A DNA stretch of 64,000 nt from the NCBI RefSeq assembly GCF_001952935.1, contig NZ_CP018319.1:4546001-4610000 (forward strand), written 5' to 3'. Origin of the DNA: Pseudomonas frederiksbergensis. Lineage in GTDB: Bacteria > Pseudomonadota > Gammaproteobacteria > Pseudomonadales > Pseudomonadaceae. The translations under genes were made by a program, and so were the position numbers. This document shows, one piece after another, positions 1 through 64,000 of this stretch (the stretch's first letter is position 1; every line of letters begins with the position of its first letter). The notes beneath the pieces were generated by a model. That model was not told the origin of the DNA, ran no database searches, and saw nothing but the letters and a program-made list of their open reading frames with translations.

Positions 1-1
1 G

Positions 2-715
2 ACGGCTGAAACCCTGCCGTACAAGGGCGTGGATTTCTGGAACTGCTTCGAACTGTCGTGGCTGTTGCCGTCCGGCAAGCCAGTGGTGGCGATAGGCGAA
101 TTCAGTATCCCGGCGGATTCGCCGAATATCATCGAATCGAAGTCGTTCAAGCTGTACCTCAACTCCTTGAACCAGACACCGTTTGCCGACACCGCGAGCC
201 TTGAAGCGACATTGATCAAAGACCTGTCGGCTGCTGCCGGTAAACCGGTGGGCGTGCGGATTCGCAGCCTGAAGGACGTCGAGGCCGAAGGCGTCGTGGC
301 GTTGCCGGGCGTGTGCATTGATGATCTGGATATCAGCGTCAGCAACTATGAGCATCCGCGTCCGGAACTGCTGCGTTGCGATGAATCGCGTATCGTGGAG
401 GAGAGCGTGCACAGCCATTTGCTCAAATCCAACTGCCCGGTCACCAGCCAGCCGGACTGGGGCAGCGTGGCGGTGGAATACCGTGGCGCGGCGCTGGATC
501 ACGCAAGTTTGCTGGAGTACATCGTGAGCTTCCGTCAGCACTCGGACTTTCATGAGCAGTGCGTGGAGCGGATCTTTCTCGACCTGCAGCGGTTGTTGAA
601 ACCAGAGAAATTGACGGTGTATGCGCGGTATGTACGACGCGGAGGGTTGGACATCAACCCGTATCGCAGCACTGAAACCGTTCAACTGCCGAACCACCGG
701 CTGGTCCGCCAATAA
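2..715 (+). CDS. queF: NADPH-dependent 7-cyano-7-deazaguanine reductase, 5' end cut by the window
   Basis: Reduces preQ0 to preQ1 with NADPH in queuosine biosynthesis (cytoplasmic). The reading frame is open from the first bases of the window, so the start codon lies upstream; the visible 237 residues match the long, two-domain (YqgN/QueF type II) form of about 275 residues. Seen: [10 protein letters not shown] near the start, the run [14 protein letters not shown] typical of the family, the C-terminal half with [10 protein letters not shown] that carries the active-site Cys, and the ending [14 protein letters not shown]. It is followed by a REP hairpin pair and a shared terminator, so it is the last gene of its transcript. 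Identification is secure. Confidence 0.95.
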
Positions 716-724
716 AGATCTACG

Positions 725-812
725 GTGGGAGCGGGCTTGCTCGCGAAGGGGCCGTCACATTCAACATCAATGGTGACTGACACTCCGCTTTCGCGAGCAA
801 GCCCGCTCCCAC
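725..812. repeat. REP doublet (inverted pair of 23-24 bp REP units)
   Basis: GTGGGAGCGGGCTTGCTCGC at 725 and its reverse complement ending at 812 face each other across about 40 bp, the arrangement of fluorescens-type REP elements. Each unit also folds on itself (GCGGGCTTGCTCGC). Lies directly downstream of queF. Confidence 0.85.
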
Positions 813-841
813 AAGGGATTGCATTACAAATTCCGGATATG

Positions 842-873
842 AAAAAGCCCCGTTATCACTAGCGGGGCTTTTT
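842..873. terminator. Bidirectional rho-independent terminator between queF and the DUF4404 gene
   Basis: AAAAAGCCCCG, a short loop, then CGGGGCTTTTT: a GC stem flanked by A-run and T-run, able to stop transcription from both sides of the convergent gene pair. Confidence 0.85.
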
Positions 874-886
874 GTATTCGGAGGGT

Positions 887-1150
887 TCAGATCCCCATGT
901 TAGCCAGGGCTTGCACGATATTGCGCAAGGTGCCAGCAAGGGTCGGGTGTTCGATTTCAAAGCGCTCGACGGCCAGGTTCACATTGTCGGCAAGGCTGGA
1001 GTCCTGGGTTTTGGTTTCAAGCTCCAGTTCCAGTTCGATCTGTTGCATCAGCGCGTGCAGGTCGTCGCGCTCGGCTTCGGTCAACGGTGGATTCTGTTCC
1101 AATTGCTCGCGCAGAGTATTGAGCTGTTGTTGCAGTTCGCGGGCAGGCAT
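887..1150 (-). CDS. DUF4404 family small protein
   Basis: An 87-residue acidic, helical protein of unknown function. It begins MPARELQQQLNTLREQLEQN, has two predicted amphipathic helices with heptad-like Leu/Gln spacing (a likely coiled-coil dimer), and ends GTLRNIVQALANMGI. I start it at 1150 rather than at the upstream codon at 1183 because AAGGAAG lies 6 bases before this ATG and because family members begin MPAREL. It follows the HAD-like gene on the same strand with about 110 bp between, and converges on queF. The family is common in Pseudomonas; no role is assigned. Confidence 0.8.
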   Translation of the reverse strand: MPARELQQQLNTLREQLEQNPPLTEAERDDLHALMQQIELELELETKTQDSSLADNVNLAVERFEIEHPTLAGTLRNIVQALANMGI

Positions 1151-1260
1151 GGCGTTCTTCCTTTTATCGATAGGCACTGGCATAGACCGCAGCAGCGCGC
1201 CAAAGGTCTATGGCTTGACCTTTAGATTAATCCACTCGCGCGCAACCTGCATGATCTCGA

Positions 1261-1881
1261 TCAGGGCTTTTCGCCCTTGAGCCGGCGCAGGCTGATATCG
1301 GCCAGGCAAGTGTCGAGTTCACCAAGGTGATCGATCACCGAATGCACGCCCAGACCGAACAGTTGCACTGTTGCCTTGCCGCGTTTGAATTCACGTTCCT
1401 GCTGCGTCAGCGCCTGCCATTCGTTGGGCGCCAGGCCGCAGAGTGAGCCGCAGGACGCCAGCCCAATCGTCCACAATCCGGCATTGAGCCCCGCTTGCAG
1501 CAATCGTGGTTCGCCGCTGACCAGCACGCAACCTTCCAGTCGTTCAACATTCAACGTCATCAGGGCTTGCCAGCAGGCGTGCGGTGCCGGCCATGGATTG
1601 TTTGTTTCGGGGTGTTGCGAGGGTTTGATCCATGAAGGCAAGGCAGAGGCCAGGGAGTGGCTGAGGGCAGGGGGGAGTTCATCGAGCCAGGCACAGGGAA
1701 TCTGCTGATGCTGCAAGCTGCGCAAGCTATCCAGGGCACCGGGCGTGGCCTCGGCGTGTATGGAAGAGGGGATGCCCTGTGCGCGTGTGCGAGCACCGAA
1801 ATCCACCAGGCAACCACTGAGACCGAACAGGACGGCGGTCAGGCTGGGCGCGATGTGGGGCAAGGTTTCGGCATGCGGCAT
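1261..1881 (-). CDS. HAD-like protein related to phosphonoacetaldehyde hydrolase, without the catalytic aspartates
   Basis: A 206-residue protein with the haloacid dehalogenase fold. Position in the cluster and length match the Pseudomonas proteins annotated as phosphonoacetaldehyde phosphonohydrolase-related. Motif I reads LFGLSGCLVDFG (residues 18-29), where active HAD enzymes have FDLDGTLVD: the nucleophile Asp is Gly20, the acid/base Asp is Ser22 and the Thr is Cys24. The motif II region (GCVLVSGEP) is recognisable. Seen directly: loss of all three motif I side chains. Inferred: it is not a phosphatase or phosphonatase but a binding or regulatory protein. No phosphonate genes are nearby. 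RBS AGGGACG upstream of 1881 supports the start. Confidence 0.75.
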   Translation of the reverse strand: MPHAETLPHIAPSLTAVLFGLSGCLVDFGARTRAQGIPSSIHAEATPGALDSLRSLQHQQIPCAWLDELPPALSHSLASALPSWIKPSQHPETNNPWPAPHACWQALMTLNVERLEGCVLVSGEPRLLQAGLNAGLWTIGLASCGSLCGLAPNEWQALTQQEREFKRGKATVQLFGLGVHSVIDHLGELDTCLADISLRRLKGEKP

Positions 1882-2017
1882 ATCAACGTCCCTGAAATAG
1901 CCTCAAGGCTAGGGGGCGACGGTGACAGTTGAGTGACACTGATGTGAATCGCTCACAATCATCACGAATGATCCGCAGGCGGACTCGCACTGTGCTGCCT
2001 TAAGCGGCTTTTCCGTC

Positions 2018-2024
2018 TTATACT
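2018..2024 (+). promoter_or_regulatory. Probable -10 element of the mlaA promoter
   Basis: TTATACT about 58 bases before the mlaA start. The -35 region is not a good match, so this is a tentative sigma-70 promoter. Confidence 0.4.
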
Positions 2025-2081
2025 AGCCAGCTTTACGCTTGGGCCAAGCCCACGCGTCAGTACAATCCAAGGAGTTTTTCT

Positions 2082-2771
2082 ATGCGCTGGAGCAATCATC
2101 TAGCTCAGCTTTGTGTGTTTGCCAGCGTATTGCTGGTTCCGTTCGTTGCCCAGGCAGCCTCGGAAGACGACCCTTGGGAAAGCGTCAACCGCCCGATCTA
2201 CAAGTTCAACGATGTGCTCGACACTTATGCGCTGAAGCCTTTGGCCCAAGGCTATCAGTTCGTGACGCCGCAGTTCCTTGAGGACGGCATCCACAACATG
2301 TTCCGCAACGTCGGCGATGTCACCAACCTTGCCAACGATATCTTGCAGGCCAAACCGGCCGCCGCTGGCGTCGATACCGCGCGCTTGATCTTCAACACTA
2401 CGTTTGGCCTGTTGGGCTTTATCGACGTCGGCACCAAGATGGGCCTTCAACGCAATGACGAAGACTTCGGTCAGACCCTCGGCTACTGGGGCGTAGGCAG
2501 CGGCCCGTACGTGATGCTGCCGTTTCTGGGCCCTAGCACCTTGCGTGACGCGCCATCCAAGTATGTCGACGGCTACACCGGCCCGTACCGTTACATCCAC
2601 GACGTGCCTGTGCGTAACTCGATCTTCGGCCTGAACATCGTCGACACCCGCGCCAGCCTGCTGTCGAGCGAGAAGCTGATCAGCGGCGACAAGTACATAT
2701 TCATCCGTAATGCGTACTTGCAGAACCGCGAATTCAAAGTCAAGGACGGCCAGGTTGAAGACGATTTTTGA
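2082..2771 (+). CDS. mlaA: MlaA (VacJ) family phospholipid transport protein
   Basis: A 229-residue component of the Mla pathway that removes misplaced phospholipids from the outer leaflet of the outer membrane. An N-terminal hydrophobic segment ends AQA-A (residues 22-25), followed at once by the family signature DDPWESVNRPIYKFN, then NMFRNVGDVTNLANDILQ, FGLLGFIDVGTKMG and LGYWGVGSGPYVMLP. The E. coli protein is a lipoprotein, but there is no Cys at or near this cleavage site; the signal looks like type I. AAGGAG lies 8 bases before the ATG. It stands alone between its own promoter and terminator; the partner mlaFEDCB genes are not in the window. Confidence 0.93.
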   Translation: MRWSNHLAQLCVFASVLLVPFVAQAASEDDPWESVNRPIYKFNDVLDTYALKPLAQGYQFVTPQFLEDGIHNMFRNVGDVTNLANDILQAKPAAAGVDTARLIFNTTFGLLGFIDVGTKMGLQRNDEDFGQTLGYWGVGSGPYVMLPFLGPSTLRDAPSKYVDGYTGPYRYIHDVPVRNSIFGLNIVDTRASLLSSEKLISGDKYIFIRNAYLQNREFKVKDGQVEDDF

Positions 2772-2790
2772 TCTCGACCGGTAAAACGTG

Positions 2791-2821
2791 AAGAAGGCGG
2801 CCAGTAGGCCGCCTTCTTTCG
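2791..2821 (+). terminator. Rho-independent terminator after mlaA
   Basis: GAAGGCGGCC, AGTA loop, GGCCGCCTTC, then TTTCG. Ten perfectly paired bases. Confidence 0.85.
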
Positions 2822-3123
2822 TTTGGCTTTTTGGCCGGTTTTAGCGATGGTTTGAACCTTCCATTACGTTACGGTTTTGCCGGTTCTTATAACTCCCGGT
2901 GATTTGAAATTGAAAGACGTCAAGCGACCATCGGCGTGAGCTTGAAACGACCCGCGGATGGGAGTACCGTCTGCGCCTTAGAAGGGCACCTCTGGTGTAC
3001 CTGTGTGTAGGGCAAATGCTCGAAAACAGTGCGCTAGAGAGGCTAGAAAGCGAATCCAGTAGTATGAGCCGGGACAAAGCCCCTGCCTGCTACGCCAACC
3101 TAATTCTGGCGCCGTTTGCCCAC

Positions 3124-4305
3124 ATGCCAAAAACCAGTGCCACGCTGCTGATAATCGATGATGACGAAGTAGTGCGCGCGAGCCTCGCCGCCTATTTGGA
3201 AGACAGTGGTTTCAGCGTCTTGCAGGCCAGCAATGGCCAGCAGGGTCTTCAGGTATTCGAGCAAGACAAGCCCGACTTGGTCATCTGCGATTTGCGCATG
3301 CCACAGATGGGCGGGCTCGAACTCATTCGCCAGGTCACCGAGCTGTCACCACAAACCCCGGTGATCGTGGTTTCGGGCGCCGGCGTGATGAACGACGCGG
3401 TCGAGGCCCTGCGCCTGGGCGCGGCGGATTACCTGATCAAGCCTCTCGAAGATCTGGCTGTGCTCGAGCACTCTGTGCGCCGGGCCCTGGATCGTGCGCG
3501 CCTGCTGCTGGAAAACCAGCGCTACCGCGAGAAGCTGGAAAAGGCCAACCGCGAACTTGCCGCCAGCCTGAACCTGCTCCAGGAAGACCAGAACGCCGGT
3601 CGCCAGGTGCAGATGAACATGCTGCCGGTCAGTCCCTGGACCATCGACGAGTTCCAGTTTGCTCACCAGATCATCCCGTCGCTGTACCTGTCGGGTGATT
3701 TCGTCGACTACTTTCGGGTCGACGAGCGTCGGGTAGCGTTCTACCTGGCGGACGTTTCCGGTCATGGCGCCTCTTCAGCCTTTGTCACCGTGCTGCTGAA
3801 GTTCATGACCACGCGCTTGCTGTTCGAATCCAAGCGCAGCGGTACATTGCCGGAATTCAAGCCTTCAGAGGTCCTTGGTCATATCAACCGAGGCCTGATC
3901 AGTTGTAAGCTGGGTAAACACGTCACAATGGTCGGTGGAGTCATCGACGAGGAGACAGGTTTGTTGACCTATAGCATCGGTGGTCATTTGCCGTTGCCTG
4001 TGTTGTACACGCCAGACAGTGTTCGTTACCTGGAAGGGCGTGGTCTGCCGGTGGGCCTCTTCAATGAAGCCACCTACGAAGATCACGTACTGGAACTGCC
4101 ACCGACGTTCAGCCTGACGCTGATGTCCGATGGCATTCTGGACCTTTTGCCAGAACCTACACTCAAAGAAAAAGAAGCGGCTTTGCCTCAACGGGTCAAG
4201 GCAGCGGGCGGCAGCCTGGATGGTCTGCGGCAGGTTTTTGGATTGGCCACGCTAGGGGAGATGCCGGATGATATCGCCCTGTTGGTGTTGAGCAGGAATC
4301 TTTAA
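3124..4305 (+). CDS. rssB: RssB-type response regulator with PP2C/SpoIIE-like phosphatase output
   Basis: A 393-residue two-domain protein. Receiver domain (about 1-125): acidic pocket IIDDDE, phospho-acceptor Asp56 in CDLRMP, Lys106 in LIKPLED. A helical linker (about 130-165) joins a PPM/SpoIIE-like serine phosphatase domain whose metal-binding motifs are all present: SGDFVDYF, ADVSGHGASS, MSDGILDL and MPDDIALL. In Pseudomonas the RssB orthologue carries this active phosphatase module and acts with an anti-anti-sigma partner, unlike enterobacterial RssB, where the domain is degenerate and RssB is a ClpXP adaptor for RpoS. The next gene overlaps it by one base (TAATG), so the two are translated together. 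In-frame starts exist upstream (2995, 3064); I prefer 3124 because the domain begins here, though no strong RBS is visible. Confidence 0.85.
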   Translation: MPKTSATLLIIDDDEVVRASLAAYLEDSGFSVLQASNGQQGLQVFEQDKPDLVICDLRMPQMGGLELIRQVTELSPQTPVIVVSGAGVMNDAVEALRLGAADYLIKPLEDLAVLEHSVRRALDRARLLLENQRYREKLEKANRELAASLNLLQEDQNAGRQVQMNMLPVSPWTIDEFQFAHQIIPSLYLSGDFVDYFRVDERRVAFYLADVSGHGASSAFVTVLLKFMTTRLLFESKRSGTLPEFKPSEVLGHINRGLISCKLGKHVTMVGGVIDEETGLLTYSIGGHLPLPVLYTPDSVRYLEGRGLPVGLFNEATYEDHVLELPPTFSLTLMSDGILDLLPEPTLKEKEAALPQRVKAAGGSLDGLRQVFGLATLGEMPDDIALLVLSRNL

Positions 4306-4787
4306 TGAGTACCGGTAGAATCCAGTTCGCCGAGCAGGATGGCACCTTCGTCCTGAAGTTCGTCGGTGAAGTTCGCCTGACCCTGTGTTCGGCGTTGGAT
4401 GCGACTATCGAGCGGATCTTCACGGCGTTGAACTTCAACACAATCGTGATCGACCTGACCGAAACCCGCAGCATCGACAGCACCACCCTTGGTCTTTTGG
4501 CCAAACTGTCGATCCTGTCGCGGCAAAAGGTCGGCTTGCTGCCGACCGTCGTCACCACCCACGAAGACATCACCCGTCTGCTGCAGTCCATGGGCTTCGA
4601 GCAAGTGTTCAACATCGTTGACCGCCCGATCCCGTGCCCTGAGTGCCTGACCGACCTGCCAGACCAGGATCAGTCCGAAGAAGTGGTGCGGATCAAAGTG
4701 CTCGAAGCACACAAGATCCTCATGGGCCTGAACGACTCCAATCGTGAAGCGTTCCATGATCTGGTGAATGCCCTCGAGCGTCATTGA
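4305..4787 (+). CDS. rssC: STAS-domain anti-sigma factor antagonist, partner of RssB
   Basis: A 160-residue protein with a STAS domain in residues 1-110 and a C-terminal helical tail (QSEEVVRIKVLEAHKILMGL). The phosphorylation loop reads TRSIDSTTLGLLAKL; Ser59 in DST is the expected target for a cognate kinase and for the phosphatase encoded just upstream. Start codon overlaps the rssB stop (TAATG), a classical sign of translational coupling. The name rssC is used for this gene downstream of rssB in pseudomonads. The kinase/anti-sigma partner is not in the window. A Cys pair in RPIPCPECLTDLP (residues about 106-118) may be structural. Confidence 0.8.
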   Translation: MSTGRIQFAEQDGTFVLKFVGEVRLTLCSALDATIERIFTALNFNTIVIDLTETRSIDSTTLGLLAKLSILSRQKVGLLPTVVTTHEDITRLLQSMGFEQVFNIVDRPIPCPECLTDLPDQDQSEEVVRIKVLEAHKILMGLNDSNREAFHDLVNALERH

Positions 4788-4800
4788 TTCCCCGCATACT

Positions 4801-4841
4801 TGTGGCGAGGGAGCTTGCTCCCGCTGGGTTGCGAAGCAGCC
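4801..4841. repeat. REP-like hairpin sequence
   Basis: TGTGGCGAGGGAGCTTGCTC followed by CCGCTGGGTTGCGAAGCAGC; a single unit of another repeat family common between genes of this group. It sits between rssC and the shared terminator. Confidence 0.6.
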
Positions 4842-4860
4842 GCAAAATCGACATATAAAA

Positions 4861-4890
4861 AAGGGCGAACCCGTAAAGGTTCGCCCTTTT
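4861..4890. terminator. Bidirectional terminator between rssC and tal
   Basis: AAGGGCGAACC, CGTAAA loop, GGTTCGCCCTT with A/T flanks on both sides, in the convergent gap. Confidence 0.88.
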
Positions 4891-4906
4891 GCGTTTTCTT
4901 ACTGGA

Positions 4907-5833
4907 TCACAGCTTGGCTTGCAGCAACGCCTCAAGCTTTTCCTGATCCCGAGCGAACTGACGAATACCTTCCGCCAGTTTCTCGGTCGCCATCGCGTCC
5001 TCGTTGGACAACCAACGGAACTGCGCTTCATTCAAGCTCAAACGCGCTTCACCAGCATGACCCGGCGCCAATTTGCGTTCCAGCTTGCCAGTGTCCGCCG
5101 CCAGCTTATCAATCAGATCCGGGCTGATAGTCAGTCGGTCGCAACCGGCCAACTGCTCGATCTGATTCAGGTTACGGAAGCTGGCACCCATGACCACAGT
5201 CTTGTAGTCATTGGCCTTGTAGTAGTTGTAGATGCGCGTCACCGACTGCACGCCCGGATCGTCCGCGCCGGTGTAGTCGTTGCCGTTGGCCTTCTTGTAC
5301 CAGTCGTAGATGCGACCCACGAAAGGCGAAATCAGGAAAACCCCTGCATCAGCACACGCCGCAGCCTGAGCAAACGAAAACAGCAACGTCAGGTTGGTCT
5401 GGATGCCTTCCTTTTCCAGAATTTCGGCAGCGCGGATGCCTTCCCAGGTGGAAGCGATCTTGATCAGCACGCGGTCACGGCCAATGCCGGCCTTGTCGTA
5501 CAGGTCGATCAGACGGTGCGCACGCTTCAATACGGCGTCAGTGTCGAACGACAGACGTGCATCCACTTCGGTGGAAATACGGCCAGGGATCACTTTCAGA
5601 ATCTCTTGCCCTACCGCGACGCCAAAACGGTCGCTGGCCAGGCCCACATCGCCCTTGCAGTCGTGAATGCAGGCATTCAGCAACTCGGCATAACCGGGAA
5701 TGGCAGCCGCCTTGAGCAGCAGGGAAGGGTTGGTGGTAGCGTCCACGGGTTTAACGCGAGCGATAGCTTCGAAGTCGCCGGTGTCGGCAACCACGGTGGT
5801 CATTTGTTTGAGTTGTTCCAGCTTGGAAGTCAT
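4907..5833 (-). CDS. tal: Transaldolase
   Basis: A 308-residue cytosolic enzyme of the non-oxidative pentose phosphate pathway; it moves dihydroxyacetone units between sedoheptulose-7-phosphate and glyceraldehyde-3-phosphate. TIM-barrel signatures of the TalB type: [17 protein letters not shown] near the N-terminus, and [16 protein letters not shown] with the Schiff-base Lys125; [14 protein letters not shown] and [11 protein letters not shown] follow. Length matches E. coli TalB (317). I start at [10 protein letters not shown] (5833), since the in-frame extension to 5890 has no family counterpart. Confidence 0.96.
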
Positions 5834-6011
5834 GGGCGTGCTCTGTCCTATGGGTCTAATGACATTACCCGAGCGCTGACAGCCACTCAAGGGTGCATGT
5901 ACGTATCGAAGGCCCCAGCGGCAACAACCTGAAAACGGCTGTTTGAATGGCGGGGCGCGGTATCGGTAAATACGATGCCAAATCTGACCACAGGTTCAAC
6001 CCAAGCGACCG

Positions 6012-7007
6012 TTAACGCCCCTCAAGCAACTCCGCCGCCTGATCCAGCAACGCCAAAGGCTCTTTAGCCTTATGAATATCCACCGACAACAACTGCCGAA
6101 ACTTCCGCGCCCCGGGAAACCCGGTGCCCAGCCCCAGCACATGCCGAGTGATGTGGTGCATCGAGCCGCCCGCATCAATATGCGCCGCTATATAAGGCCG
6201 CAACTGCGCCAGCGCCTCAGCCCGGCTGATCACCGGCGCCGTGCTGCCGAACAGTTGCTGATCCACCTCAGCCATCACGTAAGGGTTGTGATAGGCCTCA
6301 CGGCCCAACATCACACCGTCAAACGTCTGCAAATGCTCGTGACAGGCTTCGAGCGTCTTGATCCCGCCGTTGAGAATAATCTCCAGCTCCGGAAAATCCG
6401 TCTTCAACCGCGCCGCCACGTCATAACGCAGAGGCGGAATGTCGCGGTTCTCCTTCGGCGACAACCCCTCCAGAATCGCAATCCGCGCATGCACCGTAAA
6501 ACTCGTGCACCCGGCATCCCGAACCGTACCGACGAAATCACACAACTCCTCGTAACTGTCCCGCCCATTAATCCCGATGCGATGCTTCACCGTCACAGGA
6601 ATCGACACCGCATCACGCATTGCCTTCACACAATCCGCCACCAACTGCGGATGCCCCATCAGGCACGCACCAATCATATTGTTCTGCACCCGATCACTCG
6701 GGCAGCCGACATTCAGATTCACCTCGTCGTAACCGTGCTCCTGCGCCATGCGCGCGCACATCGCCAGGTCCAGCGGGACACTGCCGCCGAGCTGCAGGGC
6801 GAGCGGGTGTTCGGCTTCGTTGTGACGCAGGAAGCGGTCGTGATCGCCGTTTAGGAGCGCGCCGGTGGTGACCATTTCGGTGTAGAGGAGGGCGTGCTTG
6901 GAGAGGAGGCGCAGGAAAAAACGGCAATGCCTATCAGTCCAATCCATCATGGGCGCAACGCTGAAGCGGCGGGAGAGCGGGGCGGGTGTTGCGTTGGTTA
7001 TGGACAT
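6012..7007 (-). CDS. dusA: tRNA-dihydrouridine(20/20a) synthase
   Basis: FMN-dependent reductase that makes dihydrouridine in the D-loop of tRNA at positions 20/20a. Seen: APMMDWTDRHCRFF at the N-terminus (FMN site), NLNVGCPSDRVQ with the proton-donor Cys102, HARIAILEGLSPKENR, and ILNGGIKTLE for the phosphate site. The LSPKENR segment and length (331 residues) fit the DusA subfamily, distinct from the DusC gene at 37728 in this window. Transcribed with tal on the minus strand, with about 180 bp between. Confidence 0.94.
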   Translation of the reverse strand: MSITNATPAPLSRRFSVAPMMDWTDRHCRFFLRLLSKHALLYTEMVTTGALLNGDHDRFLRHNEAEHPLALQLGGSVPLDLAMCARMAQEHGYDEVNLNVGCPSDRVQNNMIGACLMGHPQLVADCVKAMRDAVSIPVTVKHRIGINGRDSYEELCDFVGTVRDAGCTSFTVHARIAILEGLSPKENRDIPPLRYDVAARLKTDFPELEIILNGGIKTLEACHEHLQTFDGVMLGREAYHNPYVMAEVDQQLFGSTAPVISRAEALAQLRPYIAAHIDAGGSMHHITRHVLGLGTGFPGARKFRQLLSVDIHKAKEPLALLDQAAELLEGR

Positions 7008-7339
7008 TAGGAATCTGGATCGGTGAGGCTGGAAGGTGGGGAGTTTATCAGGATTGGGCTGGCGGAGCGTTGGTGAGTCTTGCTACTGCTGATCTGCGGC
7101 CGTCATCCTTGGCACCGCCAATGGCTGACCTGACAGCGAACAGCACAGCGCCTGCTGTAGGAGGCCACAGTCCATACCTGTGCGTTATAGCGCTGTTCGT
7201 AATGGGTATATCCGCGCTTCAACATTCGGCTACCGTCATCGTATATGACTTGATTGCGCAGGCTCTGCTCCTGTGCGTTGAAGCCATATTTATTTGCCTC
7301 TGCTGCGATACACCCACAGCTCCCAAACACGAGGAAACC
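7008..7339. other. Intergenic region between dusA and the cupin gene
   Basis: 332 bp holding the divergent upstream regions of dusA (minus) and the cupin gene (plus). I see no RNA gene, repeat or convincing protein here. A reading frame runs through it into the cupin gene, but its translation resembles no protein I know and lacks a Shine-Dalgarno sequence. Confidence 0.5.
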
Positions 7340-7825
7340 ATGATGAACTCCCACAAAGCTGTCGCTGTTTCGCTGGCCTTGCTCAGCGCAGCCTTCTTCA
7401 CATCTGCCGCTCTGGCCGAGGGAGCGGGTTTGATTACCTCCACCCCATCCGAACTCAAGTGGACAGCCGCGCCGTCGGTGGGGCCCGGTGCGATGATTGC
7501 AGTGATTGAAGGTGACTTGAAAGCCGCCGAGCCCTTCACCCTGCGCTTGAAGCTGCCGGCAAATACGAAAATCGGCGTGCATACCCATCCCGTGACCGAA
7601 CGCGTAACCGTTATCTCAGGCATTTTCTACTTCGCCACCGGAGACACATTCGATTCGGCACGGGCCAAGGCCTATCAACCGGGTGATACCCTGATCATTC
7701 CCGTCGGCATGCCGATGTACGGCGCCAGTAGAGAGCAGGAAACCGTGCTCCAACTCCACGGCACGGGGCCTTGGGGGATCACCTACCTCAACCCGGCGGA
7801 CGACCCTAGAAACAGCAAAATGTAG
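7340..7825 (+). CDS. Secreted cupin-domain protein
   Basis: A 161-residue protein with a type I signal peptide (MMNSHKAVAVSLALLSAAFF, cleavage after ALA at about residue 24) and one small cupin domain (about 50-145). The first cupin motif is IGVHTHPVTERVTVISG, supplying His, His and Glu metal ligands; the second region is YQPGDTLIIPVGMPMYGA, in which the usual His is missing. It therefore probably binds a metal in the periplasm, with substrate unknown. GAGGAAACC before the ATG is a good RBS and sets the start. Monocistronic; no neighbour suggests a pathway. Similar proteins in Proteobacteria are annotated only as cupin domain-containing. Confidence 0.75.
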   Translation: MMNSHKAVAVSLALLSAAFFTSAALAEGAGLITSTPSELKWTAAPSVGPGAMIAVIEGDLKAAEPFTLRLKLPANTKIGVHTHPVTERVTVISGIFYFATGDTFDSARAKAYQPGDTLIIPVGMPMYGASREQETVLQLHGTGPWGITYLNPADDPRNSKM

Positions 7826-8317
7826 CGAGCGACAATCAGGTAAAAAGAATCAATCGTACCTGACTCCCGTTGGCTCTGTTTTCACCTACAGAATTTCCTT
7901 AGGGGTCAGGCCGCACCTCATAAATGCAGCGGCCTTGCACCTATTTGTTCTCAACCTCAGTTGGGCGGTGAGTTGCTGGGGACTTAGATCTTTCTTCTAG
8001 AGTTCTATTTCGCGGATCGCTGCAGCCGCTTCCAGATCATCTCCTGAAACATCCGTACGGCCGGCCCTTCCTTCTCTTCGTGATCTGCACCTGCAATCAC
8101 TGCCTCGACCCCAACATGTTGAACTTAGGCGGGAGCGTGATCGGTAGCAGCTTCATTGAGTACAGTGGGGGTGCTGCACGACTAAGGGCCGACGCAACGG
8201 CCGAAGTGTTTTTGCCGTTGTGTGGTTTGCCTGAGACATGGTGAGTGCTGAGTTGGCGACTGCTGCGCAGTCGGACGCAGGCTTCGCCAGCTGCTACATG
8301 CATCGGGTAGGTGGCGG
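7826..8317. other. Long intergenic region between the cupin gene and the PheC-like gene
   Basis: 492 bp. The right part (about 8140-8317) looks like non-coding filler with short reverse-strand frames of low credibility. The middle holds a possible C-terminal gene remnant, listed separately. No RNA gene or terminator is recognisable. Confidence 0.4.
8005..8127 (-). pseudogene. Possible C-terminal remnant of an unidentified gene
   Basis: On the minus strand an open stretch of about 40 codons reads VEAVIAGADHEEKEGPAVRM and continues FQEMIWKRLQRSAK before a stop at 8005. Its composition looks like real protein, with a charged amphipathic C-terminal helix, but a stop codon precedes it at about 8125 and no start or RBS is present. 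I cannot name the parent family. Confidence 0.3.
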
Positions 8318-9103
8318 CTATTTGGGCTCGGGCGTGGCTATCCACTGACCCAAAACCTTTTGGTAGTTGCCCGTGACTTTGGCCAGGTGTAGCCACTGAT
8401 CGACGTACAACTTCCAGGTCATGTCATCACGCGGTAGCAAGTAAGCCTTTTCGCCGTACTGCATGAATTGCTTCGGGTTCACCGCGCACAAACCAGGTTT
8501 GAGTTTCTGCTGATACAGCGCTTCCGAAGCATCGGTGATCATCACGTCAGCCTTCTTGTCCAGCAGCTCCTGGAAGATGGTCACGTTGTCGTGAAGGCGC
8601 AATTGCGCCTTGGGCAGGAAGGCGTGAACAAAGGCTTCGTTGGTGCCGCCGGCCGGTTCGACCAGGCGAACCGAAGGCTGGTTGATTTGCTCGACGGTCT
8701 GATACAGCGCCTGATCTTCGCAACGCACCAGCGGGATTTTGCCGTCGACGTCCAGCGTGGTGCTGAAGAAGGCTTTTTTCTGGCGTTCCAGCGTGACCGA
8801 GATGCCACCGACGCCGATGTCGCATTTGCCCGCGAGCATGTCGGGCATCAGGGTTTTCCAGGTGGTCTGCACCCACTCGACCTTGACGCCCAGGCTGTCG
8901 GCCAGCGAGCGGGCCATGGCGATGTCGATGCCCGAGTATTCGCCGTCTTCGGTTTTGACGGTATAGGGTTTGTAGTCGCCTGTTGTGCACACGCGCAGTT
9001 GGCCCTGTTGGATGACGCTGTCCAGATGCGATGGCTCTGCCTGGGCGGTAAACGATAGAGCGAGCAGGCCACCGAGCATCATTGTGCTTTTCAGGTTGTT
9101 CAT
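8318..9103 (-). CDS. PheC-like periplasmic protein (cyclohexadienyl dehydratase / solute-binding fold)
   Basis: A 261-residue protein with a signal peptide (about residues 1-22, ending AQA) and a periplasmic binding protein fold of the SBP_bac_3 class. It resembles P. aeruginosa PheC throughout: LRVCTTGDYKPYTVKTEDGE, DIGVGGISVTLERQKKAFFS, EPAGGTNEAFVHAFLP, DNVTIFQELLDKKADVMITD, and DASEALYQQKLKPGLCAV. PheC converts prephenate to phenylpyruvate and arogenate to phenylalanine in the periplasm. The related binding proteins of amino acid ABC transporters share the fold, and no permease or ATPase gene is adjacent, which favours an enzyme. Start at 9103 (MNNLKSTMML) gives a proper signal peptide. 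Confidence 0.72.
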   Translation of the reverse strand: MNNLKSTMMLGGLLALSFTAQAEPSHLDSVIQQGQLRVCTTGDYKPYTVKTEDGEYSGIDIAMARSLADSLGVKVEWVQTTWKTLMPDMLAGKCDIGVGGISVTLERQKKAFFSTTLDVDGKIPLVRCEDQALYQTVEQINQPSVRLVEPAGGTNEAFVHAFLPKAQLRLHDNVTIFQELLDKKADVMITDASEALYQQKLKPGLCAVNPKQFMQYGEKAYLLPRDDMTWKLYVDQWLHLAKVTGNYQKVLGQWIATPEPK

Positions 9104-9188
9104 TGTTATCCGGCTTCCATGATGGAGTGGGTGCTGAGAGTACTGACTTTCTGCTGCACTGCTCAACATCATCCTCGCCGGGCCGGAT

Positions 9189-9458
9189 TTAGTGACAGCA
9201 GCAACTTGAACCGCCGCAGCCAGATTTTTTCTTTAGGCCTTCATGTTTGTCTTCTGCCAGTACGCTTGCTGGATACCCGGCCTCTTTCAGTGCCGATAAC
9301 AGAACATCGCTCTGGGTATCTCCAGTCACCTTGACCCGACCGGACGTCAGATCGACTGTTACTTCACCCACCCCTGCGAGCGGTTGCAATGCGGCGTTGA
9401 TGTGTTTGACGCAACTCCCGCAACTCATGCCTTCGACTTGCAGTTCAGTGCTGTTCAT
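9189..9458 (-). CDS. Heavy-metal-associated (HMA) copper chaperone with Cys-rich tail
   Basis: An 89-residue CopZ/Atx1-like protein. The HMA domain (1-66) has the copper site GMSCGSCVKH and the usual beta-alpha-beta pattern (GVGEVTVDLTSGRVKVTGDT; ALKEAGYPASV). Unusually, it continues past the domain with a basic linker and the tail SGCGGSSCCCH, adding four Cys and a His as a second possible metal site. Transcription starts at a perfect CueR-type palindrome 50 bp upstream, so it is probably copper- (or silver/gold-) induced. It lies at the downstream end of the copper cluster, after the Met-rich gene. Confidence 0.85.
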   Translation of the reverse strand: MNSTELQVEGMSCGSCVKHINAALQPLAGVGEVTVDLTSGRVKVTGDTQSDVLLSALKEAGYPASVLAEDKHEGLKKKSGCGGSSCCCH

Positions 9459-9506
9459 TACGTAAACCTCTTTTACCGTGTGTGGCGGGGGGGATGGATG
9501 AGATCG

Positions 9507-9537
9507 ATGGTTGACCTTGCCGCGATGGCAAGGTCAA
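9507..9537 (-). promoter_or_regulatory. CueR-type operator/promoter for the HMA chaperone
   Basis: TTGACCTTGCC, GCGAT, GGCAAGGTCAA (9511-9537) is a perfect 11-5-11 inverted repeat of the kind bound by CueR/HmrR regulators. On the minus strand TTGACC serves as -35 and AACCAT (9512-9507) as -10, with the overlong 19-bp spacing characteristic of MerR-family promoters. The arrangement is the same as at E. coli copA. Confidence 0.85.
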
Positions 9538-9554
9538 GCGCTACTTAAAGGGCG

Positions 9555-9962
9555 TTAGTTGCTCATCGGCTTTTTCATCATGTTCGACTGCTGATCCATC
9601 ATTTTCATCATCATGTCCATCATCTGGTCTGAATGAGCCATGCCGCCGGACATGCCTTTGCCCATGCCCATGCCTTGGCAATGGTTGTGCATCATGCCCA
9701 TGCTGTCCTTCATCGTGGCCATGCCTTCTTGCATGGCGGCCTGGCGTTCGGCCGGGGTTTTGGCGGCGATCATTTTTTCGTGAGCGGCCTGCATTTTTTC
9801 CATCTGCTCGCTCATGGCTTTGTCTTGCGCGGTAGCGGGGGCGGTAGCTGCGGTGGTCGGTGCGGTTGGCGCTGTGTCGGGGTGATGTTCCTCGACAGCC
9901 AGGGCAACCAATGGGCTACTGATGAGCAGTGCGGCGACGAGTGCTTTGAAGTGCATTTGCAT
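9555..9962 (-). CDS. Methionine-rich periplasmic protein of the copper cluster
   Basis: A 135-residue secreted protein: signal peptide (1-22, ending ALA), a short Ala/Thr/Pro linker (28-46), a helical Met/Glu/Lys segment (SEQMEKMQAAHEKMIAAKTP), and a Met/His/Gly-rich tail with GMGMGKGMSGGMAHSDQMMD and MMDQQSNMMKKPMSN. Met- and His-rich periplasmic proteins bind Cu(I)/Cu(II) with low affinity, and together with the neighbours this makes a periplasmic copper sponge likely. GGAGAT 6 bases before the ATG at 9962 fixes the start. No named family recognised. Confidence 0.75.
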   Translation of the reverse strand: MQMHFKALVAALLISSPLVALAVEEHHPDTAPTAPTTAATAPATAQDKAMSEQMEKMQAAHEKMIAAKTPAERQAAMQEGMATMKDSMGMMHNHCQGMGMGKGMSGGMAHSDQMMDMMMKMMDQQSNMMKKPMSN

Positions 9963-10059
9963 GGCAATCTCCAGTGAGTCAGGGACGTACAGGAATGGAG
10001 CAGCGCTAAAGAGGTGAAGCCAAAGGGCGTCCGGAGTTCCAGACGCTCGGAGGACTGTT

Positions 10060-10155
10060 TTAATTGTTGAAGCGAACGAAGCGCAGGCGTGCTGGCAGCC
10101 ACAGTGCGAGCACTTGGCGGATCAGCAGCGGTAGGTGCGTGCGGAACCAGAGCAT
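10060..10155 (-). CDS. Possible 31-residue basic small protein between copD and the Met-rich gene
   Basis: Reads MLWFRTHLPLLIRQVLALWL then PARLRFVRFNN: a hydrophobic helix flanked by arginines, as expected of a small inner-membrane protein. It is on the same strand as the copper genes. Against it: no clear Shine-Dalgarno sequence precedes the ATG. Low confidence. Confidence 0.35.
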   Translation of the reverse strand: MLWFRTHLPLLIRQVLALWLPARLRFVRFNN

Positions 10156-10242
10156 AGTGTGTACCCGATCCGAGGGGTTACCTTGAGCTTAGTCCCGGGC
10201 AAGAGGCCGTGATTGATCCATATCAAGTGGTGCCTCTTTGCG

Positions 10243-11178
10243 TTACTCCGCGCCCATTTCCATCCCTGGACTCAACGTCCCCAACCACGCCACCAGCCCC
10301 ACAATCAGCACCGCCGCCGCCAATTCAACCACCACGCTGCGGCGCAACGCATTCGCTGCCACCCGATACTGACCGTCACGCAACGACCGCTCCAAAAACG
10401 GCCCCAGGTGAAACCGGTTCAACGCGGCGAGCACCAGCATTCCGGCAAACAGCGCGATTTTGATCGACAGTAAAATCCCGTAGGTGCTGAGCAATAGATC
10501 GTCGAGCGTCGGGCCCACGATGAACAGGTAATTCACGACGCCTGTGACCGTGATAACGGCCACGATCACCGCGCCCACCCATTCAAATCGGCGGACAGCC
10601 CGAGCCAGCAATCTGATGCGTTCCTCGGTTTGCAGCGCGTTGATCTTTGCCATCAAGGCAAGCGCGACCAGCGCACCGAACCAGGCCCCCGAAGCCAGCA
10701 GATGCCAGATGTCAGTGATGAAATGCCAAAAACGAAGGTCACCTTCATCCATCGCCCCATGACCGTTCCAGGCCAGGCTGGCGAGGGCGATAGCGCCGGC
10801 AATAGACGCGATCAGCAGGCTGAGCCCTGGCGCTCGCTGGTTGAATATGACCACCAGACCGCCGACTACCAGCGCGATGAGGCGCACGACCCAGGCCAAT
10901 CCCACATCCGTCTCAAGCACCATCATTTCGATATGCGGGCGCAACTCGGCAAAGTCAGTCTCACCGCTCATGGCGCTCGCCATCATCACCATGCTGGCGA
11001 TGGAAAACAGCACACCCAGCACCGCTGTTCCCATCAACATCGACCGAAACGGCAATACCGCGCCCGAAATCCGTTCCTGTCCTTTAAGGCTATAGAGCCC
11101 AAACAGCGCCAGGCCAAACAGCAGCATCAAATCCACATACAACCCAAAGCGCAATGCAATGCTGACCGAGTCGCTCAT
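10243..11178 (-). CDS. copD: Copper resistance protein CopD, inner-membrane
   Basis: A 311-residue polytopic membrane protein with about eight transmembrane segments. CopD works with CopC to carry copper across the inner membrane. Family features seen: RFGLYVDLMLLFGLALFGLY at the N-terminus, MVMMASAMSG, DVGLAWVVRL, HGAMDEGDLRFWHFITDIWHLLASGAWFGAL with conserved His residues in the membrane, and ALNRFHLGPFLERSL near the C-terminus. ATG at 11178 lies 3 bp beyond the copC stop, so the two are coupled; the TTG codon one position earlier is not needed. Confidence 0.92.
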   Translation of the reverse strand: MSDSVSIALRFGLYVDLMLLFGLALFGLYSLKGQERISGAVLPFRSMLMGTAVLGVLFSIASMVMMASAMSGETDFAELRPHIEMMVLETDVGLAWVVRLIALVVGGLVVIFNQRAPGLSLLIASIAGAIALASLAWNGHGAMDEGDLRFWHFITDIWHLLASGAWFGALVALALMAKINALQTEERIRLLARAVRRFEWVGAVIVAVITVTGVVNYLFIVGPTLDDLLLSTYGILLSIKIALFAGMLVLAALNRFHLGPFLERSLRDGQYRVAANALRRSVVVELAAAVLIVGLVAWLGTLSPGMEMGAE

Positions 11179-11181
11179 CAA

Positions 11182-11553
11182 TCACTTCACTTTGAACGTG
11201 ACGTTGCCGGTGATCGGGTGGGTGTCCGATGACACCGCGCGCCATTCGACTTTGTAGGTGCCGACGGGTAATGGCGAAAGCGGGGTGATGACCATGGTTT
11301 TCGGATCGCTGCCGCCGGAGACCTTGGCTTTCATCGGCATGGGGGAGTGCGCCATGCCGGGCATTTCGGTCATGACCAGTTTTGCGCCGGAGAACTGGGT
11401 CATGAGATTTTCCGAGAAGTGCAGTTCGATCTTGCTCGGTGTCGCACCGTCTGCACCTTCGGCCGGGGTGGAGGACAGCAGTTTCGGGTGCGCTTGAGCG
11501 AGCGCGCTCATGAGCAGTCCAATGGCAACAGCGGTCGTTTTAATCATGCGCAT
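11182..11553 (-). CDS. copC: Periplasmic copper-binding protein CopC
   Basis: A 123-residue beta-barrel copper carrier. The signal peptide is cleaved at AQA-HPKLL, leaving His as residue 1 of the mature protein; its amino group and imidazole form part of the Cu(II) site. Further ligands are visible in SSDTHPITG near the C-terminus (Asp, His). A Met-rich loop MTEMPGMAHSPMPMKAK corresponds to the Cu(I) site of CopC from P. syringae. Third gene of the cop operon, about 55 bp after copB and directly upstream of copD. Confidence 0.94.
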   Translation of the reverse strand: MRMIKTTAVAIGLLMSALAQAHPKLLSSTPAEGADGATPSKIELHFSENLMTQFSGAKLVMTEMPGMAHSPMPMKAKVSGGSDPKTMVITPLSPLPVGTYKVEWRAVSSDTHPITGNVTFKVK

Positions 11554-11608
11554 GCAAGGCCTCTTACCGCTTTAAGCGGTTGTTTTTTTGGTTGTTGAGT
11601 TAATGCGT

Positions 11609-12511
11609 TTAGAACCACAGGCGAACACCGAGGACCAGGCGCGCTTCGCTGCGATCCTCACCTTCATCGTTGGCGTAGTCGGCGGTTTTGCCGTAGGTGC
11701 GGTTCCAGGTCACGCCGATATAGGGCGCGATTTCCCGGCGGATTTCATAGCGCAGGCGTAGGCCGGCTTCGGTGTTGGATAGCCCGGAACCGATCCCCCG
11801 TTGCGGGTCGTTTTTGCCGTAGAAATTGAGTTCGGCGGTCGGCTGCAGGATCAATCGGTTGGTCAGCAGGATGTCGTAGTCGCCTTCCAGTCGTGCAGCG
11901 GTTTGGCCGCCTTCGCCGATGAAGGCGGTGGCCTCGGCTTCGAAGTTGTACAGCGCCATGCCTTGCACGCCGAACGCGGCCCAGGTTTGCGGGTCGCCGG
12001 GTTTGAAGTCTTGGCGAACGCCGGTCACCACGTCCCACCACGGGGAGATTGCGTGGCCCCACAGGGCCTGGATTTCGGCGTCTTCGGTTTTGCCGTTGGT
12101 GCGTTCGCCTTCGGAGCGCAGCCACAGGCGATCGATGTCGCCGCCGATCCAGCCGGACATGTCCCAGGCCAGGGTGCTGCCGTCGTCAGCGTCCTGCCAT
12201 TCGAGTTTGTCGGCGAGGAAGTAATAGTTGAGCGCGGTGTCATGCACCATGTGGCCGGACTGACTGGCATACACGGCGGCGCGGTCGGCATCGGTCAGCG
12301 CCGGGATCGGCGTGCGGCTTTCGGTCGGTGCGGCGGGCTGCATCTGGCCGTCGTCCATGCTTTGCATTTGGCTGTGGTCCATGCCCGGCATCTGGCTGTG
12401 ATCCATGTTCTGCATGTCGTCGGTGGCGGCCATCGCCGAAGAGAGGGTCAGGCTCGCGGTCACGAGTGCCAAAGAGAGGGAAGTGAGTCTGGTCATCGAT
12501 AGGCGCCTCAT
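11609..12511 (-). CDS. copB: Outer-membrane copper resistance protein CopB
   Basis: A 300-residue protein with signal peptide (about 1-28, ending AMA), a short Met/His-rich N-terminal segment ([20 protein letters not shown]) that binds copper, and a 200-residue beta-barrel domain ending in the outer-membrane signature [11 protein letters not shown] with C-terminal Phe. The Met/His repeat is short compared with P. syringae CopB. The start at 12511 forms an ATGA overlap with the copA stop and is preceded by GGTGGAAG, so translation is coupled to copA; the internal ATG at 12496 has no RBS. Confidence 0.9.
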
Positions 12512-14205
12512 TCTTCCACCCGAACTTCACGGAACATGCCCATTTCCATGTGGTACAGGAGATGGCAGTGATAGGCCCAGCGGCCGAGCGCATCGGCGGT
12601 GACCCGATAACTGCGTCGGGAACCGGGTGGCATGTCGATGGTGTGTTTGCGCACCATGAATTCGCCGTTCTCGTCTTCGAGGTCGCTCCACATGCCATGC
12701 AGGTGAATGGGGTGGGTCATCATCGTGTCGTTGACCAGTACCACCCGAACCCGCTCGCCGTATTTGAGGCGTACAGGTTCGGCGTCGGAGAACTTCACGC
12801 CGTTGAACGACCAGGCGAATTTTTCCATGTGGCCGGTGAGGTGCAGTTCAATGGTACGGCTCGGGTCGCGACCGTCCGGGTCTTCGAAGGTGCTGCGCAG
12901 GTCGGAATAGGTCAGGACGCGGCGGCCGTTGTTGCGCAGGCCGAGGCCGGGATCGTCGAGTTTGGGGGCGGTGGTCATGGCTTGCATGTCCACCAGCGGG
13001 TTGTCTTTTTCCGTCTCGGGATGGGACTGCATGCCGGGCATGGCCATGGCGCTGTGATCCATGCCCGCCATGCTGCCGTGATCCATGCCGCCCATGCCCA
13101 TGTCATCCATGGTCACCAGCGGCCGAGGGTCCAGCGGCGGTACCGGCGCGGATAAACCCGCCTTCGCTGCGAGCGTGCCGCGTGCAAATCCCGTCCGATC
13201 CATCGACTGGGCGAACAAGGTGTAAGCCGCTTCGGTCGGCTCGACAATCACATCGAAGGTCTCCGCCACCGCAATGCGAAACTCATCGACACTCACCGGT
13301 TTGACGTGCAGGCCATCCGCAGCGACCACCGTCATCTTCAGCCCGGGAATGCGCACGTCGAAGTAGGTCATGGCGGAGCCATTGATGAAGCGCAAGCGCA
13401 GTTTCTCGCCCGGCCGGAACACGCCCGTCCAGTTCGAGTTCGGCGCCTGGCCGTTCATCAAGTAGGTGTAAGTTGCGCCGCTGACGTCGGCCAGGTCGGT
13501 GGGGTTCATCTTCATTTCGGCCCACATCTTTCGGTCGGCGACCGTGGAACCCCAACCTTTCTCGCTGACGTCGTGGATGAAATCACCCACGGTGGGCTTG
13601 TTGTAGTTGTAGTAATCGGACTGCTTTTTCAGCGTCTTCATCAGGCCGACCGGATCTTCATCGGTCCAGTCGGTCAGCATCACCACGTAATCGCGGTCGT
13701 ACTGGAACGGCTCCGGCTCCTTGGCGTCAATCACCAATGGCCCGTAAACGCCGGACTGTTCCTGAAAACCCGAATGGCTGTGGTACCAGTAAGTGCCGTT
13801 CTGCCGGACCTTGAACTGGTAGACGTACATGCCATCCGGCTCGATGCCGTGAAAGCTCAGCCCCGGCACGCCGTCCATGTTGGCCGGCAGCAAGATGCCG
13901 TGCCAGTGAATGGAGGTGTTGGTGTTGAGTTTGTTCTTCACCCGCAGCGTCACCGTGTCACCTTCGCGCCAGCGCAGCAGGGGGCCGGGAATACCGCCGT
14001 TGATGGTCATCGCGGTGCGCGGGTTGCCGGTGATGTTGACCGGGGTTTCGCCGATGAACAGGTCGAAATCGGTGCCTGCCAGCACTTGAGGCTCGCCAGG
14101 ACTGGTGACCGCCCAGACAGGTGTGCGCCATAACCCGAGGCCGCCAAGGAGCCCGCCCGCGGCGAGCCCCTTCACGAAGGTGCGTCTTGTTGTGTTGGAA
14201 TGCAT
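12508..14205 (-). CDS. copA: Multicopper oxidase CopA of the copper resistance system
   Basis: A 565-residue periplasmic oxidase that binds copper and probably oxidises Cu(I). It has a Tat signal ([20 protein letters not shown]) and three cupredoxin domains. Copper sites seen: [31 protein letters not shown] and [15 protein letters not shown], covering the type 1 and trinuclear centres, with an axial Met. Between domains 2 and 3 is a Met-rich insert ([19 protein letters not shown]) that binds extra copper. First gene of the minus-strand operon copABCD. This CopA is the oxidase, not the copper ATPase of the same name. Confidence 0.95.
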
Positions 14206-14286
14206 GCCGTTTTCCTGGTCCGTCAGCGTGGAGAGTGCTTGGTGACAAGGCTAATGGGCGGCGCCTTTCAGCAGGCTGAGGCGCAG

Positions 14287-14302
14287 ATTACATTTTTGAC
14301 AG
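14287..14302 (-). promoter_or_regulatory. Candidate CopR box upstream of copA
   Basis: ATTACATTTTTGACAG (minus strand CTGTCAAAAATGTAAT) lies about 82 bp before the copA start and resembles the cop box recognised by CopR/CusR-type response regulators (TGACA and TGTAAT half-sites). Only similarity supports this; copRS are not in the window. Confidence 0.45.
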
Positions 14303-14315
14303 TTTCATGCCGTGT

Positions 14316-15020
14316 TTATTGGCGTGTACCGGGCGTTGATGTTGTGGCCACGGTGCCGCCCCCGCAATTGATATACGAAGACGACTTCAACCAGCGCTGA
14401 TCCGGATAGTAAGAAAACAACAACTGCCCATCTTTCATTGAATCAATCAACTTATGCGCAATTGCTGGCCGCACCGCCGGACACCCCAGGCTTCTACCAA
14501 TCCGGCCATTGGTTCGGGCAAGAACCGGACTGACATAGGGCGCCCCGTGAATAACGATCGCCCGCTCGAACGCTTTGTCATTGAACCCCGGCTCCAGGCC
14601 TTCCATGCGCAAGGAATAACCGTTCTGGCCGACGTAGCTCGATTGGGTGCGATATAAACCCAGACTGGTGGCAAAGCTTTCATTCTGGTTGGAAAACTTG
14701 ACCGCCATGTTCTCGCCACTGTTGCGACCGTGGGCGACCCATTCGTGGAACAGTAATTTACGTTTCTTCAGGTCGAACACCCATAACCGTTGTTCGGTCG
14801 AAGGCAGTGAATAGTCGATGACAGCAAGTCTTTGGACAGGCGCTTTACCTTGGGCCAAGCTGCATTGAGTCGCGCGTACGGCCAGCCCGATGACTTTGGC
14901 GTTGGCGCCAGGTGCTGCTTTGAGCAGCGCGGCTTCAAGCGAATCGGCGTAGGCTGCCGGTACTGAAACTGACGTCAGCAGCAGGGCCGAGAACAGGAAA
15001 CAAAAGCGGTCTAGCGCCAT
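14316..15020 (-). CDS. Murein L,D-transpeptidase catalytic-domain protein (YkuD_2 type)
   Basis: A 234-residue secreted protein: signal peptide (1-25, ending AYA) followed by a domain of the YkuD_2 class. The active-site region reads AIVIHGAPYVSPVLARTNG then GRIGRSLGCPAVRP, giving the catalytic Cys in SLGCPAV and His in IHGAPY. Such enzymes act on meso-diaminopimelate peptides in the cell wall, either cross-linking peptidoglycan or attaching protein to it; the exact substrate is unknown. It is transcribed divergently from a second L,D-transpeptidase with about 80 bp between starts. Confidence 0.82.
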   Translation of the reverse strand: MALDRFCFLFSALLLTSVSVPAAYADSLEAALLKAAPGANAKVIGLAVRATQCSLAQGKAPVQRLAVIDYSLPSTEQRLWVFDLKKRKLLFHEWVAHGRNSGENMAVKFSNQNESFATSLGLYRTQSSYVGQNGYSLRMEGLEPGFNDKAFERAIVIHGAPYVSPVLARTNGRIGRSLGCPAVRPAIAHKLIDSMKDGQLLFSYYPDQRWLKSSSYINCGGGTVATTSTPGTRQ

Positions 15021-15101
15021 ATGTAAATCTCACATTAATGTTTCGAGTCTAGCAGTGTGCAGGATGCTAGCCGTTGAATACGGGGCGATTAAGGATTATC
15101 C

Positions 15102-16850
15102 ATGGGGCAGTTAACAAGGTTATTCGTCATAAGCCGCATGTTTTTTATGGGCTTTCTGATCAGCGGCGCAGCGATTGCAGAAACCTCGCCGATTGAGGGG
15201 GTATCTGCTGCCATCAGCAGAAACGGCGCAGCACCTGACGATTACGTCGCTCAAACGATTCAGGCGGCACTTGAGCCATTGAGCTCATCGTTTCCTCCCT
15301 TGCTCACTTCCCGTGGTCATCAACGGATGGACCCGAGTCGTGTGGTCATGGATTTTTACATGCATCGGGGTTATCGCTCGGCCTGGGCCAACGACAGCGA
15401 TGTCACCCAGTTATTGAAAAGCCTGAGCGAGACCCAGGCCGATGGGTTGGACCCTGCCGACTTTCATATTGATGAGTTGGCGAATGCCCGGGCGTCGATG
15501 CAGGCAGCAGCGCCAACAGTGGCGCAACGGGCGGCGTTCGATATCGCGGCCACCCGGACCTTTGTCACGGCGCTGCTGCAATTGCGGCGCGGCAAGGTTG
15601 ACCCTTCGCGTCTGGACATTCATTGGAATTTCGACCCTGTGGGCGCCGATCCCCGTGGAGACATGCATAAATTGTTCGCCGCGCTCGATGCGCATGACGT
15701 GGCGCGCGCTTTCGCCGAAGCACCGCCACAAGAGGCGGTTTACCGCAGCCTGCGCGTCGGACTGGCGCAACTGCGCAAGGTTCGGGACGCGGGTGGCTGG
15801 CCGAAGATTGCCGAAGGCCAATCGCTCAAGCCAGGCATGGATGACGTCGCTGTCGCGCAGTTGCGCGCACGCTTGGTGGCGGGTGGTTATCTGGCCCCAT
15901 CGAAGAGCCCACGCACTGACTACGACGACAGCGTCATCGCAGCAGTGAAAAAGTATCAGGCCGAGCAATACCTGGGGGCGGACGGCGTGGCGGGCGCCGC
16001 GACACTGGCGGCGTTGAATGTGCCCGTAGAAGCACGGATAGACCAGGTCCGGGTGAACATGGAGCGTGCGCGCTGGTTGCTGTACAAACTTCAGGGCACT
16101 TTTGTCATCGTTGATATTGCGGGTTACAAGGTGGCGCTTTATCGCGACGGGAAGGCGATATGGCGTTCCCGGGTTCAGGTCGGTAAGCCGTTTCGCAGTA
16201 CGCCGGTGTTTCAATCCGAGATCACTTACGTAACGTTCAACCCCACCTGGACCGTACCACCGACCATCCTCGTCAAAGACATGCTGCCGAAGATTCAAAG
16301 AGATCCCGGCTACCTGGCCGCCAACCGAATAAGAGCCCTTGATCGAGAGGGGAATGTGCTCGATCCGTCGACCGTCGACTGGGATAACGCACGCGGTATC
16401 ACGCTGCGACAGGATGCGGGGCCGGATAACTCACTGGGGCAAGTGGTCATTCGGTTTCCCAATGAATATTCGATTTATCTCCACGACACGCCGCATCGCG
16501 AGTTGTTTGCGCAATCGCGCCGAGCCACCAGTTCAGGCTGCATACGAGTGGAGAACCCACTGCAGTTGGTAGAACTACTGTTCAATGACCCGGTTCGTTG
16601 GAACAGCGCCGCAATACGGGCCCAGTTGGCTAACGGCAAGACCGAAAATATCAGGCTTCCCGTCAAAGTGCCGGTGCTGTTGGCTTACTGGACGGTGGAT
16701 CTGAGTAGTGATGGTCGAGTGATGTTTAAACCTGATGTATACGGCTATGACTCCGCGGTACTGCGGGGGCTCAATCAGCCTTCGGAACTGCCCGTCCTGG
16801 ATGTGCGACGAGCAGGAACTTCCGCGGTCGCGACGGGGCAAAACCGGTAA
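15102..16850 (+). CDS. L,D-transpeptidase of the YcbB/LdtD type
   Basis: A 582-residue periplasmic enzyme that forms 3-3 cross-links in peptidoglycan. Order: signal peptide (about 1-26, AIA-E), an N-terminal scaffold domain (MDFYMHRGYRSAWANDSD) of YcbB type, a peptidoglycan-binding domain (about 245-310, DVAVAQLRARLVAGGYL and GVAGAATLAALNV), and the catalytic domain (about 335-520) with FNPTWTVPPTILVKDMLPK and the active site YLHDTPHRELF...ATSSGCIRVENP, where Cys is the nucleophile. Length is close to E. coli LdtD (615). AAGG precedes the ATG. No terminator is obvious after it. Confidence 0.88.
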   Translation: MGQLTRLFVISRMFFMGFLISGAAIAETSPIEGVSAAISRNGAAPDDYVAQTIQAALEPLSSSFPPLLTSRGHQRMDPSRVVMDFYMHRGYRSAWANDSDVTQLLKSLSETQADGLDPADFHIDELANARASMQAAAPTVAQRAAFDIAATRTFVTALLQLRRGKVDPSRLDIHWNFDPVGADPRGDMHKLFAALDAHDVARAFAEAPPQEAVYRSLRVGLAQLRKVRDAGGWPKIAEGQSLKPGMDDVAVAQLRARLVAGGYLAPSKSPRTDYDDSVIAAVKKYQAEQYLGADGVAGAATLAALNVPVEARIDQVRVNMERARWLLYKLQGTFVIVDIAGYKVALYRDGKAIWRSRVQVGKPFRSTPVFQSEITYVTFNPTWTVPPTILVKDMLPKIQRDPGYLAANRIRALDREGNVLDPSTVDWDNARGITLRQDAGPDNSLGQVVIRFPNEYSIYLHDTPHRELFAQSRRATSSGCIRVENPLQLVELLFNDPVRWNSAAIRAQLANGKTENIRLPVKVPVLLAYWTVDLSSDGRVMFKPDVYGYDSAVLRGLNQPSELPVLDVRRAGTSAVATGQNR

Positions 16851-17055
16851 TGATCCTGAAACAGGCGAGGTGTGCTATCCGTAGGTAACCGGCAGGTCAT
16901 CGATGCACTGACGTTGCAAGCGCTCTGCATCAACCTTTGCGCTCCGTCGCAGATTCAGGGAATGGGGAAGCCAAAAGGTTGGCTCGCCCGTTGAAAACTA
17001 TCACAATGCAAAAAAAGTCCGCCGAACATTGATGTGAAGGGATAGGGAATTGAAG

Positions 17056-17847
17056 ATGGATGTTGCGCAAAACAAACCGTCACTCAATACAGGCATGCTT
17101 AATGGGCATGACCTCGATGAGTGCCGCAACATCCAGAAAGGTGCCGTGTTTATCATTGCTTCGGGGGCGTCCGCCAAGGATTTTCCGCTGGAAAAGTTTG
17201 CGAACGTTCCAATGATCACAATGAACGGCGCCATTTCCATGTTCTCCGGGACAGGTATCAAGCCTTTCTTTTATGCCTGTACGGATCAAGGCTTTTCCAG
17301 GCAACAACCCGAACTGTTTTCAGAGGCCATGCGCATCAGCCAGCGGGTGGCGCTGTGGCAAGAGCACATCTGGCATACGACGGTCCCGCCTGAAGGCGAA
17401 CTGTATTTACTCGGCCGAGCCCCCAAGCTTTCCTGGACGGACCTGGTTTTCAGGGCCGATAAAGAACTGGTCAGAAGTCGCAAACTCGGAAATGGCCGTA
17501 ACAGAACCCTTGGTTTCAGCAAGAACCTTAAACGCGGTTTTTTTGATGCTCGTACGGTGGCTTATCTGGCGTTACAGATTGCCTATCACGTGGGGTTTAC
17601 CAAGGTGTTTCTGGTAGGCGTCGATTTGAATCAGTCTGTAAGCCGGTTTTATGAAGGGGCCGACACGGTCGCCTCGCCATGCCTGCTCGATCAGCATTTT
17701 TATACGCGGATCCTGCCGTCGTTCGAGATCTTGTCGAAGTACGTCGTGAGTGAAGATTTTCGGGTCTACAACCTGTCCAGTTCCTCGCGGATTCCCGGCG
17801 AACTCATTCCCCGAGTGACGCTGGATGAGATCGACAAGTTGATCTGA
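17056..17847 (+). CDS. Lipopolysaccharide core biosynthesis-like protein
   Basis: A 263-residue cytosolic protein. The N-terminal motif FIIASGASAKDFPLEKFANV followed by PMITMNGAI resembles the nucleotide-sugar binding start of DUF115/MptE-like and GT42-like proteins; later come NLKRGFFDARTVAYLALQIA and VFLVGVDLNQSVSRFYEG. Related Pseudomonas proteins are annotated as lipopolysaccharide core biosynthesis proteins; the transferred group is not known to me. ATG 17056 is preferred over TTG 17050, since GGGAA sits at the right distance from the ATG. It lies alone between a wall enzyme and a diguanylate cyclase and ends in its own terminator. Confidence 0.62.
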   Translation: MDVAQNKPSLNTGMLNGHDLDECRNIQKGAVFIIASGASAKDFPLEKFANVPMITMNGAISMFSGTGIKPFFYACTDQGFSRQQPELFSEAMRISQRVALWQEHIWHTTVPPEGELYLLGRAPKLSWTDLVFRADKELVRSRKLGNGRNRTLGFSKNLKRGFFDARTVAYLALQIAYHVGFTKVFLVGVDLNQSVSRFYEGADTVASPCLLDQHFYTRILPSFEILSKYVVSEDFRVYNLSSSSRIPGELIPRVTLDEIDKLI

Positions 17848-17867
17848 AGGTTATTCGTACTTTAATG

Positions 17868-17893
17868 GGCGCCCGCGAGGCGCCTGTTTTTTT
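17868..17893 (+). terminator. Rho-independent terminator after the LPS-core-like gene
   Basis: GGCGCC, CGCGA loop, GGCGCC, then TGTTTTTTT. Confidence 0.85.
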
Positions 17894-17935
17894 GTTGGGT
17901 GATTATGTCTGGGAGGTGGCCCCGCGGGCATACCG

Positions 17936-17963
17936 GCAAATGCGCCAGCTCGGGCGCATTTGC
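17936..17963. repeat. Strong inverted repeat upstream of the diguanylate cyclase gene
   Basis: GCAAATGCGCC, AGCTCG, GGCGCATTTGC: 11 perfectly paired bases, without a T-run, about 120 bp before the start of the next gene. It may be an mRNA hairpin or a protein site. Confidence 0.6.
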
Positions 17964-18081
17964 ACAGTGCGATGCGACGGCTAGCCAAACGGCATTTGCC
18001 CGCCACCCCCTCGTAGACTAAGCTCACAAAAAATAAGGGTTTTGGGGTGATACCCATGCCTTACCCTTACAGGACGAGCTT

Positions 18082-19653
18082 TTGTCTATCCCTCTTCACG
18101 ATCCGCACAACGCCACCGGCGTCACGTTGAAACGGTTACCTTTGCGCAAAGCAGCGGTACTGTTCATCGCAGTCGTGTGCCTGAGCCTGTGCGGTTTGCT
18201 GTACCTGCAACTGGAGCAGTCGCGCCGGCATGACCTGGCCTTGGCGCAAGTGGCGTCTACAAACCTGACGCGGGCCATGGCGCAACAAGCTGAAGACACC
18301 TTCATGCAAGCCGACCTGGTGCTGACCAGTCTGTCCGACTGGATTCAGGTTGACGGTTTCGGTGCACCGCAAAAGGCACGCTTGCAGAAAACATTCGCCC
18401 GGCGAGTGCAGGCACTGCATCAATTGCACGGGATATTTCTGTTCGACCAAAAGGGACAGTGGATCGTTACCTCTTTCGACGAACTGCCACGCGGAGCCGG
18501 TGTAGGGGATCGCGATTATTTCAAGTTCCACCAGCAGAACGTCTCCTCCCTGGCGCACATCGGGCCGGCGATTCGCAGTCGAGGAAACGGCGAATGGATC
18601 ATTCCGGTATCCAAACGGGTGAACGACAGGAATGGCAATTTCCAGGGCGTCTTGTTGGCTGGCATCAAGATGGCGTACTTCGATCAGTCCTTCAAAAGCT
18701 TCAGCATTGATGACAACGGTTCCATGTTTTTGGCATTGACCGACGGAACACTGCTGGCGCGCCGCCCGTTTGTGGAGTCGCTGATTGGCACATCGCTGGC
18801 CAAGGGCGAGATCTTCGAGAAATTGCTGCCCAACGCGCCTGCCGGGAACGCGATGTTCAGCTCGCTGCTCGATGGTGTTGTGCGGTTGCATGGCTACCGT
18901 CAGCTCGACGCTTATCCGTTGGTCGTGTCTGCCGCCTCGTCCAGGGAGGCGATTCTCAAGGATTGGTACGACACGGCATTTCGCTCCACAGTCATCGTTG
19001 CCCTGGTGGTGGTGGGCGTAGGGCTGTTCGGTTGGATGTTCCTTTATCAGGTGCGTGTCGGCGAACAGGTCGAGGCGGATTTGCGCAAGGCAAAGGAAGC
19101 CCTGAAGCTGATCGCGACCCACGACAGCCTGACCGGCCTGGGCAATCGACGGCTGTTCGAGGGCGCGCTGGACATCGAATTCAGCCGAGGCGCCCGGCAG
19201 TCGAGTTCGCTAAGCCTGATCATGCTCGATATCGATTACTTCAAGCGCTACAACGACACTTATGGCCACGTGGCGGGGGACCATTGCCTGGCTGAAGTGG
19301 CGCGGGCGGTGAAAAGCTGCTGCCATCGAAAGGCCGATTTGGCCGTGCGCTATGGCGGTGAAGAGTTTGCGGTATTGCTGCCCGACACCGACATTCACGG
19401 CGCGATGGTGATTGCCGAGCAGATCCGCCGCAGCGTCATGGACAAGAACATCCTCCACAGCGGTTCGCCCTCGGGCTTCGTGACGGTCAGCCTGGGTTGT
19501 TACTCGTTTGTGCCGACGGGGCGGGACAGCATGGAAGTGTTTATCGAACGCGCGGACGCAGCGCTGTATCAAGCCAAGCATTCGGGGCGAAACCGCTCGG
19601 CGGTGCTGTCGATGGAGGGCGGTGTCGAGGCACTGCTGCGTTCGGATCGTTGA
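18082..19653 (+). CDS. Membrane diguanylate cyclase with periplasmic dCACHE-type sensor
   Basis: A 523-residue protein that makes c-di-GMP. TM1 at about 23-41, an extracytoplasmic Cache-type sensor (about 45-300; GDRDYFKFHQQN and GNGEWIIPVSKRVNDRNG are typical of the dCACHE pocket), TM2 at about 305-327, then a GGDEF domain (about 345-515). The active site is RYGGEEFAVLLPD and the inhibitory I-site RKAD lies five residues before it, so the enzyme should be active and product-inhibited. No EAL domain. Start is TTG at 18082: AGGACGAG lies at the right distance and the ATG at 18057 is out of frame. The ligand cannot be read from the sequence. Confidence 0.88.
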   Translation: MSIPLHDPHNATGVTLKRLPLRKAAVLFIAVVCLSLCGLLYLQLEQSRRHDLALAQVASTNLTRAMAQQAEDTFMQADLVLTSLSDWIQVDGFGAPQKARLQKTFARRVQALHQLHGIFLFDQKGQWIVTSFDELPRGAGVGDRDYFKFHQQNVSSLAHIGPAIRSRGNGEWIIPVSKRVNDRNGNFQGVLLAGIKMAYFDQSFKSFSIDDNGSMFLALTDGTLLARRPFVESLIGTSLAKGEIFEKLLPNAPAGNAMFSSLLDGVVRLHGYRQLDAYPLVVSAASSREAILKDWYDTAFRSTVIVALVVVGVGLFGWMFLYQVRVGEQVEADLRKAKEALKLIATHDSLTGLGNRRLFEGALDIEFSRGARQSSSLSLIMLDIDYFKRYNDTYGHVAGDHCLAEVARAVKSCCHRKADLAVRYGGEEFAVLLPDTDIHGAMVIAEQIRRSVMDKNILHSGSPSGFVTVSLGCYSFVPTGRDSMEVFIERADAALYQAKHSGRNRSAVLSMEGGVEALLRSDR

Positions 19654-19795
19654 GCTGTCTATCGAGGGTGTTTCACCCGCGCAACACCGCGGCCAGCCGG
19701 CTGTCTGCCTGTCAGATCCCCTTCGATTGATCGTCTAGAGTTGCGGTAACCCTGTCGATCCCGGCAGGTCTTCCCACCGCACGGATGATCTCAGA

Positions 19796-21202
19796 ATGTT
19801 GATTACTCAAGCATTGACAGCCGTTGCTCTAACCGTAGCAGCCAGCGTCATCTTTCCGCTCGCCAGCCAGGCTCAATCGAAAGTCACAGCCGAAGAAGCA
19901 CACGCCATCGGCGTGGATGCCTACCTTTATTTGTACCCGCTGTTGACCATGGACATTACCCGCAAGCAATTCACCAACATCGAACCTGGCAAGGAATTCG
20001 GTAAAGGTCCGATGAATATGTTTGTCAGCGTTCCGCAGTATCCACCTGCCGATTTCAAAGGGGTGGTGCGTTCGAACTTCGACACCTTGTATTCCATTGC
20101 CTGGCTGGATTTGACCGAAGAACCGCTGGTGATCGCAGCGCCCGATACGGCCGGGCGTTTTTACTTGCTGCCGATGCTCGACATGTGGACCGATGTGTTC
20201 GCCTCACCGGGCTGGCGCACCACGGGCACCCAGGCGGGGCAGTTTCTGGTGACACCGCCGGGCTGGACCGGGACGGTGCCAGCCGGTCTGAACCATCTGC
20301 CGGCGCCCACGCCCTTTGTCTGGGTCATTGGCCGCACCAAGACCGACGGCGCCGCGGACTACGCGGCGGTACACAAAATTCAGGCTGGCTATACGGTGAC
20401 ACCGTTGTCCCGACTGGGTAAAAGCGCCGAGCCGGTCAGCGTGAACATTGACCCGGCCGTGGATATGAAGACCCCGCCCAAGATCCAGGTCGACTCAATG
20501 TCGGCGGCCGATTACTTCGCCTACGCCGCCGAATTGCTCAAGGTGCATCCTGCGCACATCAGCGATCAACCGATCCTGGCGCAGATGAAGCGTATCGGTA
20601 TCGAGCCCGGAAAATCCTTCGACATGAAGGCGCTGGACCCTGAAATCCAAGCAGCGTTGCAGACCGTGCCCAAGGACGCGCAGGCGCTGATGACGTGGAA
20701 GGTTCCAACCCTCGCTCGTGTGGTCAACGGCTGGTCGATGAACACCGACACCATGGGCGTCTATGGCAACTACTACCTCAAGCGCGCGATCGTTGCGCAG
20801 ATCGGGCTCGGTGCCAACTTGCCCGAGGATGCGATTTATCCGCTGAACATCGGCGATGTCGAAGGCAAGCCACTCGATGGCTCGAACAAGTACGTGCTGC
20901 ATTTCGACAAGGGTGAAACGCCACCGGTAAACGCTTTCTGGTCGATCACCTTGTACGACCCCGAGGGTTTCCAGGTCGGCAATGCGCTCAACCGCTTTGC
21001 AGTCAGTAGCTGGATGCCGTTCAAGACTAATGCCGACGGTTCGCTGGACATCTACCTCCAGCACGAAAACCCCGGCAAGGACCTTGAAGCCAATTGGCTG
21101 CCGGCACCGAAGGGCGGTTTCAACCTGACCATGCGTTTGTATGGGCCCAAGCCCGAGGTTTTGAACGGCAAGTGGAATCCGCCACCGGTCAAGCCAACCT
21201 AG
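19796..21202 (+). CDS. DUF1254/DUF1214 family secreted protein
   Basis: A 468-residue protein: signal peptide (about 1-26, ASQAQ), an N-terminal DUF1254 domain (about 45-180, with DAYLYLYPLLTMDITRKQFT and VVRSNFDTLYSIAWLDLTEEP) and a C-terminal DUF1214 domain (about 330-455, with GETPPVNAFWSITLYDPEGFQ and LDIYLQHENPGKDLEANWLP). Such proteins are widespread in Proteobacteria and fungi; function is unknown and no catalytic residues are defined. Alone on its strand, preceded by about 140 bp without a visible regulatory site; the RBS is weak, so the start is less certain than the gene. Confidence 0.85.
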   Translation: MLITQALTAVALTVAASVIFPLASQAQSKVTAEEAHAIGVDAYLYLYPLLTMDITRKQFTNIEPGKEFGKGPMNMFVSVPQYPPADFKGVVRSNFDTLYSIAWLDLTEEPLVIAAPDTAGRFYLLPMLDMWTDVFASPGWRTTGTQAGQFLVTPPGWTGTVPAGLNHLPAPTPFVWVIGRTKTDGAADYAAVHKIQAGYTVTPLSRLGKSAEPVSVNIDPAVDMKTPPKIQVDSMSAADYFAYAAELLKVHPAHISDQPILAQMKRIGIEPGKSFDMKALDPEIQAALQTVPKDAQALMTWKVPTLARVVNGWSMNTDTMGVYGNYYLKRAIVAQIGLGANLPEDAIYPLNIGDVEGKPLDGSNKYVLHFDKGETPPVNAFWSITLYDPEGFQVGNALNRFAVSSWMPFKTNADGSLDIYLQHENPGKDLEANWLPAPKGGFNLTMRLYGPKPEVLNGKWNPPPVKPT

Positions 21203-21234
21203 TTCCGCGTTTCAGGCCTAAAAGCAGCCGACGA

Positions 21235-21570
21235 TCATCGGCTGTTTTTACGCGTCCAGCTTCCCGTCCCGCCGCCGGCACCGCCCGTTCCACCGCCCGC
21301 CGCGCCCGTGCCACCTCCCGCGCCAGAGCCGCTGTTCCCGGCATTGCCACCATTTCCGCCATCCGAGGAGCCCGATCCGCTATTGCCGCGGTTAGTGTTT
21401 TGATCGCTCGAGGGTTGGCCAGGGTTATTGTTGGGCACCATGGTCGAGCCGCCGAATGAGCCCGACCGGGTACCTTTCGCATCAGCGCCATCTCCTGGGG
21501 CAGCAAAAATACCGACGCACAGGGCGCACAGCACTCCCGCGAGTAACAGCGAAGTCATTTTGATGGTCAT
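21235..21570 (-). CDS. Small secreted glycine/serine/asparagine-rich protein
   Basis: A 111-residue protein. Signal peptide MTIKMTSLLLAGVLCALCVG ending IFAAPG (a Cys at 19 is not in a lipobox context that I would call), then a low-complexity chain: NNNPGQPSSDQNTNRGNSGS, GGNGGNAGNSGSGAGGG and repeats of GGGTG, ending TGSWTRKNSR. GGAGG 9 bases before the ATG at 21570 fixes the start. The low complexity precludes a family call; it is probably disordered, in the periplasm or outside the cell. It converges on the DUF1254 gene, 32 bp apart. Confidence 0.65.
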   Translation of the reverse strand: MTIKMTSLLLAGVLCALCVGIFAAPGDGADAKGTRSGSFGGSTMVPNNNPGQPSSDQNTNRGNSGSGSSDGGNGGNAGNSGSGAGGGTGAAGGGTGGAGGGTGSWTRKNSR

Positions 21571-21855
21571 CAGGATGCGCCTCCAAAGATGAGTCGTTAC
21601 CTGATGATGGTATGAAGGGCAGGGCGGTGGGTGCCGGCTGGTTGACGAGTGGCTGGTGTGCAATTACAGGGCAGCAGCCGTCGATTGGCGATGGTTGTGT
21701 CAACGGTTCTTCAATTGCTGCAATGGCTTGCGTTATCCAGGCGCCAGGGCCCAGCATGGCTGCTATGGTCAGTGAACGTTCGGCGAGTGCGTTGGTAAAA
21801 AAGCATTGCGAGCGTCGCATCCCGATCAGGCAATCGATTTGACAGGATCAAGTGC

Positions 21856-24426
21856 ATGGATATGACTGCCGTTACCCTCGTCACCGCTCCCCGTCATACG
21901 CCGATAACCCGTAACCTGGTGTTTGTCGTCGGCCTGCTGTTTGTTCTGGGGGTGCTGATCGCGTTGTTGGCCTTGTTCAACATTGCCGGACGGCTGGATG
22001 CGCAGGACCTGGCCAAGACCACTTTCTACACCCAGCGTGCGCTGGAAAATCGCATCACCGCCTCGAAAAACTACATCGCCAGTTATGCAAACTGGACGAG
22101 CGCCTACGACCATTTGGACGGCAAGGTTGATGTGCAATGGGCTTACGTCGAGCAGAACCTGGGCAAAACCCTGTTCAGCATCGATCACTACGATGGTGTC
22201 TTCGTGGTCGATCGTCAGCAAACCAAATACGCCTTGGTGCGCGGGCTTCAAGTCCAGGAGGCGGCGACCACCTATCTTTCGGCATCCATGGCGACACTGA
22301 TAGAAGCAGTCCAGCGTCAGGAAAGCCTCATTGACCCGATCAGCCAGTTCACGCTGTTCGAGGGCAAGCCGGCATTGCTGACGGCTGCTGCAATCGTTCC
22401 CAATGACGAAAGGCCGGCGGTCGATCCCCAAAGCACCTCGGTGCTGGTGTTCGTCGACCAATTAAGCCCTGACAAGCTCAGCACCCTGAGCACCGATTAC
22501 GGTTTGCATGATTTAAACCTGACGCCTGATAACGCCATCGCGCCCGGCAGCCCGGCCGTGGCACTGGCGGACACCGGCTACAGTCTGGTTTCCCGACTTG
22601 AGCAACCGGGTCATCAGTTGCTCTGGTCGTTGCTGCCGCCATTGGGCGGCGCGCTGTTGGTGCTGGCGTTGTTAACGGCTTATTTCTTCCGGTATGTCTT
22701 GCGCACGTCCGGGCACGTGGATGCCAGCTACACCAGCCTCGATTTATCGAACCAGGCGCTGGAGGCCAGTGAAGAACGTTTTCGTGCAGTGGCTGAGGCT
22801 GCTTCCGACTGGATCTGGGAAATCGATGACAAACATTGCATCTCTTATCTGTCAGGACGTTTCGCCACCGTCACCGGTTTTTCCGATCAGCAATGGATAG
22901 GGCAGGACATCGGGCAACTGCTCAATTGCGACACGCTGCCCTTGTCGCTGTGGCTGCATAAGCTCAATGAAGAACAGCCCGTCAGCCATTTGCGCTGCTC
23001 CTATCGCGATCAGTCGGGGCAACAGCGTATCTGCCGGGTTTCGGCACGACCGATCCATCGCAAGGGCGCGGTAGTGGGCTATCGCGGAACGGCCAGCGAC
23101 ATCACCGATGAAGTCGCCGCCCATGCCCAGATCCAGCATCTGTCGTTGCACGATGCCCTGACGGGGCTGCCGAATCGCAACAAACTGGCGCGTTTCCTCG
23201 ACGAGGCCCTGGCGCTTAAAGAGCATTCGGCAGCGCTGGTGCTGCTGATGATCGATCTGGATAACTTCAAGCCGATCAACGATTCCCTCGGTCACCCGGC
23301 CGGCGACGCGGTATTGCTGGAAGTGGCCACCCGATTGCGCGAGTGCACGCGGGACATCGATCTGGTCGCGCGGCTCGGTGGTGATGAGTTTGTGCTGGTG
23401 CTCAACGGCATGGACAGCCACGCCGAAATCGACCGGTTCTGCGAACGTTTGCTCGAAAGCCTGCAGCAGCCGATTCATTACGAGCATCACACGCTGCACA
23501 TCGGCGCGAGCATCGGTGTGGCCTTGAGTCGGCGTCAGGGGCACATTCCCAATGAGCTGATCCGGTGTGCCGACATTGCGCTGTATCAGGCTAAATCCGA
23601 CGGCAAGAGGACCTGGTGCTACTTTGCGCCGCACATGAACGATCAGATCCAGCACCGTCGGCAACTGGAAAACGACCTGCGCCGGGCGATCAAGAACAAC
23701 GAGTTCCTGATGCACTACCAGCCGCGCTACAACATGGACGGCAAGCAGGTGGTCTCGGTGGAAGCGTTGCTGCGCTGGCAGCATCCGGAGCAGGGGCTGC
23801 TGAGCCCCGACGAGTTTATTCCTTTGGCCGAGCAGACTGACCTGATCGTGCCTTTGGGGCGCTGGGTGTTGCGCGAAGCCTGTGAAACGGCCCTGACCTG
23901 GCCCGGTGCGTTGATGGTGTCGGTCAATTTGTCGCCTGTTCAATTTGCCCGCAGCGATGTGGTGGAGGACGTCAGGGAGGCATTGATCCAGAGCCGTTTG
24001 CCGGCCAGTCGCCTGGAGCTGGAGATCACCGAAAACGTGATGCTCATCGATGTGGAGGGCGCGTTGACGACCATGAATGCGCTCAAGGAGCTGGGCGTGC
24101 GGTTGAACATGGACGACTTCGGTACCGGCTATTCGTCCCTGGGTTACCTGCGCACGTACCCGTTCGACGGGATCAAGATCGACAAGCGTTTCATCTCGTC
24201 CATGAGCGGCGGCGGCAATGACCGCGCCGTGGTGCAGGCGATCATCAACCTTGGCAAAGCCATGGGCCTGACCGTGACCGCAGAGGGCGTCGAGACCCTC
24301 GAGCAACTGGACTTCCTGGTCTCGGACCAGTGCAACGAGGTGCAGGGTTTCTACTTGAGTCGGCCTATGGAAAAGCAGGCGTTACTGCCATTGCTCAAGG
24401 CGTCGCATGACGAGTTTCCCGTGTAG
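21856..24426 (+). CDS. CHASE4-PAS-GGDEF-EAL membrane protein (c-di-GMP turnover)
   Basis: An 856-residue protein. TM1 at about 20-42, a periplasmic CHASE4 domain (about 55-220, with YIASYANWTSAYDHLDGK), TM2 at about 258-280, PAS (about 305-425, RAVAEAASDWIWEIDDKHCI), GGDEF (about 430-595; ARLGGDEFVLVL, with I-site RDID), and EAL (about 605-850). The EAL residues needed for hydrolysis are present: EALLRW, SVNLSP, LEITENV, MDDFGTGYSS, IKIDK, AEGVET, QGFYLSRP. Both activities are therefore possible; which dominates cannot be told. It stands alone. A second ATG two codons in is possible. Confidence 0.9.
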   Translation: MDMTAVTLVTAPRHTPITRNLVFVVGLLFVLGVLIALLALFNIAGRLDAQDLAKTTFYTQRALENRITASKNYIASYANWTSAYDHLDGKVDVQWAYVEQNLGKTLFSIDHYDGVFVVDRQQTKYALVRGLQVQEAATTYLSASMATLIEAVQRQESLIDPISQFTLFEGKPALLTAAAIVPNDERPAVDPQSTSVLVFVDQLSPDKLSTLSTDYGLHDLNLTPDNAIAPGSPAVALADTGYSLVSRLEQPGHQLLWSLLPPLGGALLVLALLTAYFFRYVLRTSGHVDASYTSLDLSNQALEASEERFRAVAEAASDWIWEIDDKHCISYLSGRFATVTGFSDQQWIGQDIGQLLNCDTLPLSLWLHKLNEEQPVSHLRCSYRDQSGQQRICRVSARPIHRKGAVVGYRGTASDITDEVAAHAQIQHLSLHDALTGLPNRNKLARFLDEALALKEHSAALVLLMIDLDNFKPINDSLGHPAGDAVLLEVATRLRECTRDIDLVARLGGDEFVLVLNGMDSHAEIDRFCERLLESLQQPIHYEHHTLHIGASIGVALSRRQGHIPNELIRCADIALYQAKSDGKRTWCYFAPHMNDQIQHRRQLENDLRRAIKNNEFLMHYQPRYNMDGKQVVSVEALLRWQHPEQGLLSPDEFIPLAEQTDLIVPLGRWVLREACETALTWPGALMVSVNLSPVQFARSDVVEDVREALIQSRLPASRLELEITENVMLIDVEGALTTMNALKELGVRLNMDDFGTGYSSLGYLRTYPFDGIKIDKRFISSMSGGGNDRAVVQAIINLGKAMGLTVTAEGVETLEQLDFLVSDQCNEVQGFYLSRPMEKQALLPLLKASHDEFPV

Positions 24427-24524
24427 CGCCGCGCCTTTAGTCGCCTGACTCGCTCGGAGAGGCAACTGCCAGCACGCCCCCCGGTCACAACTGGATATCG
24501 ACCCTGCGTTGCGAGCGTTGGCCC

Positions 24525-25319
24525 ATGAAGAACCTGAAAATCGCGACATTCAACGTCAACGGCATGCGCGCCCGACTGCCGAACTTGCTGGCCTGGCTTG
24601 AGCGAGAGCAACCAGACATCGCCTGTTTGCAGGAGCTCAAGTCAGTCGACAGTGCATTTCCCGTCGCCGAGCTTGAGGCCGCGGGTTATGGCGCGCTCTG
24701 GCAAGGACAGTCGTCGTGGAACGGCGTGGCAATTCTGGCGCGGGACGCGCAGCCGCTGGAGAGACGTCGAGGCCTGCCAGGCGATGACAGCGACACCCAT
24801 AGCCGGTATCTGGAGGCCGCCGTGCACGGGATTCTGGTGGGCTGTCTGTACCTGCCCAACGGCAATCCGCAGCCGGGGCCGAAGTTCGATTACAAGCTGG
24901 CGTGGTTCGAACGGCTGATCCACTACGCGCAGACGCTTCAGGCCAGCGAGCATCCTGTGGTCCTGGCCGGTGACTACAACGTGGTGCCCACCGACCTCGA
25001 CATTTACAACCCGCGATCCTGGCTGAAGGATGCGTTGCTGCAACCTGAAAGCCGCGAGTGTTATCAGCGCCTGCTGGCCCAGGGCTGGACCGATTCCTTG
25101 CGCCATCTGTATCCGCAGGATCGGCTCTATACCTTCTGGGATTATTTTCGCCAGCACTGGCAAAAAAACTCGGGGCTGCGCATCGATCATCTGTTGCTTA
25201 ATCCGGTGCTGAGCCCTTATTTGCAGGAGGGCGGAGTGGATGCCTGGGTTCGCAACGAGCCCCACGCGAGTGATCACGCGCCGGCGTGGATTCGATTGAG
25301 TCCGCGTAAGCGGCGTTGA
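24525..25319 (+). CDS. xthA: Exodeoxyribonuclease III-type AP endonuclease
   Basis: A 264-residue DNA repair enzyme (E. coli XthA 268) of the exonuclease/endonuclease/phosphatase fold; it cuts 5' to abasic sites and removes 3' blocking groups. Motifs: KIATFNVNGMRARLPNLLAW, CLQELKSVDSAFP (metal-binding Glu), SSWNGVAILAR, GDYNVVPTDLDIYNP (catalytic Asp/Asn), LRIDHLLLNP and NEPHASDHAPAWI (His/Asp). Single gene about 100 bp after the GGDEF-EAL gene and about 110 bp before the acetyltransferase. P. fluorescens genomes have more than one family member, so the symbol may belong to a paralogue. Confidence 0.88.
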   Translation: MKNLKIATFNVNGMRARLPNLLAWLEREQPDIACLQELKSVDSAFPVAELEAAGYGALWQGQSSWNGVAILARDAQPLERRRGLPGDDSDTHSRYLEAAVHGILVGCLYLPNGNPQPGPKFDYKLAWFERLIHYAQTLQASEHPVVLAGDYNVVPTDLDIYNPRSWLKDALLQPESRECYQRLLAQGWTDSLRHLYPQDRLYTFWDYFRQHWQKNSGLRIDHLLLNPVLSPYLQEGGVDAWVRNEPHASDHAPAWIRLSPRKRR

Positions 25320-25428
25320 GTTTGAAGTGTGTGGCGATTGGCTAAATCAATTGTCGGTCGAACCGCTTTTTCCCTTATACATGGCGCCCATCGGTGGAGA
25401 AATCCGGCCCCTGCATAAGGACTGAGCA

Positions 25429-26256
25429 ATGAGCGAGCCACAGCTGACGAATCTTGCGTTGTACCTGCAGCGCCTGGGCTTCGACGCGCCTCCGGCGCCG
25501 ACCCTGGAAACCCTGCACCAACTTCAACTGCGCCACACTGGCGCCTTTCCGTTCGAAAACCTCAGCACGTTGTCGGGCCAGCCGGTGCTCATTGACCTGC
25601 CGTCTATCGAGCAAAAGGTCCTGCACGACGGTCGCGGCGGTTACTGCTACGAACTCAACAATCTGTTCCTGGCCTTGCTCCAGGCACTGGGCTTCGATGC
25701 TCGCGGTTTCTCCGGCCGAGTGGTCATGGGCCAACCCGAAGGCGCATGGACCGCCCGCACACACCGCTTGAGCCTGGTCACCCTGGACGGCGTGCGCTAC
25801 ATCACCGACGTTGGCTTCGGCGGCATGGTGCCCACCGCACCGCTGATGCTCGATACCGTGGTTGAACAGTTCACACCTCACGAACCGTATCGCATCGAGC
25901 AGCACGAGGATGGCTACACCCTGCGCGCCAACGTCGCCGGAGAATGGCGGGCGATGTACATTTTCGATTTGCAGCGCCAGGAAGACATCGATTACGCCGT
26001 TGGCAACTGGTATGTCTCGACCCATCCGGAATCGCCGTTCGCCAGGCAACTGATGGTGGCGCGCACCGGCGAAGGGTGGCGCCGCACCCTGAACAACGGC
26101 AGTTTTGCGATTCATCGGATCGGCCGTGAGACTGAACGACGGCAAGTGGCTGATGTGGACGAATTGATGGATTTGTTGCGCAACGAATTCGACATTCGGG
26201 TGCCGCGGGAAGTGGCGTTGCGTCGGGTTATTGAAGGGCTGATTCAACAGCCCTGA
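25429..26256 (+). CDS. nat: Arylamine N-acetyltransferase
   Basis: A 275-residue cytosolic enzyme that moves acetyl from acetyl-CoA to aromatic amines, hydrazines or related substrates. The Cys-His-Asp triad is visible: Cys73 in RGGYCYELN, His112 in ARTHRLSLV and Asp127 in ITDVGFGG. The N-terminal FPFENLSTL and the length are typical. Its natural substrate is unknown, and neighbours give no pathway. Start ATG 25429 follows AAGGACTGAGCA. Confidence 0.93.
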   Translation: MSEPQLTNLALYLQRLGFDAPPAPTLETLHQLQLRHTGAFPFENLSTLSGQPVLIDLPSIEQKVLHDGRGGYCYELNNLFLALLQALGFDARGFSGRVVMGQPEGAWTARTHRLSLVTLDGVRYITDVGFGGMVPTAPLMLDTVVEQFTPHEPYRIEQHEDGYTLRANVAGEWRAMYIFDLQRQEDIDYAVGNWYVSTHPESPFARQLMVARTGEGWRRTLNNGSFAIHRIGRETERRQVADVDELMDLLRNEFDIRVPREVALRRVIEGLIQQP

Positions 26257-26259
26257 ACC

Positions 26260-26745
26260 TCACAGCTCAAGCCCCTCCTGCACCACCGACAGCAGGGTGT
26301 CTTCGGTCATGGCGATCGCATCCGGTTGTTGCCCGGATTGATCGATCGCCTGCAGCCACCACTGTGTCTCGCCGTGTTCGCTCACGGTTCGCAGCATCGA
26401 GAGTGCTTTTCCTTGAGTGTGGATTTCGATCCGCCCGGCACCATCCTCGGTGAAACGAGCGACAGGGTCGAAAGTGATGCAGTGGTGATTGCCTTCAATC
26501 AGTAACTGGTCGATCGCGTAGTCATAGGTCTCACCGTCGGGATGACGCTCGAAGACGTGCGTGGGCACTCGCCGAATGTTCAGGCCCGCTTCGCTGAGCG
26601 GCGCCAGCCAGGCTTCGACGAGGTGGTACAGCTCGTAAACCTGTGCAGGCCAACTGTCGATCTGCTGGTCGGCGCAGTGTGTCGCGTCGGCACTGGACTG
26701 CTGGGTTTGCTTCAGTTTCGCAGCGAGTTGGTCAGCCTTACTCAT
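26260..26745 (-). CDS. Hypothetical protein, 161 residues
   Basis: A soluble acidic protein I do not recognise. The first 35 residues are Lys/Gln-rich helix (MSKADQLAAKLKQTQQSSAD); then a mixed fold with WPAQVYELYHLVEAWLAPLS, a beta-rich centre (NHHCITFDPVARFTED, GRIEIHTQG) and an acidic helix ending TLLSVVQEGLEL. No signal peptide or membrane segment. It is convergent with the acetyltransferase, with stops 3 bp apart, which supports both ends. Similar proteins seem restricted to Pseudomonas. Confidence 0.65.
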   Translation of the reverse strand: MSKADQLAAKLKQTQQSSADATHCADQQIDSWPAQVYELYHLVEAWLAPLSEAGLNIRRVPTHVFERHPDGETYDYAIDQLLIEGNHHCITFDPVARFTEDGAGRIEIHTQGKALSMLRTVSEHGETQWWLQAIDQSGQQPDAIAMTEDTLLSVVQEGLEL

Positions 26746-26905
26746 ATCGATTTCCTATCGTGGTCTCAAAAAGAGCGTACCCCTATCAAGGTAGTGCACG
26801 TCTTGCCTTGCGTCATGTTGTCGGGAGGTTTTGGCTTCAAGGGGCTTGCCGACAATGAGTCTCGCGGGCTTGGAATGGCCATCTGTCCATAATCTGACTG
26901 ATTAG

Positions 26906-26917
26906 TTGTATACAACT
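26906..26917. promoter_or_regulatory. Candidate GntR-type operator upstream of the purine permease
   Basis: GTTGTATACAAC is a perfect 12-bp palindrome about 70 bp before the permease gene. TTGTATACAA-like sites are bound by FCD-type GntR regulators, several of which control purine catabolism. A second imperfect element, CTTGCATACAGTGTGC, follows at about 26940. Confidence 0.45.
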
Positions 26918-26984
26918 CTATAGACATTTGTCCTGAGTCTTGCATACAGTGTGCGCATAACAAAAACCAGGGAACCCCCCAACC

Positions 26985-28502
26985 ATGAAAACGCCCCATG
27001 TTTCACACCAACGGCCCGAGGACGAAAATCTCGGGATCGGCGCGAATATGGCTTACGGCCTGCAACACGTTCTGACCATGTACGGCGGCATCGTCGCGGT
27101 GCCTTTGATCATCGGCCAGGCAGCCGGGCTCTCGCCGGCGGACATCGGTTTGTTGATTGCTGCTTCACTGTTTGCGGGGGGCTTGGCGACATTACTGCAA
27201 ACGCTGGGTTTACCGTTTTTCGGTTGCCAATTGCCGCTGGTACAGGGCGTGTCGTTCTCTGGCGTCGCGACGATGGTGGCAATTGTCAGCAGTGGCGGGG
27301 AAGGCGGGTTTCAATCGATTCTCGGGGCGGTGATTGCCGCGTCGTTGATCGGCTTGCTGATCACGCCGGTGTTCTCGCGAATCACCAAGTTTTTCCCGCC
27401 GCTGGTCACCGGCATTGTGATCACCACCATCGGCCTGACGCTGATGCCGGTGGCCGCACGCTGGGCCATGGGTGGCAACAGCCATGCCCCGGACTTCGGC
27501 AGCATGGCGAACATCGGTCTGGCGGCGGTGACGCTGGTGTTGGTGCTGCTGTTGAGCAAGATCGGCAGCGCGACCATCTCCCGCTTGTCGATCCTGCTGG
27601 CGATGGTCATCGGTACGGTGATTGCGGTGTTCCTTGGCATGGCTGACTTCTCGTCCGTCACTCAAGGCCCGATGTTTGGCTTCCCGACGCCGTTCCACTT
27701 TGGCATGCCGACCTTCCACTTCGCCGCGATCCTGTCGATGTGCATCGTGGTGATGGTGACGCTGGTGGAGACCTCGGCCGACATTCTGGCGGTGGGTGAA
27801 ATCATCGGCACCAAAGTCGACTCCAAACGCCTGGGCAACGGTCTGCGTGCCGACATGCTGTCGAGCATGTTCGCGCCGATCTTCGGTTCCTTCACTCAAA
27901 GTGCCTTCGCCCAGAACGTCGGACTGGTGGCAGTGACCGGGATCAAGAGCCGCTTCGTGGTGGCTACCGGCGGTTTGTTTCTGGTGATCCTCGGCTTGCT
28001 GCCGTTTATGGGCCGCGTCATCGCCGCCGTACCGACTTCTGTCCTTGGCGGCGCCGGTATCGTGCTGTTCGGCACCGTGGCCGCCAGCGGTATTCGTACG
28101 CTGTCCAAGGTCGACTACCGCAACAACGTCAACCTGATCATCGTTGCCACCTCCATCGGCTTTGGCATGATCCCCATCGCCGCACCGACTTTCTACGACC
28201 ACTTCCCAAGCTGGTTCGCCACGATCTTCCACTCGGGCATCAGCTCGTCGGCGATCATGGCCATCGTGCTGAACCTGACCTTCAACCACCTCACTGCCGG
28301 TAACTCCGATCAGCAGTCGGTGTTCGCGGCGGGCACTGAGCGCGTCCTGCGTTATCAGGATCTGGCAGCGTTGCGCGAAGGGGATTATTTCAGCGAAGGA
28401 AAACTGCGTGATTGCGACGGGAATGAGATTCCGGTGGTGGAGACGGACCATGAGCATGCAGAGCCGCGGGCGATGCATGCAAAAAGCAGTGAGCATGTTT
28501 GA
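26985..28502 (+). CDS. NCS2-family purine (xanthine/uric acid) permease
   Basis: A 505-residue inner-membrane symporter with about 12-14 transmembrane segments of the nucleobase:cation symporter-2 family. Seen: GLQHVLTMYGGIVAVPLIIG at TM1, QLPLVQGVSFSG, ETSADILAVGEIIG (substrate-binding region) and the NCS2 motif QNVGLVAVTGIKSR. The long soluble C-terminus (about 440-505) is acidic and His-rich (VVETDHEHAEPRAMHAK). Subfamily features place it with uric acid/xanthine carriers rather than uracil permeases; the exact substrate is inferred. No purine-catabolic genes are adjacent. A likely operator lies upstream and a terminator follows. Confidence 0.87.
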   Translation: MKTPHVSHQRPEDENLGIGANMAYGLQHVLTMYGGIVAVPLIIGQAAGLSPADIGLLIAASLFAGGLATLLQTLGLPFFGCQLPLVQGVSFSGVATMVAIVSSGGEGGFQSILGAVIAASLIGLLITPVFSRITKFFPPLVTGIVITTIGLTLMPVAARWAMGGNSHAPDFGSMANIGLAAVTLVLVLLLSKIGSATISRLSILLAMVIGTVIAVFLGMADFSSVTQGPMFGFPTPFHFGMPTFHFAAILSMCIVVMVTLVETSADILAVGEIIGTKVDSKRLGNGLRADMLSSMFAPIFGSFTQSAFAQNVGLVAVTGIKSRFVVATGGLFLVILGLLPFMGRVIAAVPTSVLGGAGIVLFGTVAASGIRTLSKVDYRNNVNLIIVATSIGFGMIPIAAPTFYDHFPSWFATIFHSGISSSAIMAIVLNLTFNHLTAGNSDQQSVFAAGTERVLRYQDLAALREGDYFSEGKLRDCDGNEIPVVETDHEHAEPRAMHAKSSEHV

Positions 28503-28520
28503 CGCCGGCACTCGCTGAAA

Positions 28521-28558
28521 AAGGCCGATCTGTTGAAGAGACAGATCGGTTTTTTTTG
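28521..28558 (+). terminator. Rho-independent terminator after the permease gene
   Basis: CCGATCTGT, TGAAGAG loop, ACAGATCGG, then TTTTTTTT. Confidence 0.9.
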
Positions 28559-28574
28559 CTTTTCCGTCAGCCAC

Positions 28575-28611
28575 AAAAAAGCCCCCGAACCTTTCGATTC
28601 AGGGGCTTTTC
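28575..28611 (-). terminator. Rho-independent terminator of tRNA-Asn
   Basis: On the minus strand AAAAGCCCC, a loop containing TGAATCGAAAGGTTCG, then GGGGCTTTTTT; it lies 12 bp past the tRNA 3' end. Confidence 0.85.
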
Positions 28612-28623
28612 GATTTTTCTGTC

Positions 28624-28699
<76 letters not shown>

Positions 28700-28707
28700 A
28701 TGGCGTG

Positions 28708-28736
28708 TATGTTACTGATTCAAAAAGAGAAGTCAA
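28708..28736 (-). promoter_or_regulatory. Promoter of tRNA-Asn
   Basis: Minus strand TTGACT, 17 bp, AACATA, ending 9 bp before the tRNA 5' end: a sigma-70 promoter with consensus-like -35 and correct spacing. Confidence 0.6.
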
Positions 28737-28882
28737 GCACCTGTTGGCAATTTGACGGGTTCATGGGGACGGGCGGTGGTTTATCGACCGCGGGCGGTTA
28801 CCAGAACCGCCTCAGAGGTCTACCATGGCGACCCGGAAGTGGTTACACGCGCTGCCGGCCATTCGCCGAAAAGGTACGCGCC

Positions 28883-28930
28883 ATGAATTACCCAGCCACC
28901 ACACCTCGCCACAACGGGGTGTTCGCATGA
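28883..28930 (+). CDS. Possible 15-residue leader peptide
   Basis: MNYPATTPRHNGVFA, preceded by AAAAGGT at proper distance, ends with a TGA that overlaps the ATG of the next gene (ATGA). This may couple translation of the 76-residue protein; whether it is translated is not known. Confidence 0.35.
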   Translation: MNYPATTPRHNGVFA

Positions 28931-29157
28931 GCATCGCTCAGATCAGCCTGCCCAAAGGCGTCGGCCCGCACGCCGAAAAACTGTTCGACGCAATCACTCA
29001 GGCCAGCACCGCTGATGAATTGAACCGTGCCGGTGGCAAGGCCGAAGGGTTTGTCCTGGGCCTGGAAAGCACCAAGGCCATCAAAAGCCAGGTCGCTGAA
29101 TCGCTCTACGTCGCCTATGACGACGCTGCCAGCCAGCGGGCAACCGAACTGGCTTAA
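28927..29157 (+). CDS. Small conserved hypothetical protein, 76 residues
   Basis: A soluble alpha-helical protein: MSIAQISLPKGVGPHAEKLF, DAITQASTADELNRAGG, KAEGFVLGLESTKAIKSQVA, ending DDAASQRATELA. No signal or membrane segment and no family I can name. GGGGTG stands 5 bases before the ATG, and the ATG overlaps the stop of a possible leader peptide. An in-frame start at 28825 would add 34 basic residues unlike the rest of the protein. Its stop overlaps the stop of the opposite-strand gene. Confidence 0.6.
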   Translation: MSIAQISLPKGVGPHAEKLFDAITQASTADELNRAGGKAEGFVLGLESTKAIKSQVAESLYVAYDDAASQRATELA

Positions 29158-29354
29158 CCGCCGAAGGTGACGGTGGCGAGCATCAGTTTGGCGTACAGCA
29201 TGGTTGCGGCCAGTTGCACCAGCCACAAGGCCAGGCCGCCGAGAAACACGCCGGCAGCGACTTGCATCACCAGGTTGTTACCGCGTTTGGCTGGGGTGCG
29301 AGGCACGAAGTGGTCCAGCTCATCGCGGTCGGCGCGTAGGTCATCGTTTTTCAT
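29154..29354 (-). CDS. Small single-pass membrane protein, 66 residues
   Basis: Hydrophilic N-terminus (MKNDDLRADRDELDHFVPRT, then PAKRGNN) followed by one membrane helix (about 31-58, MQVAAGVFLGGLALWLVQLA). Function unknown. The start is taken at 29354 because the extra ten residues upstream do not look like part of the protein. It converges on the 76-residue gene, with the two stop codons sharing bases 29155-29156. Confidence 0.55.
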   Translation of the reverse strand: MKNDDLRADRDELDHFVPRTPAKRGNNLVMQVAAGVFLGGLALWLVQLAATMLYAKLMLATVTFGG

Positions 29355-29391
29355 GTGGGTTCTCAAGAATTCTCGGGTGTACATAAAACCT

Positions 29392-29478
29392 GTGGGGGCG
29401 AGCCTGCTCGCGATGGCGGCGGCACATCTTGTATCTATATGACAGAAAGACCGCTATCGCGAGCAGGCTCACTCCCAC
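29392..29478. repeat. REP doublet
   Basis: GTGGGGGCGAGCCTGCTCGC at 29392 and the inverted copy GCGAGCAGGCTCACTCCCAC ending at 29478, about 41 bp apart. Same arrangement as at 725 and 37563. Confidence 0.85.
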
Positions 29479-29539
29479 ATTTAATTTGTGTGGAGTTTAA
29501 AGGGCGCAGCTGCTGCTTTGAGATTTATCTGCGGCCAAT

Positions 29540-29571
29540 AAAAACGGGAAGCCATGTGGCTTCCCGTTTTT
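29540..29571 (-). terminator. Rho-independent terminator after the aminotransferase
   Basis: AAAACGGGAAGCC, ATGT loop, GGCTTCCCGTTTT: 13 paired bases with T-run in the minus direction. Confidence 0.9.
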
Positions 29572-29587
29572 CGTATCACTGGGCGAT

Positions 29588-30784
29588 TCAGATCACCGCA
29601 ACGATGGCCTTGGTCACGACGTCGATGTTGCTCTGGTTCAGCGCGGCCACGCAGATGCGGCCGGTGTCCAGGGCGTAGATGCCGAACTCGCTGCGCAGGC
29701 GGGTCACTTGCTCAACCGTCAGACCGGAGTAGGAGAACATGCCGCGCTGACGGCCGACGAAGCTGAAGTCGCGTTGTGGCGCGTTTTTCGCCAGCAGGTC
29801 GACCATCTGGATGCGCATGCCGCGAATCCGCAGACGCATTTCAGCCAGTTCTTCTTCCCACTGGGCACGCAGTTCCGGGCTGTTCAGTACAGCGGCGACG
29901 ATGCTTGCACCGTGGGTCGGCGGGTTGGAGTAGTTGGTGCGGATCACGCGTTTGACTTGCGACAGCACGCGCGCGCTTTCTTCTTTCGATTCGCTGACGA
30001 TCGACAGGGCGCCCACGCGCTCGCCGTACAGCGAGAACGATTTGGAGAAGGAGCTGGAGACGAAGAAGGTCAGGCCCGATTCAGCGAACAGGCGCACGGC
30101 AGCGGCGTCTTCGTCGATGCCATCGCCAAAGCCCTGGTAGGCCATGTCGAGGAACGGTACGTGACCTTTCGCTTTGACGACTTCCAGCACGTTGTTCCAG
30201 TCCGCCGGGCTCAGGTCCACACCGGTCGGGTTATGGCAGCAAGCGTGCAGGACGACGATGGAACCGGACGGCAGGGCGTTCAAGTCTTCCAGCAAGCCAG
30301 CACGGTTCACGTCGTGGGTCGCGGCGTCGTAGTAGCGATAGTTCTGCACCGGGAAACCGGCCGTTTCGAACAGCGCGCGATGGTTTTCCCAGCTCGGGTC
30401 GCTGATCGCCACGACGGCGTTCGGCAGCAGTTGCTTGAGGAAGTCGGCACCGATTTTCAGGGCGCCAGTACCGCCAACGGCCTGGGTGGTGATGACGCGG
30501 CCAGCGGCGATCAGCGGCGAGTCATTGCCGAACAGCAGTTTTTGCACGGCCTGGTCATAGGCGGCAATACCGTCGATTGGCAGGTAGCCACGGGATGCGT
30601 GTTGAGCGACGCGAATCGTCTCGGCTTCGACAACGGCGCACAGGAGTGGAATTCGCCCCTCCTCGTTGCAGTAAACACCGACCCCCAGGTTGACCTTGTT
30701 GGTACGGGTATCGGCGTTGAATGCTTCGTTGAGGCCCAGGATTGGATCGCGTGGTGCCATTTCGACAGCGGAGAACAGGCTCAT
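29588..30784 (-). CDS. Aromatic amino acid (tyrosine/aspartate-family) aminotransferase
   Basis: A 398-residue class I PLP-dependent transaminase close to E. coli TyrB/AspC, used for the last step of Tyr/Phe synthesis and for aspartate/glutamate exchange. Seen: MSLFSAVEMAPRDPILGLNE, VNLGVGVYCNEEGRIPLL, LHACCHNPTGVDLS (carboxylate/PLP contacts), FLDMAYQGFGDG, and SSSFSKSFSLYGERVGAL with the PLP-binding Lys. A start at 30784 is chosen since the upstream extension to 30880 has no counterpart in the family. Divergent from uvrB, the same order as in P. aeruginosa. Confidence 0.93.
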   Translation of the reverse strand: MSLFSAVEMAPRDPILGLNEAFNADTRTNKVNLGVGVYCNEEGRIPLLCAVVEAETIRVAQHASRGYLPIDGIAAYDQAVQKLLFGNDSPLIAAGRVITTQAVGGTGALKIGADFLKQLLPNAVVAISDPSWENHRALFETAGFPVQNYRYYDAATHDVNRAGLLEDLNALPSGSIVVLHACCHNPTGVDLSPADWNNVLEVVKAKGHVPFLDMAYQGFGDGIDEDAAAVRLFAESGLTFFVSSSFSKSFSLYGERVGALSIVSESKEESARVLSQVKRVIRTNYSNPPTHGASIVAAVLNSPELRAQWEEELAEMRLRIRGMRIQMVDLLAKNAPQRDFSFVGRQRGMFSYSGLTVEQVTRLRSEFGIYALDTGRICVAALNQSNIDVVTKAIVAVI

Positions 30785-31120
30785 TTTGCGGCGGCTCTGA
30801 ATGGAAAATGGAGGGACGTGTCGCGCTCCAGCCGAATGCACTAGAGCGGTGCACAAACGGGGAGCTAGTATAGAGGCCATCTGCGATTAATGGCGACAGA
30901 CGATTCGGCTTTTGCGGTAAGTTTTTCCGATTATTTCTCGACCGTTAGTCGATTGGCACCGTCAAAGGTTTTACCTGATGTAGGACGATTGCCTTGAAAG
31001 CGAGGGCAATCGGCTCCACATTGAGCACAATCCAGTTTTTTCCTCGGGCGACATCGGTCGTTTGCGGTCTTTCCGTTGCTGCCCGGCTCACCCGGACAGG
31101 CGCGAACCCAGAGGTTTTTC
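30785..31120. other. Divergent intergenic region, aminotransferase / uvrB
   Basis: 336 bp carrying the upstream regions of both genes. It contains an AT-rich stretch around 30900-30945 suitable for promoters. I looked for a LexA box (CTG-N10-CAG) near uvrB and saw no convincing one. No small gene or RNA is visible. Confidence 0.45.
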
Positions 31121-33136
31121 ATGTCTGAATTCCAGCTAGTCACCCGTTTCGAGCCCGCCGGCGATCAGCCGGAAGCCATCCGCCTTATGGTCGAGGGCAT
31201 CGAAGCCGGGCTGGCGCACCAGACGTTGCTCGGTGTGACCGGCTCGGGCAAGACCTTCAGCATCGCCAATGTAATCGCCCAGATTCAGCGTCCGACCCTG
31301 GTGCTGGCGCCGAACAAGACCCTGGCTGCGCAGTTGTACGGTGAGTTCAAGGCATTCTTCCCGAACAATGCCGTCGAATACTTCGTTTCGTATTACGACT
31401 ACTACCAGCCCGAAGCCTACGTGCCGTCATCGGACACGTTCATCGAGAAAGACGCCTCGATCAACGATCACATCGAGCAGATGCGATTGTCCGCGACCAA
31501 GGCGCTGCTGGAGCGCAAGGACGCGATCATCGTCACCACGGTGTCGTGCATCTACGGTCTGGGCAGTCCGGAAACCTATTTGAAGATGGTTCTGCACGTG
31601 GATCGCGGCGACAAGCTCGATCAGCGTGCATTGCTGCGTCGCCTGGCAGACCTGCAATACACCCGCAACGACATGGAGTTTGCCCGTGCGACCTTCCGGG
31701 TCCGCGGCGATGTGATCGATATCCACCCGGCGGAATCCGATTTCGAAGCGATCCGCATCGAGCTGTTCGATGACGAAGTCGAGAGCCTGTCCGCCTTCGA
31801 TCCGCTGACCGGTGAAGTGATCCGCAAGCTGCCGCGGTTCACGTTTTATCCGAAAAGCCACTACGTCACCCCGCGAGAAACCCTGCTGGATGCCGTCGAA
31901 GGGATCAAGGTCGAGTTGCAGGAACGCCTGGAATACTTGCGCTCCAACAATAAACTGGTGGAAGCCCAGCGCCTGGAGCAGCGCACCCGTTTCGACCTCG
32001 AGATGATCCTTGAGCTGGGTTACTGCAACGGCATCGAAAACTACTCGCGCTACTTGTCCGGTCGCGAATCGGGCCAAGCGCCGCCCACCTTGTTTGATTA
32101 CCTGCCGGCCGATGCCCTGCTGGTGATCGACGAATCCCATGTCAGCGTGCCGCAGGTTGGCGCCATGTATAAGGGCGACCGTTCGCGTAAAGAGACGCTG
32201 GTGGAATACGGTTTCCGCCTGCCGTCCGCACTGGATAACCGGCCGATGCGCTTCGACGAGTTCGAAAGCATCAGCCCGCAGACGATCTTTGTCTCGGCCA
32301 CGCCGGGCAATTACGAGGCAGAGCACGCCGGTCGCGTGGTCGAGCAACTGGTCCGCCCGACTGGCCTGGTGGACCCGCAAATCGAAATCCGTCCGGCGTT
32401 GACCCAGGTCGACGATTTGCTTTCGGAAATCGGCAAGCGCGTCGCGCTGGAAGAGCGGGTGCTGGTCACCACGTTGACCAAGCGCATGTCTGAAGACTTG
32501 ACCGATTACCTGGCCGACCACGGTGTGCGGGTGCGTTATTTGCACTCCGACATCGACACGGTGGAGCGGGTCGAGATCATCCGTGACTTGCGTCTGGGCA
32601 CCTTCGATGTGCTGGTGGGGATCAACCTGCTGCGTGAAGGCCTGGACATGCCGGAAGTGTCGCTGGTGGCGATCCTCGATGCGGACAAGGAAGGCTTCCT
32701 GCGTTCCGAGCGCTCGCTGATCCAGACCATTGGCCGGGCGGCGCGCAACCTCAATGGTCGGGCGATTCTTTATGCGGATCGCATCACCGGTTCCATGGAG
32801 CGGGCGATCGGCGAGACCGAGCGTCGTCGCGACAAGCAGATTGCCTTCAACCTGGCCAATGGCATCACGCCCAAGGGCGTGTTCAAGGACGTTGCCGACA
32901 TCATGGAAGGCGCCACCGTGCCGGGTTCGCGCAGCAAGAAGCGCAAAGGCATGGCCAAGGCCGCCGAGGAAAGCGCCAAGTACGAAGCGGAATTGCGTTC
33001 GCCGGGGGAAGTCGCCAAACGCATCAAAGCCTTGGAAGAGAAGATGTACGCGTTGGCGCGGGATCTTGAATTCGAAGCGGCGGCGCAGATGCGCGATGAA
33101 ATTGGCAAGTTGCGTGAGCGGTTGATCACCGTCTGA
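31121..33136 (+). CDS. uvrB: Excinuclease ABC subunit B
   Basis: A 671-residue DNA repair helicase-like protein that verifies damage handed over by UvrA and recruits UvrC. Seen: Walker [11 protein letters not shown] (about 39-48), the beta-hairpin region [24 protein letters not shown]-like [36 protein letters not shown], the helicase motif [20 protein letters not shown], and a C-terminal UVR motif (about 630-665, [20 protein letters not shown]) that binds UvrC. The length matches E. coli UvrB (673). ATG 31121 preferred, preceded by AGAGG. Confidence 0.98.
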
Positions 33137-33159
33137 TTTGCTGCGCTCGTACTGGCCTC

Positions 33160-33180
33160 TTCGCGGGCAAGCTCCACAAA
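33160..33180. repeat. Degenerate single REP unit
   Basis: TTCGCGGGCAAGCTCCACAAA resembles one half of a fluorescens-type REP; the partner is absent. Confidence 0.4.
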
Positions 33181-33281
33181 GTCTATGGTGCACCTTGGCT
33201 TAAATGCCCTGCTCACTGGAGCCGGGCGGGCAACGCCTGTTACCATTCGCCCCTTGTTTTATCTTCATTTCGAGACTTGCC

Positions 33282-34763
33282 ATGACCACCGTCCGCACTC
33301 GCATCGCGCCATCGCCTACCGGGGATCCCCACGTAGGTACCGCTTACATCGCTTTGTTCAACTACTGCTTTGCCAAGCAGCACGGCGGTGAGTTCATCCT
33401 GCGGATAGAAGACACCGACCAATTGCGTTCGACTCGCGAGTCCGAACAACAGATTTTCGACGCCTTGCGCTGGTTGGGTATCGACTGGAGCGAAGGCCCG
33501 GATGTTGGCGGTCCGCACGGTCCTTACCGTCAGAGCGAGCGCGGCGACATTTATCAGAAGTACTGCCAGCAGTTGGTCGAAATGGGCCATGCATTCCCGT
33601 GCTTCTGCACCGCTGAAGAACTCGACCAGATGCGCGCCGAGCAAATGGCCCGCGGCGAAACCCCGCGTTACGACGGCCGTGCGCTGTTGCTGTCCAAAGA
33701 AGAAGTCGCGCGTCGCCTGGCCGCTGGTGAGCCGCACGTGATCCGCATGAAAGTGCCGAGCGAAGGCGTTTGCGTGGTGCCGGACATGCTGCGTGGCGAC
33801 GTCGAGATCCCGTGGGATCGCATGGACATGCAAGTGCTGATGAAGACCGACGGTCTGCCGACGTACTTCCTGGCCAACGTCGTCGATGACCACCTGATGG
33901 GCATCACCCACGTCCTGCGTGGCGAAGAGTGGCTGCCGTCGGCGCCGAAACTGATTCTGTTGTACGAGTACTTCGGCTGGGAGCAACCCGAGTTGTGCTA
34001 CATGCCGCTGCTGCGTAACCCGGACAAGAGCAAGCTGTCCAAACGCAAGAACCCGACCTCGGTGACGTTCTACGAGCGCATGGGCTTCATGCCGGAAGCG
34101 ATGCTCAATTACCTCGGTCGCATGGGCTGGTCGATGCCGGACGAGCGGGAGAAGTTCTCGCTGCAGGAAATGGTCGACAACTTCGACCTGAGCCGCGTCT
34201 CCCTCGGCGGGCCGATTTTCGACATCGAGAAACTGTCGTGGCTCAACGGCCAATGGCTGCGCGACCTGCCGGTGGAAGAGTTCGCTTCACGCCTGCAAAA
34301 ATGGGCGCTGAACCCGGAATACATGATGAAGATCGCGCCCCACGTGCAGGGCCGCGTCGAAACCTTCAGCCAGGTTGCACCGCTGGCCGGTTTCTTCTTC
34401 GCCGGTGGCGTGAACCCGGACGCCAAGCTGTTTGAATCCAAAAAACTGTCGGGCGATCAGGTGCGTCAGTTGATGCAGTTGATTTTGTGGAAGCTGGAAA
34501 GCCTGCGTCAGTGGGAGAAGGACAGCATCACCGCAACGATCCAGGCGGTGGTCGAATCCCTGGAACTGAAATTGCGTGACGCCATGCCGCTGATGTTTGC
34601 CTCGATCACTGGCCAGGCCAGTTCGGTGTCGGTGCTCGATGCGATGGAAATCCTGGGGCCGGACCTGACCCGTTTCCGTCTGCGCCAGGCGATCGACTTG
34701 CTGGGCGGCGTGTCGAAGAAGGAAAACAAGGAGTGGGAAAAACTCTTGGGCAACATCGCCTAA
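33282..34763 (+). CDS. gltX: Glutamyl-tRNA synthetase
   Basis: A 493-residue class I synthetase that charges tRNA-Glu. Seen: the HIGH-type motif [18 protein letters not shown] near the N-terminus, [20 protein letters not shown], and the KMSKS-type motif [18 protein letters not shown]-terminal helical anticodon-binding region to residue 493. ATG 33282 ([15 protein letters not shown]) is the family start. It is followed, after a REP-like sequence, by the tRNA cassette that includes tRNA-Glu, its own substrate, as in other pseudomonads. Confidence 0.97.
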
Positions 34764-34779
34764 GGTTGTTTGATCCTGC

Positions 34780-34828
34780 GTAGGAGCTGCCGAAGGCTGC
34801 GATCTTTTGATCCTGCTCTTCGGCGCCA
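34780..34828. repeat. REP-like hairpin of the GTAGGAGCTGCCGAAGGCTGC type
   Basis: GTAGGAGCTGCCGAAGGCTG then CGATCTTTTGATCCTGCTCT: a second repeat family, with two small hairpins (GCCGAAGGC, GATCTTTTGATC), between gltX and the tRNA cassette. Confidence 0.6.
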
Positions 34829-34903
34829 CCCCGGTTTTGCAGGGGGAGGGCGGTAAGTGATTGTTATGTCGGCAAAAAACTTTGAAATATTTTAAAAATA
34901 AGT

Positions 34904-34932
34904 TTGACAGCCTTCCGATGCGCCATTAAGAT
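34904..34932 (+). promoter_or_regulatory. Promoter of the tRNA-Ala/tRNA-Glu cassette
   Basis: TTGACA, 17 bp, TAAGAT, followed by the GC-rich discriminator TCGCCCCG typical of stringently controlled stable-RNA promoters. An AT-rich block (34880-34900) just upstream could act as an UP element. Confidence 0.8.
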
Positions 34933-34953
34933 TCGCCCCGTCCTCAGCGATGA

Positions 34954-35029
<76 letters not shown>

Positions 35030-35108
35030 ATTTACACTTCAAGGTCTGGCCACACCGGCCTTGAAGCGATCACCACTCAGCGGTGATCTGTTGTATAGAA
35101 GGGTTTGC

Positions 35109-35184
35109 GTCCCCTTCGTCTAGTGGCCTAGGACACCGCCCTTTCACGGCGGTAACAGGGGTTCGAGTCCCCTAGGGGACGCCA
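35109..35184 (+). tRNA. tRNA-Glu (TTC), first copy
   Basis: 76 nt with encoded CCA; acceptor GTCCCCT/AGGGGAC, anticodon stem CCGCC/GGCGG with loop CTTTCAC, anticodon TTC. Confidence 0.97.
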
Positions 35185-35237
35185 GTTTTACAGAAGCGAT
35201 GTTGCAAGATGTCGCTCCGCCGCGAGGCGAAAAATCC

Positions 35238-35313
35238 GGGGCTATAGCTCAGCTGGGAGAGCGCCTGCATGGCATGCAGGAGGTCAGCGGTTCGATCCCG
35301 CTTAGCTCCACCA
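35238..35313 (+). tRNA. tRNA-Ala (GGC), second copy
   Basis: 76 nt with CCA. Differs from the first copy mainly in the anticodon stem (CCTGC/GCAGG instead of CTTGC/GCAAG, compensatory) and in the T-arm (CAGCGG...CCGCTT against CGACGG...CCGTCT). Confidence 0.97.
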
Positions 35314-35393
35314 ATTTTACAGTTCAAGGTCTGGCCACACCGGCCTTGAATCGATCAGCTCTCAGCACTGATCAGTTGTATAGAAGGTTTTGC

Positions 35394-35469
35394 GTCCCCT
35401 TCGTCTAGTGGCCTAGGACACCGCCCTTTCACGGCGGTAACAGGGGTTCGAGTCCCCTAGGGGACGCCA
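35394..35469 (+). tRNA. tRNA-Glu (TTC), second copy
   Basis: Identical to the first tRNA-Glu over all 76 nt, with CCA. Confidence 0.97.
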
Positions 35470-35495
35470 CGATTACCCGCTCTGCGGGATTTTAT

Positions 35496-35528
35496 AAGGG
35501 TCATTCAATTATTGAATGGCCCTTTTGT
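35496..35528 (+). terminator. Terminator after the tRNA cassette
   Basis: AAGGGTCATTCAAT paired with ATTGAATGGCCCTTTT (one mismatch), then T-rich. A small CCCGC TCT GCGGG hairpin precedes it. Confidence 0.85.
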
Positions 35529-35618
35529 TTGTCTGGCGTTTGGCCAAATCCCCCTATTTCTTTCAAACTGTTCTTCAGACCAGCGGTCACAATCACGACT
35601 TGCGTAAAATTATTATGA

Positions 35619-35629
35619 GAATAATATTC
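35619..35629. promoter_or_regulatory. Candidate operator of the TetR regulator
   Basis: GAATAATATTC, an inverted repeat (GAATA/TATTC), about 25 bp before the tetR start, within a longer AT-rich region that also contains AATATT copies. Autoregulation is the usual case for TetR genes. Confidence 0.4.
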
Positions 35630-35653
35630 TAGTCGTAATATTCGGAGGCAACG

Positions 35654-36193
35654 ATGAACGATAAAAAAGCTCAAACCCGCGAACGCATCCTCAAGGCTGC
35701 CAGCGCAGCGCTGATTCAGCGCGGCCCGGCCGAACCGAGCGTGGGCGAAGTGATGGGCGCGGCCGGCCTGACCGTCGGCGGCTTCTACGCGCACTTCGAA
35801 AGCAAGGACGCGATGATGCTGGAAGCGTTCAAGCAACTGCTCGGTCATCGCCGTGGCTTGATCGCCGACATGGATGCCGAATTGACCGGCGAAGAACGTC
35901 GCGCGTTGGTTGCTGCGTTTTATCTGTCGCGCAAACACCGCGATTCCTCTGAGTCAGCCTGCCCGATTCCGGCTTCTGTCGGTGAGCTTGGCCGCCTGCC
36001 GGACGCGTTTCGCGTGGCGTTGAACGAGCATGTGGAAATGATGGTCGCGCAGTTGGCGGCCAGCCCGGAAGACACCGACAAGGCCCTGGCCGATATGGCT
36101 CTGATGGTCGGTGGTTTGGCTTTGGCTCGCGCGTTGGGGCCAGGAGAATTGTCCGATCGATTGCTGCGCGCCGCCAAGTCTGCGGTGCTGTGA
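35654..36193 (+). CDS. TetR/AcrR family transcriptional regulator
   Basis: A 179-residue repressor with an N-terminal helix-turn-helix (about 8-55): TRERILKAASAALIQRG, VGEVMGAAGLTVGGFYAHFE, SKDAMMLEAFKQLLG. The C-terminal ligand domain contains SACPIPASVGELGRLP, including one Cys. Genes immediately downstream on the same strand (alpha/beta hydrolase 31 bp later, thioesterase after that) are its likely targets. GGAGGC precedes the ATG. The inducer is unknown. Confidence 0.87.
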   Translation: MNDKKAQTRERILKAASAALIQRGPAEPSVGEVMGAAGLTVGGFYAHFESKDAMMLEAFKQLLGHRRGLIADMDAELTGEERRALVAAFYLSRKHRDSSESACPIPASVGELGRLPDAFRVALNEHVEMMVAQLAASPEDTDKALADMALMVGGLALARALGPGELSDRLLRAAKSAVL

Positions 36194-36224
36194 CCTAAAG
36201 GCATTGGCCTGAGGAGTGAGAGCG

Positions 36225-37058
36225 ATGAGCACGTTGAAGTGGGTTCGCGGCGTTAATGGCACCTTGGGCTGGTTTGCACCGAAACTGGTTGCGAGCAAAA
36301 TGCGATTGGCATTCATGACGCCGCGGGAACTGCCGCCGCGTGATTGGGAATTGCCGCTGCTGGCGAAGTCCGAGCGAATCACCCTGCGCTTCGGCCTCTC
36401 GGCGCTGCGTTGGGGGCAAGGTCCCGCGGTATTGCTGATGCACGGTTGGGAAGGCCGGCCGACTCAATTCGCCAGCCTCATCACCGCTCTGGTCGATGCC
36501 GGTTACACGGTGGTTGCGCTGGACGGTCCGGCCCACGGTCGCTCGCCGGGTCGCGAGGCCAATGTGGTGCTGTTCGCCCGGGCCATGCTTGAGGCTGCTT
36601 CCGAGTTGCCACCGCTGCAAGCCGTCATCGGCCACTCCATGGGCGGCGCCAGTGCCATGCTCGCCGTGCAGTTGGGCTTGCGTACCGAAACCCTGGTCAC
36701 TATCGCGGCCCCGGCGCGGATACTCGGCGTATTGCGCGGTTTCGCCCGCTATGTACGGCTGCCACCGAAAGCCCGCTCGGCATTCATTCGTCAGGTCGAA
36801 AGAGACGTCGGCATGCGCGCTTCGGCACTGGATGTCGCGCACTATCAGCTCGACATGCCCGGCCTGATCGTTCACGCCGAGGATGACTGCTTTGTTCCGG
36901 TCAAGGAATCGCAGCTGATCAACGAGGCCTGGTTTGACAGCCGTCTGTTGCGCCTGGAAGAGGGTGGTCATCAGCGGGTGCTGGCTGACCCTCGGGTGAT
37001 CGAAGGCGTTCTTTCGTTGCTCGCCGGACGCAGTCTGCAATCGCGCCAATCGGCCTGA
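36225..37058 (+). CDS. Alpha/beta hydrolase
   Basis: A 277-residue hydrolase. LLMHGWEGRPTQFASLI carries the oxyanion-hole HG motif; VALDGPAHGRSPG follows; the nucleophile elbow is IGHSMGGASAML (Ser); the acid is in VHAEDDCFVPV and the His in LEEGGHQRVL. So the catalytic triad is complete. Substrate unknown (esterase, lipase or thioesterase). GAGGAG lies 8 bases before ATG 36225. It forms a probable operon with the TetR gene and is followed by a small thioesterase. Confidence 0.83.
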   Translation: MSTLKWVRGVNGTLGWFAPKLVASKMRLAFMTPRELPPRDWELPLLAKSERITLRFGLSALRWGQGPAVLLMHGWEGRPTQFASLITALVDAGYTVVALDGPAHGRSPGREANVVLFARAMLEAASELPPLQAVIGHSMGGASAMLAVQLGLRTETLVTIAAPARILGVLRGFARYVRLPPKARSAFIRQVERDVGMRASALDVAHYQLDMPGLIVHAEDDCFVPVKESQLINEAWFDSRLLRLEEGGHQRVLADPRVIEGVLSLLAGRSLQSRQSA

Positions 37059-37105
37059 GCATCCGTTACACTCCCCGGTGAAAATTTTCTGACCGGGAGT
37101 GGGGC

Positions 37106-37561
37106 ATGGGCTGGGATCGGGCAACGCCATTTATCATTGACCTGGAAGTCGGCGCAGAGGACATCGATGGGTTGGGTCACGCGAACAACGCGGTGTACGT
37201 GACCTGGCTCGAACGCTGTGCCTGGCGCCACTCCCAGCGGCTTGGCCTGGACCTGGTCGAGTATCGTCGGCTGGATCGGGCGATGGCGGTGGTGCGGCAC
37301 GAGATCGATTACCTGGCGGCTGCCTATGAAGGCGATGAGTTGCAATTGGCGACCTGGATCGTCGATTGGGACCAACGCCTGAAAATGACCCGGCACTTCC
37401 AGTTGAAGCGCCCCAGCGACAACACCACGTTGCTACGGGCGCAGACCACCTTCGTCTGCATCGAACTGTCGACCGGCAAGCCCAAGCGCATGCCGGCGGA
37501 GTTCATCGAGGGCTACGGCCCCGCGTTGTTATCGCAAAATCCCGAAGCATCCAAAATCTAA
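37106..37561 (+). CDS. Hotdog-fold acyl-CoA thioesterase (4HBT/YbgC-FadM type)
   Basis: A 151-residue protein with one hotdog domain. The signature ID.LGHANNAVYVTWLERCAW is seen at about 20-38, with the catalytic Asp replaced by the GHANN form used by many FadM-like enzymes. It would hydrolyse acyl-CoA esters in the cytoplasm; chain length is not predictable. 47 bp after the hydrolase gene on the same strand, probably cotranscribed. Downstream is a REP doublet. Confidence 0.82.
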   Translation: MGWDRATPFIIDLEVGAEDIDGLGHANNAVYVTWLERCAWRHSQRLGLDLVEYRRLDRAMAVVRHEIDYLAAAYEGDELQLATWIVDWDQRLKMTRHFQLKRPSDNTTLLRAQTTFVCIELSTGKPKRMPAEFIEGYGPALLSQNPEASKI

Positions 37562-37562
37562 T

Positions 37563-37649
37563 GTAGGAGTGAGCCTGCTCGCGATAGCGTTGTGTCAGCC
37601 AACAGTGATGCTGCTGATGCACCGCTATCGCGAGCAGGCTCACTCCTAC
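37563..37649. repeat. REP doublet
   Basis: GTAGGAGTGAGCCTGCTCGC and the inverted copy GCGAGCAGGCTCACTCCTAC with about 33 bp between; 27 bp arms match perfectly. Confidence 0.88.
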
Positions 37650-37727
37650 AGGGGAATCTGCGATGTTCTGCAGATTCCTCGCGCAATCCAGTAAACTGCC
37701 GCACGTTTTTCGTTGAGTGTGTTTTTC

Positions 37728-38687
37728 ATGCAAATTGCTTTGGCGCCCATGGAGGGGTTGGTTGACAACATCCTGCGGGACGTGCTGACTCGTGTGGGCG
37801 GTATCGATTGGTGCGTGACCGAGTTCATTCGGATCAACGATCAACTGCTCACGCCTGCCTATTACCATAAATTCGGCCCGGAACTGCTGACCGGCGCCCG
37901 CACCGCATCCGGTGTGCCGCTGCGGGTGCAACTGCTCGGTTCCGATCCGGTATGCCTGGCGGAAAACGCCGCGCTGGCCTGCGAACTGGGATCAGAGGTC
38001 ATCGACCTGAACTTCGGCTGTCCGGCCAAGACCGTGAACAAGTCCCGCGGCGGCGCCGTGCTGCTCAAAGAGCCTGAGCTGCTGAACCAGATCGTGGAAC
38101 ATGTACGTCGCGCCGTTCCGGCGCACATTCCGGTGACAGCCAAGATGCGCCTCGGTTTTGACAGCCCCGACGGTGCGCTGGTGTGTGCCACGGCCCTGGC
38201 CGAAGGTGGCGCGGCGCACATCGTGGTTCACGCGCGGACCAAAACAGACGGCTACAAGCCCCCGGCCCATTGGGAGTGGATCCCCCGGGTGCAGGATGTG
38301 GTCAAGGTGCCGGTGTTCGCCAATGGCGACATCTGGAGCGTCGAGGATTGGCGTCGTTGCCGTGAAATCAGCGGCGTTGAGGACATCATGCTCGGTCGCG
38401 GCCTGGTTTCGCGCCCGGACCTGGCACGGCAAATCGCAATGGCGCGGGCCGGTGAGGACGTCGTCGAGATGACCTGGGCCCAATTGCTGCCGCTGATTCA
38501 GGACTTCTGGCTGCAAGCCAAGGCGCAGATGACAGCCCGCCAATCGCCGGGTCGCTTGAAGCAGTGGCTGGCAATGCTGACCCGCAATTATCCCGAAGCG
38601 GTCGAGCTGTTTACCGTGCTGCGTCGTGAGACCGAACTGGATCAGGTCTCGCGTTTACTGGGCTTGCAGGTGTCCGAAGCCGCCTGA
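37728..38687 (+). CDS. dusC: tRNA-dihydrouridine(16) synthase
   Basis: A 319-residue FMN enzyme that reduces U16 in the tRNA D-loop. Seen: [51 protein letters not shown] with catalytic Cys98, [20 protein letters not shown] (DusC-type), and [12 protein letters not shown]. Start ATG 37728. It lies between REP and ibpA, the position of the orthologue in P. aeruginosa. Confidence 0.94.
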
Positions 38688-38707
38688 AAAAAATCTGAAA
38701 ATAATCT

Positions 38708-38735
38708 CTTGAAAAGCAATCAGCGGTCCTTATGT
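38708..38735 (+). promoter_or_regulatory. Candidate heat-shock (sigma-32) promoter of ibpA
   Basis: CTTGAAA, 13 bp, CCTTATGT, resembling the RpoH consensus CTTGAA-N13-15-CCCATNT, about 75 bp before the start codon. Confidence 0.6.
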
Positions 38736-38774
38736 AAGGATTACGCGATGCCGAATCCGGGTCGCGGAGACAAA

Positions 38775-38811
38775 AAAACTTGCTGATATGTTTCAGGAGA
38801 TTTGAATCATG
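38775..38811 (+). promoter_or_regulatory. ROSE-like RNA thermometer in the ibpA leader
   Basis: TTGCT (38780-38784) can pair with the Shine-Dalgarno AGGAG (38795-38799) in a short hairpin: ACTTGCTGATATGTTTCAGG then AGA. This is the U(U/C)GCU/AGGA pairing that defines ROSE elements, which melt at heat-shock temperature. The rest of the leader, from about 38745, may form the upstream hairpins. Confidence 0.7.
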
Positions 38812-39255
38812 AGTACTGCATTTTCCATGGCACCACTGTTCCGTTCCTCGGTAGGTTTCGATCGTTTCAATGACCTGTTCGAAACCGCCCTGCGCAACGA
38901 GCCAGGCAGCACCTACCCACCCTACAACGTGGAAAAACACGGCGACGACCAATACCGCATCGTCGTAGCGGCCGCCGGCTTCCAGGAAGAAGACCTGGAG
39001 CTGCAAGTGGAAAAAGGTGTGCTGACCATCAGTGGCGGCAAACGTGACGCGACCGAAGACGTCACCTATCTGTACCAGGGCATCGCACAGCGTGCCTTCA
39101 AACTGTCCTTCCGTCTGGCGGACCATATCGAAATCAAGGCCGCCGGTCTGAGCAACGGTTTGTTGAGCATCGACCTGTTGCGGGTAATTCCGGAAGAGGC
39201 GAAAGCCAAACGCATCCCGATCAACGGGGCGCAAAAACCTGCGCTGCAGCACTGA
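38809..39255 (+). CDS. ibpA: Small heat-shock protein IbpA (Hsp20)
   Basis: A 148-residue ATP-independent chaperone that holds unfolded proteins. Starts MSTAFSMAPLFRSSVGFDRF; the alpha-crystallin domain (about 38-128) contains YPPYNVEKHGDDQYRIVVAA and the AFKLSFRLADHIEIKAAGLS strand; the tail has the oligomerisation motif AKRIPING (I-P-I). Short tail and length match E. coli IbpA (137). Controlled by a heat-shock promoter and an RNA thermometer upstream; ends in a terminator. Confidence 0.95.
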   Translation: MSTAFSMAPLFRSSVGFDRFNDLFETALRNEPGSTYPPYNVEKHGDDQYRIVVAAAGFQEEDLELQVEKGVLTISGGKRDATEDVTYLYQGIAQRAFKLSFRLADHIEIKAAGLSNGLLSIDLLRVIPEEAKAKRIPINGAQKPALQH

Positions 39256-39267
39256 GGCAGGGCAATG

Positions 39268-39294
39268 AAAAGGGCGCCATCGGCGCCCTTTTTT
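39268..39294 (+). terminator. Rho-independent terminator after ibpA
   Basis: AAAGGGCGCC, ATC loop, GGCGCCCTTTTTT. Also usable in the minus direction by the gene starting at 42580. Confidence 0.88.
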
Positions 39295-39301
39295 GTGCCC
39301 G

Positions 39302-42300
39302 TCACTTGAGCAGTTTCTGGAAGTCCTCCACAGGCAGCGGAGGGCTGTGCAAATACCCCTGATAGAAATGGCAGCCCAGCCCCTGCAAGAATTCCAGCTG
39401 CTCCGGCGTCTCGACCCCTTCGGCAATCACTTTCAATTCCAGGCTGCGGGCCATGGCAACGATGGCGCGGATGATCTCGGCGTCATTGGGGTCGGTGGTG
39501 GCGTCGCGGATGAACGATTGGTCGATTTTCAGGGTGTCGACCGGCAGACGCTTGAGGTAGGTCAGCGAGGAATAACCGGTGCCGAAATCGTCCATGGCGA
39601 AACTCACGCCGAGCTTTTTCAGGCTGCGCATTTTGTTGATGGTGTCTTCCAGGTTCTGGATCACGATGCCTTCGGTAATTTCCAGTTTCAGCAGCGAGCA
39701 GGGCAGGCCGTGGCTGACGAGGCTGTGTTCGATGCGTTCGACAAAGTCATTCTGGCGAAATTGCCGTGGGCTGATGTTGACGCACAGGCTGAAGTCCAGC
39801 GGATCGACCAGGCCGCTGGCAATCAGCTGTTTGAAGGCGCTGCAGGCCTCGTCGACGATCCAGGTACCCACTTCCAGAATCAGTCCGCTGTCTTCCAGCA
39901 CCTTGATGAACTCGGTGGGCGATTGCTCGCCGAGTTCCGGATGGTTCCAGCGCACCAGGGCCTCGGCGCCGACGATGCGCTCGTTTCGGGCGTCGACCTG
40001 GGGTTGGTAATGCACGCGGAACTCGCCCCGGGAAAGGGCCAGGCGCAGGTCGGTTTCCATGCGCAAGCGTTCGCTCGCCGCCTTCTGCATGGTGTTGTGG
40101 TACATCTGCGCGGTGTTGCGGCCCGAATCCTTGGCCCGGTAGAGGGCAATGTCGGCGCGTTTGAGCAGGTCGGTCGGGGTTGAGCCGTGATCGGGAATCA
40201 GCGCGATGCCGATGCTTGGGGTTACTTGCAGGCGTTGTCCGTCGAGGAACATCGGCTCTGACAGCAGTTCACGCAAGGTGTCCGCCAGTTGCAGGACTTG
40301 TTCGCTGACCTCGTTGCGAGAGCCTTCGAGTCCGCTGAGCAGCACCACGAATTCGTCACCGCCCAAACGCGCGACGGTGTCTTCCATGCGCACGCTGGCT
40401 TCGAGGCGCGCGGTGATGATTTTCAGCACGGTATCGCCCACCGGATGACCGAGCGAATCATTGATGTGCTTGAAGTGATCAAGGTCGAGAAACATCAGGG
40501 CGCCGCGCAGGTTGTGGCGCTTGAGCAAGGCAATCTGCTGGCTCAGGCGATCCATCAGCAGGGCGCGGTTGGGCAGGTTGGTCAGCGGGTCGTGGTAGGC
40601 CAGGTGACGGATCTGCGCTTCGGCGTTTTTCAGCAGGCTGACGTCCCGCGCGGTCAGCAGCAGGCACGCGGTTTCGTTGAGGGTAATTGGTTCTATCGAG
40701 ACTTCGACGGTCAGCAACTCGCCGCGTTTATTGCGCCCGAGCATTTCCTGATGAAGTACCCGGCCCTTGATCTGGAGTTCGGCGAGCAGCGCTGAACGTT
40801 GTTTTTCCTCGGCCCAGATGCCGACCTGGTACACCGTGCGGCCGACCACTTCATCGGCGCGGTAGCCGGTCAGGCGGCAAAAGCCATCGTTAACCTCCAG
40901 ATAACGCCCGGTGTCGCGCTCGGTGATGGTGATGGCGTCGGGGCTGGAGTGGAAGGCCTTGGCGAACTTCTCTTCGCTGGCCTTGAGCGCGGCTTCCGAG
41001 CGTTGCTGCTGAGTGATATCGCGCAGGGTGGTAACAATGCACGGCTGGTCGCCGACGCTGATCTGGCGGCTGGAAATCACGCAGGTCAGGGCTTGCCCGT
41101 CTTTGTGCTGAACGAGGATCGCCACGTTGTTCAGGCCCTGTTCGCGGATGACCTGCTCGATGCGTCGCAGGCTTTGTGCCGAAGCGTCCCATAGACCGAT
41201 TTCGTCGGCGCCGCGGCCAATCACGTCGGCGGCGCTCCAGCCGAAGGTCTGGGTGAAACTGGAATTGATCTCGATAAATTGGCCGGTGTCCTGACGGGTC
41301 ACGCAAATCGGGTCCGGGCTGACCTGGAACAGGGTGGCGAACTTCTCTTCGGACGCCACCAGCAGTTGCTCCCGCTCCACCTGATCGGTGATGTCGAGCA
41401 GGGTGCCGGCCATGCGCAGCGGGGCCCCGTTTTCGTCGCGATAGAGCCGGGCGCGGCTTTCCAGGTAGCGTGAGCTGCCGTCCTGCAGTTGTACGCGGTA
41501 GGTCAGTTGATAATTGCCGGCCGGGCCTTCTCGCAGGCTGCGATAGGCATCGCGCATGGAGCCGCGCTCTTCGTCGGGTACGCCTTCGAAAAACTCGTCG
41601 AAGGATTCATGGAAAGGTATGGCTTCCAGCCCATGTAGCTGGGCGGCGCGCGCCGAGCCGTACAGCATGCCGCTGGGGATGTGCCAGTCCCAGGTACCCA
41701 GTTGCGCCGAATCCAGCGCCAGGTCGAGGCGCTCCTGGCTGTCTTTCAGGGCAAGCTCGGCGGCTTTGCGTTCGGTGGTGTCCAGAAACGTGCTCAGCAG
41801 ATACGGCTGGCCTTCTAGCTCGACTTTTTGTGCGCTGAGGATGCCGTCGTGGATCTGGCCGTTGCTGGCACGAAATTGCACCTCCATGTTGATCAGTTCG
41901 CCCTTGGCCTTGGTGGCTTTGACCAGTTGCGTCCGTTGTTCCGGATGCACCCAGAGACCCAGTTCCAGGGTGGTACGACCAATAGCGTTCTGAACTGGCC
42001 AGCCAAACAGGCTTTCGAAATACTGGTTGGCTTCGCTGATCAGGCCGTCTTCCTGGCGAGTCAGCAGGACCATGTTCGGACACAGGTGGAACAGCGTGGC
42101 AAAGCGTTTTTCTGAGCTGGTCAACGCCTGTTCGCGCTGACGCTGGTGGGTGATTTCGCGGATGACGCCGATCATGCGTGGCCGGCCGTGTTTGTCCGGC
42201 AGCAGGCTGCCGTTGATCTCCAGCCAGTGCAGGCTGCCGTCGGGCCAGCGAATGCGGTGATGCATCGCCTGTTCCAGCGGGGCGCCGGCGATCACCGCGT

Positions 42301-42580
42301 CGAAGGCGCGAATGGTTTTCGCCCGATCCTCTGGCGGCAGCAAGTCGAGGTATTCCAGATCCGCCGGCAGCGGTTGCCGGGGATCGAAGCCGAACAGCGC
42401 CTGGGTCCCCCGCGACCAACTGATCTGCCCACGCTCGATGTCCCAATACCAGGCGCCCAGTCGTGCACCGTTGAGGGCGGCCAGCAATTGTGGGGCGCTC
42501 TCCCAACTCTGCTCGGACCGTTTTGGGTCAAGCGCCTGTATACGCGGCATCGGCGGAATACGGTCAACAGATTTCGGCAT
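39302..42580 (-). CDS. Soluble five-PAS GGDEF-EAL protein
   Basis: A 1092-residue cytosolic c-di-GMP enzyme, no membrane segments. Five PAS domains in series (about 30-150, 160-275, 285-405, 415-530, 540-655), several with the SEEKFA.LF.. start; PAS1 and PAS3 are of the PAS_3 type (GAWYWDIERGQISWS, GTWDWHIPSGMLYGS). GGDEF at about 660-825 with ARLGGDEFVVLL and I-site RMED; EAL at about 835-1090 with AEALVRW, CVNISP, LEITEG, MDDFGTGYSS, LKIDQSF, AEGVET and QGYLHSPP, all catalytic residues present. ATG 42580 has AAGG at the right distance; the TTG two codons earlier is less likely. Single gene. Confidence 0.9.
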   Translation of the reverse strand: MPKSVDRIPPMPRIQALDPKRSEQSWESAPQLLAALNGARLGAWYWDIERGQISWSRGTQALFGFDPRQPLPADLEYLDLLPPEDRAKTIRAFDAVIAGAPLEQAMHHRIRWPDGSLHWLEINGSLLPDKHGRPRMIGVIREITHQRQREQALTSSEKRFATLFHLCPNMVLLTRQEDGLISEANQYFESLFGWPVQNAIGRTTLELGLWVHPEQRTQLVKATKAKGELINMEVQFRASNGQIHDGILSAQKVELEGQPYLLSTFLDTTERKAAELALKDSQERLDLALDSAQLGTWDWHIPSGMLYGSARAAQLHGLEAIPFHESFDEFFEGVPDEERGSMRDAYRSLREGPAGNYQLTYRVQLQDGSSRYLESRARLYRDENGAPLRMAGTLLDITDQVEREQLLVASEEKFATLFQVSPDPICVTRQDTGQFIEINSSFTQTFGWSAADVIGRGADEIGLWDASAQSLRRIEQVIREQGLNNVAILVQHKDGQALTCVISSRQISVGDQPCIVTTLRDITQQQRSEAALKASEEKFAKAFHSSPDAITITERDTGRYLEVNDGFCRLTGYRADEVVGRTVYQVGIWAEEKQRSALLAELQIKGRVLHQEMLGRNKRGELLTVEVSIEPITLNETACLLLTARDVSLLKNAEAQIRHLAYHDPLTNLPNRALLMDRLSQQIALLKRHNLRGALMFLDLDHFKHINDSLGHPVGDTVLKIITARLEASVRMEDTVARLGGDEFVVLLSGLEGSRNEVSEQVLQLADTLRELLSEPMFLDGQRLQVTPSIGIALIPDHGSTPTDLLKRADIALYRAKDSGRNTAQMYHNTMQKAASERLRMETDLRLALSRGEFRVHYQPQVDARNERIVGAEALVRWNHPELGEQSPTEFIKVLEDSGLILEVGTWIVDEACSAFKQLIASGLVDPLDFSLCVNISPRQFRQNDFVERIEHSLVSHGLPCSLLKLEITEGIVIQNLEDTINKMRSLKKLGVSFAMDDFGTGYSSLTYLKRLPVDTLKIDQSFIRDATTDPNDAEIIRAIVAMARSLELKVIAEGVETPEQLEFLQGLGCHFYQGYLHSPPLPVEDFQKLLK

Positions 42581-42643
42581 TGGCAAGCCTTGGCTGAGTG
42601 GGGGTCAGGTCAGTGACTCGAAGCTCTATAGACGTAGCACAGC

Positions 42644-43534
42644 TTAGCCGAGAGTCCCTGGCAGATCGATTTGTGCATCCAGCAAGGCCATGAAGGCTCG
42701 CGCCGCATTCGATAGTGTCCTTTCTGTGTGCAGGATATAGCCTAGCTGGCGAGTGAGTTGTATGCCTGGTAAAGGTATTCGCGCCACTTGATCGTCAAGC
42801 ATAGTGCGAGGCAACACGCTCCAGGCCAGGCCGATCGAGACCATCATCTTGATGGTTTCCAGATAATTCGTGCTCATGGCAATGTTCGGCGTCAGGCCTT
42901 GAGCTTCGAACAGGCGCCGGACGATGTGGTGAGTAAAGGTGTTGCCGCCGGGGAAAACCGCCGGGTGCAGGGCAATGTCCGCCAGGCTGACCGGGCCGTG
43001 GCTGATCAGCGAGTGCTCCGGGGCGACCACGAAGTCCAGCGGGTCGTCCCACACCGGCGTGGCCTTGACCAGTGCGTGGGGCTCCGGCGCCAGGGTGATG
43101 ACCGCCAGTTCGGCGCGGCCATGGAGGATTTCTTCGTAGGCCACTTCCGAATCAAGGAACTGAATATCCAGCGCCACTTGCGGGTAACGTCGGGTGAACT
43201 CCCTTAGCAAGGGGGGCAAACGGTGCAGGCCGATGTGGTGGCTGGTGGCCAGGGTCAGGCGGCCAGTCACTTCGCCGGTCAAGTTGGTCAGCGCGCGGCG
43301 GGTGTCGTCCAGCACATTCAGGATCTGATAGGCCCGCGGCAGCAAGGCGCGTCCGGCCTCAGTCAGGCTGACTTCACGGCCCAGGCGATCGAACAGGCGC
43401 ACCTTCAATTGCTGCTCCAGCCCGGCAATGCGCTTGCTGATGGCCGGTTGCGTCAGGTGCAGCCGTTCACCAGCGCCGGAGAAACTACCGGTCTCGGCAA
43501 TCGCGATAAAAGCATTGAGGTTGGCGAGGTCCAT
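42644..43534 (-). CDS. LysR-family regulator divergent from leuC
   Basis: A 296-residue regulator: winged HTH in residues 1-60 (LNAFIAIAETGSFSGAGERL, HLTQPAISKRIAGLEQQLKV, RLFDRLGREVSLTEAGRALL) and a C-terminal effector domain of the periplasmic-binding type. It is transcribed away from leuC with about 146 bp between starts, the classical arrangement for a regulator of its divergent neighbour; orthologues hold the same position in other Pseudomonas. The effector may be a leucine-pathway intermediate such as isopropylmalate, as for LeuO-like or other LysR proteins, but this is inference. Confidence 0.86.
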   Translation of the reverse strand: MDLANLNAFIAIAETGSFSGAGERLHLTQPAISKRIAGLEQQLKVRLFDRLGREVSLTEAGRALLPRAYQILNVLDDTRRALTNLTGEVTGRLTLATSHHIGLHRLPPLLREFTRRYPQVALDIQFLDSEVAYEEILHGRAELAVITLAPEPHALVKATPVWDDPLDFVVAPEHSLISHGPVSLADIALHPAVFPGGNTFTHHIVRRLFEAQGLTPNIAMSTNYLETIKMMVSIGLAWSVLPRTMLDDQVARIPLPGIQLTRQLGYILHTERTLSNAARAFMALLDAQIDLPGTLG

Positions 43535-43547
43535 TGCAGTATTCCAA

Positions 43548-43559
43548 TTGGTTATCCAA
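43548..43559. promoter_or_regulatory. Candidate LysR operator in the lysR-leuC gap
   Basis: TTGG-TTAT-CCAA inverted repeat 14 bp before the lysR start; AT-rich DNA with T-N11-A-like elements (ATTTGAGTTATTTAATGTAA) follows towards leuC. Confidence 0.4.
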
Positions 43560-43680
43560 AGCATGAAAAATATGAATTTGAGTTATTTAATGTAACCCCC
43601 TAGGATCGACCTCACAAGCCAAGGGGTTATTGAACTGTTCAAAACCCAAGGCATAGAAATACGCTGATGAGGACCGTCTG

Positions 43681-45099
43681 ATGGCCGGCAAAACGCTTTA
43701 CGACAAGCTTTGGGATTCCCATGAAGTGAAACGGCGCGACGATGGGTCGTCGCTGATCTATATCGACCGCCACATCATCCATGAAGTGACTTCGCCCCAA
43801 GCTTTCGAAGGCCTGCGTCTGGCCGGGCGCAAGCCTTGGCGCGTCGACTCGATCATCGCGACCCCGGACCACAACGTACCGACCACCCCGGATCGCAAGG
43901 GCGGCATCGAAGCGATTACCGACCAGGTCTCGCGTTTGCAGGTTCAGACCCTCGATGACTACTGCGACGAATATGGCATCACCGAATTCAAGATGAATGA
44001 CGTGCGTCAGGGCATCGTTCACGTGATCGGTCCGGAGCAGGGCGCCACCTTGCCGGGCATGACCGTGGTCTGCGGCGACTCGCACACCTCGACCCACGGC
44101 GCGTTTGGCGCATTGGCCCACGGCATTGGCACTTCCGAAGTCGAGCACGTGTTCGCCACGCAATGCCTGGTGGCCAAGAAGATGAAAAACATGCTGGTGT
44201 CGGTCGAAGGCAAATTGCCGTTCGGCGTGACCGCCAAGGACATCGTCCTCGCCGTCATCGGCAAGATCGGCACTGCCGGCGGTAACGGCCACGCCATCGA
44301 GTTCGCCGGCAGCGCTATTCGCGATTTGTCCGTCGAAGGCCGCATGACCATCTGCAACATGTCCATCGAAGCCGGCGCTCGTGTTGGCCTGGTGGCTGCC
44401 GACGAAAAAACCGTGGCTTACGTCAAGGGTCGTCCATTTGCCCCGAAAGGCGCGGAATGGGACATGGCGGTCGAAGCCTGGAAAGACCTGGTGTCCGACG
44501 CCGATGCCGTGTTCGACACCGTCGTCGAGCTCGACGCTACTCAGATCAAGCCGCAAGTCAGCTGGGGTACTTCGCCCGAGATGGTCCTGGCGGTTGATCA
44601 GAACGTGCCGGACCCGGCGAAGGAAATGGACCTGGTCAAGCGCGGCTCCATCGAGCGCGCCTTGAAATACATGGGTTTGAGCGCCAATCAGGCGATCACC
44701 GACATTCAACTGGACCGCGTGTTCATTGGTTCCTGCACCAACTCGCGGATCGAAGACTTGCGCGCTGCGGCGGTGATCGCCAAGGGCCGTAAAGTCGCTT
44801 CGACCATCAAGCAAGCCATCGTGGTGCCGGGCTCGGGCCTGGTGAAGGCGCAAGCCGAGGCCGAAGGCCTGGACAAGATTTTCCTCGAAGCCGGTTTCGA
44901 GTGGCGTGAACCGGGTTGCTCGATGTGCCTGGCGATGAACCCGGACCGCTTGGAGTCGGGCGAGCATTGCGCCTCGACCTCCAACCGCAACTTCGAAGGG
45001 CGTCAGGGCGCCGGTGGCCGTACGCACCTGGTCAGCCCGGCCATGGCCGCGGCGGCTGCCGTCCACGGTCGTTTCATCGACGTTCGCGAACTGATCTGA
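43681..45099 (+). CDS. leuC: 3-isopropylmalate dehydratase large subunit
   Basis: A 472-residue subunit of isopropylmalate isomerase, which converts 2- to 3-isopropylmalate in leucine synthesis. It carries the 4Fe-4S cluster: Cys in [15 protein letters not shown] and the CSMC pair in [13 protein letters not shown]-terminus [13 protein letters not shown], and [19 protein letters not shown] are characteristic. Ten bp separate it from leuD, and both are translated from one mRNA. GAGGACCG precedes the ATG. Confidence 0.97.
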
Positions 45100-45109
45100 G
45101 GAACCGCAC

Positions 45110-45754
45110 ATGAGAGCTTTTACCCAACACACCGGTTTGGTCGCGCCATTGGACCGTGCCAACGTCGACACCGACCAGATCATTCCGAAGCAGTTCTTGA
45201 AGTCGATCAAGCGCACCGGTTTTGGTCCGAACCTGTTCGACGAATGGCGCTACCTGGACGTGGGCTATGCCTACCAGGACAACTCCAAGCGTCCGCTGAA
45301 CAAGGACTTCGTGCTCAACGCCGAGCGTTATCAAGGCGCCAGCGTGCTGCTGGCCCGCGAAAACTTCGGTTGCGGCTCCAGCCGTGAACACGCGCCGTGG
45401 GCGCTGGAAGAGTACGGTTTTCGCAGCATCATTGCGCCAAGCTACGCCGACATCTTCTACAACAACAGCTTCAAGAACGGCTTGTTGCCGATCATTTTGA
45501 CCGACGCTGAAGTGGATGAGTTGTTCCAGCAAGTCGAGGCCAATCCGGGTTACGAGTTGACGGTCGACCTGCAAGCCCAGACCGTGACCCGTCCGGATGG
45601 CAAGGTCTACAAATTCGAATTGGACGAATTCCGTAAACACTGCCTGGTGAATGGCCTCGACGATATCGGTCTGACATTGATGGATCACGAAGCGATTGCG
45701 GCGTTTGAAGCCAAACACCGTGCGAGCCAGCCGTGGTTGTTTCGCGACGTTTGA
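45110..45754 (+). CDS. leuD: 3-isopropylmalate dehydratase small subunit
   Basis: A 214-residue swivelling domain subunit that completes the isomerase active site with LeuC. Seen: [40 protein letters not shown] (substrate-binding loop) and [20 protein letters not shown] lies before the ATG. Directly follows leuC; a REP pair separates it from the methyltransferase gene. Confidence 0.97.
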
Positions 45755-45797
45755 TTCTCGGTAGGTAGTGCCGGCCTCATCGTCGGAACGCCGCCCG

Positions 45798-45867
45798 GAG
45801 CAGGCTCGCTCCCACAGTGGATTTGCGGCGTACACAAAACCCCTGTGGGAGCGAGCCTGCTCGCGAT
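45798..45867. repeat. REP pair in inverted orientation
   Basis: GAGCAGGCTCGCTCCCAC (45798-45815) and GTGGGAGCGAGCCTGCTCGC (45845 on), tail-to-tail, the opposite order to the doublets at 725, 29392 and 37563. Confidence 0.8.
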
Positions 45868-45905
45868 AACGGCAGCCCAGACAACACAAATATCAGGACA
45901 TTACG

Positions 45906-46670
45906 ATGACCAGCACCGCCCACAGCCAAGTCGTACAAAAGCAATTCGGCGAACAAGCCTCGGCCTACCTGAGCAGCGCCGTACATGCTCAAGGCACCGA
46001 ATTTGCGTTGCTACAGGCTGAACTGGCAGGGCAGGGCGATGCCCGAGTGCTGGACCTGGGCTGCGGCGCCGGTCACGTGAGTTTTCACGTGGCGTCGCTG
46101 GTCAAGGAAGTGGTGGCCTACGATTTGTCGCAGCAGATGCTCGACGTGGTGGCCGGTGCTGCCGTCGATCGCGGCCTGACCAACGTGTCCACCGTGCTGG
46201 GCGCCGCCGAGCACTTGCCATTCGCCGATGGCGAATTCGATTTCGTCTTCAGCCGTTATTCGGCGCACCATTGGAGCGATCTCGGCCTGGCCCTGCGAGA
46301 GGTTCGCCGGGTGCTGAAGCCGGGCGGCGTGGCGGCGTTCATCGACGTGTTGTCACCGGGCAGTCCGCTGTTCGACACTTACCTGCAAAGCGTCGAAGTG
46401 CTGCGCGACACCAGCCATGTGCGCGATTATTCCGCCGGCGAGTGGTTGCGGCAGGTCAGTGAAGCGGGGTTGCATACCCGCAGCACCACCCGTCAACGGT
46501 TGCGTCTGGAGTACACCTCCTGGGTCGAGCGCATGCGCACCCCAGAAGTGATGCGCGCGGCAATCCTCGAGCTGCAGCAATCGATGGGCAATGAAGTACG
46601 CGAATATTTCGAGATCGAGGCCGATGGCTCGTTCAGTACCGATGTGTTGGTACTGATGGCTGAAAGATAA
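45906..46670 (+). CDS. Class I SAM-dependent methyltransferase inside the leu locus
   Basis: A 254-residue Rossmann methyltransferase of the UbiE/Methyltransf_11 type. Motif I is ARVLDLGCGAGHVSFHVA, motif II VVAYDLSQQMLDVV, then AAEHLPFADGEFDFVFSRYS (post-I/II) and ALREVRRVLKPGGVAAFIDV. Substrate unknown. It sits between leuD and leuB on the same strand, a position kept in P. aeruginosa, so it is a stable member of the cluster although no methylation is needed in leucine synthesis. Confidence 0.85.
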   Translation: MTSTAHSQVVQKQFGEQASAYLSSAVHAQGTEFALLQAELAGQGDARVLDLGCGAGHVSFHVASLVKEVVAYDLSQQMLDVVAGAAVDRGLTNVSTVLGAAEHLPFADGEFDFVFSRYSAHHWSDLGLALREVRRVLKPGGVAAFIDVLSPGSPLFDTYLQSVEVLRDTSHVRDYSAGEWLRQVSEAGLHTRSTTRQRLRLEYTSWVERMRTPEVMRAAILELQQSMGNEVREYFEIEADGSFSTDVLVLMAER

Positions 46671-46731
46671 GCGTCAAACCAATTTTTCCGGGTGTGCCCC
46701 AGGGCGCACCGACTGATGACATGAGGAAAGC

Positions 46732-47814
<1,083 letters not shown>

Positions 47815-47882
47815 TCTCTTTGGCCCGCTGCAACTTTCAACCATGAAGGCAGCGGCCCACTTTTGAAGAAGGTGTAGTTGCG

Positions 47883-48995
47883 ATGAAACGTGTAGGTCTG
47901 ATCGGTTGGCGCGGTATGGTCGGTTCCGTGCTCATGCAGCGGATGCTGGAAGAGCAGGATTTCGATCTTATCGAGCCGGTGTTTTTCACCACTTCCAATG
48001 TCGGTGGCCAAGGCCCGTCCGTGGGTAAGGATATTGCTCCGCTCAAGGACGCTTACAGCATTGAAGAGCTGAAAACCCTCGACGTGATTCTGACCTGCCA
48101 GGGTGGCGACTACACCAGTGAAGTGTTCCCGAAGCTGCGCGAAGCCGGCTGGCAGGGTTACTGGATCGACGCCGCTTCCAGCCTGCGCATGCAGGATGAC
48201 GCGGTAATCGTGCTGGACCCGGTTAACCGCAAGGTCATCGACCAGCAGCTCGACGCGGGCACCAAGAACTACATCGGCGGCAACTGCACCGTCAGCCTGA
48301 TGCTGATGGGCCTGGGTGGCCTGTTCGAGGCGGGTCTGGTCGAGTGGATGAGCGCCATGACTTATCAGGCCGCCTCCGGTGGCGGCGCGCAGCACATGCG
48401 TGAACTGATCAAGCAAATGGGTGTGACCCACGCCGCTGTCGCCGATCAACTGGCCGACCCGGCCAGCGCGATCCTCGACATCGACCGCCGTGTTGCCGAA
48501 GCCATGCGCAGCGACGCGTACCCGACCGAGAACTTCGGCGTACCGCTGGCCGGCAGCCTGATCCCGTGGATCGACAAGGAACTGCCGAACGGTCAGAGCC
48601 GCGAAGAGTGGAAGGCCCAGGCCGAGACCAACAAGATCCTCGGTCGCTTCAAGAGCCCGATCCCGGTGGACGGCATCTGCGTGCGTATCGGCGCCATGCG
48701 CTGCCACAGCCAGGCGCTGACCATCAAGCTGAACAAAGATGTGCCGATCGCTGACATCGAAGGGTTGATCAGCCAGCACAACCCTTGGGTCAAACTGGTG
48801 CCGAACAACCGCGAAATCAGCATGCAGGAGCTGAGCCCTACAAAGGTCACCGGTACCCTGAACGTGCCGGTTGGCCGTCTGCGCAAGCTGAACATGGGCA
48901 CGCAGTACGTCGGCGCGTTCACCGTCGGCGACCAACTGCTGTGGGGCGCGGCCGAACCGCTGCGTCGCATGCTGCGGATCCTGCTTGAGCGTTGA
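47883..48995 (+). CDS. asd: Aspartate-semialdehyde dehydrogenase
   Basis: A 370-residue NADPH enzyme that reduces aspartyl phosphate to the semialdehyde, feeding Lys/DAP, Met and Thr synthesis. N-terminal nucleotide site [20 protein letters not shown]; active-site Cys135 in [14 protein letters not shown]; general base His in the [12 protein letters not shown] to [11 protein letters not shown] region. Type matches the Gram-negative long form. GAAGGTG precedes the ATG; it is followed by a terminator and then by a paralogue without the catalytic Cys. Confidence 0.96.
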
Positions 48996-49014
48996 TCGGT
49001 TGAAGTCATAAAAG

Positions 49015-49047
49015 AACCCGTGCCTTGAAAGAGGCGCGGGTTTTTTG
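49015..49047 (+). terminator. Terminator after asd
   Basis: AACCCGTGCCT, TGAAAG loop, AGGCGCGGGTT with T-run. Confidence 0.85.
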
Positions 49048-49054
49048 TTCCTGC

Positions 49055-49087
49055 CGATCGTTCCCACGCAGAGCGTGGGAACGATCG
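49055..49087. repeat. Perfect 15-bp palindromic repeat (CGTTCCCACGC family)
   Basis: CGATCGTTCCCACGC, AGA, GCGTGGGAACGATCG. A shorter relative occurs at 53288. It stands between asd and its paralogue. Confidence 0.85.
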
Positions 49088-49161
49088 GGGTGGGTGTGAA
49101 TTGCCTGCATGCCAACCACCCGGTAAAGTGCCGCTCCCCCCGTTTCGCCAGAGGTAGAACC

Positions 49162-50172
49162 ATGAGCCAGTCCTTTGATATTGCCGTGATCGGCGCCACC
49201 GGTACTGTCGGCGAAACGCTCGTGCAGATTCTCGAAGAGCGCGACTTCCCGGTCGGCAATCTGCACCTGCTCGCCAGCAGCGAATCCGCCGGGCATTCGG
49301 TGCCGTTTCGCGGCAAGAACGTGCGGGTGCGGGAGGTCGATGAGTTCGACTTCAGCAAAGTCCAGCTGGTGTTCTTCGCTGCCGGCCCGGCGGTAACCCT
49401 GAGTTTCGCCTCGCGTGCCACCGCCGCCGGTTGTTCGTTGATCGACTTGTCCGGCGCCTTGCCGGCTGATCAGGCGCCACAAGTCGTGCCTGAAGCCAAC
49501 GCGCAGGTGCTGGCCGGTTTGAAAAAGCCGTTCCAGGTCAGCAGTCCAAGCCCTTCGGCCACCACATTGGCGGTCGTGTTGGCGCCGTTGCTCGGTTTGC
49601 TCGATCTGCAACGGATCAATTTGACCGCCAGCCTGGCCGTCTCCGCCCAGGGCCGCGAAGCCGTCACCGAGCTGGCGCGGCAAACAGCCGAGCTGCTGAA
49701 TGTGCGTCCGCTGGAGCCGACCTTCTTTGATCGGCAGATGGCCTTCAACCTGCTGGCGCAAGTGGGCAAGCCTGATGAACAGGGTCACACGCTGCTGGAA
49801 AAACGCCTGGTACGCGAGCTGCGTCAGGTCATGGCGCTGCCTTTATTAAAGATTTCCGTGACTTGCATTCAAGCCCCGGTGTTTTTTGGCGATAGCTTTA
49901 ACGTGACCTTGCAGTCATCGAGCGACATCGACCTGGCAAAAGTCAACGCTGCCCTGGAAGACGCGCCCGGTATCGAGCTGGTGGAAGCCGGTGATTACCC
50001 GACGCCGGTAGGCGATGCGGTAGGGCAGGACGTGGTTTACGTTGGTCGGGTTCGCCACGGGATCGACGACCTGTCGGAACTTAATTTGTGGCTGACGTCA
50101 GATAACGTACGCAAAGGCGCAGCGCTCAATGCTGTGCAGGTGGCTGAATTGTTGATAAAAGGCCTGCTGTAA
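49162..50172 (+). CDS. Asd-like protein (USG-1 family), catalytic Cys missing
   Basis: A 336-residue homologue of aspartate-semialdehyde dehydrogenase. The NADP fold is kept (FDIAVIGATGTVGETLVQIL, VFFAAGPAVTLSFASRATAA), but the active-site segment reads SSPSPSATTLAVVLAPLLGL, where dehydrogenases have PNCST: the nucleophile Cys is Pro. The protein therefore cannot work as Asd. Such proteins (Usg in E. coli) sit beside other genes of this kind in gamma-proteobacteria; their role is not established. Start 49162 (MSQSFDIAVIGATG) is preceded by AGAGGTAG. Confidence 0.88.
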   Translation: MSQSFDIAVIGATGTVGETLVQILEERDFPVGNLHLLASSESAGHSVPFRGKNVRVREVDEFDFSKVQLVFFAAGPAVTLSFASRATAAGCSLIDLSGALPADQAPQVVPEANAQVLAGLKKPFQVSSPSPSATTLAVVLAPLLGLLDLQRINLTASLAVSAQGREAVTELARQTAELLNVRPLEPTFFDRQMAFNLLAQVGKPDEQGHTLLEKRLVRELRQVMALPLLKISVTCIQAPVFFGDSFNVTLQSSSDIDLAKVNAALEDAPGIELVEAGDYPTPVGDAVGQDVVYVGRVRHGIDDLSELNLWLTSDNVRKGAALNAVQVAELLIKGLL

Positions 50173-50379
50173 AAGATACTTGGCAACAATTTGTCGAATG
50201 AATCCAGTCGGGCGCTATGCTTGGCTGGACTGCTGAAGGCGGGCTCCCTGCGGGGTTTTGCGTGGCATGAATGAAATGATCGCGCGCGATGACTCTTCGC
50301 CGCCGCGCGCAATGCCTTACGGCAGCGACTATAAACACCTTCTCGCTGGCCGAGGAATGTTCAAACAAAGGATGAGGCT

Positions 50380-53217
50380 ATGGTTCAAGTTCGCAAACTG
50401 GTGTTAGCAATAGCGGCCGCCTCGGCGCTGTCCTCCGGTATGGCGCATGCCCTCGGGCTCGGGGAATTGACCCTGAAGTCGACGCTGAACCAACCCCTGG
50501 TGGCAGAAATCGAGTTGCTCGACGTCAAGGAACTCACCGCTGCCGAAGTGGTGCCGAGCCTGGCTTCGCCCGAAGATTTCGCCAAGGCCGGCGTTGATCG
50601 CCAGGCCTTTCTCAATGACCTGACCTTTACCCCGGTGCTCAATGCCAGCGGTAAAAGCATCTTGCGTGTGACATCCAGCAAGCCACTCTCCGAACCCATG
50701 GTGAAATTCCTGGTTCAGGTGATGTGGCCCAACGGTCGCCTGCTGCGCGATTACAGCGTGCTGCTCGATCCGTCCAAGTTCTCGCCGCAAACCGCTGATG
50801 CGGCTGCGCAACCTGCTCCGACGCAAACCGTCACCGCTCCGGTGACCGGTGGCACCAAACCCTCCCAATACACCACCGCGCCGCGCGATACCCTGTGGGA
50901 AATCGCCGAGAAGACGGGCAATGGCGGCTCGGTCCAGCAAACCATGCTGGCCATCCAGGCGTTGAATCCGGATGCCTTTATCGACGGCAACATCAACCGG
51001 TTGAAAGCCGGTCAGGTGCTGCGTCTGCCGGATCAGGCACAGAGCACCAGCCTGCCGCAACCGAAAGCCATTGCCGAAGTCTCCGCGCAGAACACTGCGT
51101 GGCGACAGGGGCGTCGCTACGTGGCGAAGCCCGGGACCGGACAGCAGCAGCTCGATGCCACCAAACGCGCTCGCGGTGAAGGCCCTTCGTCGCAAACAGC
51201 GACAGACAAGCTGAGCCTGGTCTCTGCCGAGTCCGGCAAGGCCGGTGGCAAAGGCGCTGCGGGTGATGCCAAGAATTTGAGCAACAAGCTGGCCGTGACC
51301 CAGGAAAGCCTCGACACGACCCGTCGTGACAACGCCGAGCTGAAAAGCCGCATGACCGATCTGCAAAGTCAGCTGGACAAGCTGCAACGCCTGATCGAGC
51401 TGAAAAACAATCAACTGGCCAAGTTGCAGGCTGAAGGCGCGGCGGGTGCGCCGGCACCCGATGCGACCGCTCCGGCAATGTCAGCCGAACTCGCAGCCAA
51501 TCCTGATGCAGCGCCTGCACCTGCGCCAGAAGCGGCTGCTCCCCAGGACGCTGCGCCTCCAGCCGAGAAGCCTGTCGAGCCAACGCCGGCAGCCTCTGAC
51601 GATCAGCAATTCAAGGAGCTGCTGACCAATCCGTGGCTGCTGGGTCTGGCAGGGGGCGCCGCCGTGGTGGCGCTGTTCCTGCTGCTGTTGCTGGCGCGTC
51701 GCCGCAAAGCCCAGCAAGAAGCCGAAAAGCATTTGCGCATGGCCCGTGATTTGGCCGAGGAGCAGGCGTTCTCCGCTGAACTCGACCTGCCAAAAGGCAT
51801 CTTTGATGACCTGGAAGTGCCGCCGCCGAGCGTGAAGCTCGCTACCGCGCCAACCCCAACGCCACCGCCTGCACCAGCCCCTGCGCCCGCGCCGGTGTTT
51901 GCTCCGGTTGTGGTGACGCCGCCGATCGCTGCGCCATTGGTTTCGCCTGCTGGCGAGCGCAATGACGATGTATTGAGCAAGGCGCAGTCGCACATCACTG
52001 CCGGTCGTCTGAATCAGGCGGCCGCCTTGCTGGAAGACGGAATCAAGCAAGAGCCTCAACGCAGCGACTTGCGCCTCAAGCTGATGGAAGTCTACGGTCA
52101 GCAAGGTGACCGCGATGCATTCGTTGCCCAGGAACGCCAACTGGTGGCCAATGGCGACAACTTTGCTCAGGTCGAAAAACTCAAGAGCCGCTTCCCGGCC
52201 ATGGCCGTTGCGGCAGCCGGTGGTATCGCAGCCGCTGCGATCGCTGCCGAACTGGACGCGCAATACGTCAAGGATCTACTGCTGGACGAGCCAGAAGCGC
52301 CGGCGCCGGCAGTGCCCGATGACTTCGACAATGCCTTCGATTTGAGTCTGGATGATCTGGAAACTGCCTCGGCGGCAGGGGTTGCATCAGAGCCAGAACC
52401 AGAACCGGAACTCGATGATCTCGACAGTGCTTTCGATTTGAGCCTGGATGATCTGGAAACTGCCTCGCCGGCAGTGGTTGCACCCGAGCCAGCACCCGAA
52501 CCAGCACCAGAAAAACCTGAACCTGAGCTCGATGATCTCGACAGTGCCTTCGATTTGAGCCTGGATGATCTGGAAACTGCCTCGCCGGCAGTGGTTGTAC
52601 CAGCACCAGTGGCTGCAGCAGATCTGGACGAATTCCCGCTGGACGACGACCTGAGCTTCGAGTCGGTGTTGCAGCAGCAGACCGACATCAAGGAAAACCT
52701 CGATGACCTGTCGGACTTCGACCTGGATATGGATCTTGGTGGGGATGCCTCGCCGGCGACCCTGGCCGAAGACGACTTCCTGTTGAGCCTGGATGACGGC
52801 GTCAAGGACCTGGACTTGCCTGTCGCTGAAGCGCCGGCTGTTCCTGCGGCTGCGCTGGACGATCTGGAGCTGCCAGCCGATTTCGACCTGTCGCTGGCTG
52901 ACGAAATGGATGCGCCAGACGCTCCGGACGCGTTTGCAGCCGAACTGGAAGACGTCAACGCCGAGCTCGATCGCCTGTCCCAGAGTCTTGGCGAGCCGAG
53001 TTTCACCGCGGAAGACGCCATGGCCTCCGCCGCTGACGAGCCGGAATTCGATTTCCTTTCCGGCACCGACGAAGTGGCGACCAAGCTCGATCTGGCCCAG
53101 GCCTACATCGACATGGGCGACGCCGACGGCGCCCGGGACATCCTCAATGAAGTGGTGACTGAGGGGGATGCAGGTCAGAAGAGCGAAGCCAACGAAATGC
53201 TTTCGCGTCTGGCTTGA
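50380..53217 (+). CDS. fimV: FimV, polar LysM hub protein
   Basis: A 945-residue inner-membrane protein anchored to peptidoglycan that organises cell poles for type IV pili, type II secretion and, in P. aeruginosa, cAMP signalling. Order: signal-like helix (1-25), N-terminal conserved domain with LGELTLKSTLNQPLVAEIEL, LysM (about 162-212; TAPRDTLWEIAEKTGNGGSV), Pro/Ala linker, coiled coil (about 305-355), TM (about 418-440), a long acidic cytoplasmic part with DLSLDDLETAS repeats (about 646-742), and the FimV C-terminal TPR domain (about 895-945, KLDLAQAYIDMGDADGARDI). The size is close to P. aeruginosa FimV (919). Ends in a terminator. Confidence 0.95.
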   Translation: MVQVRKLVLAIAAASALSSGMAHALGLGELTLKSTLNQPLVAEIELLDVKELTAAEVVPSLASPEDFAKAGVDRQAFLNDLTFTPVLNASGKSILRVTSSKPLSEPMVKFLVQVMWPNGRLLRDYSVLLDPSKFSPQTADAAAQPAPTQTVTAPVTGGTKPSQYTTAPRDTLWEIAEKTGNGGSVQQTMLAIQALNPDAFIDGNINRLKAGQVLRLPDQAQSTSLPQPKAIAEVSAQNTAWRQGRRYVAKPGTGQQQLDATKRARGEGPSSQTATDKLSLVSAESGKAGGKGAAGDAKNLSNKLAVTQESLDTTRRDNAELKSRMTDLQSQLDKLQRLIELKNNQLAKLQAEGAAGAPAPDATAPAMSAELAANPDAAPAPAPEAAAPQDAAPPAEKPVEPTPAASDDQQFKELLTNPWLLGLAGGAAVVALFLLLLLARRRKAQQEAEKHLRMARDLAEEQAFSAELDLPKGIFDDLEVPPPSVKLATAPTPTPPPAPAPAPAPVFAPVVVTPPIAAPLVSPAGERNDDVLSKAQSHITAGRLNQAAALLEDGIKQEPQRSDLRLKLMEVYGQQGDRDAFVAQERQLVANGDNFAQVEKLKSRFPAMAVAAAGGIAAAAIAAELDAQYVKDLLLDEPEAPAPAVPDDFDNAFDLSLDDLETASAAGVASEPEPEPELDDLDSAFDLSLDDLETASPAVVAPEPAPEPAPEKPEPELDDLDSAFDLSLDDLETASPAVVVPAPVAAADLDEFPLDDDLSFESVLQQQTDIKENLDDLSDFDLDMDLGGDASPATLAEDDFLLSLDDGVKDLDLPVAEAPAVPAAALDDLELPADFDLSLADEMDAPDAPDAFAAELEDVNAELDRLSQSLGEPSFTAEDAMASAADEPEFDFLSGTDEVATKLDLAQAYIDMGDADGARDILNEVVTEGDAGQKSEANEMLSRLA
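52324..52590 (+). repeat. Three tandem acidic repeats within fimV
   Basis: The unit FDNAFDLSLDDLETAS / LDSAFDLSLDDLETAS occurs three times, joined by Pro/Glu-rich linkers of different length (ASEPEPEPELDD; APEPAPEPAPEKPEPELDD). Near-identical DNA in the units, particularly the second and third, suggests recent expansion. Confidence 0.85.
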
Positions 53218-53237
53218 TTGATCGGTAAGGCGTAAAC

Positions 53238-53269
53238 AAAACGGCAGCCCATTGAGGCTGCCGTTTTTG
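53238..53269 (+). terminator. Terminator after fimV
   Basis: AAAACGGCAGCC, CATTGA loop, GGCTGCCGTTTTTG. Confidence 0.88.
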
Positions 53270-53287
53270 TTTCAGTCCACGACAGCT

Positions 53288-53312
53288 CGTTCCCACGCTC
53301 TGCGTGGGAGCG
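53288..53312. repeat. Palindromic repeat of the CGTTCCCACGC family
   Basis: CGTTCCCACGC, TCT, GCGTGGGAGCG; related to the repeat at 49055. Confidence 0.8.
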
Positions 53313-53374
53313 ATCAACCCCGACACGTCAGGCCACAAAAAACATACGCCTCTGGCGTCCCTGCCTGACAGCCT

Positions 53375-53380
53375 TATAAT
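53375..53380 (+). promoter_or_regulatory. Consensus -10 element before truA
   Basis: TATAAT, 36 bp before the chosen truA start. Transcription would begin at about 53387, which rules out the in-frame TTG at 53389 as translation start because no leader would remain. Confidence 0.55.
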
Positions 53381-53415
53381 GCCCGCCTTTGCGTATATCA
53401 GCAGGCTGTCACTCC

Positions 53416-54270
53416 TTGGCAAATATAGATAATCCGGCCGCCGAACTGGCGGCCGAGGGCTTTTTCCGGATCGCGTTGGGCGTTGAATACAAAGGCTCGC
53501 GCTATCGCGGCTGGCAGCGCCAGGCCTCCGGCGTACTCACCGTGCAGGAGACGCTCGAAAAGGCCTTGTCCAAAGTCGCCGACTCACCGGTGTCACTGCT
53601 CTGCGCCGGGCGTACGGATGCCGGCGTGCATGCGTGCGGTCAGGTGGTGCATTTCGATACTCAGGTCGAGCGTTCGATGAAAGCCTGGGTCATGGGCGCC
53701 AATATCAATTTGCCTCACGACGTCAGTGTCAGCTGGGCCAAGGTCATGCCGGCGCATTTCCATGCGCGGTTCAAGGCCATTGCCCGACGCTATCGCTACG
53801 TGATCTACAACGATCAGATCCGTCCTGCGCACCTGAACGAAGAAATTACCTGGAATCACCGTCCGCTGGACGTCGAGCGCATGGCCGAGGCGGCGCAGTA
53901 CCTGGTTGGCACCCACGATTTCAGCGCTTTCCGTGCCGGCCAGTGTCAGGCCAAGTCGCCGATCAAGGAGCTGCATCACCTGCGCGTCACGCGCCACGGC
54001 AAGATGATCGTGCTGGACATCCGCGCCAGCGCCTTCCTGCACCACATGGTGCGCAACATTGCTGGCGTGCTGATGACGATCGGTGCCGGCGAGCGCCCGG
54101 TAGAGTGGATGAAAGAAGTGCTGGAGAGTCGTATTCGTCGTTCCGGTGGGGTGACGGCGCACCCGTACGGCCTGTACCTGGTGCAGGTCGAGTACCGCGA
54201 CGAGTTCCAATTGCCCGAGCGTTACATCGGGCCGCACTTCCTGACCGGTTTCTCGGAACTTGACGGCTGA
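53416..54270 (+). CDS. truA: tRNA pseudouridine(38-40) synthase
   Basis: A 284-residue enzyme that makes pseudouridine at positions 38-40 of the anticodon arm. Catalytic Asp in CAGRTDAGVHACGQVVHFDT; ARYRYVIYN-type motif ARRYRYVIYND; FRAGQCQAKSPIKELHHL; ASAFLHHMVRNIAGVLMTIG. The start is the TTG at 53416 (reads MANIDNPAAE as in other Pseudomonas); TTG 53389 would leave no leader after the -10 box at 53375. Followed by trpF after 63 bp. Confidence 0.95.
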   Translation: MANIDNPAAELAAEGFFRIALGVEYKGSRYRGWQRQASGVLTVQETLEKALSKVADSPVSLLCAGRTDAGVHACGQVVHFDTQVERSMKAWVMGANINLPHDVSVSWAKVMPAHFHARFKAIARRYRYVIYNDQIRPAHLNEEITWNHRPLDVERMAEAAQYLVGTHDFSAFRAGQCQAKSPIKELHHLRVTRHGKMIVLDIRASAFLHHMVRNIAGVLMTIGAGERPVEWMKEVLESRIRRSGGVTAHPYGLYLVQVEYRDEFQLPERYIGPHFLTGFSELDG

Positions 54271-54333
54271 CGCCCTCGAACGCTTTTGTTACCATCCGGG
54301 ACTTTCTCGGATTTACCTTGGGGTTCTATCGAC

Positions 54334-54957
54334 ATGTCGGCCGTTCGCAGCAAGATTTGTGGGATTACCCGCATGGAAGATGCGTTGGCGGCGGTTGAGG
54401 CCGGGGCAGATGCGATCGGTTTCGTGTTCTACGCCAAAAGCCCTCGGGCCGTGACGTTTCAGCAGGCGCGCTCGATCATCGGGGCGTTGCCGCCGTTCGT
54501 GACCACCGTAGGGTTGTTCGTCAACGCCAGCCGCTGCGAGTTGGGGGAAATCCTCGACGCCGTGCCGCTGGACCTGTTGCAGTTCCATGGCGATGAAACC
54601 GCGGCGGAGTGCGAAGGCTGGCACCGTCCGTACATCAAGGCGCTGCGGGTCAAGGCCGGTGACGACATCGCGGCCGCCTGCGATGCGTTTCCAGGCGCCA
54701 GCGGTATCCTGCTCGACGCCTACGTTGAAGGTATACCCGGCGGAACCGGTGAAGCGTTTGACTGGTCTCTGATACCGCAAGGCTTGAGCAAACCGATCAT
54801 CCTGGCCGGTGGCTTGACGCCGGACAATGTCGCTGAGGCGATTGCCCGGGTTCGGCCTTATGCCGTGGACGTCAGCGGCGGGGTGGAGGCGAGCAAGGGC
54901 ATCAAGGATCACGCAAAGATTCAAGCATTCATTAAAGCGGTACGCAGTAGCACGTAG
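54334..54957 (+). CDS. trpF: Phosphoribosylanthranilate isomerase
   Basis: A 207-residue TIM-barrel enzyme of tryptophan synthesis. Seen: [20 protein letters not shown] with the catalytic Cys, [54 protein letters not shown] with catalytic Asp, and [13 protein letters not shown]. Start ATG 54334, chosen because the family begins right before KICGIT. The other trp genes are elsewhere, as usual in Pseudomonas. Confidence 0.96.
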
Positions 54958-55168
54958 CTGATGTGACGGCTGGCACACTGCCGCCGTCCCAAAATGCACT
55001 GCGCTGCACAAAGCAGGTACGGCTGAGGATTGATGGGTTGTACGCAGGTCACGCTTCACTGACCCGGCCATTCATCGATCATCGCCACACACACATGAAT
55101 TTAGCTCAAGGGCATACGCGGGGCTGCGAACCAGAGCGTTCGGGCCGCCGGTACTGGAGAAAGAAAGC

Positions 55169-56089
55169 ATGAGCAACTGGTTAGTAGACAAACTGATCCC
55201 TTCGATCATGCGTTCCGAGGTCAAGAAGAGCTCGGTGCCTGAAGGTCTGTGGCACAAATGCCCGTCTTGCGAGGCTGTGCTGTATCGTCCGGAGCTGGAA
55301 AAGACCCTGGACGTTTGCCCCAAGTGCAACCACCACATGCGTATCGGCGCACGCGCCCGCATCGATATCTTCCTCGACGCTGAAGGCCGTGCCGAACTGG
55401 GCGCGGACCTGGAGCCGGTTGACCGTCTGAAGTTTCGCGACGGCAAGAAGTACAAGGATCGCCTGACCGCTGCACAGAAGCAGACCGGCGAAAAAGACGC
55501 CCTGATCTCCATGAGCGGCACCTTGCTGGGTATGCCGGTCGTGGTGGCGGCCTTCGAATTTTCCTTCATGGGTGGTTCGATGGGCGCCATCGTTGGCGAG
55601 CGTTTTGTTCGCGCCGCCAACTACGCACTGGAAAACCGCTGCCCGATGATCTGCTTCTCCGCTTCCGGCGGTGCGCGGATGCAGGAAGCCCTGATCTCCC
55701 TGATGCAAATGGCCAAGACCTCTGCGGTGCTGGCGCGTCTGCGTGAAGAAGGCATTCCGTTCATCTCCGTACTGACCGACCCGGTCTACGGCGGTGTTTC
55801 CGCCAGTCTGGCGATGCTCGGCGACGTGATTGTCGGTGAGCCCAAAGCCCTGATCGGCTTCGCCGGTCCGCGCGTTATCGAGCAGACCGTTCGCGAAAAA
55901 CTGCCGGAAGGTTTCCAGCGCAGTGAGTTCCTGCTGGAGCACGGTGCGATCGACATGATTATTCACCGCCAGGAACTGCGTCCGCGTCTGGGCAATCTGC
56001 TGGCACAAATGATGGGCCTGCCGACACCGCAATTCGTCGCCGCGCCAATCGAGCCAATCGTGGTCCCACCGGTGCCCGCCAACCTATGA
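55169..56089 (+). CDS. accD: Acetyl-CoA carboxylase carboxyltransferase subunit beta
   Basis: A 306-residue subunit that, with AccA, transfers carboxyl from biotin-BCCP to acetyl-CoA, the first step of fatty acid synthesis. N-terminal zinc ribbon [20 protein letters not shown] then PKCNHH; carboxyltransferase domain with [40 protein letters not shown] and [28 protein letters not shown] lies before the ATG. ATGA overlap with folC shows translational coupling. Confidence 0.97.
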
Positions 56090-57393
56090 TCGAACGTACC
56101 CTTGGCGAGTGGCTCGCCTACCTTGAGCAGTTGCACCCTTCGGCCATCGACATGGGCCTGGAGCGCTCGCAGCAGGTAGCGTCCCGCATGGGACTGGGCA
56201 AGCCGGCGCCTCGGGTGATCACGGTCACCGGCACCAACGGCAAAGGTTCTACCTGCGCATTCGTGGCTTCGTTGCTGCGGGCGCAGGGCCTGAACGTAGG
56301 TGTCTACAATTCTCCGCACCTGCTGCGTTATAACGAGCGGGTGCAGGTCAATGGCGTCGAAGCCACTGACGCCGAGCTGTGCGAAGCCTTTGCTGCGGTC
56401 GAGGCGGGTCGTGGCGATACTTCGCTGACGTACTTCGAAATGGGCACCTTGGCGGCGTTCTGGCTGTTTCAACACGCCAGTCTCGATGCGGTGGTGCTGG
56501 AAGTCGGGTTGGGCGGGCGTCTGGACACGGTCAATGTGGTCGACGCCGATATGGCGCTGGTCACCAGCATTGGTGTCGATCACGCGGACTATCTGGGCGA
56601 TACCCGAGAATCCGTCGCGTTCGAAAAGGCCGGCATCTTCCGCCAGAGCGCGCCTGCGCTGTGTGGCGACCTGAATCCTCCACAACCCCTGCTGGATAAA
56701 GCGCGCGAGCTCAATTGCCCGTTTTTCCTGCGTGGGCGCGATTTCGACCTCGGTATCACCGATCACAACTGGCAATGGCGCGGTCTTGACGCTCAAGGGC
56801 GTGCTGTCGAGCTGCATGATCTGCCGTTGCTCGATCTGCCGATGGAAAACGCCGCGCTGGCGTTGCAGGCTTACCTGTTGCTCGGGTTGCCGTGGGTGGA
56901 TGCGCAAATTATTGCTGCGCTGAAAGCCACTCGGGTGGTCGGTCGCCTCGATCGCCGTCAATTCGACTGGCAGGGCAAGCGTCTGAATTTGTTGCTGGAC
57001 GTGGGGCATAACCCCCATGCGGCAGAGTATCTGGCTCGTCGCCTGGCCAGCCGTCCACCGGCCGGCAAGCGTTTGGCAGTGTTCGGACTGTTGGCAGACA
57101 AGGATCTGGATGGTGTCGTCGGTGAATTGAGTGCTAGTGTCCAGCACTGGGCCGTCGCGCCGCTGGATTCGCCACGAGCACGCCCGGTTGCCGATTTGCA
57201 CGCAGCGTTGCATAACCTTGGCGCCTCGGTAACATCTTATGACAGCGTGGCCGCCGCCCTGGAAGGGCAGTGCGCGCTGGCGACGAGCGACGACGAGATT
57301 CTGTTGTTCGGATCATTTTATTGTGTCGCCGAGGCCCTAGAATGGCTGTCCCGGCGCTCCACGGAGGAAGCGGCAAATGGCATTGCTGGATAA
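56086..57393 (+). CDS. folC: Bifunctional dihydrofolate/folylpolyglutamate synthase
   Basis: A 435-residue Mur-ligase-type enzyme that adds glutamate to dihydropteroate and folate. P-loop [78 protein letters not shown] and the C-terminal domain [23 protein letters not shown] overlaps the accD stop, and its end overlaps the start of the SPOR gene by 17 bp. Confidence 0.95.
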
Positions 57394-58030
57394 GGCATAC
57401 AAACAGCGCATGGTCGGCGCCCTGGTTCTGGTGGCGCTGGCGGTGATTTTCCTGCCGATGCTGTTTTCCCGCCAGGATGAACAGCGTCAAGTGACGGTTG
57501 AAGCCCCGGCTGCGCCGCAAGCGCCTGCGGTGCCGCAAGTTCAGGTCGAGCCGGTGGTGGTGCCTGAACCGCAAGCGCTGCCTCAGGAACCTGTGCCGAG
57601 TGATGATGAAATCGCTCAGCAAGAAGCACCGTCGACAGCGATTGCCCCGAGCGTACCGGTGACGCCTGCGCCTGCCGCCAAACCGGTCGCGCCACCTCCG
57701 GCCAACAAACCAACGGTTGCACCTAGCCAGCCCATCACGGCTGCACCGGGCAAGCCGGACACGACTCAAAGCCGCGTCGATGCCAATGGCCTGTCGGTCA
57801 GTTGGTCGGTGCAACTGGCCAGCCTGTCGAGCCGTGCCAGTGCAGAAAGCCTGCAGAAATCCCTGCGCAGCCAGGGTTACAACGCCTACATTCGAACTGC
57901 CGACGGCAAGAATCGGGTGTTTGTCGGGCCGCTGATCGAGCGGGCAGAAGCCGATCGTCTGCGTGACTTGTTGAGCCGCCAGCAGAACCTCAAGGGTTTT
58001 GTGGTGCGTTTCCAGCCTGAGCGTGGTTAA
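57377..58030 (+). CDS. SPOR-domain membrane protein (DedD-like)
   Basis: A 217-residue bitopic protein: cytoplasmic start [22 protein letters not shown] at about 13-31, a Pro/Ala/Gln/Val-rich periplasmic linker (35-130) and a C-terminal SPOR domain (about 140-215; SWSVQLASLSSRASAESLQK, VFVGPLIERAEADRLRDLLS) that binds denuded peptidoglycan at the division septum. In E. coli DedD helps cell constriction. The folC-dedD-cvpA-purF order is the same as in E. coli. Start overlaps folC by 17 bp. Confidence 0.88.
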   Translation: MALLDKAYKQRMVGALVLVALAVIFLPMLFSRQDEQRQVTVEAPAAPQAPAVPQVQVEPVVVPEPQALPQEPVPSDDEIAQQEAPSTAIAPSVPVTPAPAAKPVAPPPANKPTVAPSQPITAAPGKPDTTQSRVDANGLSVSWSVQLASLSSRASAESLQKSLRSQGYNAYIRTADGKNRVFVGPLIERAEADRLRDLLSRQQNLKGFVVRFQPERG

Positions 58031-58128
58031 AACTATCGCCTCGATTTGAAATGCACTGACAATCGCAGCTTACCGATAGCCATGCGCTCTGCTAAAATGC
58101 GCCGCCTTATCCGTCTGTAGGCTGCACT

Positions 58129-58689
58129 GTGCCATTTACCTGGGTTGACTGGGCGATCGTTGCAATCGTCGCCATCTCCGCATTGATCAGTCTGAGCCGC
58201 GGCTTCGTCAAAGAAGCACTGTCGCTGGTGACCTGGATCATCGCAGGAGTCGTCGCCTGGATGTTCGGTGGTTCATTGTCCGAGTACCTCGCCGGATACA
58301 TCCAAACGCCGTCGGCCCGTGTGATCACGGGCTGTGCCATCATGTTTGTCGCCACGTTAATCGTAGGCGCGATGATCAATTATCTTATCGGCGAATTGGT
58401 TCGCGTCACCGGGCTATCCGGGACCGATCGATTCCTCGGCATGGCCTTCGGTGCTGCGCGTGGCGTGTTGCTGGTGGTCGTGGCGGTCGGGCTGTTGAGC
58501 CTGGGGCCGGTACAGCAGGACGGGTGGTGGCAAGAGTCACAGCTCGTGCCAAAATTTCTATTGGTTGCAGACTGGTCCAAAAACCTGATTCTCGGGTGGA
58601 GCAGTCAGTGGCTTGCCAGTGGTATCAGCGTACCCGCTGAGATACCGTTCAAGGAGCACCTCTTGCCGATGGCCAAAACGCCTCAGTGA
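58129..58689 (+). CDS. cvpA: CvpA family inner-membrane protein
   Basis: A 186-residue protein with about four membrane helices: WVDWAIVAIVAISALISLSR, VTWIIAGVVAWMFGG, VITGCAIMFVATLIVGAMIN and [17 protein letters not shown]. In E. coli needed for colicin V production and, through purF, for biofilm; the molecular role is unclear. Start GTG at 58129; TGTAGGCT may serve as RBS. Directly upstream of purF. Confidence 0.93.
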   Translation: MPFTWVDWAIVAIVAISALISLSRGFVKEALSLVTWIIAGVVAWMFGGSLSEYLAGYIQTPSARVITGCAIMFVATLIVGAMINYLIGELVRVTGLSGTDRFLGMAFGAARGVLLVVVAVGLLSLGPVQQDGWWQESQLVPKFLLVADWSKNLILGWSSQWLASGISVPAEIPFKEHLLPMAKTPQ

Positions 58690-58730
58690 GTTGTGTTCAG
58701 TTCAGATCCATTAAGTAGGGGTTGCGTCGC

Positions 58731-60236
58731 ATGTGTGGCATCGTCGGTATCGTCGGTAAGTCGAACGTCAATCAGGCGCTGTATGACGCGCTAACCGTCC
58801 TCCAGCACCGCGGCCAGGACGCTGCCGGTATCGTGACCAGCCATGATGGCCGGTTATTCCTGCGCAAGGACAATGGCCTGGTGCGTGACGTGTTCCATCA
58901 GCGTCACATGCAGCGCCTGGTCGGCCACATGGGCATTGGCCATGTGCGTTACCCGACCGCGGGCAGTTCGACTTCGGCCGAAGCCCAACCGTTTTACGTC
59001 AACTCGCCTTACGGCATCACTCTGGCGCACAACGGTAACCTGACCAACGTTGAACAGCTGGCCAAGGAGATTTACGAATCTGACCTGCGCCACGTCAACA
59101 CCAATTCCGATTCGGAAGTGCTGCTCAACGTGTTCGCGCACGAACTGGCCCAGCGCGGCAAGTTGCAGCCAACCGAAGAAGACGTGTTCGCCGCTGTAAC
59201 TGACGTGCACAACCGTTGCGTCGGTGGTTACGCGGTTGTAGCGATGGTGACCGGTTACGGCATCGTCGGTTTCCGCGACCCGCACGGCATCCGTCCGATC
59301 GTCTTCGGTCAGCGTCACACCGACGAAGGCGTCGAGTACATGATCGCCTCCGAAAGCGTTTCGCTGGACGTGCTCGGTTTCACCCTGATTCGCGACCTGG
59401 CACCGGGCGAAGCGGTCTACATCACTGAAGACGGCAAGCTGCACACCCGTCAGTGCGCGACCAACCCGTCCCTGACCCCGTGCATCTTTGAACACGTTTA
59501 TCTGGCGCGTCCGGACTCGATCATCGACGGCGTGTCGGTCTATAAGGCACGTCTGCGCATGGGTGAGAAACTCGCCGAGAAGATTCTGCGCGAGCGTCCG
59601 GATCACGACATCGACGTGGTCATCCCGATTCCGGACACCAGCCGCACCGCGGCCCTGGAGTTGGCGAACCACTTGGGCGTCAAGTTCCGCGAAGGCTTCG
59701 TGAAGAACCGCTACATCGGCCGGACCTTCATCATGCCGGGCCAGGCTGCACGGAAAAAATCCGTACGCCAGAAGCTCAACGCCATCGAGCTGGAATTCCG
59801 CGGCAAGAACGTGATGCTGGTGGACGACTCCATCGTTCGTGGCACCACCTGCAAGCAGATCATCCAGATGGCCCGCGAAGCCGGCGCCAAGAACGTCTAT
59901 TTCTGCTCCGCGGCACCGGCCGTTCGTTATCCGAACGTCTACGGCATCGACATGCCGAGCGCTCACGAGTTGATCGCGCACAACCGTTCGACCCAGGACG
60001 TGGCTGATCTGATCGGCGCTGACTGGTTGATCTATCAGGACTTGCCTGACTTGATCGAAGCGGTCGGTGGCGGCAAGATCAAGATCGAGAAGTTCGATTG
60101 CGCGGTGTTCGACGGCCAGTACGTCACCGGCGACGTCGACGAGGCTTACCTGAACAAGATCGAGCAGGCACGTAATGATGCCTCCAAGGTCAAGACGCAG
60201 GCAGTCAGTGCGATCATTGATCTGTATAACAACTGA
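58731..60236 (+). CDS. purF: Amidophosphoribosyltransferase
   Basis: A 501-residue enzyme that transfers glutamine nitrogen to PRPP, the first committed step of purine synthesis. N-terminal Ntn glutaminase with Cys2 as nucleophile ([15 protein letters not shown]; no propeptide), [21 protein letters not shown] and AHNGNLTN; C-terminal phosphoribosyltransferase with the PRPP loop [19 protein letters not shown]. Start ATG 58731 is required by Cys2, and the upstream in-frame codon at 58722 is not used. Ends in a terminator. Confidence 0.97.
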
Positions 60237-60242
60237 GTAACT

Positions 60243-60266
60243 ACCGGCCCTGAGGGGCCGGTTTTG
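60243..60266 (+). terminator. Terminator after purF
   Basis: ACCGGCCC, TGA loop, GGGGCCGGTTTT (stem of about 8 bp with short T-run). Confidence 0.7.
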
Positions 60267-60301
60267 TATCTACTAAAAAGAGCAAGGCAAGGAGTGACAG
60301 C

Positions 60302-61513
60302 ATGAGTCAGGATTGGGATGCCGGTCGGCTGGACAGCGACCTCGAAGGCGTAGCGTTCGATACCCTGGCCGTACGCGCCGGTCAGCACCGCACGCCGGAA
60401 GGCGAACACGGTGATCCGATGTTCTTCACTTCCAGCTACGTATTCCGTACTGCAGCCGACGCGGCCGCACGTTTTGCCGGTGAAGTGCCGGGCAACGTTT
60501 ACTCGCGCTACACCAACCCGACCGTGCGTGCGTTCGAAGAGCGCATTGCCGCGCTGGAAAGCGCCGAGCAAGCCGTGGCCACGGCGACCGGCATGGCCGC
60601 GATCATGGCGGTGGTGATGAGCCTGTGCAGTGCCGGCGATCACGTGCTGGTATCGCGCAGCGTGTTCGGTTCGACCATCAGCCTGTTCGAGAAGTACTTC
60701 AAGCGCTTTGGCATTGAAGTCGATTACGTGCCTCTGGCGGATTTGTCCGGCTGGGATGCGGCGATCAAGGCCAACACTAAATTGCTGTTCGTCGAATCGC
60801 CCTCCAACCCGCTGGCGGAGTTGGTGGACATCGCCGAGCTGTCGAAAATCGCTCATGCCAAAGGCACGATGCTGGTGGTCGACAACTGCTTCTGCACCCC
60901 GGCATTGCAGCAGCCGCTGAAGTTGGGCGCGGACATCGTCGTGCACTCGGCGACCAAGTTCATCGACGGCCAGGGCCGTTGCATGGGCGGTGTTGTGGCC
61001 GGTCGCAGCGAACAGATGAAAGAAGTCGTCGGTTTCCTGCGCACTGCCGGGCCGACCCTGAGCCCGTTCAACGCCTGGATCTTCCTCAAGGGCCTGGAAA
61101 CACTGAGCCTGCGCATGAAGGCTCACTGTGCCAATGCCCAGCAACTGGCCGAATGGCTGGAGCAGCAGGAGGGCATCGAAAAAGTCCATTACGCCGGTCT
61201 CAAAAGCCATCCGCAGCACGAGTTGGCCCTGCGTCAGCAGAAAGGCTTCGGTGCGGTCGTGAGTTTCGAGGTCAAGGGCGGCAAAGAGGGCGCCTGGCGC
61301 TTTATCGATGCGACCCGCTTGATTTCCATCACCGCCAACCTCGGTGACAGCAAAACCACCATTACCCACCCAAGCACCACCTCTCACGGCCGTCTGGCGC
61401 CGCAAGAGCGTGAAGCCGCGGGCATTCGTGACAGCCTGATCCGCATCGCGGTCGGTCTGGAAGACGTGGCCGACCTGCAAGCCGATCTGGCGCGCGGGTT
61501 GGCTGCCTTGTGA
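60302..61513 (+). CDS. metZ: O-succinylhomoserine sulfhydrylase
   Basis: A 403-residue PLP enzyme of the Cys/Met-metabolism family that makes homocysteine directly from O-succinylhomoserine and sulfide; pseudomonads use it in place of the MetB/MetC route. Seen: [79 protein letters not shown] and [20 protein letters not shown] with the PLP Lys. ATG 60302 follows GGAGTGAC. Four-base GTGA overlap with the next gene. Confidence 0.95.
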
Positions 61514-62286
61514 TCGAGTTGTCCGCGCCGGGTACTGGCACCAATGGCCGCGTTGCACTGGTCACGGGTGCTGCGCGGGGCATAGGTCTGGGGATCTCGG
61601 CCTGGCTGATCAGCGAAGGCTGGCAGGTGGTGCTGACTGATCTTGATCGAGTGCGCGGTTCGAAAGTGGCGAAGGTGCTCGGCGACAATGCCTGGTTCAT
61701 CGCCATGGACGTCTCGAACGAAGGGCAGGTGGCATTGGGCGTCGCGGAGGTGCTGGGGCAGTTTGGGCGTCTGGATGCGCTGGTGTGCAACGCGGCGGTT
61801 GCCGATCCGCACAACATCACCCTTGAAAGCCTCGATCTGGCGTACTGGAATCGGGTGCTGGCGGTGAATCTCAGTGGGCCGATGCTGTTGGCCAAGCACT
61901 GTGCGCCGTATCTGCGCGCTCACAGCGGCGCGATCGTCAACCTGGCCTCGACCCGCGCCGGGCAGTCGGAACCCGACACCGAGGCTTACGCGGCGAGCAA
62001 GGGCGGCCTGTTGGCCTTGACTCATGCCTTGGCCATCAGCCTCGGGCCGGAAATTCGCGTCAATGCGGTCAGCCCCGGCTGGATCGATGCGCGAGATCCC
62101 TCTGCGCGCCGTGCCGAACCTCTGACCGATGCTGATCATGCCCAGCATCCGGCGGGCAGGGTAGGGACGGTCGAGGACGTGGCGGCGATGGTCGCCTGGC
62201 TGTTGTCGAAGAACGCCGGTTTCGTCACGGGCCAGGAGTTCGTGGTCGATGGCGGCATGACCAAGAAGATGATTTACAGCGAGTAA
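61510..62286 (+). CDS. Short-chain dehydrogenase/reductase coupled to metZ
   Basis: A 258-residue Rossmann oxidoreductase. Cofactor loop [29 protein letters not shown] (NNAG-type) motif; Ser-Tyr-Lys of the active site in [32 protein letters not shown]. Asp after the second strand (TDLDRVRG) points to NAD(H). Substrate unknown. GTG start overlaps the metZ stop (GTGA), so it is translated with metZ; this neighbourhood is kept in P. aeruginosa, but no link to methionine synthesis is known to me. Confidence 0.87.
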
Positions 62287-62394
62287 TTCGGGCAGGGGCC
62301 GCGACAGCGGCGTCTTGAGGTTGCAGACCGCCATTGGCAGCGCTGCGGGAAATGACATGATTTTGTCTTTTTCAGAAAAACTTCAAGCGGGGTA

Positions 62395-62423
62395 TTGACT
62401 TAGCTTCGGTACCTGCGTAAATT
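62395..62423 (+). promoter_or_regulatory. Promoter of the tRNA-Val/Asp/Asp cluster
   Basis: TTGACT, 17 bp, TAAATT, followed by a CG-rich segment, about 23 bp before the tRNA-Val. Confidence 0.7.
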
Positions 62424-62445
62424 TCGCGGCCTCGGAGATGCAAAC

Positions 62446-62521
62446 GGGTGATTAGCTCAGCTGGGAGAGCGTCTGCCTTACAAGCAGAATGTCGGCGGTT
62501 CGATCCCGTCATCACCCACCA
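62446..62521 (+). tRNA. tRNA-Val (TAC)
   Basis: 76 nt with encoded CCA; acceptor GGGTGAT/ATCACCC, anticodon stem TCTGC/GCAGA with loop CTTACAA, anticodon TAC. Confidence 0.97.
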
Positions 62522-62576
62522 CTTCCGAGAGTCTTGCGAAAGCAAGATGGAAGCTTTTAAAAGCCTCCACCGACGC

Positions 62577-62653
62577 GCAGCGGTAGTTCAGTCGGTTAGA
62601 ATACCGGCCTGTCACGCCGGGGGTCGCGGGTTCGAGTCCCGTCCGCTGCGCCA
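62577..62653 (+). tRNA. tRNA-Asp (GTC), first copy
   Basis: 77 nt with encoded CCA; acceptor GCAGCGG/CCGCTGC, anticodon stem CCGGC/GCCGG with loop CTGTCAC, anticodon GTC. Confidence 0.96.
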
Positions 62654-62746
62654 TATTTTCCGAGTCAGGGTTTATTCTGGTTCGAGATTGAAAGCCTCGA
62701 AGCTTTCAGTCAGACGAGTTACTTGGACGCAAGTCCAAAGCGATAC

Positions 62747-62823
62747 GCAGCGGTAGTTCAGTCGGTTAGAATACCGGCCTGTCACGCCGGGGGTCGCGGG
62801 TTCGAGTCCCGTCCGCTGCGCCA
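62747..62823 (+). tRNA. tRNA-Asp (GTC), second copy
   Basis: Identical to the first tRNA-Asp over all 77 nt. The spacers before the two copies differ, unlike the Ala/Glu cassette. Confidence 0.96.
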
Positions 62824-62905
62824 TATCTGCCTCAAGGCCCACTGAACGCCTTGGAGCTACGAAGAAAGCTGCTGGTAAAGCCAGTGCCTACTTCGAGTCG
62901 ATAGC

Positions 62906-62937
62906 AAAGACCCTGGTCGAAAGACCGGGGTTTTTTG
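62906..62937 (+). terminator. Terminator after the tRNA-Asp gene
   Basis: AAAGACCCTGGTC, GAAA loop, GACCGGGGTTTTTT (one G-T pair). Confidence 0.85.
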
Positions 62938-63215
62938 TGCCTGCGATTTGGCTTTTCTCCTTGTCTTCGCAACCAAGGGCATTTGAATCTGCCAGCCAAA
63001 TGCCGCCGCGTGTCTGATTCTTCCTCCTCTCGACGATATCCCGCCATAACGCCCAGCCCTGACTAACCGGTGGCTGCGTGGCAGAAACCCCTGTCTTTCA
63101 TTCGCGGAGTCAAATTTTTCCTGAGGGCAAAACGCATAAAGCGCTTGGTTTGAAGTATCAACACTAATTAGAATGAGTCGCATTTAAAATATTTCTTCGC
63201 GCAGGGTTCCTTTAG
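62938..63215. other. Intergenic region before the ECF sigma gene
   Basis: 278 bp between the tRNA terminator and the sigma factor gene. A candidate Fur box lies near its end; I see no other gene, RNA or repeat in it, and reverse-strand frames here have unconvincing composition. Confidence 0.45.
63163..63186. promoter_or_regulatory. Candidate Fur box before the ECF sigma gene
   Basis: ACTAATTAGAATGAGTCGCA then TTTA: an imperfect match to the Fur consensus (GATAATGATAATCATTATC; AAT/ATT half-sites around AATGAGTCGCATT), 30 bp before the start of a FecI-type gene, where Fur control is usual. Confidence 0.35.
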
Positions 63216-63725
63216 ATGAGTGATGCAGCGATGCCGGCGGCGCAAACCTTTCACGACCTGTACCGCGACCATCGTGGCTGGCTCGAAAGCTGGTTGAGTC
63301 GACGCATGAGCAATGGCCATGATGCGGCGGATTTGAGCCAGGACACGTTCGTGCGTTTACTCGCCAGCTCCCAACACATCGCTGATCTGAAAGAACCTCG
63401 CGCCTATCTGGCGACCGTCGGCAAGCGACTGCTCACCAACTTCTATAAGCGTCGCAGCCTGGAACAGGCCTACCTCAGTGCGCTGGCGCTGCTGCCTGAG
63501 GACTGCGTGCCGTCTCCCGAGCAACGCTGGTTGCTGCTGGAAACCCTGCAAGCCCTGGATGAGTTGCTCGATGGATTGCCGACCGCGGTGCGACGAGCGT
63601 TTCTCTGGAGCCAGTTGGAGGGTTTGGGTTATCACGAGATTGCTGAACGCCTGCAAGTCTCGGAGCGCACAATCAAGCGCTACATGGCGCAAGCCTATGA
63701 GCATTGCCTGCTGGTGGAATTGTGA
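63216..63725 (+). CDS. FecI-type ECF sigma factor
   Basis: A 169-residue sigma-70 family factor of the iron-starvation group. Region 2 (about 10-80): FHDLYRDHRGWLESWLSRRM, DAADLSQDTFVRLLAS, EPRAYLATVGKRLLTNFYKR. Region 4 (about 105-165): LLETLQALDELLDGLPTAVR and LEGLGYHEIAERLQVSERTI followed by KRYMAQAYEHCL. It is followed by an overlapping FecR-type gene (GTGA), so this is a surface-signalling pair that normally controls a TonB-dependent siderophore receptor; the receptor gene would lie past the window edge. Confidence 0.92.
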   Translation: MSDAAMPAAQTFHDLYRDHRGWLESWLSRRMSNGHDAADLSQDTFVRLLASSQHIADLKEPRAYLATVGKRLLTNFYKRRSLEQAYLSALALLPEDCVPSPEQRWLLLETLQALDELLDGLPTAVRRAFLWSQLEGLGYHEIAERLQVSERTIKRYMAQAYEHCLLVEL

Positions 63726-64000
63726 TCGGTTCGCCACCTTCGGCTGAAGCCCGGCAAGTCGTGCGGGCTGCCGCTCAATGGCTGGCACTCATGGAATCAG
63801 GCGCCGCCAACGAGCGCGATCGCGCCAATCTCCAGCACTGGCGTGACAGCCACCCTAGTCACGAACAAGCCTGGCAGAAAGCCCAACTCTTGCGTCAACG
63901 CTTTGCCGACCTGCCGTCGGCACTGGCCATGGCCAGCCTGGATCGGCCGCAGACGAGTCGGCGCACGGTGCTCAAGCGCGCCGTGGGGGCGGTGGCGCTG
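63722..64000 (+). CDS. FecR-type anti-sigma factor, 3' end cut by the window
   Basis: The first 93 codons of a FecR-like sigma regulator. GTG at 63722 overlaps the sigma factor's TGA. The N-terminal cytoplasmic part has the DUF4880 helix (EARQVVRAAAQWLALMESGA and RANLQHWRDSHPSHEQAWQK, with conserved Trp residues), and the sequence runs out at TVLKRAVGAVAL, the start of the membrane helix. The periplasmic signalling domain is beyond the window. Confidence 0.88.
   Translation, partial: MIGSPPSAEARQVVRAAAQWLALMESGAANERDRANLQHWRDSHPSHEQAWQKAQLLRQRFADLPSALAMASLDRPQTSRRTVLKRAVGAVAL

Follow-up and report, generated by a model that had tools for sequence, protein, structure and literature searches.

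In Pseudomonas and related genera, an accessory, single-copy methyltransferase gene adjoins leuB within the leucine operon of every carrier found, and this position lock suggests a real tie of the enzyme to leucine synthesis. By analogy with yeast Tmt1, we tentatively judge its most likely activity to be carboxyl methylation of a dicarboxylate of the leucine step or of an inhibitor of that step. The window, a stretch of 64,000 nucleotides from Pseudomonas frederiksbergensis, contains the gene as a 254-residue open reading frame with an ATG start (45906–46670, +), located 151 nt downstream of leuD and 61 nt upstream of leuB. The gene order is leuC-leuD-methyltransferase-leuB-asd, with every gene on the plus strand. 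NCBIfam models placed all four neighbours above their cut-offs: leuC, the 3-isopropylmalate dehydratase large subunit (43681–45099, +; TIGR00170, 768.6 bits, cut-off 560); leuD, the small subunit (45110–45754, +; TIGR00171, 298.8 bits, cut-off 116); leuB, 3-isopropylmalate dehydrogenase (46732–47814, +; TIGR00169, 535.2 bits, cut-off 353); and, further downstream, asd, aspartate-semialdehyde dehydrogenase (47883–48995, +; TIGR01745, 654.2 bits, cut-off 403). The open reading frame, domain matches and NCBIfam neighbours confirmed the first-pass annotation of a UbiE-like methyltransferase between leuD and leuB, with "UbiE-like" applying at superfamily level only, and Pfam matches supported its description of LeuC and LeuD as aconitase-type. 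The locus names used for the methyltransferase in Pseudomonas are, we assume, PA3119 and PP1987.

A repeat scan located an inverted repeat with 28-nt arms and a 9-nt spacer (45798–45862) in the gap between leuD and the methyltransferase gene, which we take to be REP-type. Four inverted pairs of this repeat occur in the window (724–813, 29391–29479, 37562–37650 and 45794–45866), and 8 matches with at most 3 mismatches were counted there, against a mean of 0.00 in 100 shuffles. Between 43400 and 48000, the promoter scan returned no site (shuffles, mean 1.5) and terminator-like sites were at chance level (4 versus a shuffle mean of 4.0). A LysR-type regulator (42644–43564, −) diverges from leuC and is a candidate regulator of the operon; a LysR-like open reading frame also adjoins leuC in loci L218–L222.

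The methyltransferase was found in 107 of 149 Pseudomonas genomes, with one match each (E 1e-40), and leuB in all 149. In each of the 107 carriers the gene immediately precedes leuB on the same contig and strand, at a distance of 40–221 nt (median 54), and leuD is on the other side in all 47 whose locus was fetched. Among the best 80 of 411 named matches, all from Pseudomonas and several labelled P. fluorescens, leuD flanks the gene in 79 loci and the last is cut off by the contig end. Three further Pseudomonas genomes and four genomes of two sister genera (7/7 Pseudomonadaceae carriers) show the same slot. With 13 more from a second family of the same order, the leu-linked lineage comprises 127 carriers (107 + 3 + 4 + 13), all with leuB adjacent, and leuD is on the other side in all 67 with a fetched locus (47 + 7 + 13). 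Slot and strand are thus the same in every examined carrier of the lineage, which places the gene in the leucine operon, and the first-pass view of a non-pathway methyltransferase kept there holds up. Searches in the 127 carriers found no second copy or other location. Two contigs of the P. fluorescens isolate PS662 (L103 and L104) each bear a leu operon with the methyltransferase and have equal match statistics, reflecting either a duplicated region or an assembly artefact.

Because 42 of the 149 Pseudomonas genomes do without the gene, it is not needed for leucine synthesis. In all 42, leuD is followed directly by leuB, 29–228 nt away, and no trace of the methyltransferase was detected at E 1e-3 within their leu stretch. 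We also considered a slot open to any gene and rejected this idea, the gaps of non-carriers in Pseudomonas (29–228 nt, 42/42) and in the second family (12–301 nt, 20/20) being too short for a gene of ordinary size. Wider samples gave 3 carriers in 369 genomes of the class, 35 in 398 of the phylum and 4 in 145 of the order. These counts depend on the E-value limits (1e-40 for the genus, 1e-30 for the class, 1e-50 for the profile), with up to 18 candidates scored per genome in the genus, 7 in the class, 6 in the phylum, and 26 and 22 in two families; genomes counted as non-carriers may hold remoter relatives elsewhere.

In the second family, 13 of 101 genomes carry the methyltransferase, in all 13 between leuD and leuB. 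In all 13 carriers an in-frame start codon falls within leuD, 8 nt from its end, as in translational coupling, and the distance from the methyltransferase stop to the leuB start is 9 nt in nine of them (17, 30, 30 and 144 nt in the others). Among the 88 non-carriers of this family, 20 were fetched, and all 20 have leuD and leuB adjacent. The window copy is more loosely placed than these overlapping genes, with 151 nt and a REP pair separating it from leuD. The overlap makes co-transcription with the leu genes likely in the second family.

Comparison with domain models and relatives indicates that the window protein belongs, with Escherichia coli YafE, to the YafE/YcgJ family of class I SAM-dependent methyltransferases, a family without characterised function. 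Two Pfam domains scored above their cut-offs, Methyltransf_11 with 93.6 bits (against 21.2) and Ubie_methyltran with 66.3 bits (against 20.1). The NCBIfam scan matched 46 families, and each of the 25 listed, UbiE and BioC included, stayed below its cut-off; "UbiE-like" is therefore true at superfamily level only. Membership in UbiE/MenG was rejected at 71.2 bits against 158 (TIGR01934), as was membership in BioC, at 73.6 against 342 and 70.6 against 185 bits, below the equivalog cut-offs. The full-length form of E. coli YafE (locus L120) aligns over 254 residues with 56% identity and has the signature residues in common with the window protein; it is likewise uncharacterised, and its gene sits between yafD and mltD, unlike the leu-operon copy. 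The best solved relatives are Bacillus subtilis YcgJ (PDB 1xxl, 2glu; profile E 3.8e-64) and BH2331 (1vl5; 9.4e-53), which have R-x-x-AHH and RDxSHxR motifs in common with the window protein and whose PDB entries name no function.

Conserved residues were read from an alignment of 123 rows (69 leu-operon, 40 regulator-linked and 14 other), from which the residue definition of the family used in this analysis was also drawn. That definition comprises a full-length alignment with YafE and the residues R117, S119–W123, L166–D168, H171, R173, W206 and R209, all of which the window protein has, together with the segment LDLGCGAGH at residues 49–57, which we take to be SAM motif I. Besides the SAM motifs, at least 95% of the 123 rows keep H27, R117, S119–W123 (SAHHW), D157 and E164, as well as L166–D168, H171, R173, W206 and R209. 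Eight positions are leu-specific (E32, F33, A143, Q197, R217, G228, T245 and V249), and the signature residues are identical in copies outside leu operons. The signature is rich in Arg and His (H27, R117, H121, H122, R167, H171, R173 and R209) and would fit an anionic substrate. An AlphaFold model built from 16 near-identical rows had a mean pLDDT of 39.2 and gives no placement of these Arg/His residues in the pocket.

A common superfamily and the adjacent aconitase-type enzymes would speak for a Tam, the trans-aconitate 2-methyltransferase, that had moved into the leu operon, and the first-pass annotation had drawn a parallel with this enzyme. A Tam is encoded elsewhere in the genome (C1:3934136–3934903) and scores 365 bits against the NF002463 cut-off of 297, whereas the 14 matches to this model at E 0.001 in the genome do not include the protein from the leu operon. 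The two proteins have the SAM-binding fold superfamily in common, and BLASTP aligned them with 23% identity over 155 residues (E 0.005). On model and alignment scores, Tam membership is refuted, kinship to Tam is not supported, and we give a relocated Tam next to no chance. Among the 149 Pseudomonas genomes, 86 have both genes, 21 only the leu methyltransferase, 20 only Tam and 22 neither. The positive association (Fisher p 2e-4) is uncorrected for kinship of the genomes; the idea that the two genes are alternatives was rejected, given the 86 genomes with both. A second Tam-like gene (C1:3889532–3890307, −; locus L183) aligns with the Tam model in two pieces that overlap, which would suit a frameshifted copy. 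A nearby open reading frame, named by eye, is presumably pcaD-like.

A further reading has the methyltransferase act on RNA, nucleotides or quinones. The Ubie_methyltran match speaks for it, as does the yafE knock-out of E. coli, whose fall in m6A-peak count was among the two largest in the consulted portions of a 2025 study (PMC12096079). According to the same portions, the knock-out grows normally, and YafE purified from MG1655 did not methylate RNA, adenosine, AMP or ATP and did not bind SAM by fluorescence (PMC12096079). The protein tested was a truncated one. The MG1655 gene encodes 207 residues and starts just after yafD, whereas that of strain 2021CK-01784 encodes 256; by comparison, MG1655 lacks about 220 bp. 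Residues 1–51 are gone and the next few mismatch (L181 2427–3050 versus L120 4869–5639), so that SAM motif I (49–57) is destroyed. The two pieces of the alignment share 26 bp in K-12, a pattern that a deletion between direct repeats would leave. Because the cloned K-12 gene lost its start and SAM motif I, the negative test says little about the intact enzyme. With no UbiE model reaching its cut-off among the NCBIfam families listed, and with the inactivity of purified YafE, truncated as it was, we nevertheless consider action on RNA, nucleotides or quinones very unlikely.

Of 5426 E. coli genomes, 5374 match the yafE region. Coverage, open frames aside, was compared across a spread of 15 records: 10 were gap-free, 4 had the K-12-like two-piece form and 1 was partial. 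By this measure the long form is common in E. coli. In another enterobacterial yafE (L216 / L223 6004–6630, −) the match begins only at profile position 43, and this is perhaps another N-terminally shortened copy.

Outside the leu-linked lineage the gene has other partners. Of the 35 carrier genomes in the phylum sample, 24 are not leu-linked, and their contexts were read by tblastn, open-reading-frame calls in GC-rich DNA being unreliable. A divergent XRE-type regulator stands beside the gene in 11 of these 24 loci, yafD lies upstream in 8, all of one enterobacterial family, and 5 have neither. In one further family the gene occurs in 65 of 120 genomes, and the divergent regulator was present in 33 of 33 examined (30 returned loci plus G749, G817 and G821, of the 65 positive genomes); among non-leu loci of the class sample it was present in 1 of 2. 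Altogether, the regulator accompanies the gene in 40 of 54 non-leu genomes examined, 33 of the 40 coming from one family. Five of five regulators scanned against Pfam contain PF17765, the MmyB-like ligand-binding domain, together with HTH_31. The methyltransferase and the MmyB-like regulator thus form a recurrent two-gene unit in the phylum (divergent pairs in L204–L206, L209–L215, L225–L231, L237, L164 and L250–L277). MltR/MmyB-like (MLTR-type) regulators, the partners of many non-leu copies, were not found beside leu-operon copies. In the window, no divergent PF17765 regulator is next to the gene, which is thus not an MLTR-regulated pair, and a search of the window genome with one such query returned nothing at E 1e-3.

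This distribution bears most directly on the nearest competitor of the leucine-step reading, a general detoxification enzyme parked in the leu operon that methylates an exogenous or otherwise unrelated carboxylic acid. Other bacteria may sense that acid via the MLTR regulator, and the leu operon would merely supply expression, the site persisting by in-place recombination of alleles. The pairing with a divergent regulator agrees with such a role, both in the phylum sample (11/24) and in the 40 of 54 non-leu genomes (33 of the 54 being from one family), as do the conserved residues, alike in all contexts, and a patchy presence of the kind usual for accessory functions. A fatty-acid-like ligand occupies the solved MltR, and MltR-like regulators neighbour antibiotic and dehydrogenase genes; the authors of the structure link the regulator family to antibiotic and fatty-acid metabolism, according to the available parts of the paper, where the word "methyltransferase" is absent from the main text (PMC3406030). 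Left unexplained are the searches of 127 carriers that show no second copy or other location, and the 8-nt overlap with leuD in 13/13 second-family carriers. We regard detoxification of an unrelated acid as a real possibility, almost as likely as action at the leucine step.

The history of the gene was followed in trees built from 79 of the 123 rows kept after thinning and, for the more careful analysis, from 36 chosen rows. In the 79-row tree (quick method), a branch with SH-aLRT 98 separates the 31 leu-operon rows from the rest, and in the careful 36-row tree the leu-operon side is supported at 99/99. Since the leu-operon copies fall on one side of a branch, a single entry into the leuD–leuB slot is the simplest reading of the trees. 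A LeuC+LeuD+LeuB tree was built by the quick method from 42 non-carriers, 32 chosen carriers and 2 outgroup rows. It requires at least 13 changes in presence, of which well-supported branches force 8, with gain and loss not separable.

Sequence identities point to some mobility of alleles within the slot. Within one genus of the second family, all 28 pairs show lower identity for the methyltransferase (78–96%) than for LeuB (94–98%). Between that genus and another, the methyltransferase has the higher identity in 20 of 32 pairs (74–87% versus 79–84% for LeuB); 4 of the 12 exceptions involve row L241, which instead resembles a third genus (84% versus 79% for LeuB). For the cross-genus pair L222/L239, DNA identity in 150-nt windows is 76–88% in the methyltransferase, 69–70% in the last part of leuD, 64–67% at the leuB start and 77–85% further inside leuB; the contrast is less sharp in a second cross-genus pair (L241/L245). 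Our preferred but not proven reading is that alleles were exchanged between genera without the neighbouring genes. Such exchange, sparing the flanks, would also suit the detoxification of an unrelated acid.

Median methyltransferase/LeuB distance ratios are 2.1–3.4 within Pseudomonadaceae, 1.0–1.7 between families and 1.1 within the second family. The between-family ratios suggested gene transfer between Pseudomonadaceae and the second family, which we do not claim because a ratio of 1.1 occurs inside the second family as well and a single Pseudomonadaceae clade was not rejected by the AU test (p 0.35). In 11 comparisons, with dS near saturation in some, NG86 dN/dS was 0.019–0.118 for the methyltransferase, 0.036–0.098 for leuD and 0.038–0.123 for leuB. 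Purifying selection on the methyltransferase is strong, like that on leuD and leuB.

Carboxyl methylation at the leucine step, the reading we favour, draws on the position lock, the leuD overlap, the clade of leu copies, dN/dS, the conserved residues, the MLTR pairing and the Tmt1 precedent. The methyltransferase would be made together with LeuC, LeuD and LeuB and would act on something that appears at that step, probably by O-methylation of one carboxylate of a branched dicarboxylate. Isopropylmaleate or isopropylmalate that leaks from LeuCD would be a candidate substrate, as would an analogue inhibitory to LeuCD or LeuB; once converted to the half-ester, the compound would cease to bind LeuCD/LeuB, or would be exported. 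A damage-control role, as the first-pass annotation had suggested, is possible. Elsewhere the same type of enzyme, often encoded next to a ligand-sensing MLTR regulator, may be switched on when needed, and in Pseudomonas the distribution suggests that leu-operon control would replace the MLTR sensor. The substrate may not be specific to leucine synthesis. What speaks most strongly against a leucine-specific role is the unchanged signature of the non-leu copies; because these relatives often pair with their own regulator or adjoin yafD, a leucine-specific substrate becomes less convincing.

Yeast Tmt1 methylates 3-isopropylmalate and isopropylmaleate, as stated in the parts available of three papers (PMC3197675, PMC6320622, PMC10952241), so that carboxyl methylation at a leucine-pathway step is real chemistry in another organism; in the accessible text of the 2019 paper, the purpose of this methylation in yeast is called unresolved (PMC6320622). 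Tmt1 (trans-aconitate 3-methyltransferase, PDB 3G5T) is likened here by its reaction. It belongs to a different subfamily, and 3G5T was absent from the 60 entries listed out of 78 solved relatives of the window protein. The yeast case also raises the prospect of a signal maker that releases 3-isopropylmalate methyl ester to report leucine starvation, this ester being an invasive-growth signal in yeast according to excerpts of PMC4684349 and the title of Dumlao et al. Nothing linked to the bacterial gene points to release or reception of such a signal, and the one-query search found no MLTR regulator in the window genome; we hold signalling to be unlikely, and less likely than detoxification.

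The fold and the family are already known. Our literature search found no paper on the methyltransferase in the leu operon, and in the portions of the literature covered, including those of the YafE paper (PMC12096079), it found neither the leu-operon lock, nor the MLTR pairing, nor the argument from the K-12 truncation. The published biochemical test of YafE concerned the product of a gene without its SAM-binding start. The present comparison provides two independent handles on the family: one lineage ties it to the leu operon, and many others encode it next to a ligand-binding regulator, so that the regulator ligand and the enzyme substrate can be sought together. More broadly, and with clearly less confidence than for the leucine step itself, YafE/YcgJ proteins might be widespread carboxyl methyltransferases for branched or alkyl dicarboxylates, MLTR-controlled in many hosts and hard-wired into the leu operon in Pseudomonas and relatives, where they would disarm or export isopropylmalate-type compounds as a bacterial counterpart of Tmt1 from a different subfamily; we rate this full picture as doubtful. 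If the substrate is a leucine intermediate or an inhibitor of LeuCD, the enzyme would be a bacterial example of the action of yeast Tmt1, and the gene, if this is true, would be an optional, protective gene within an operon for core biosynthesis.
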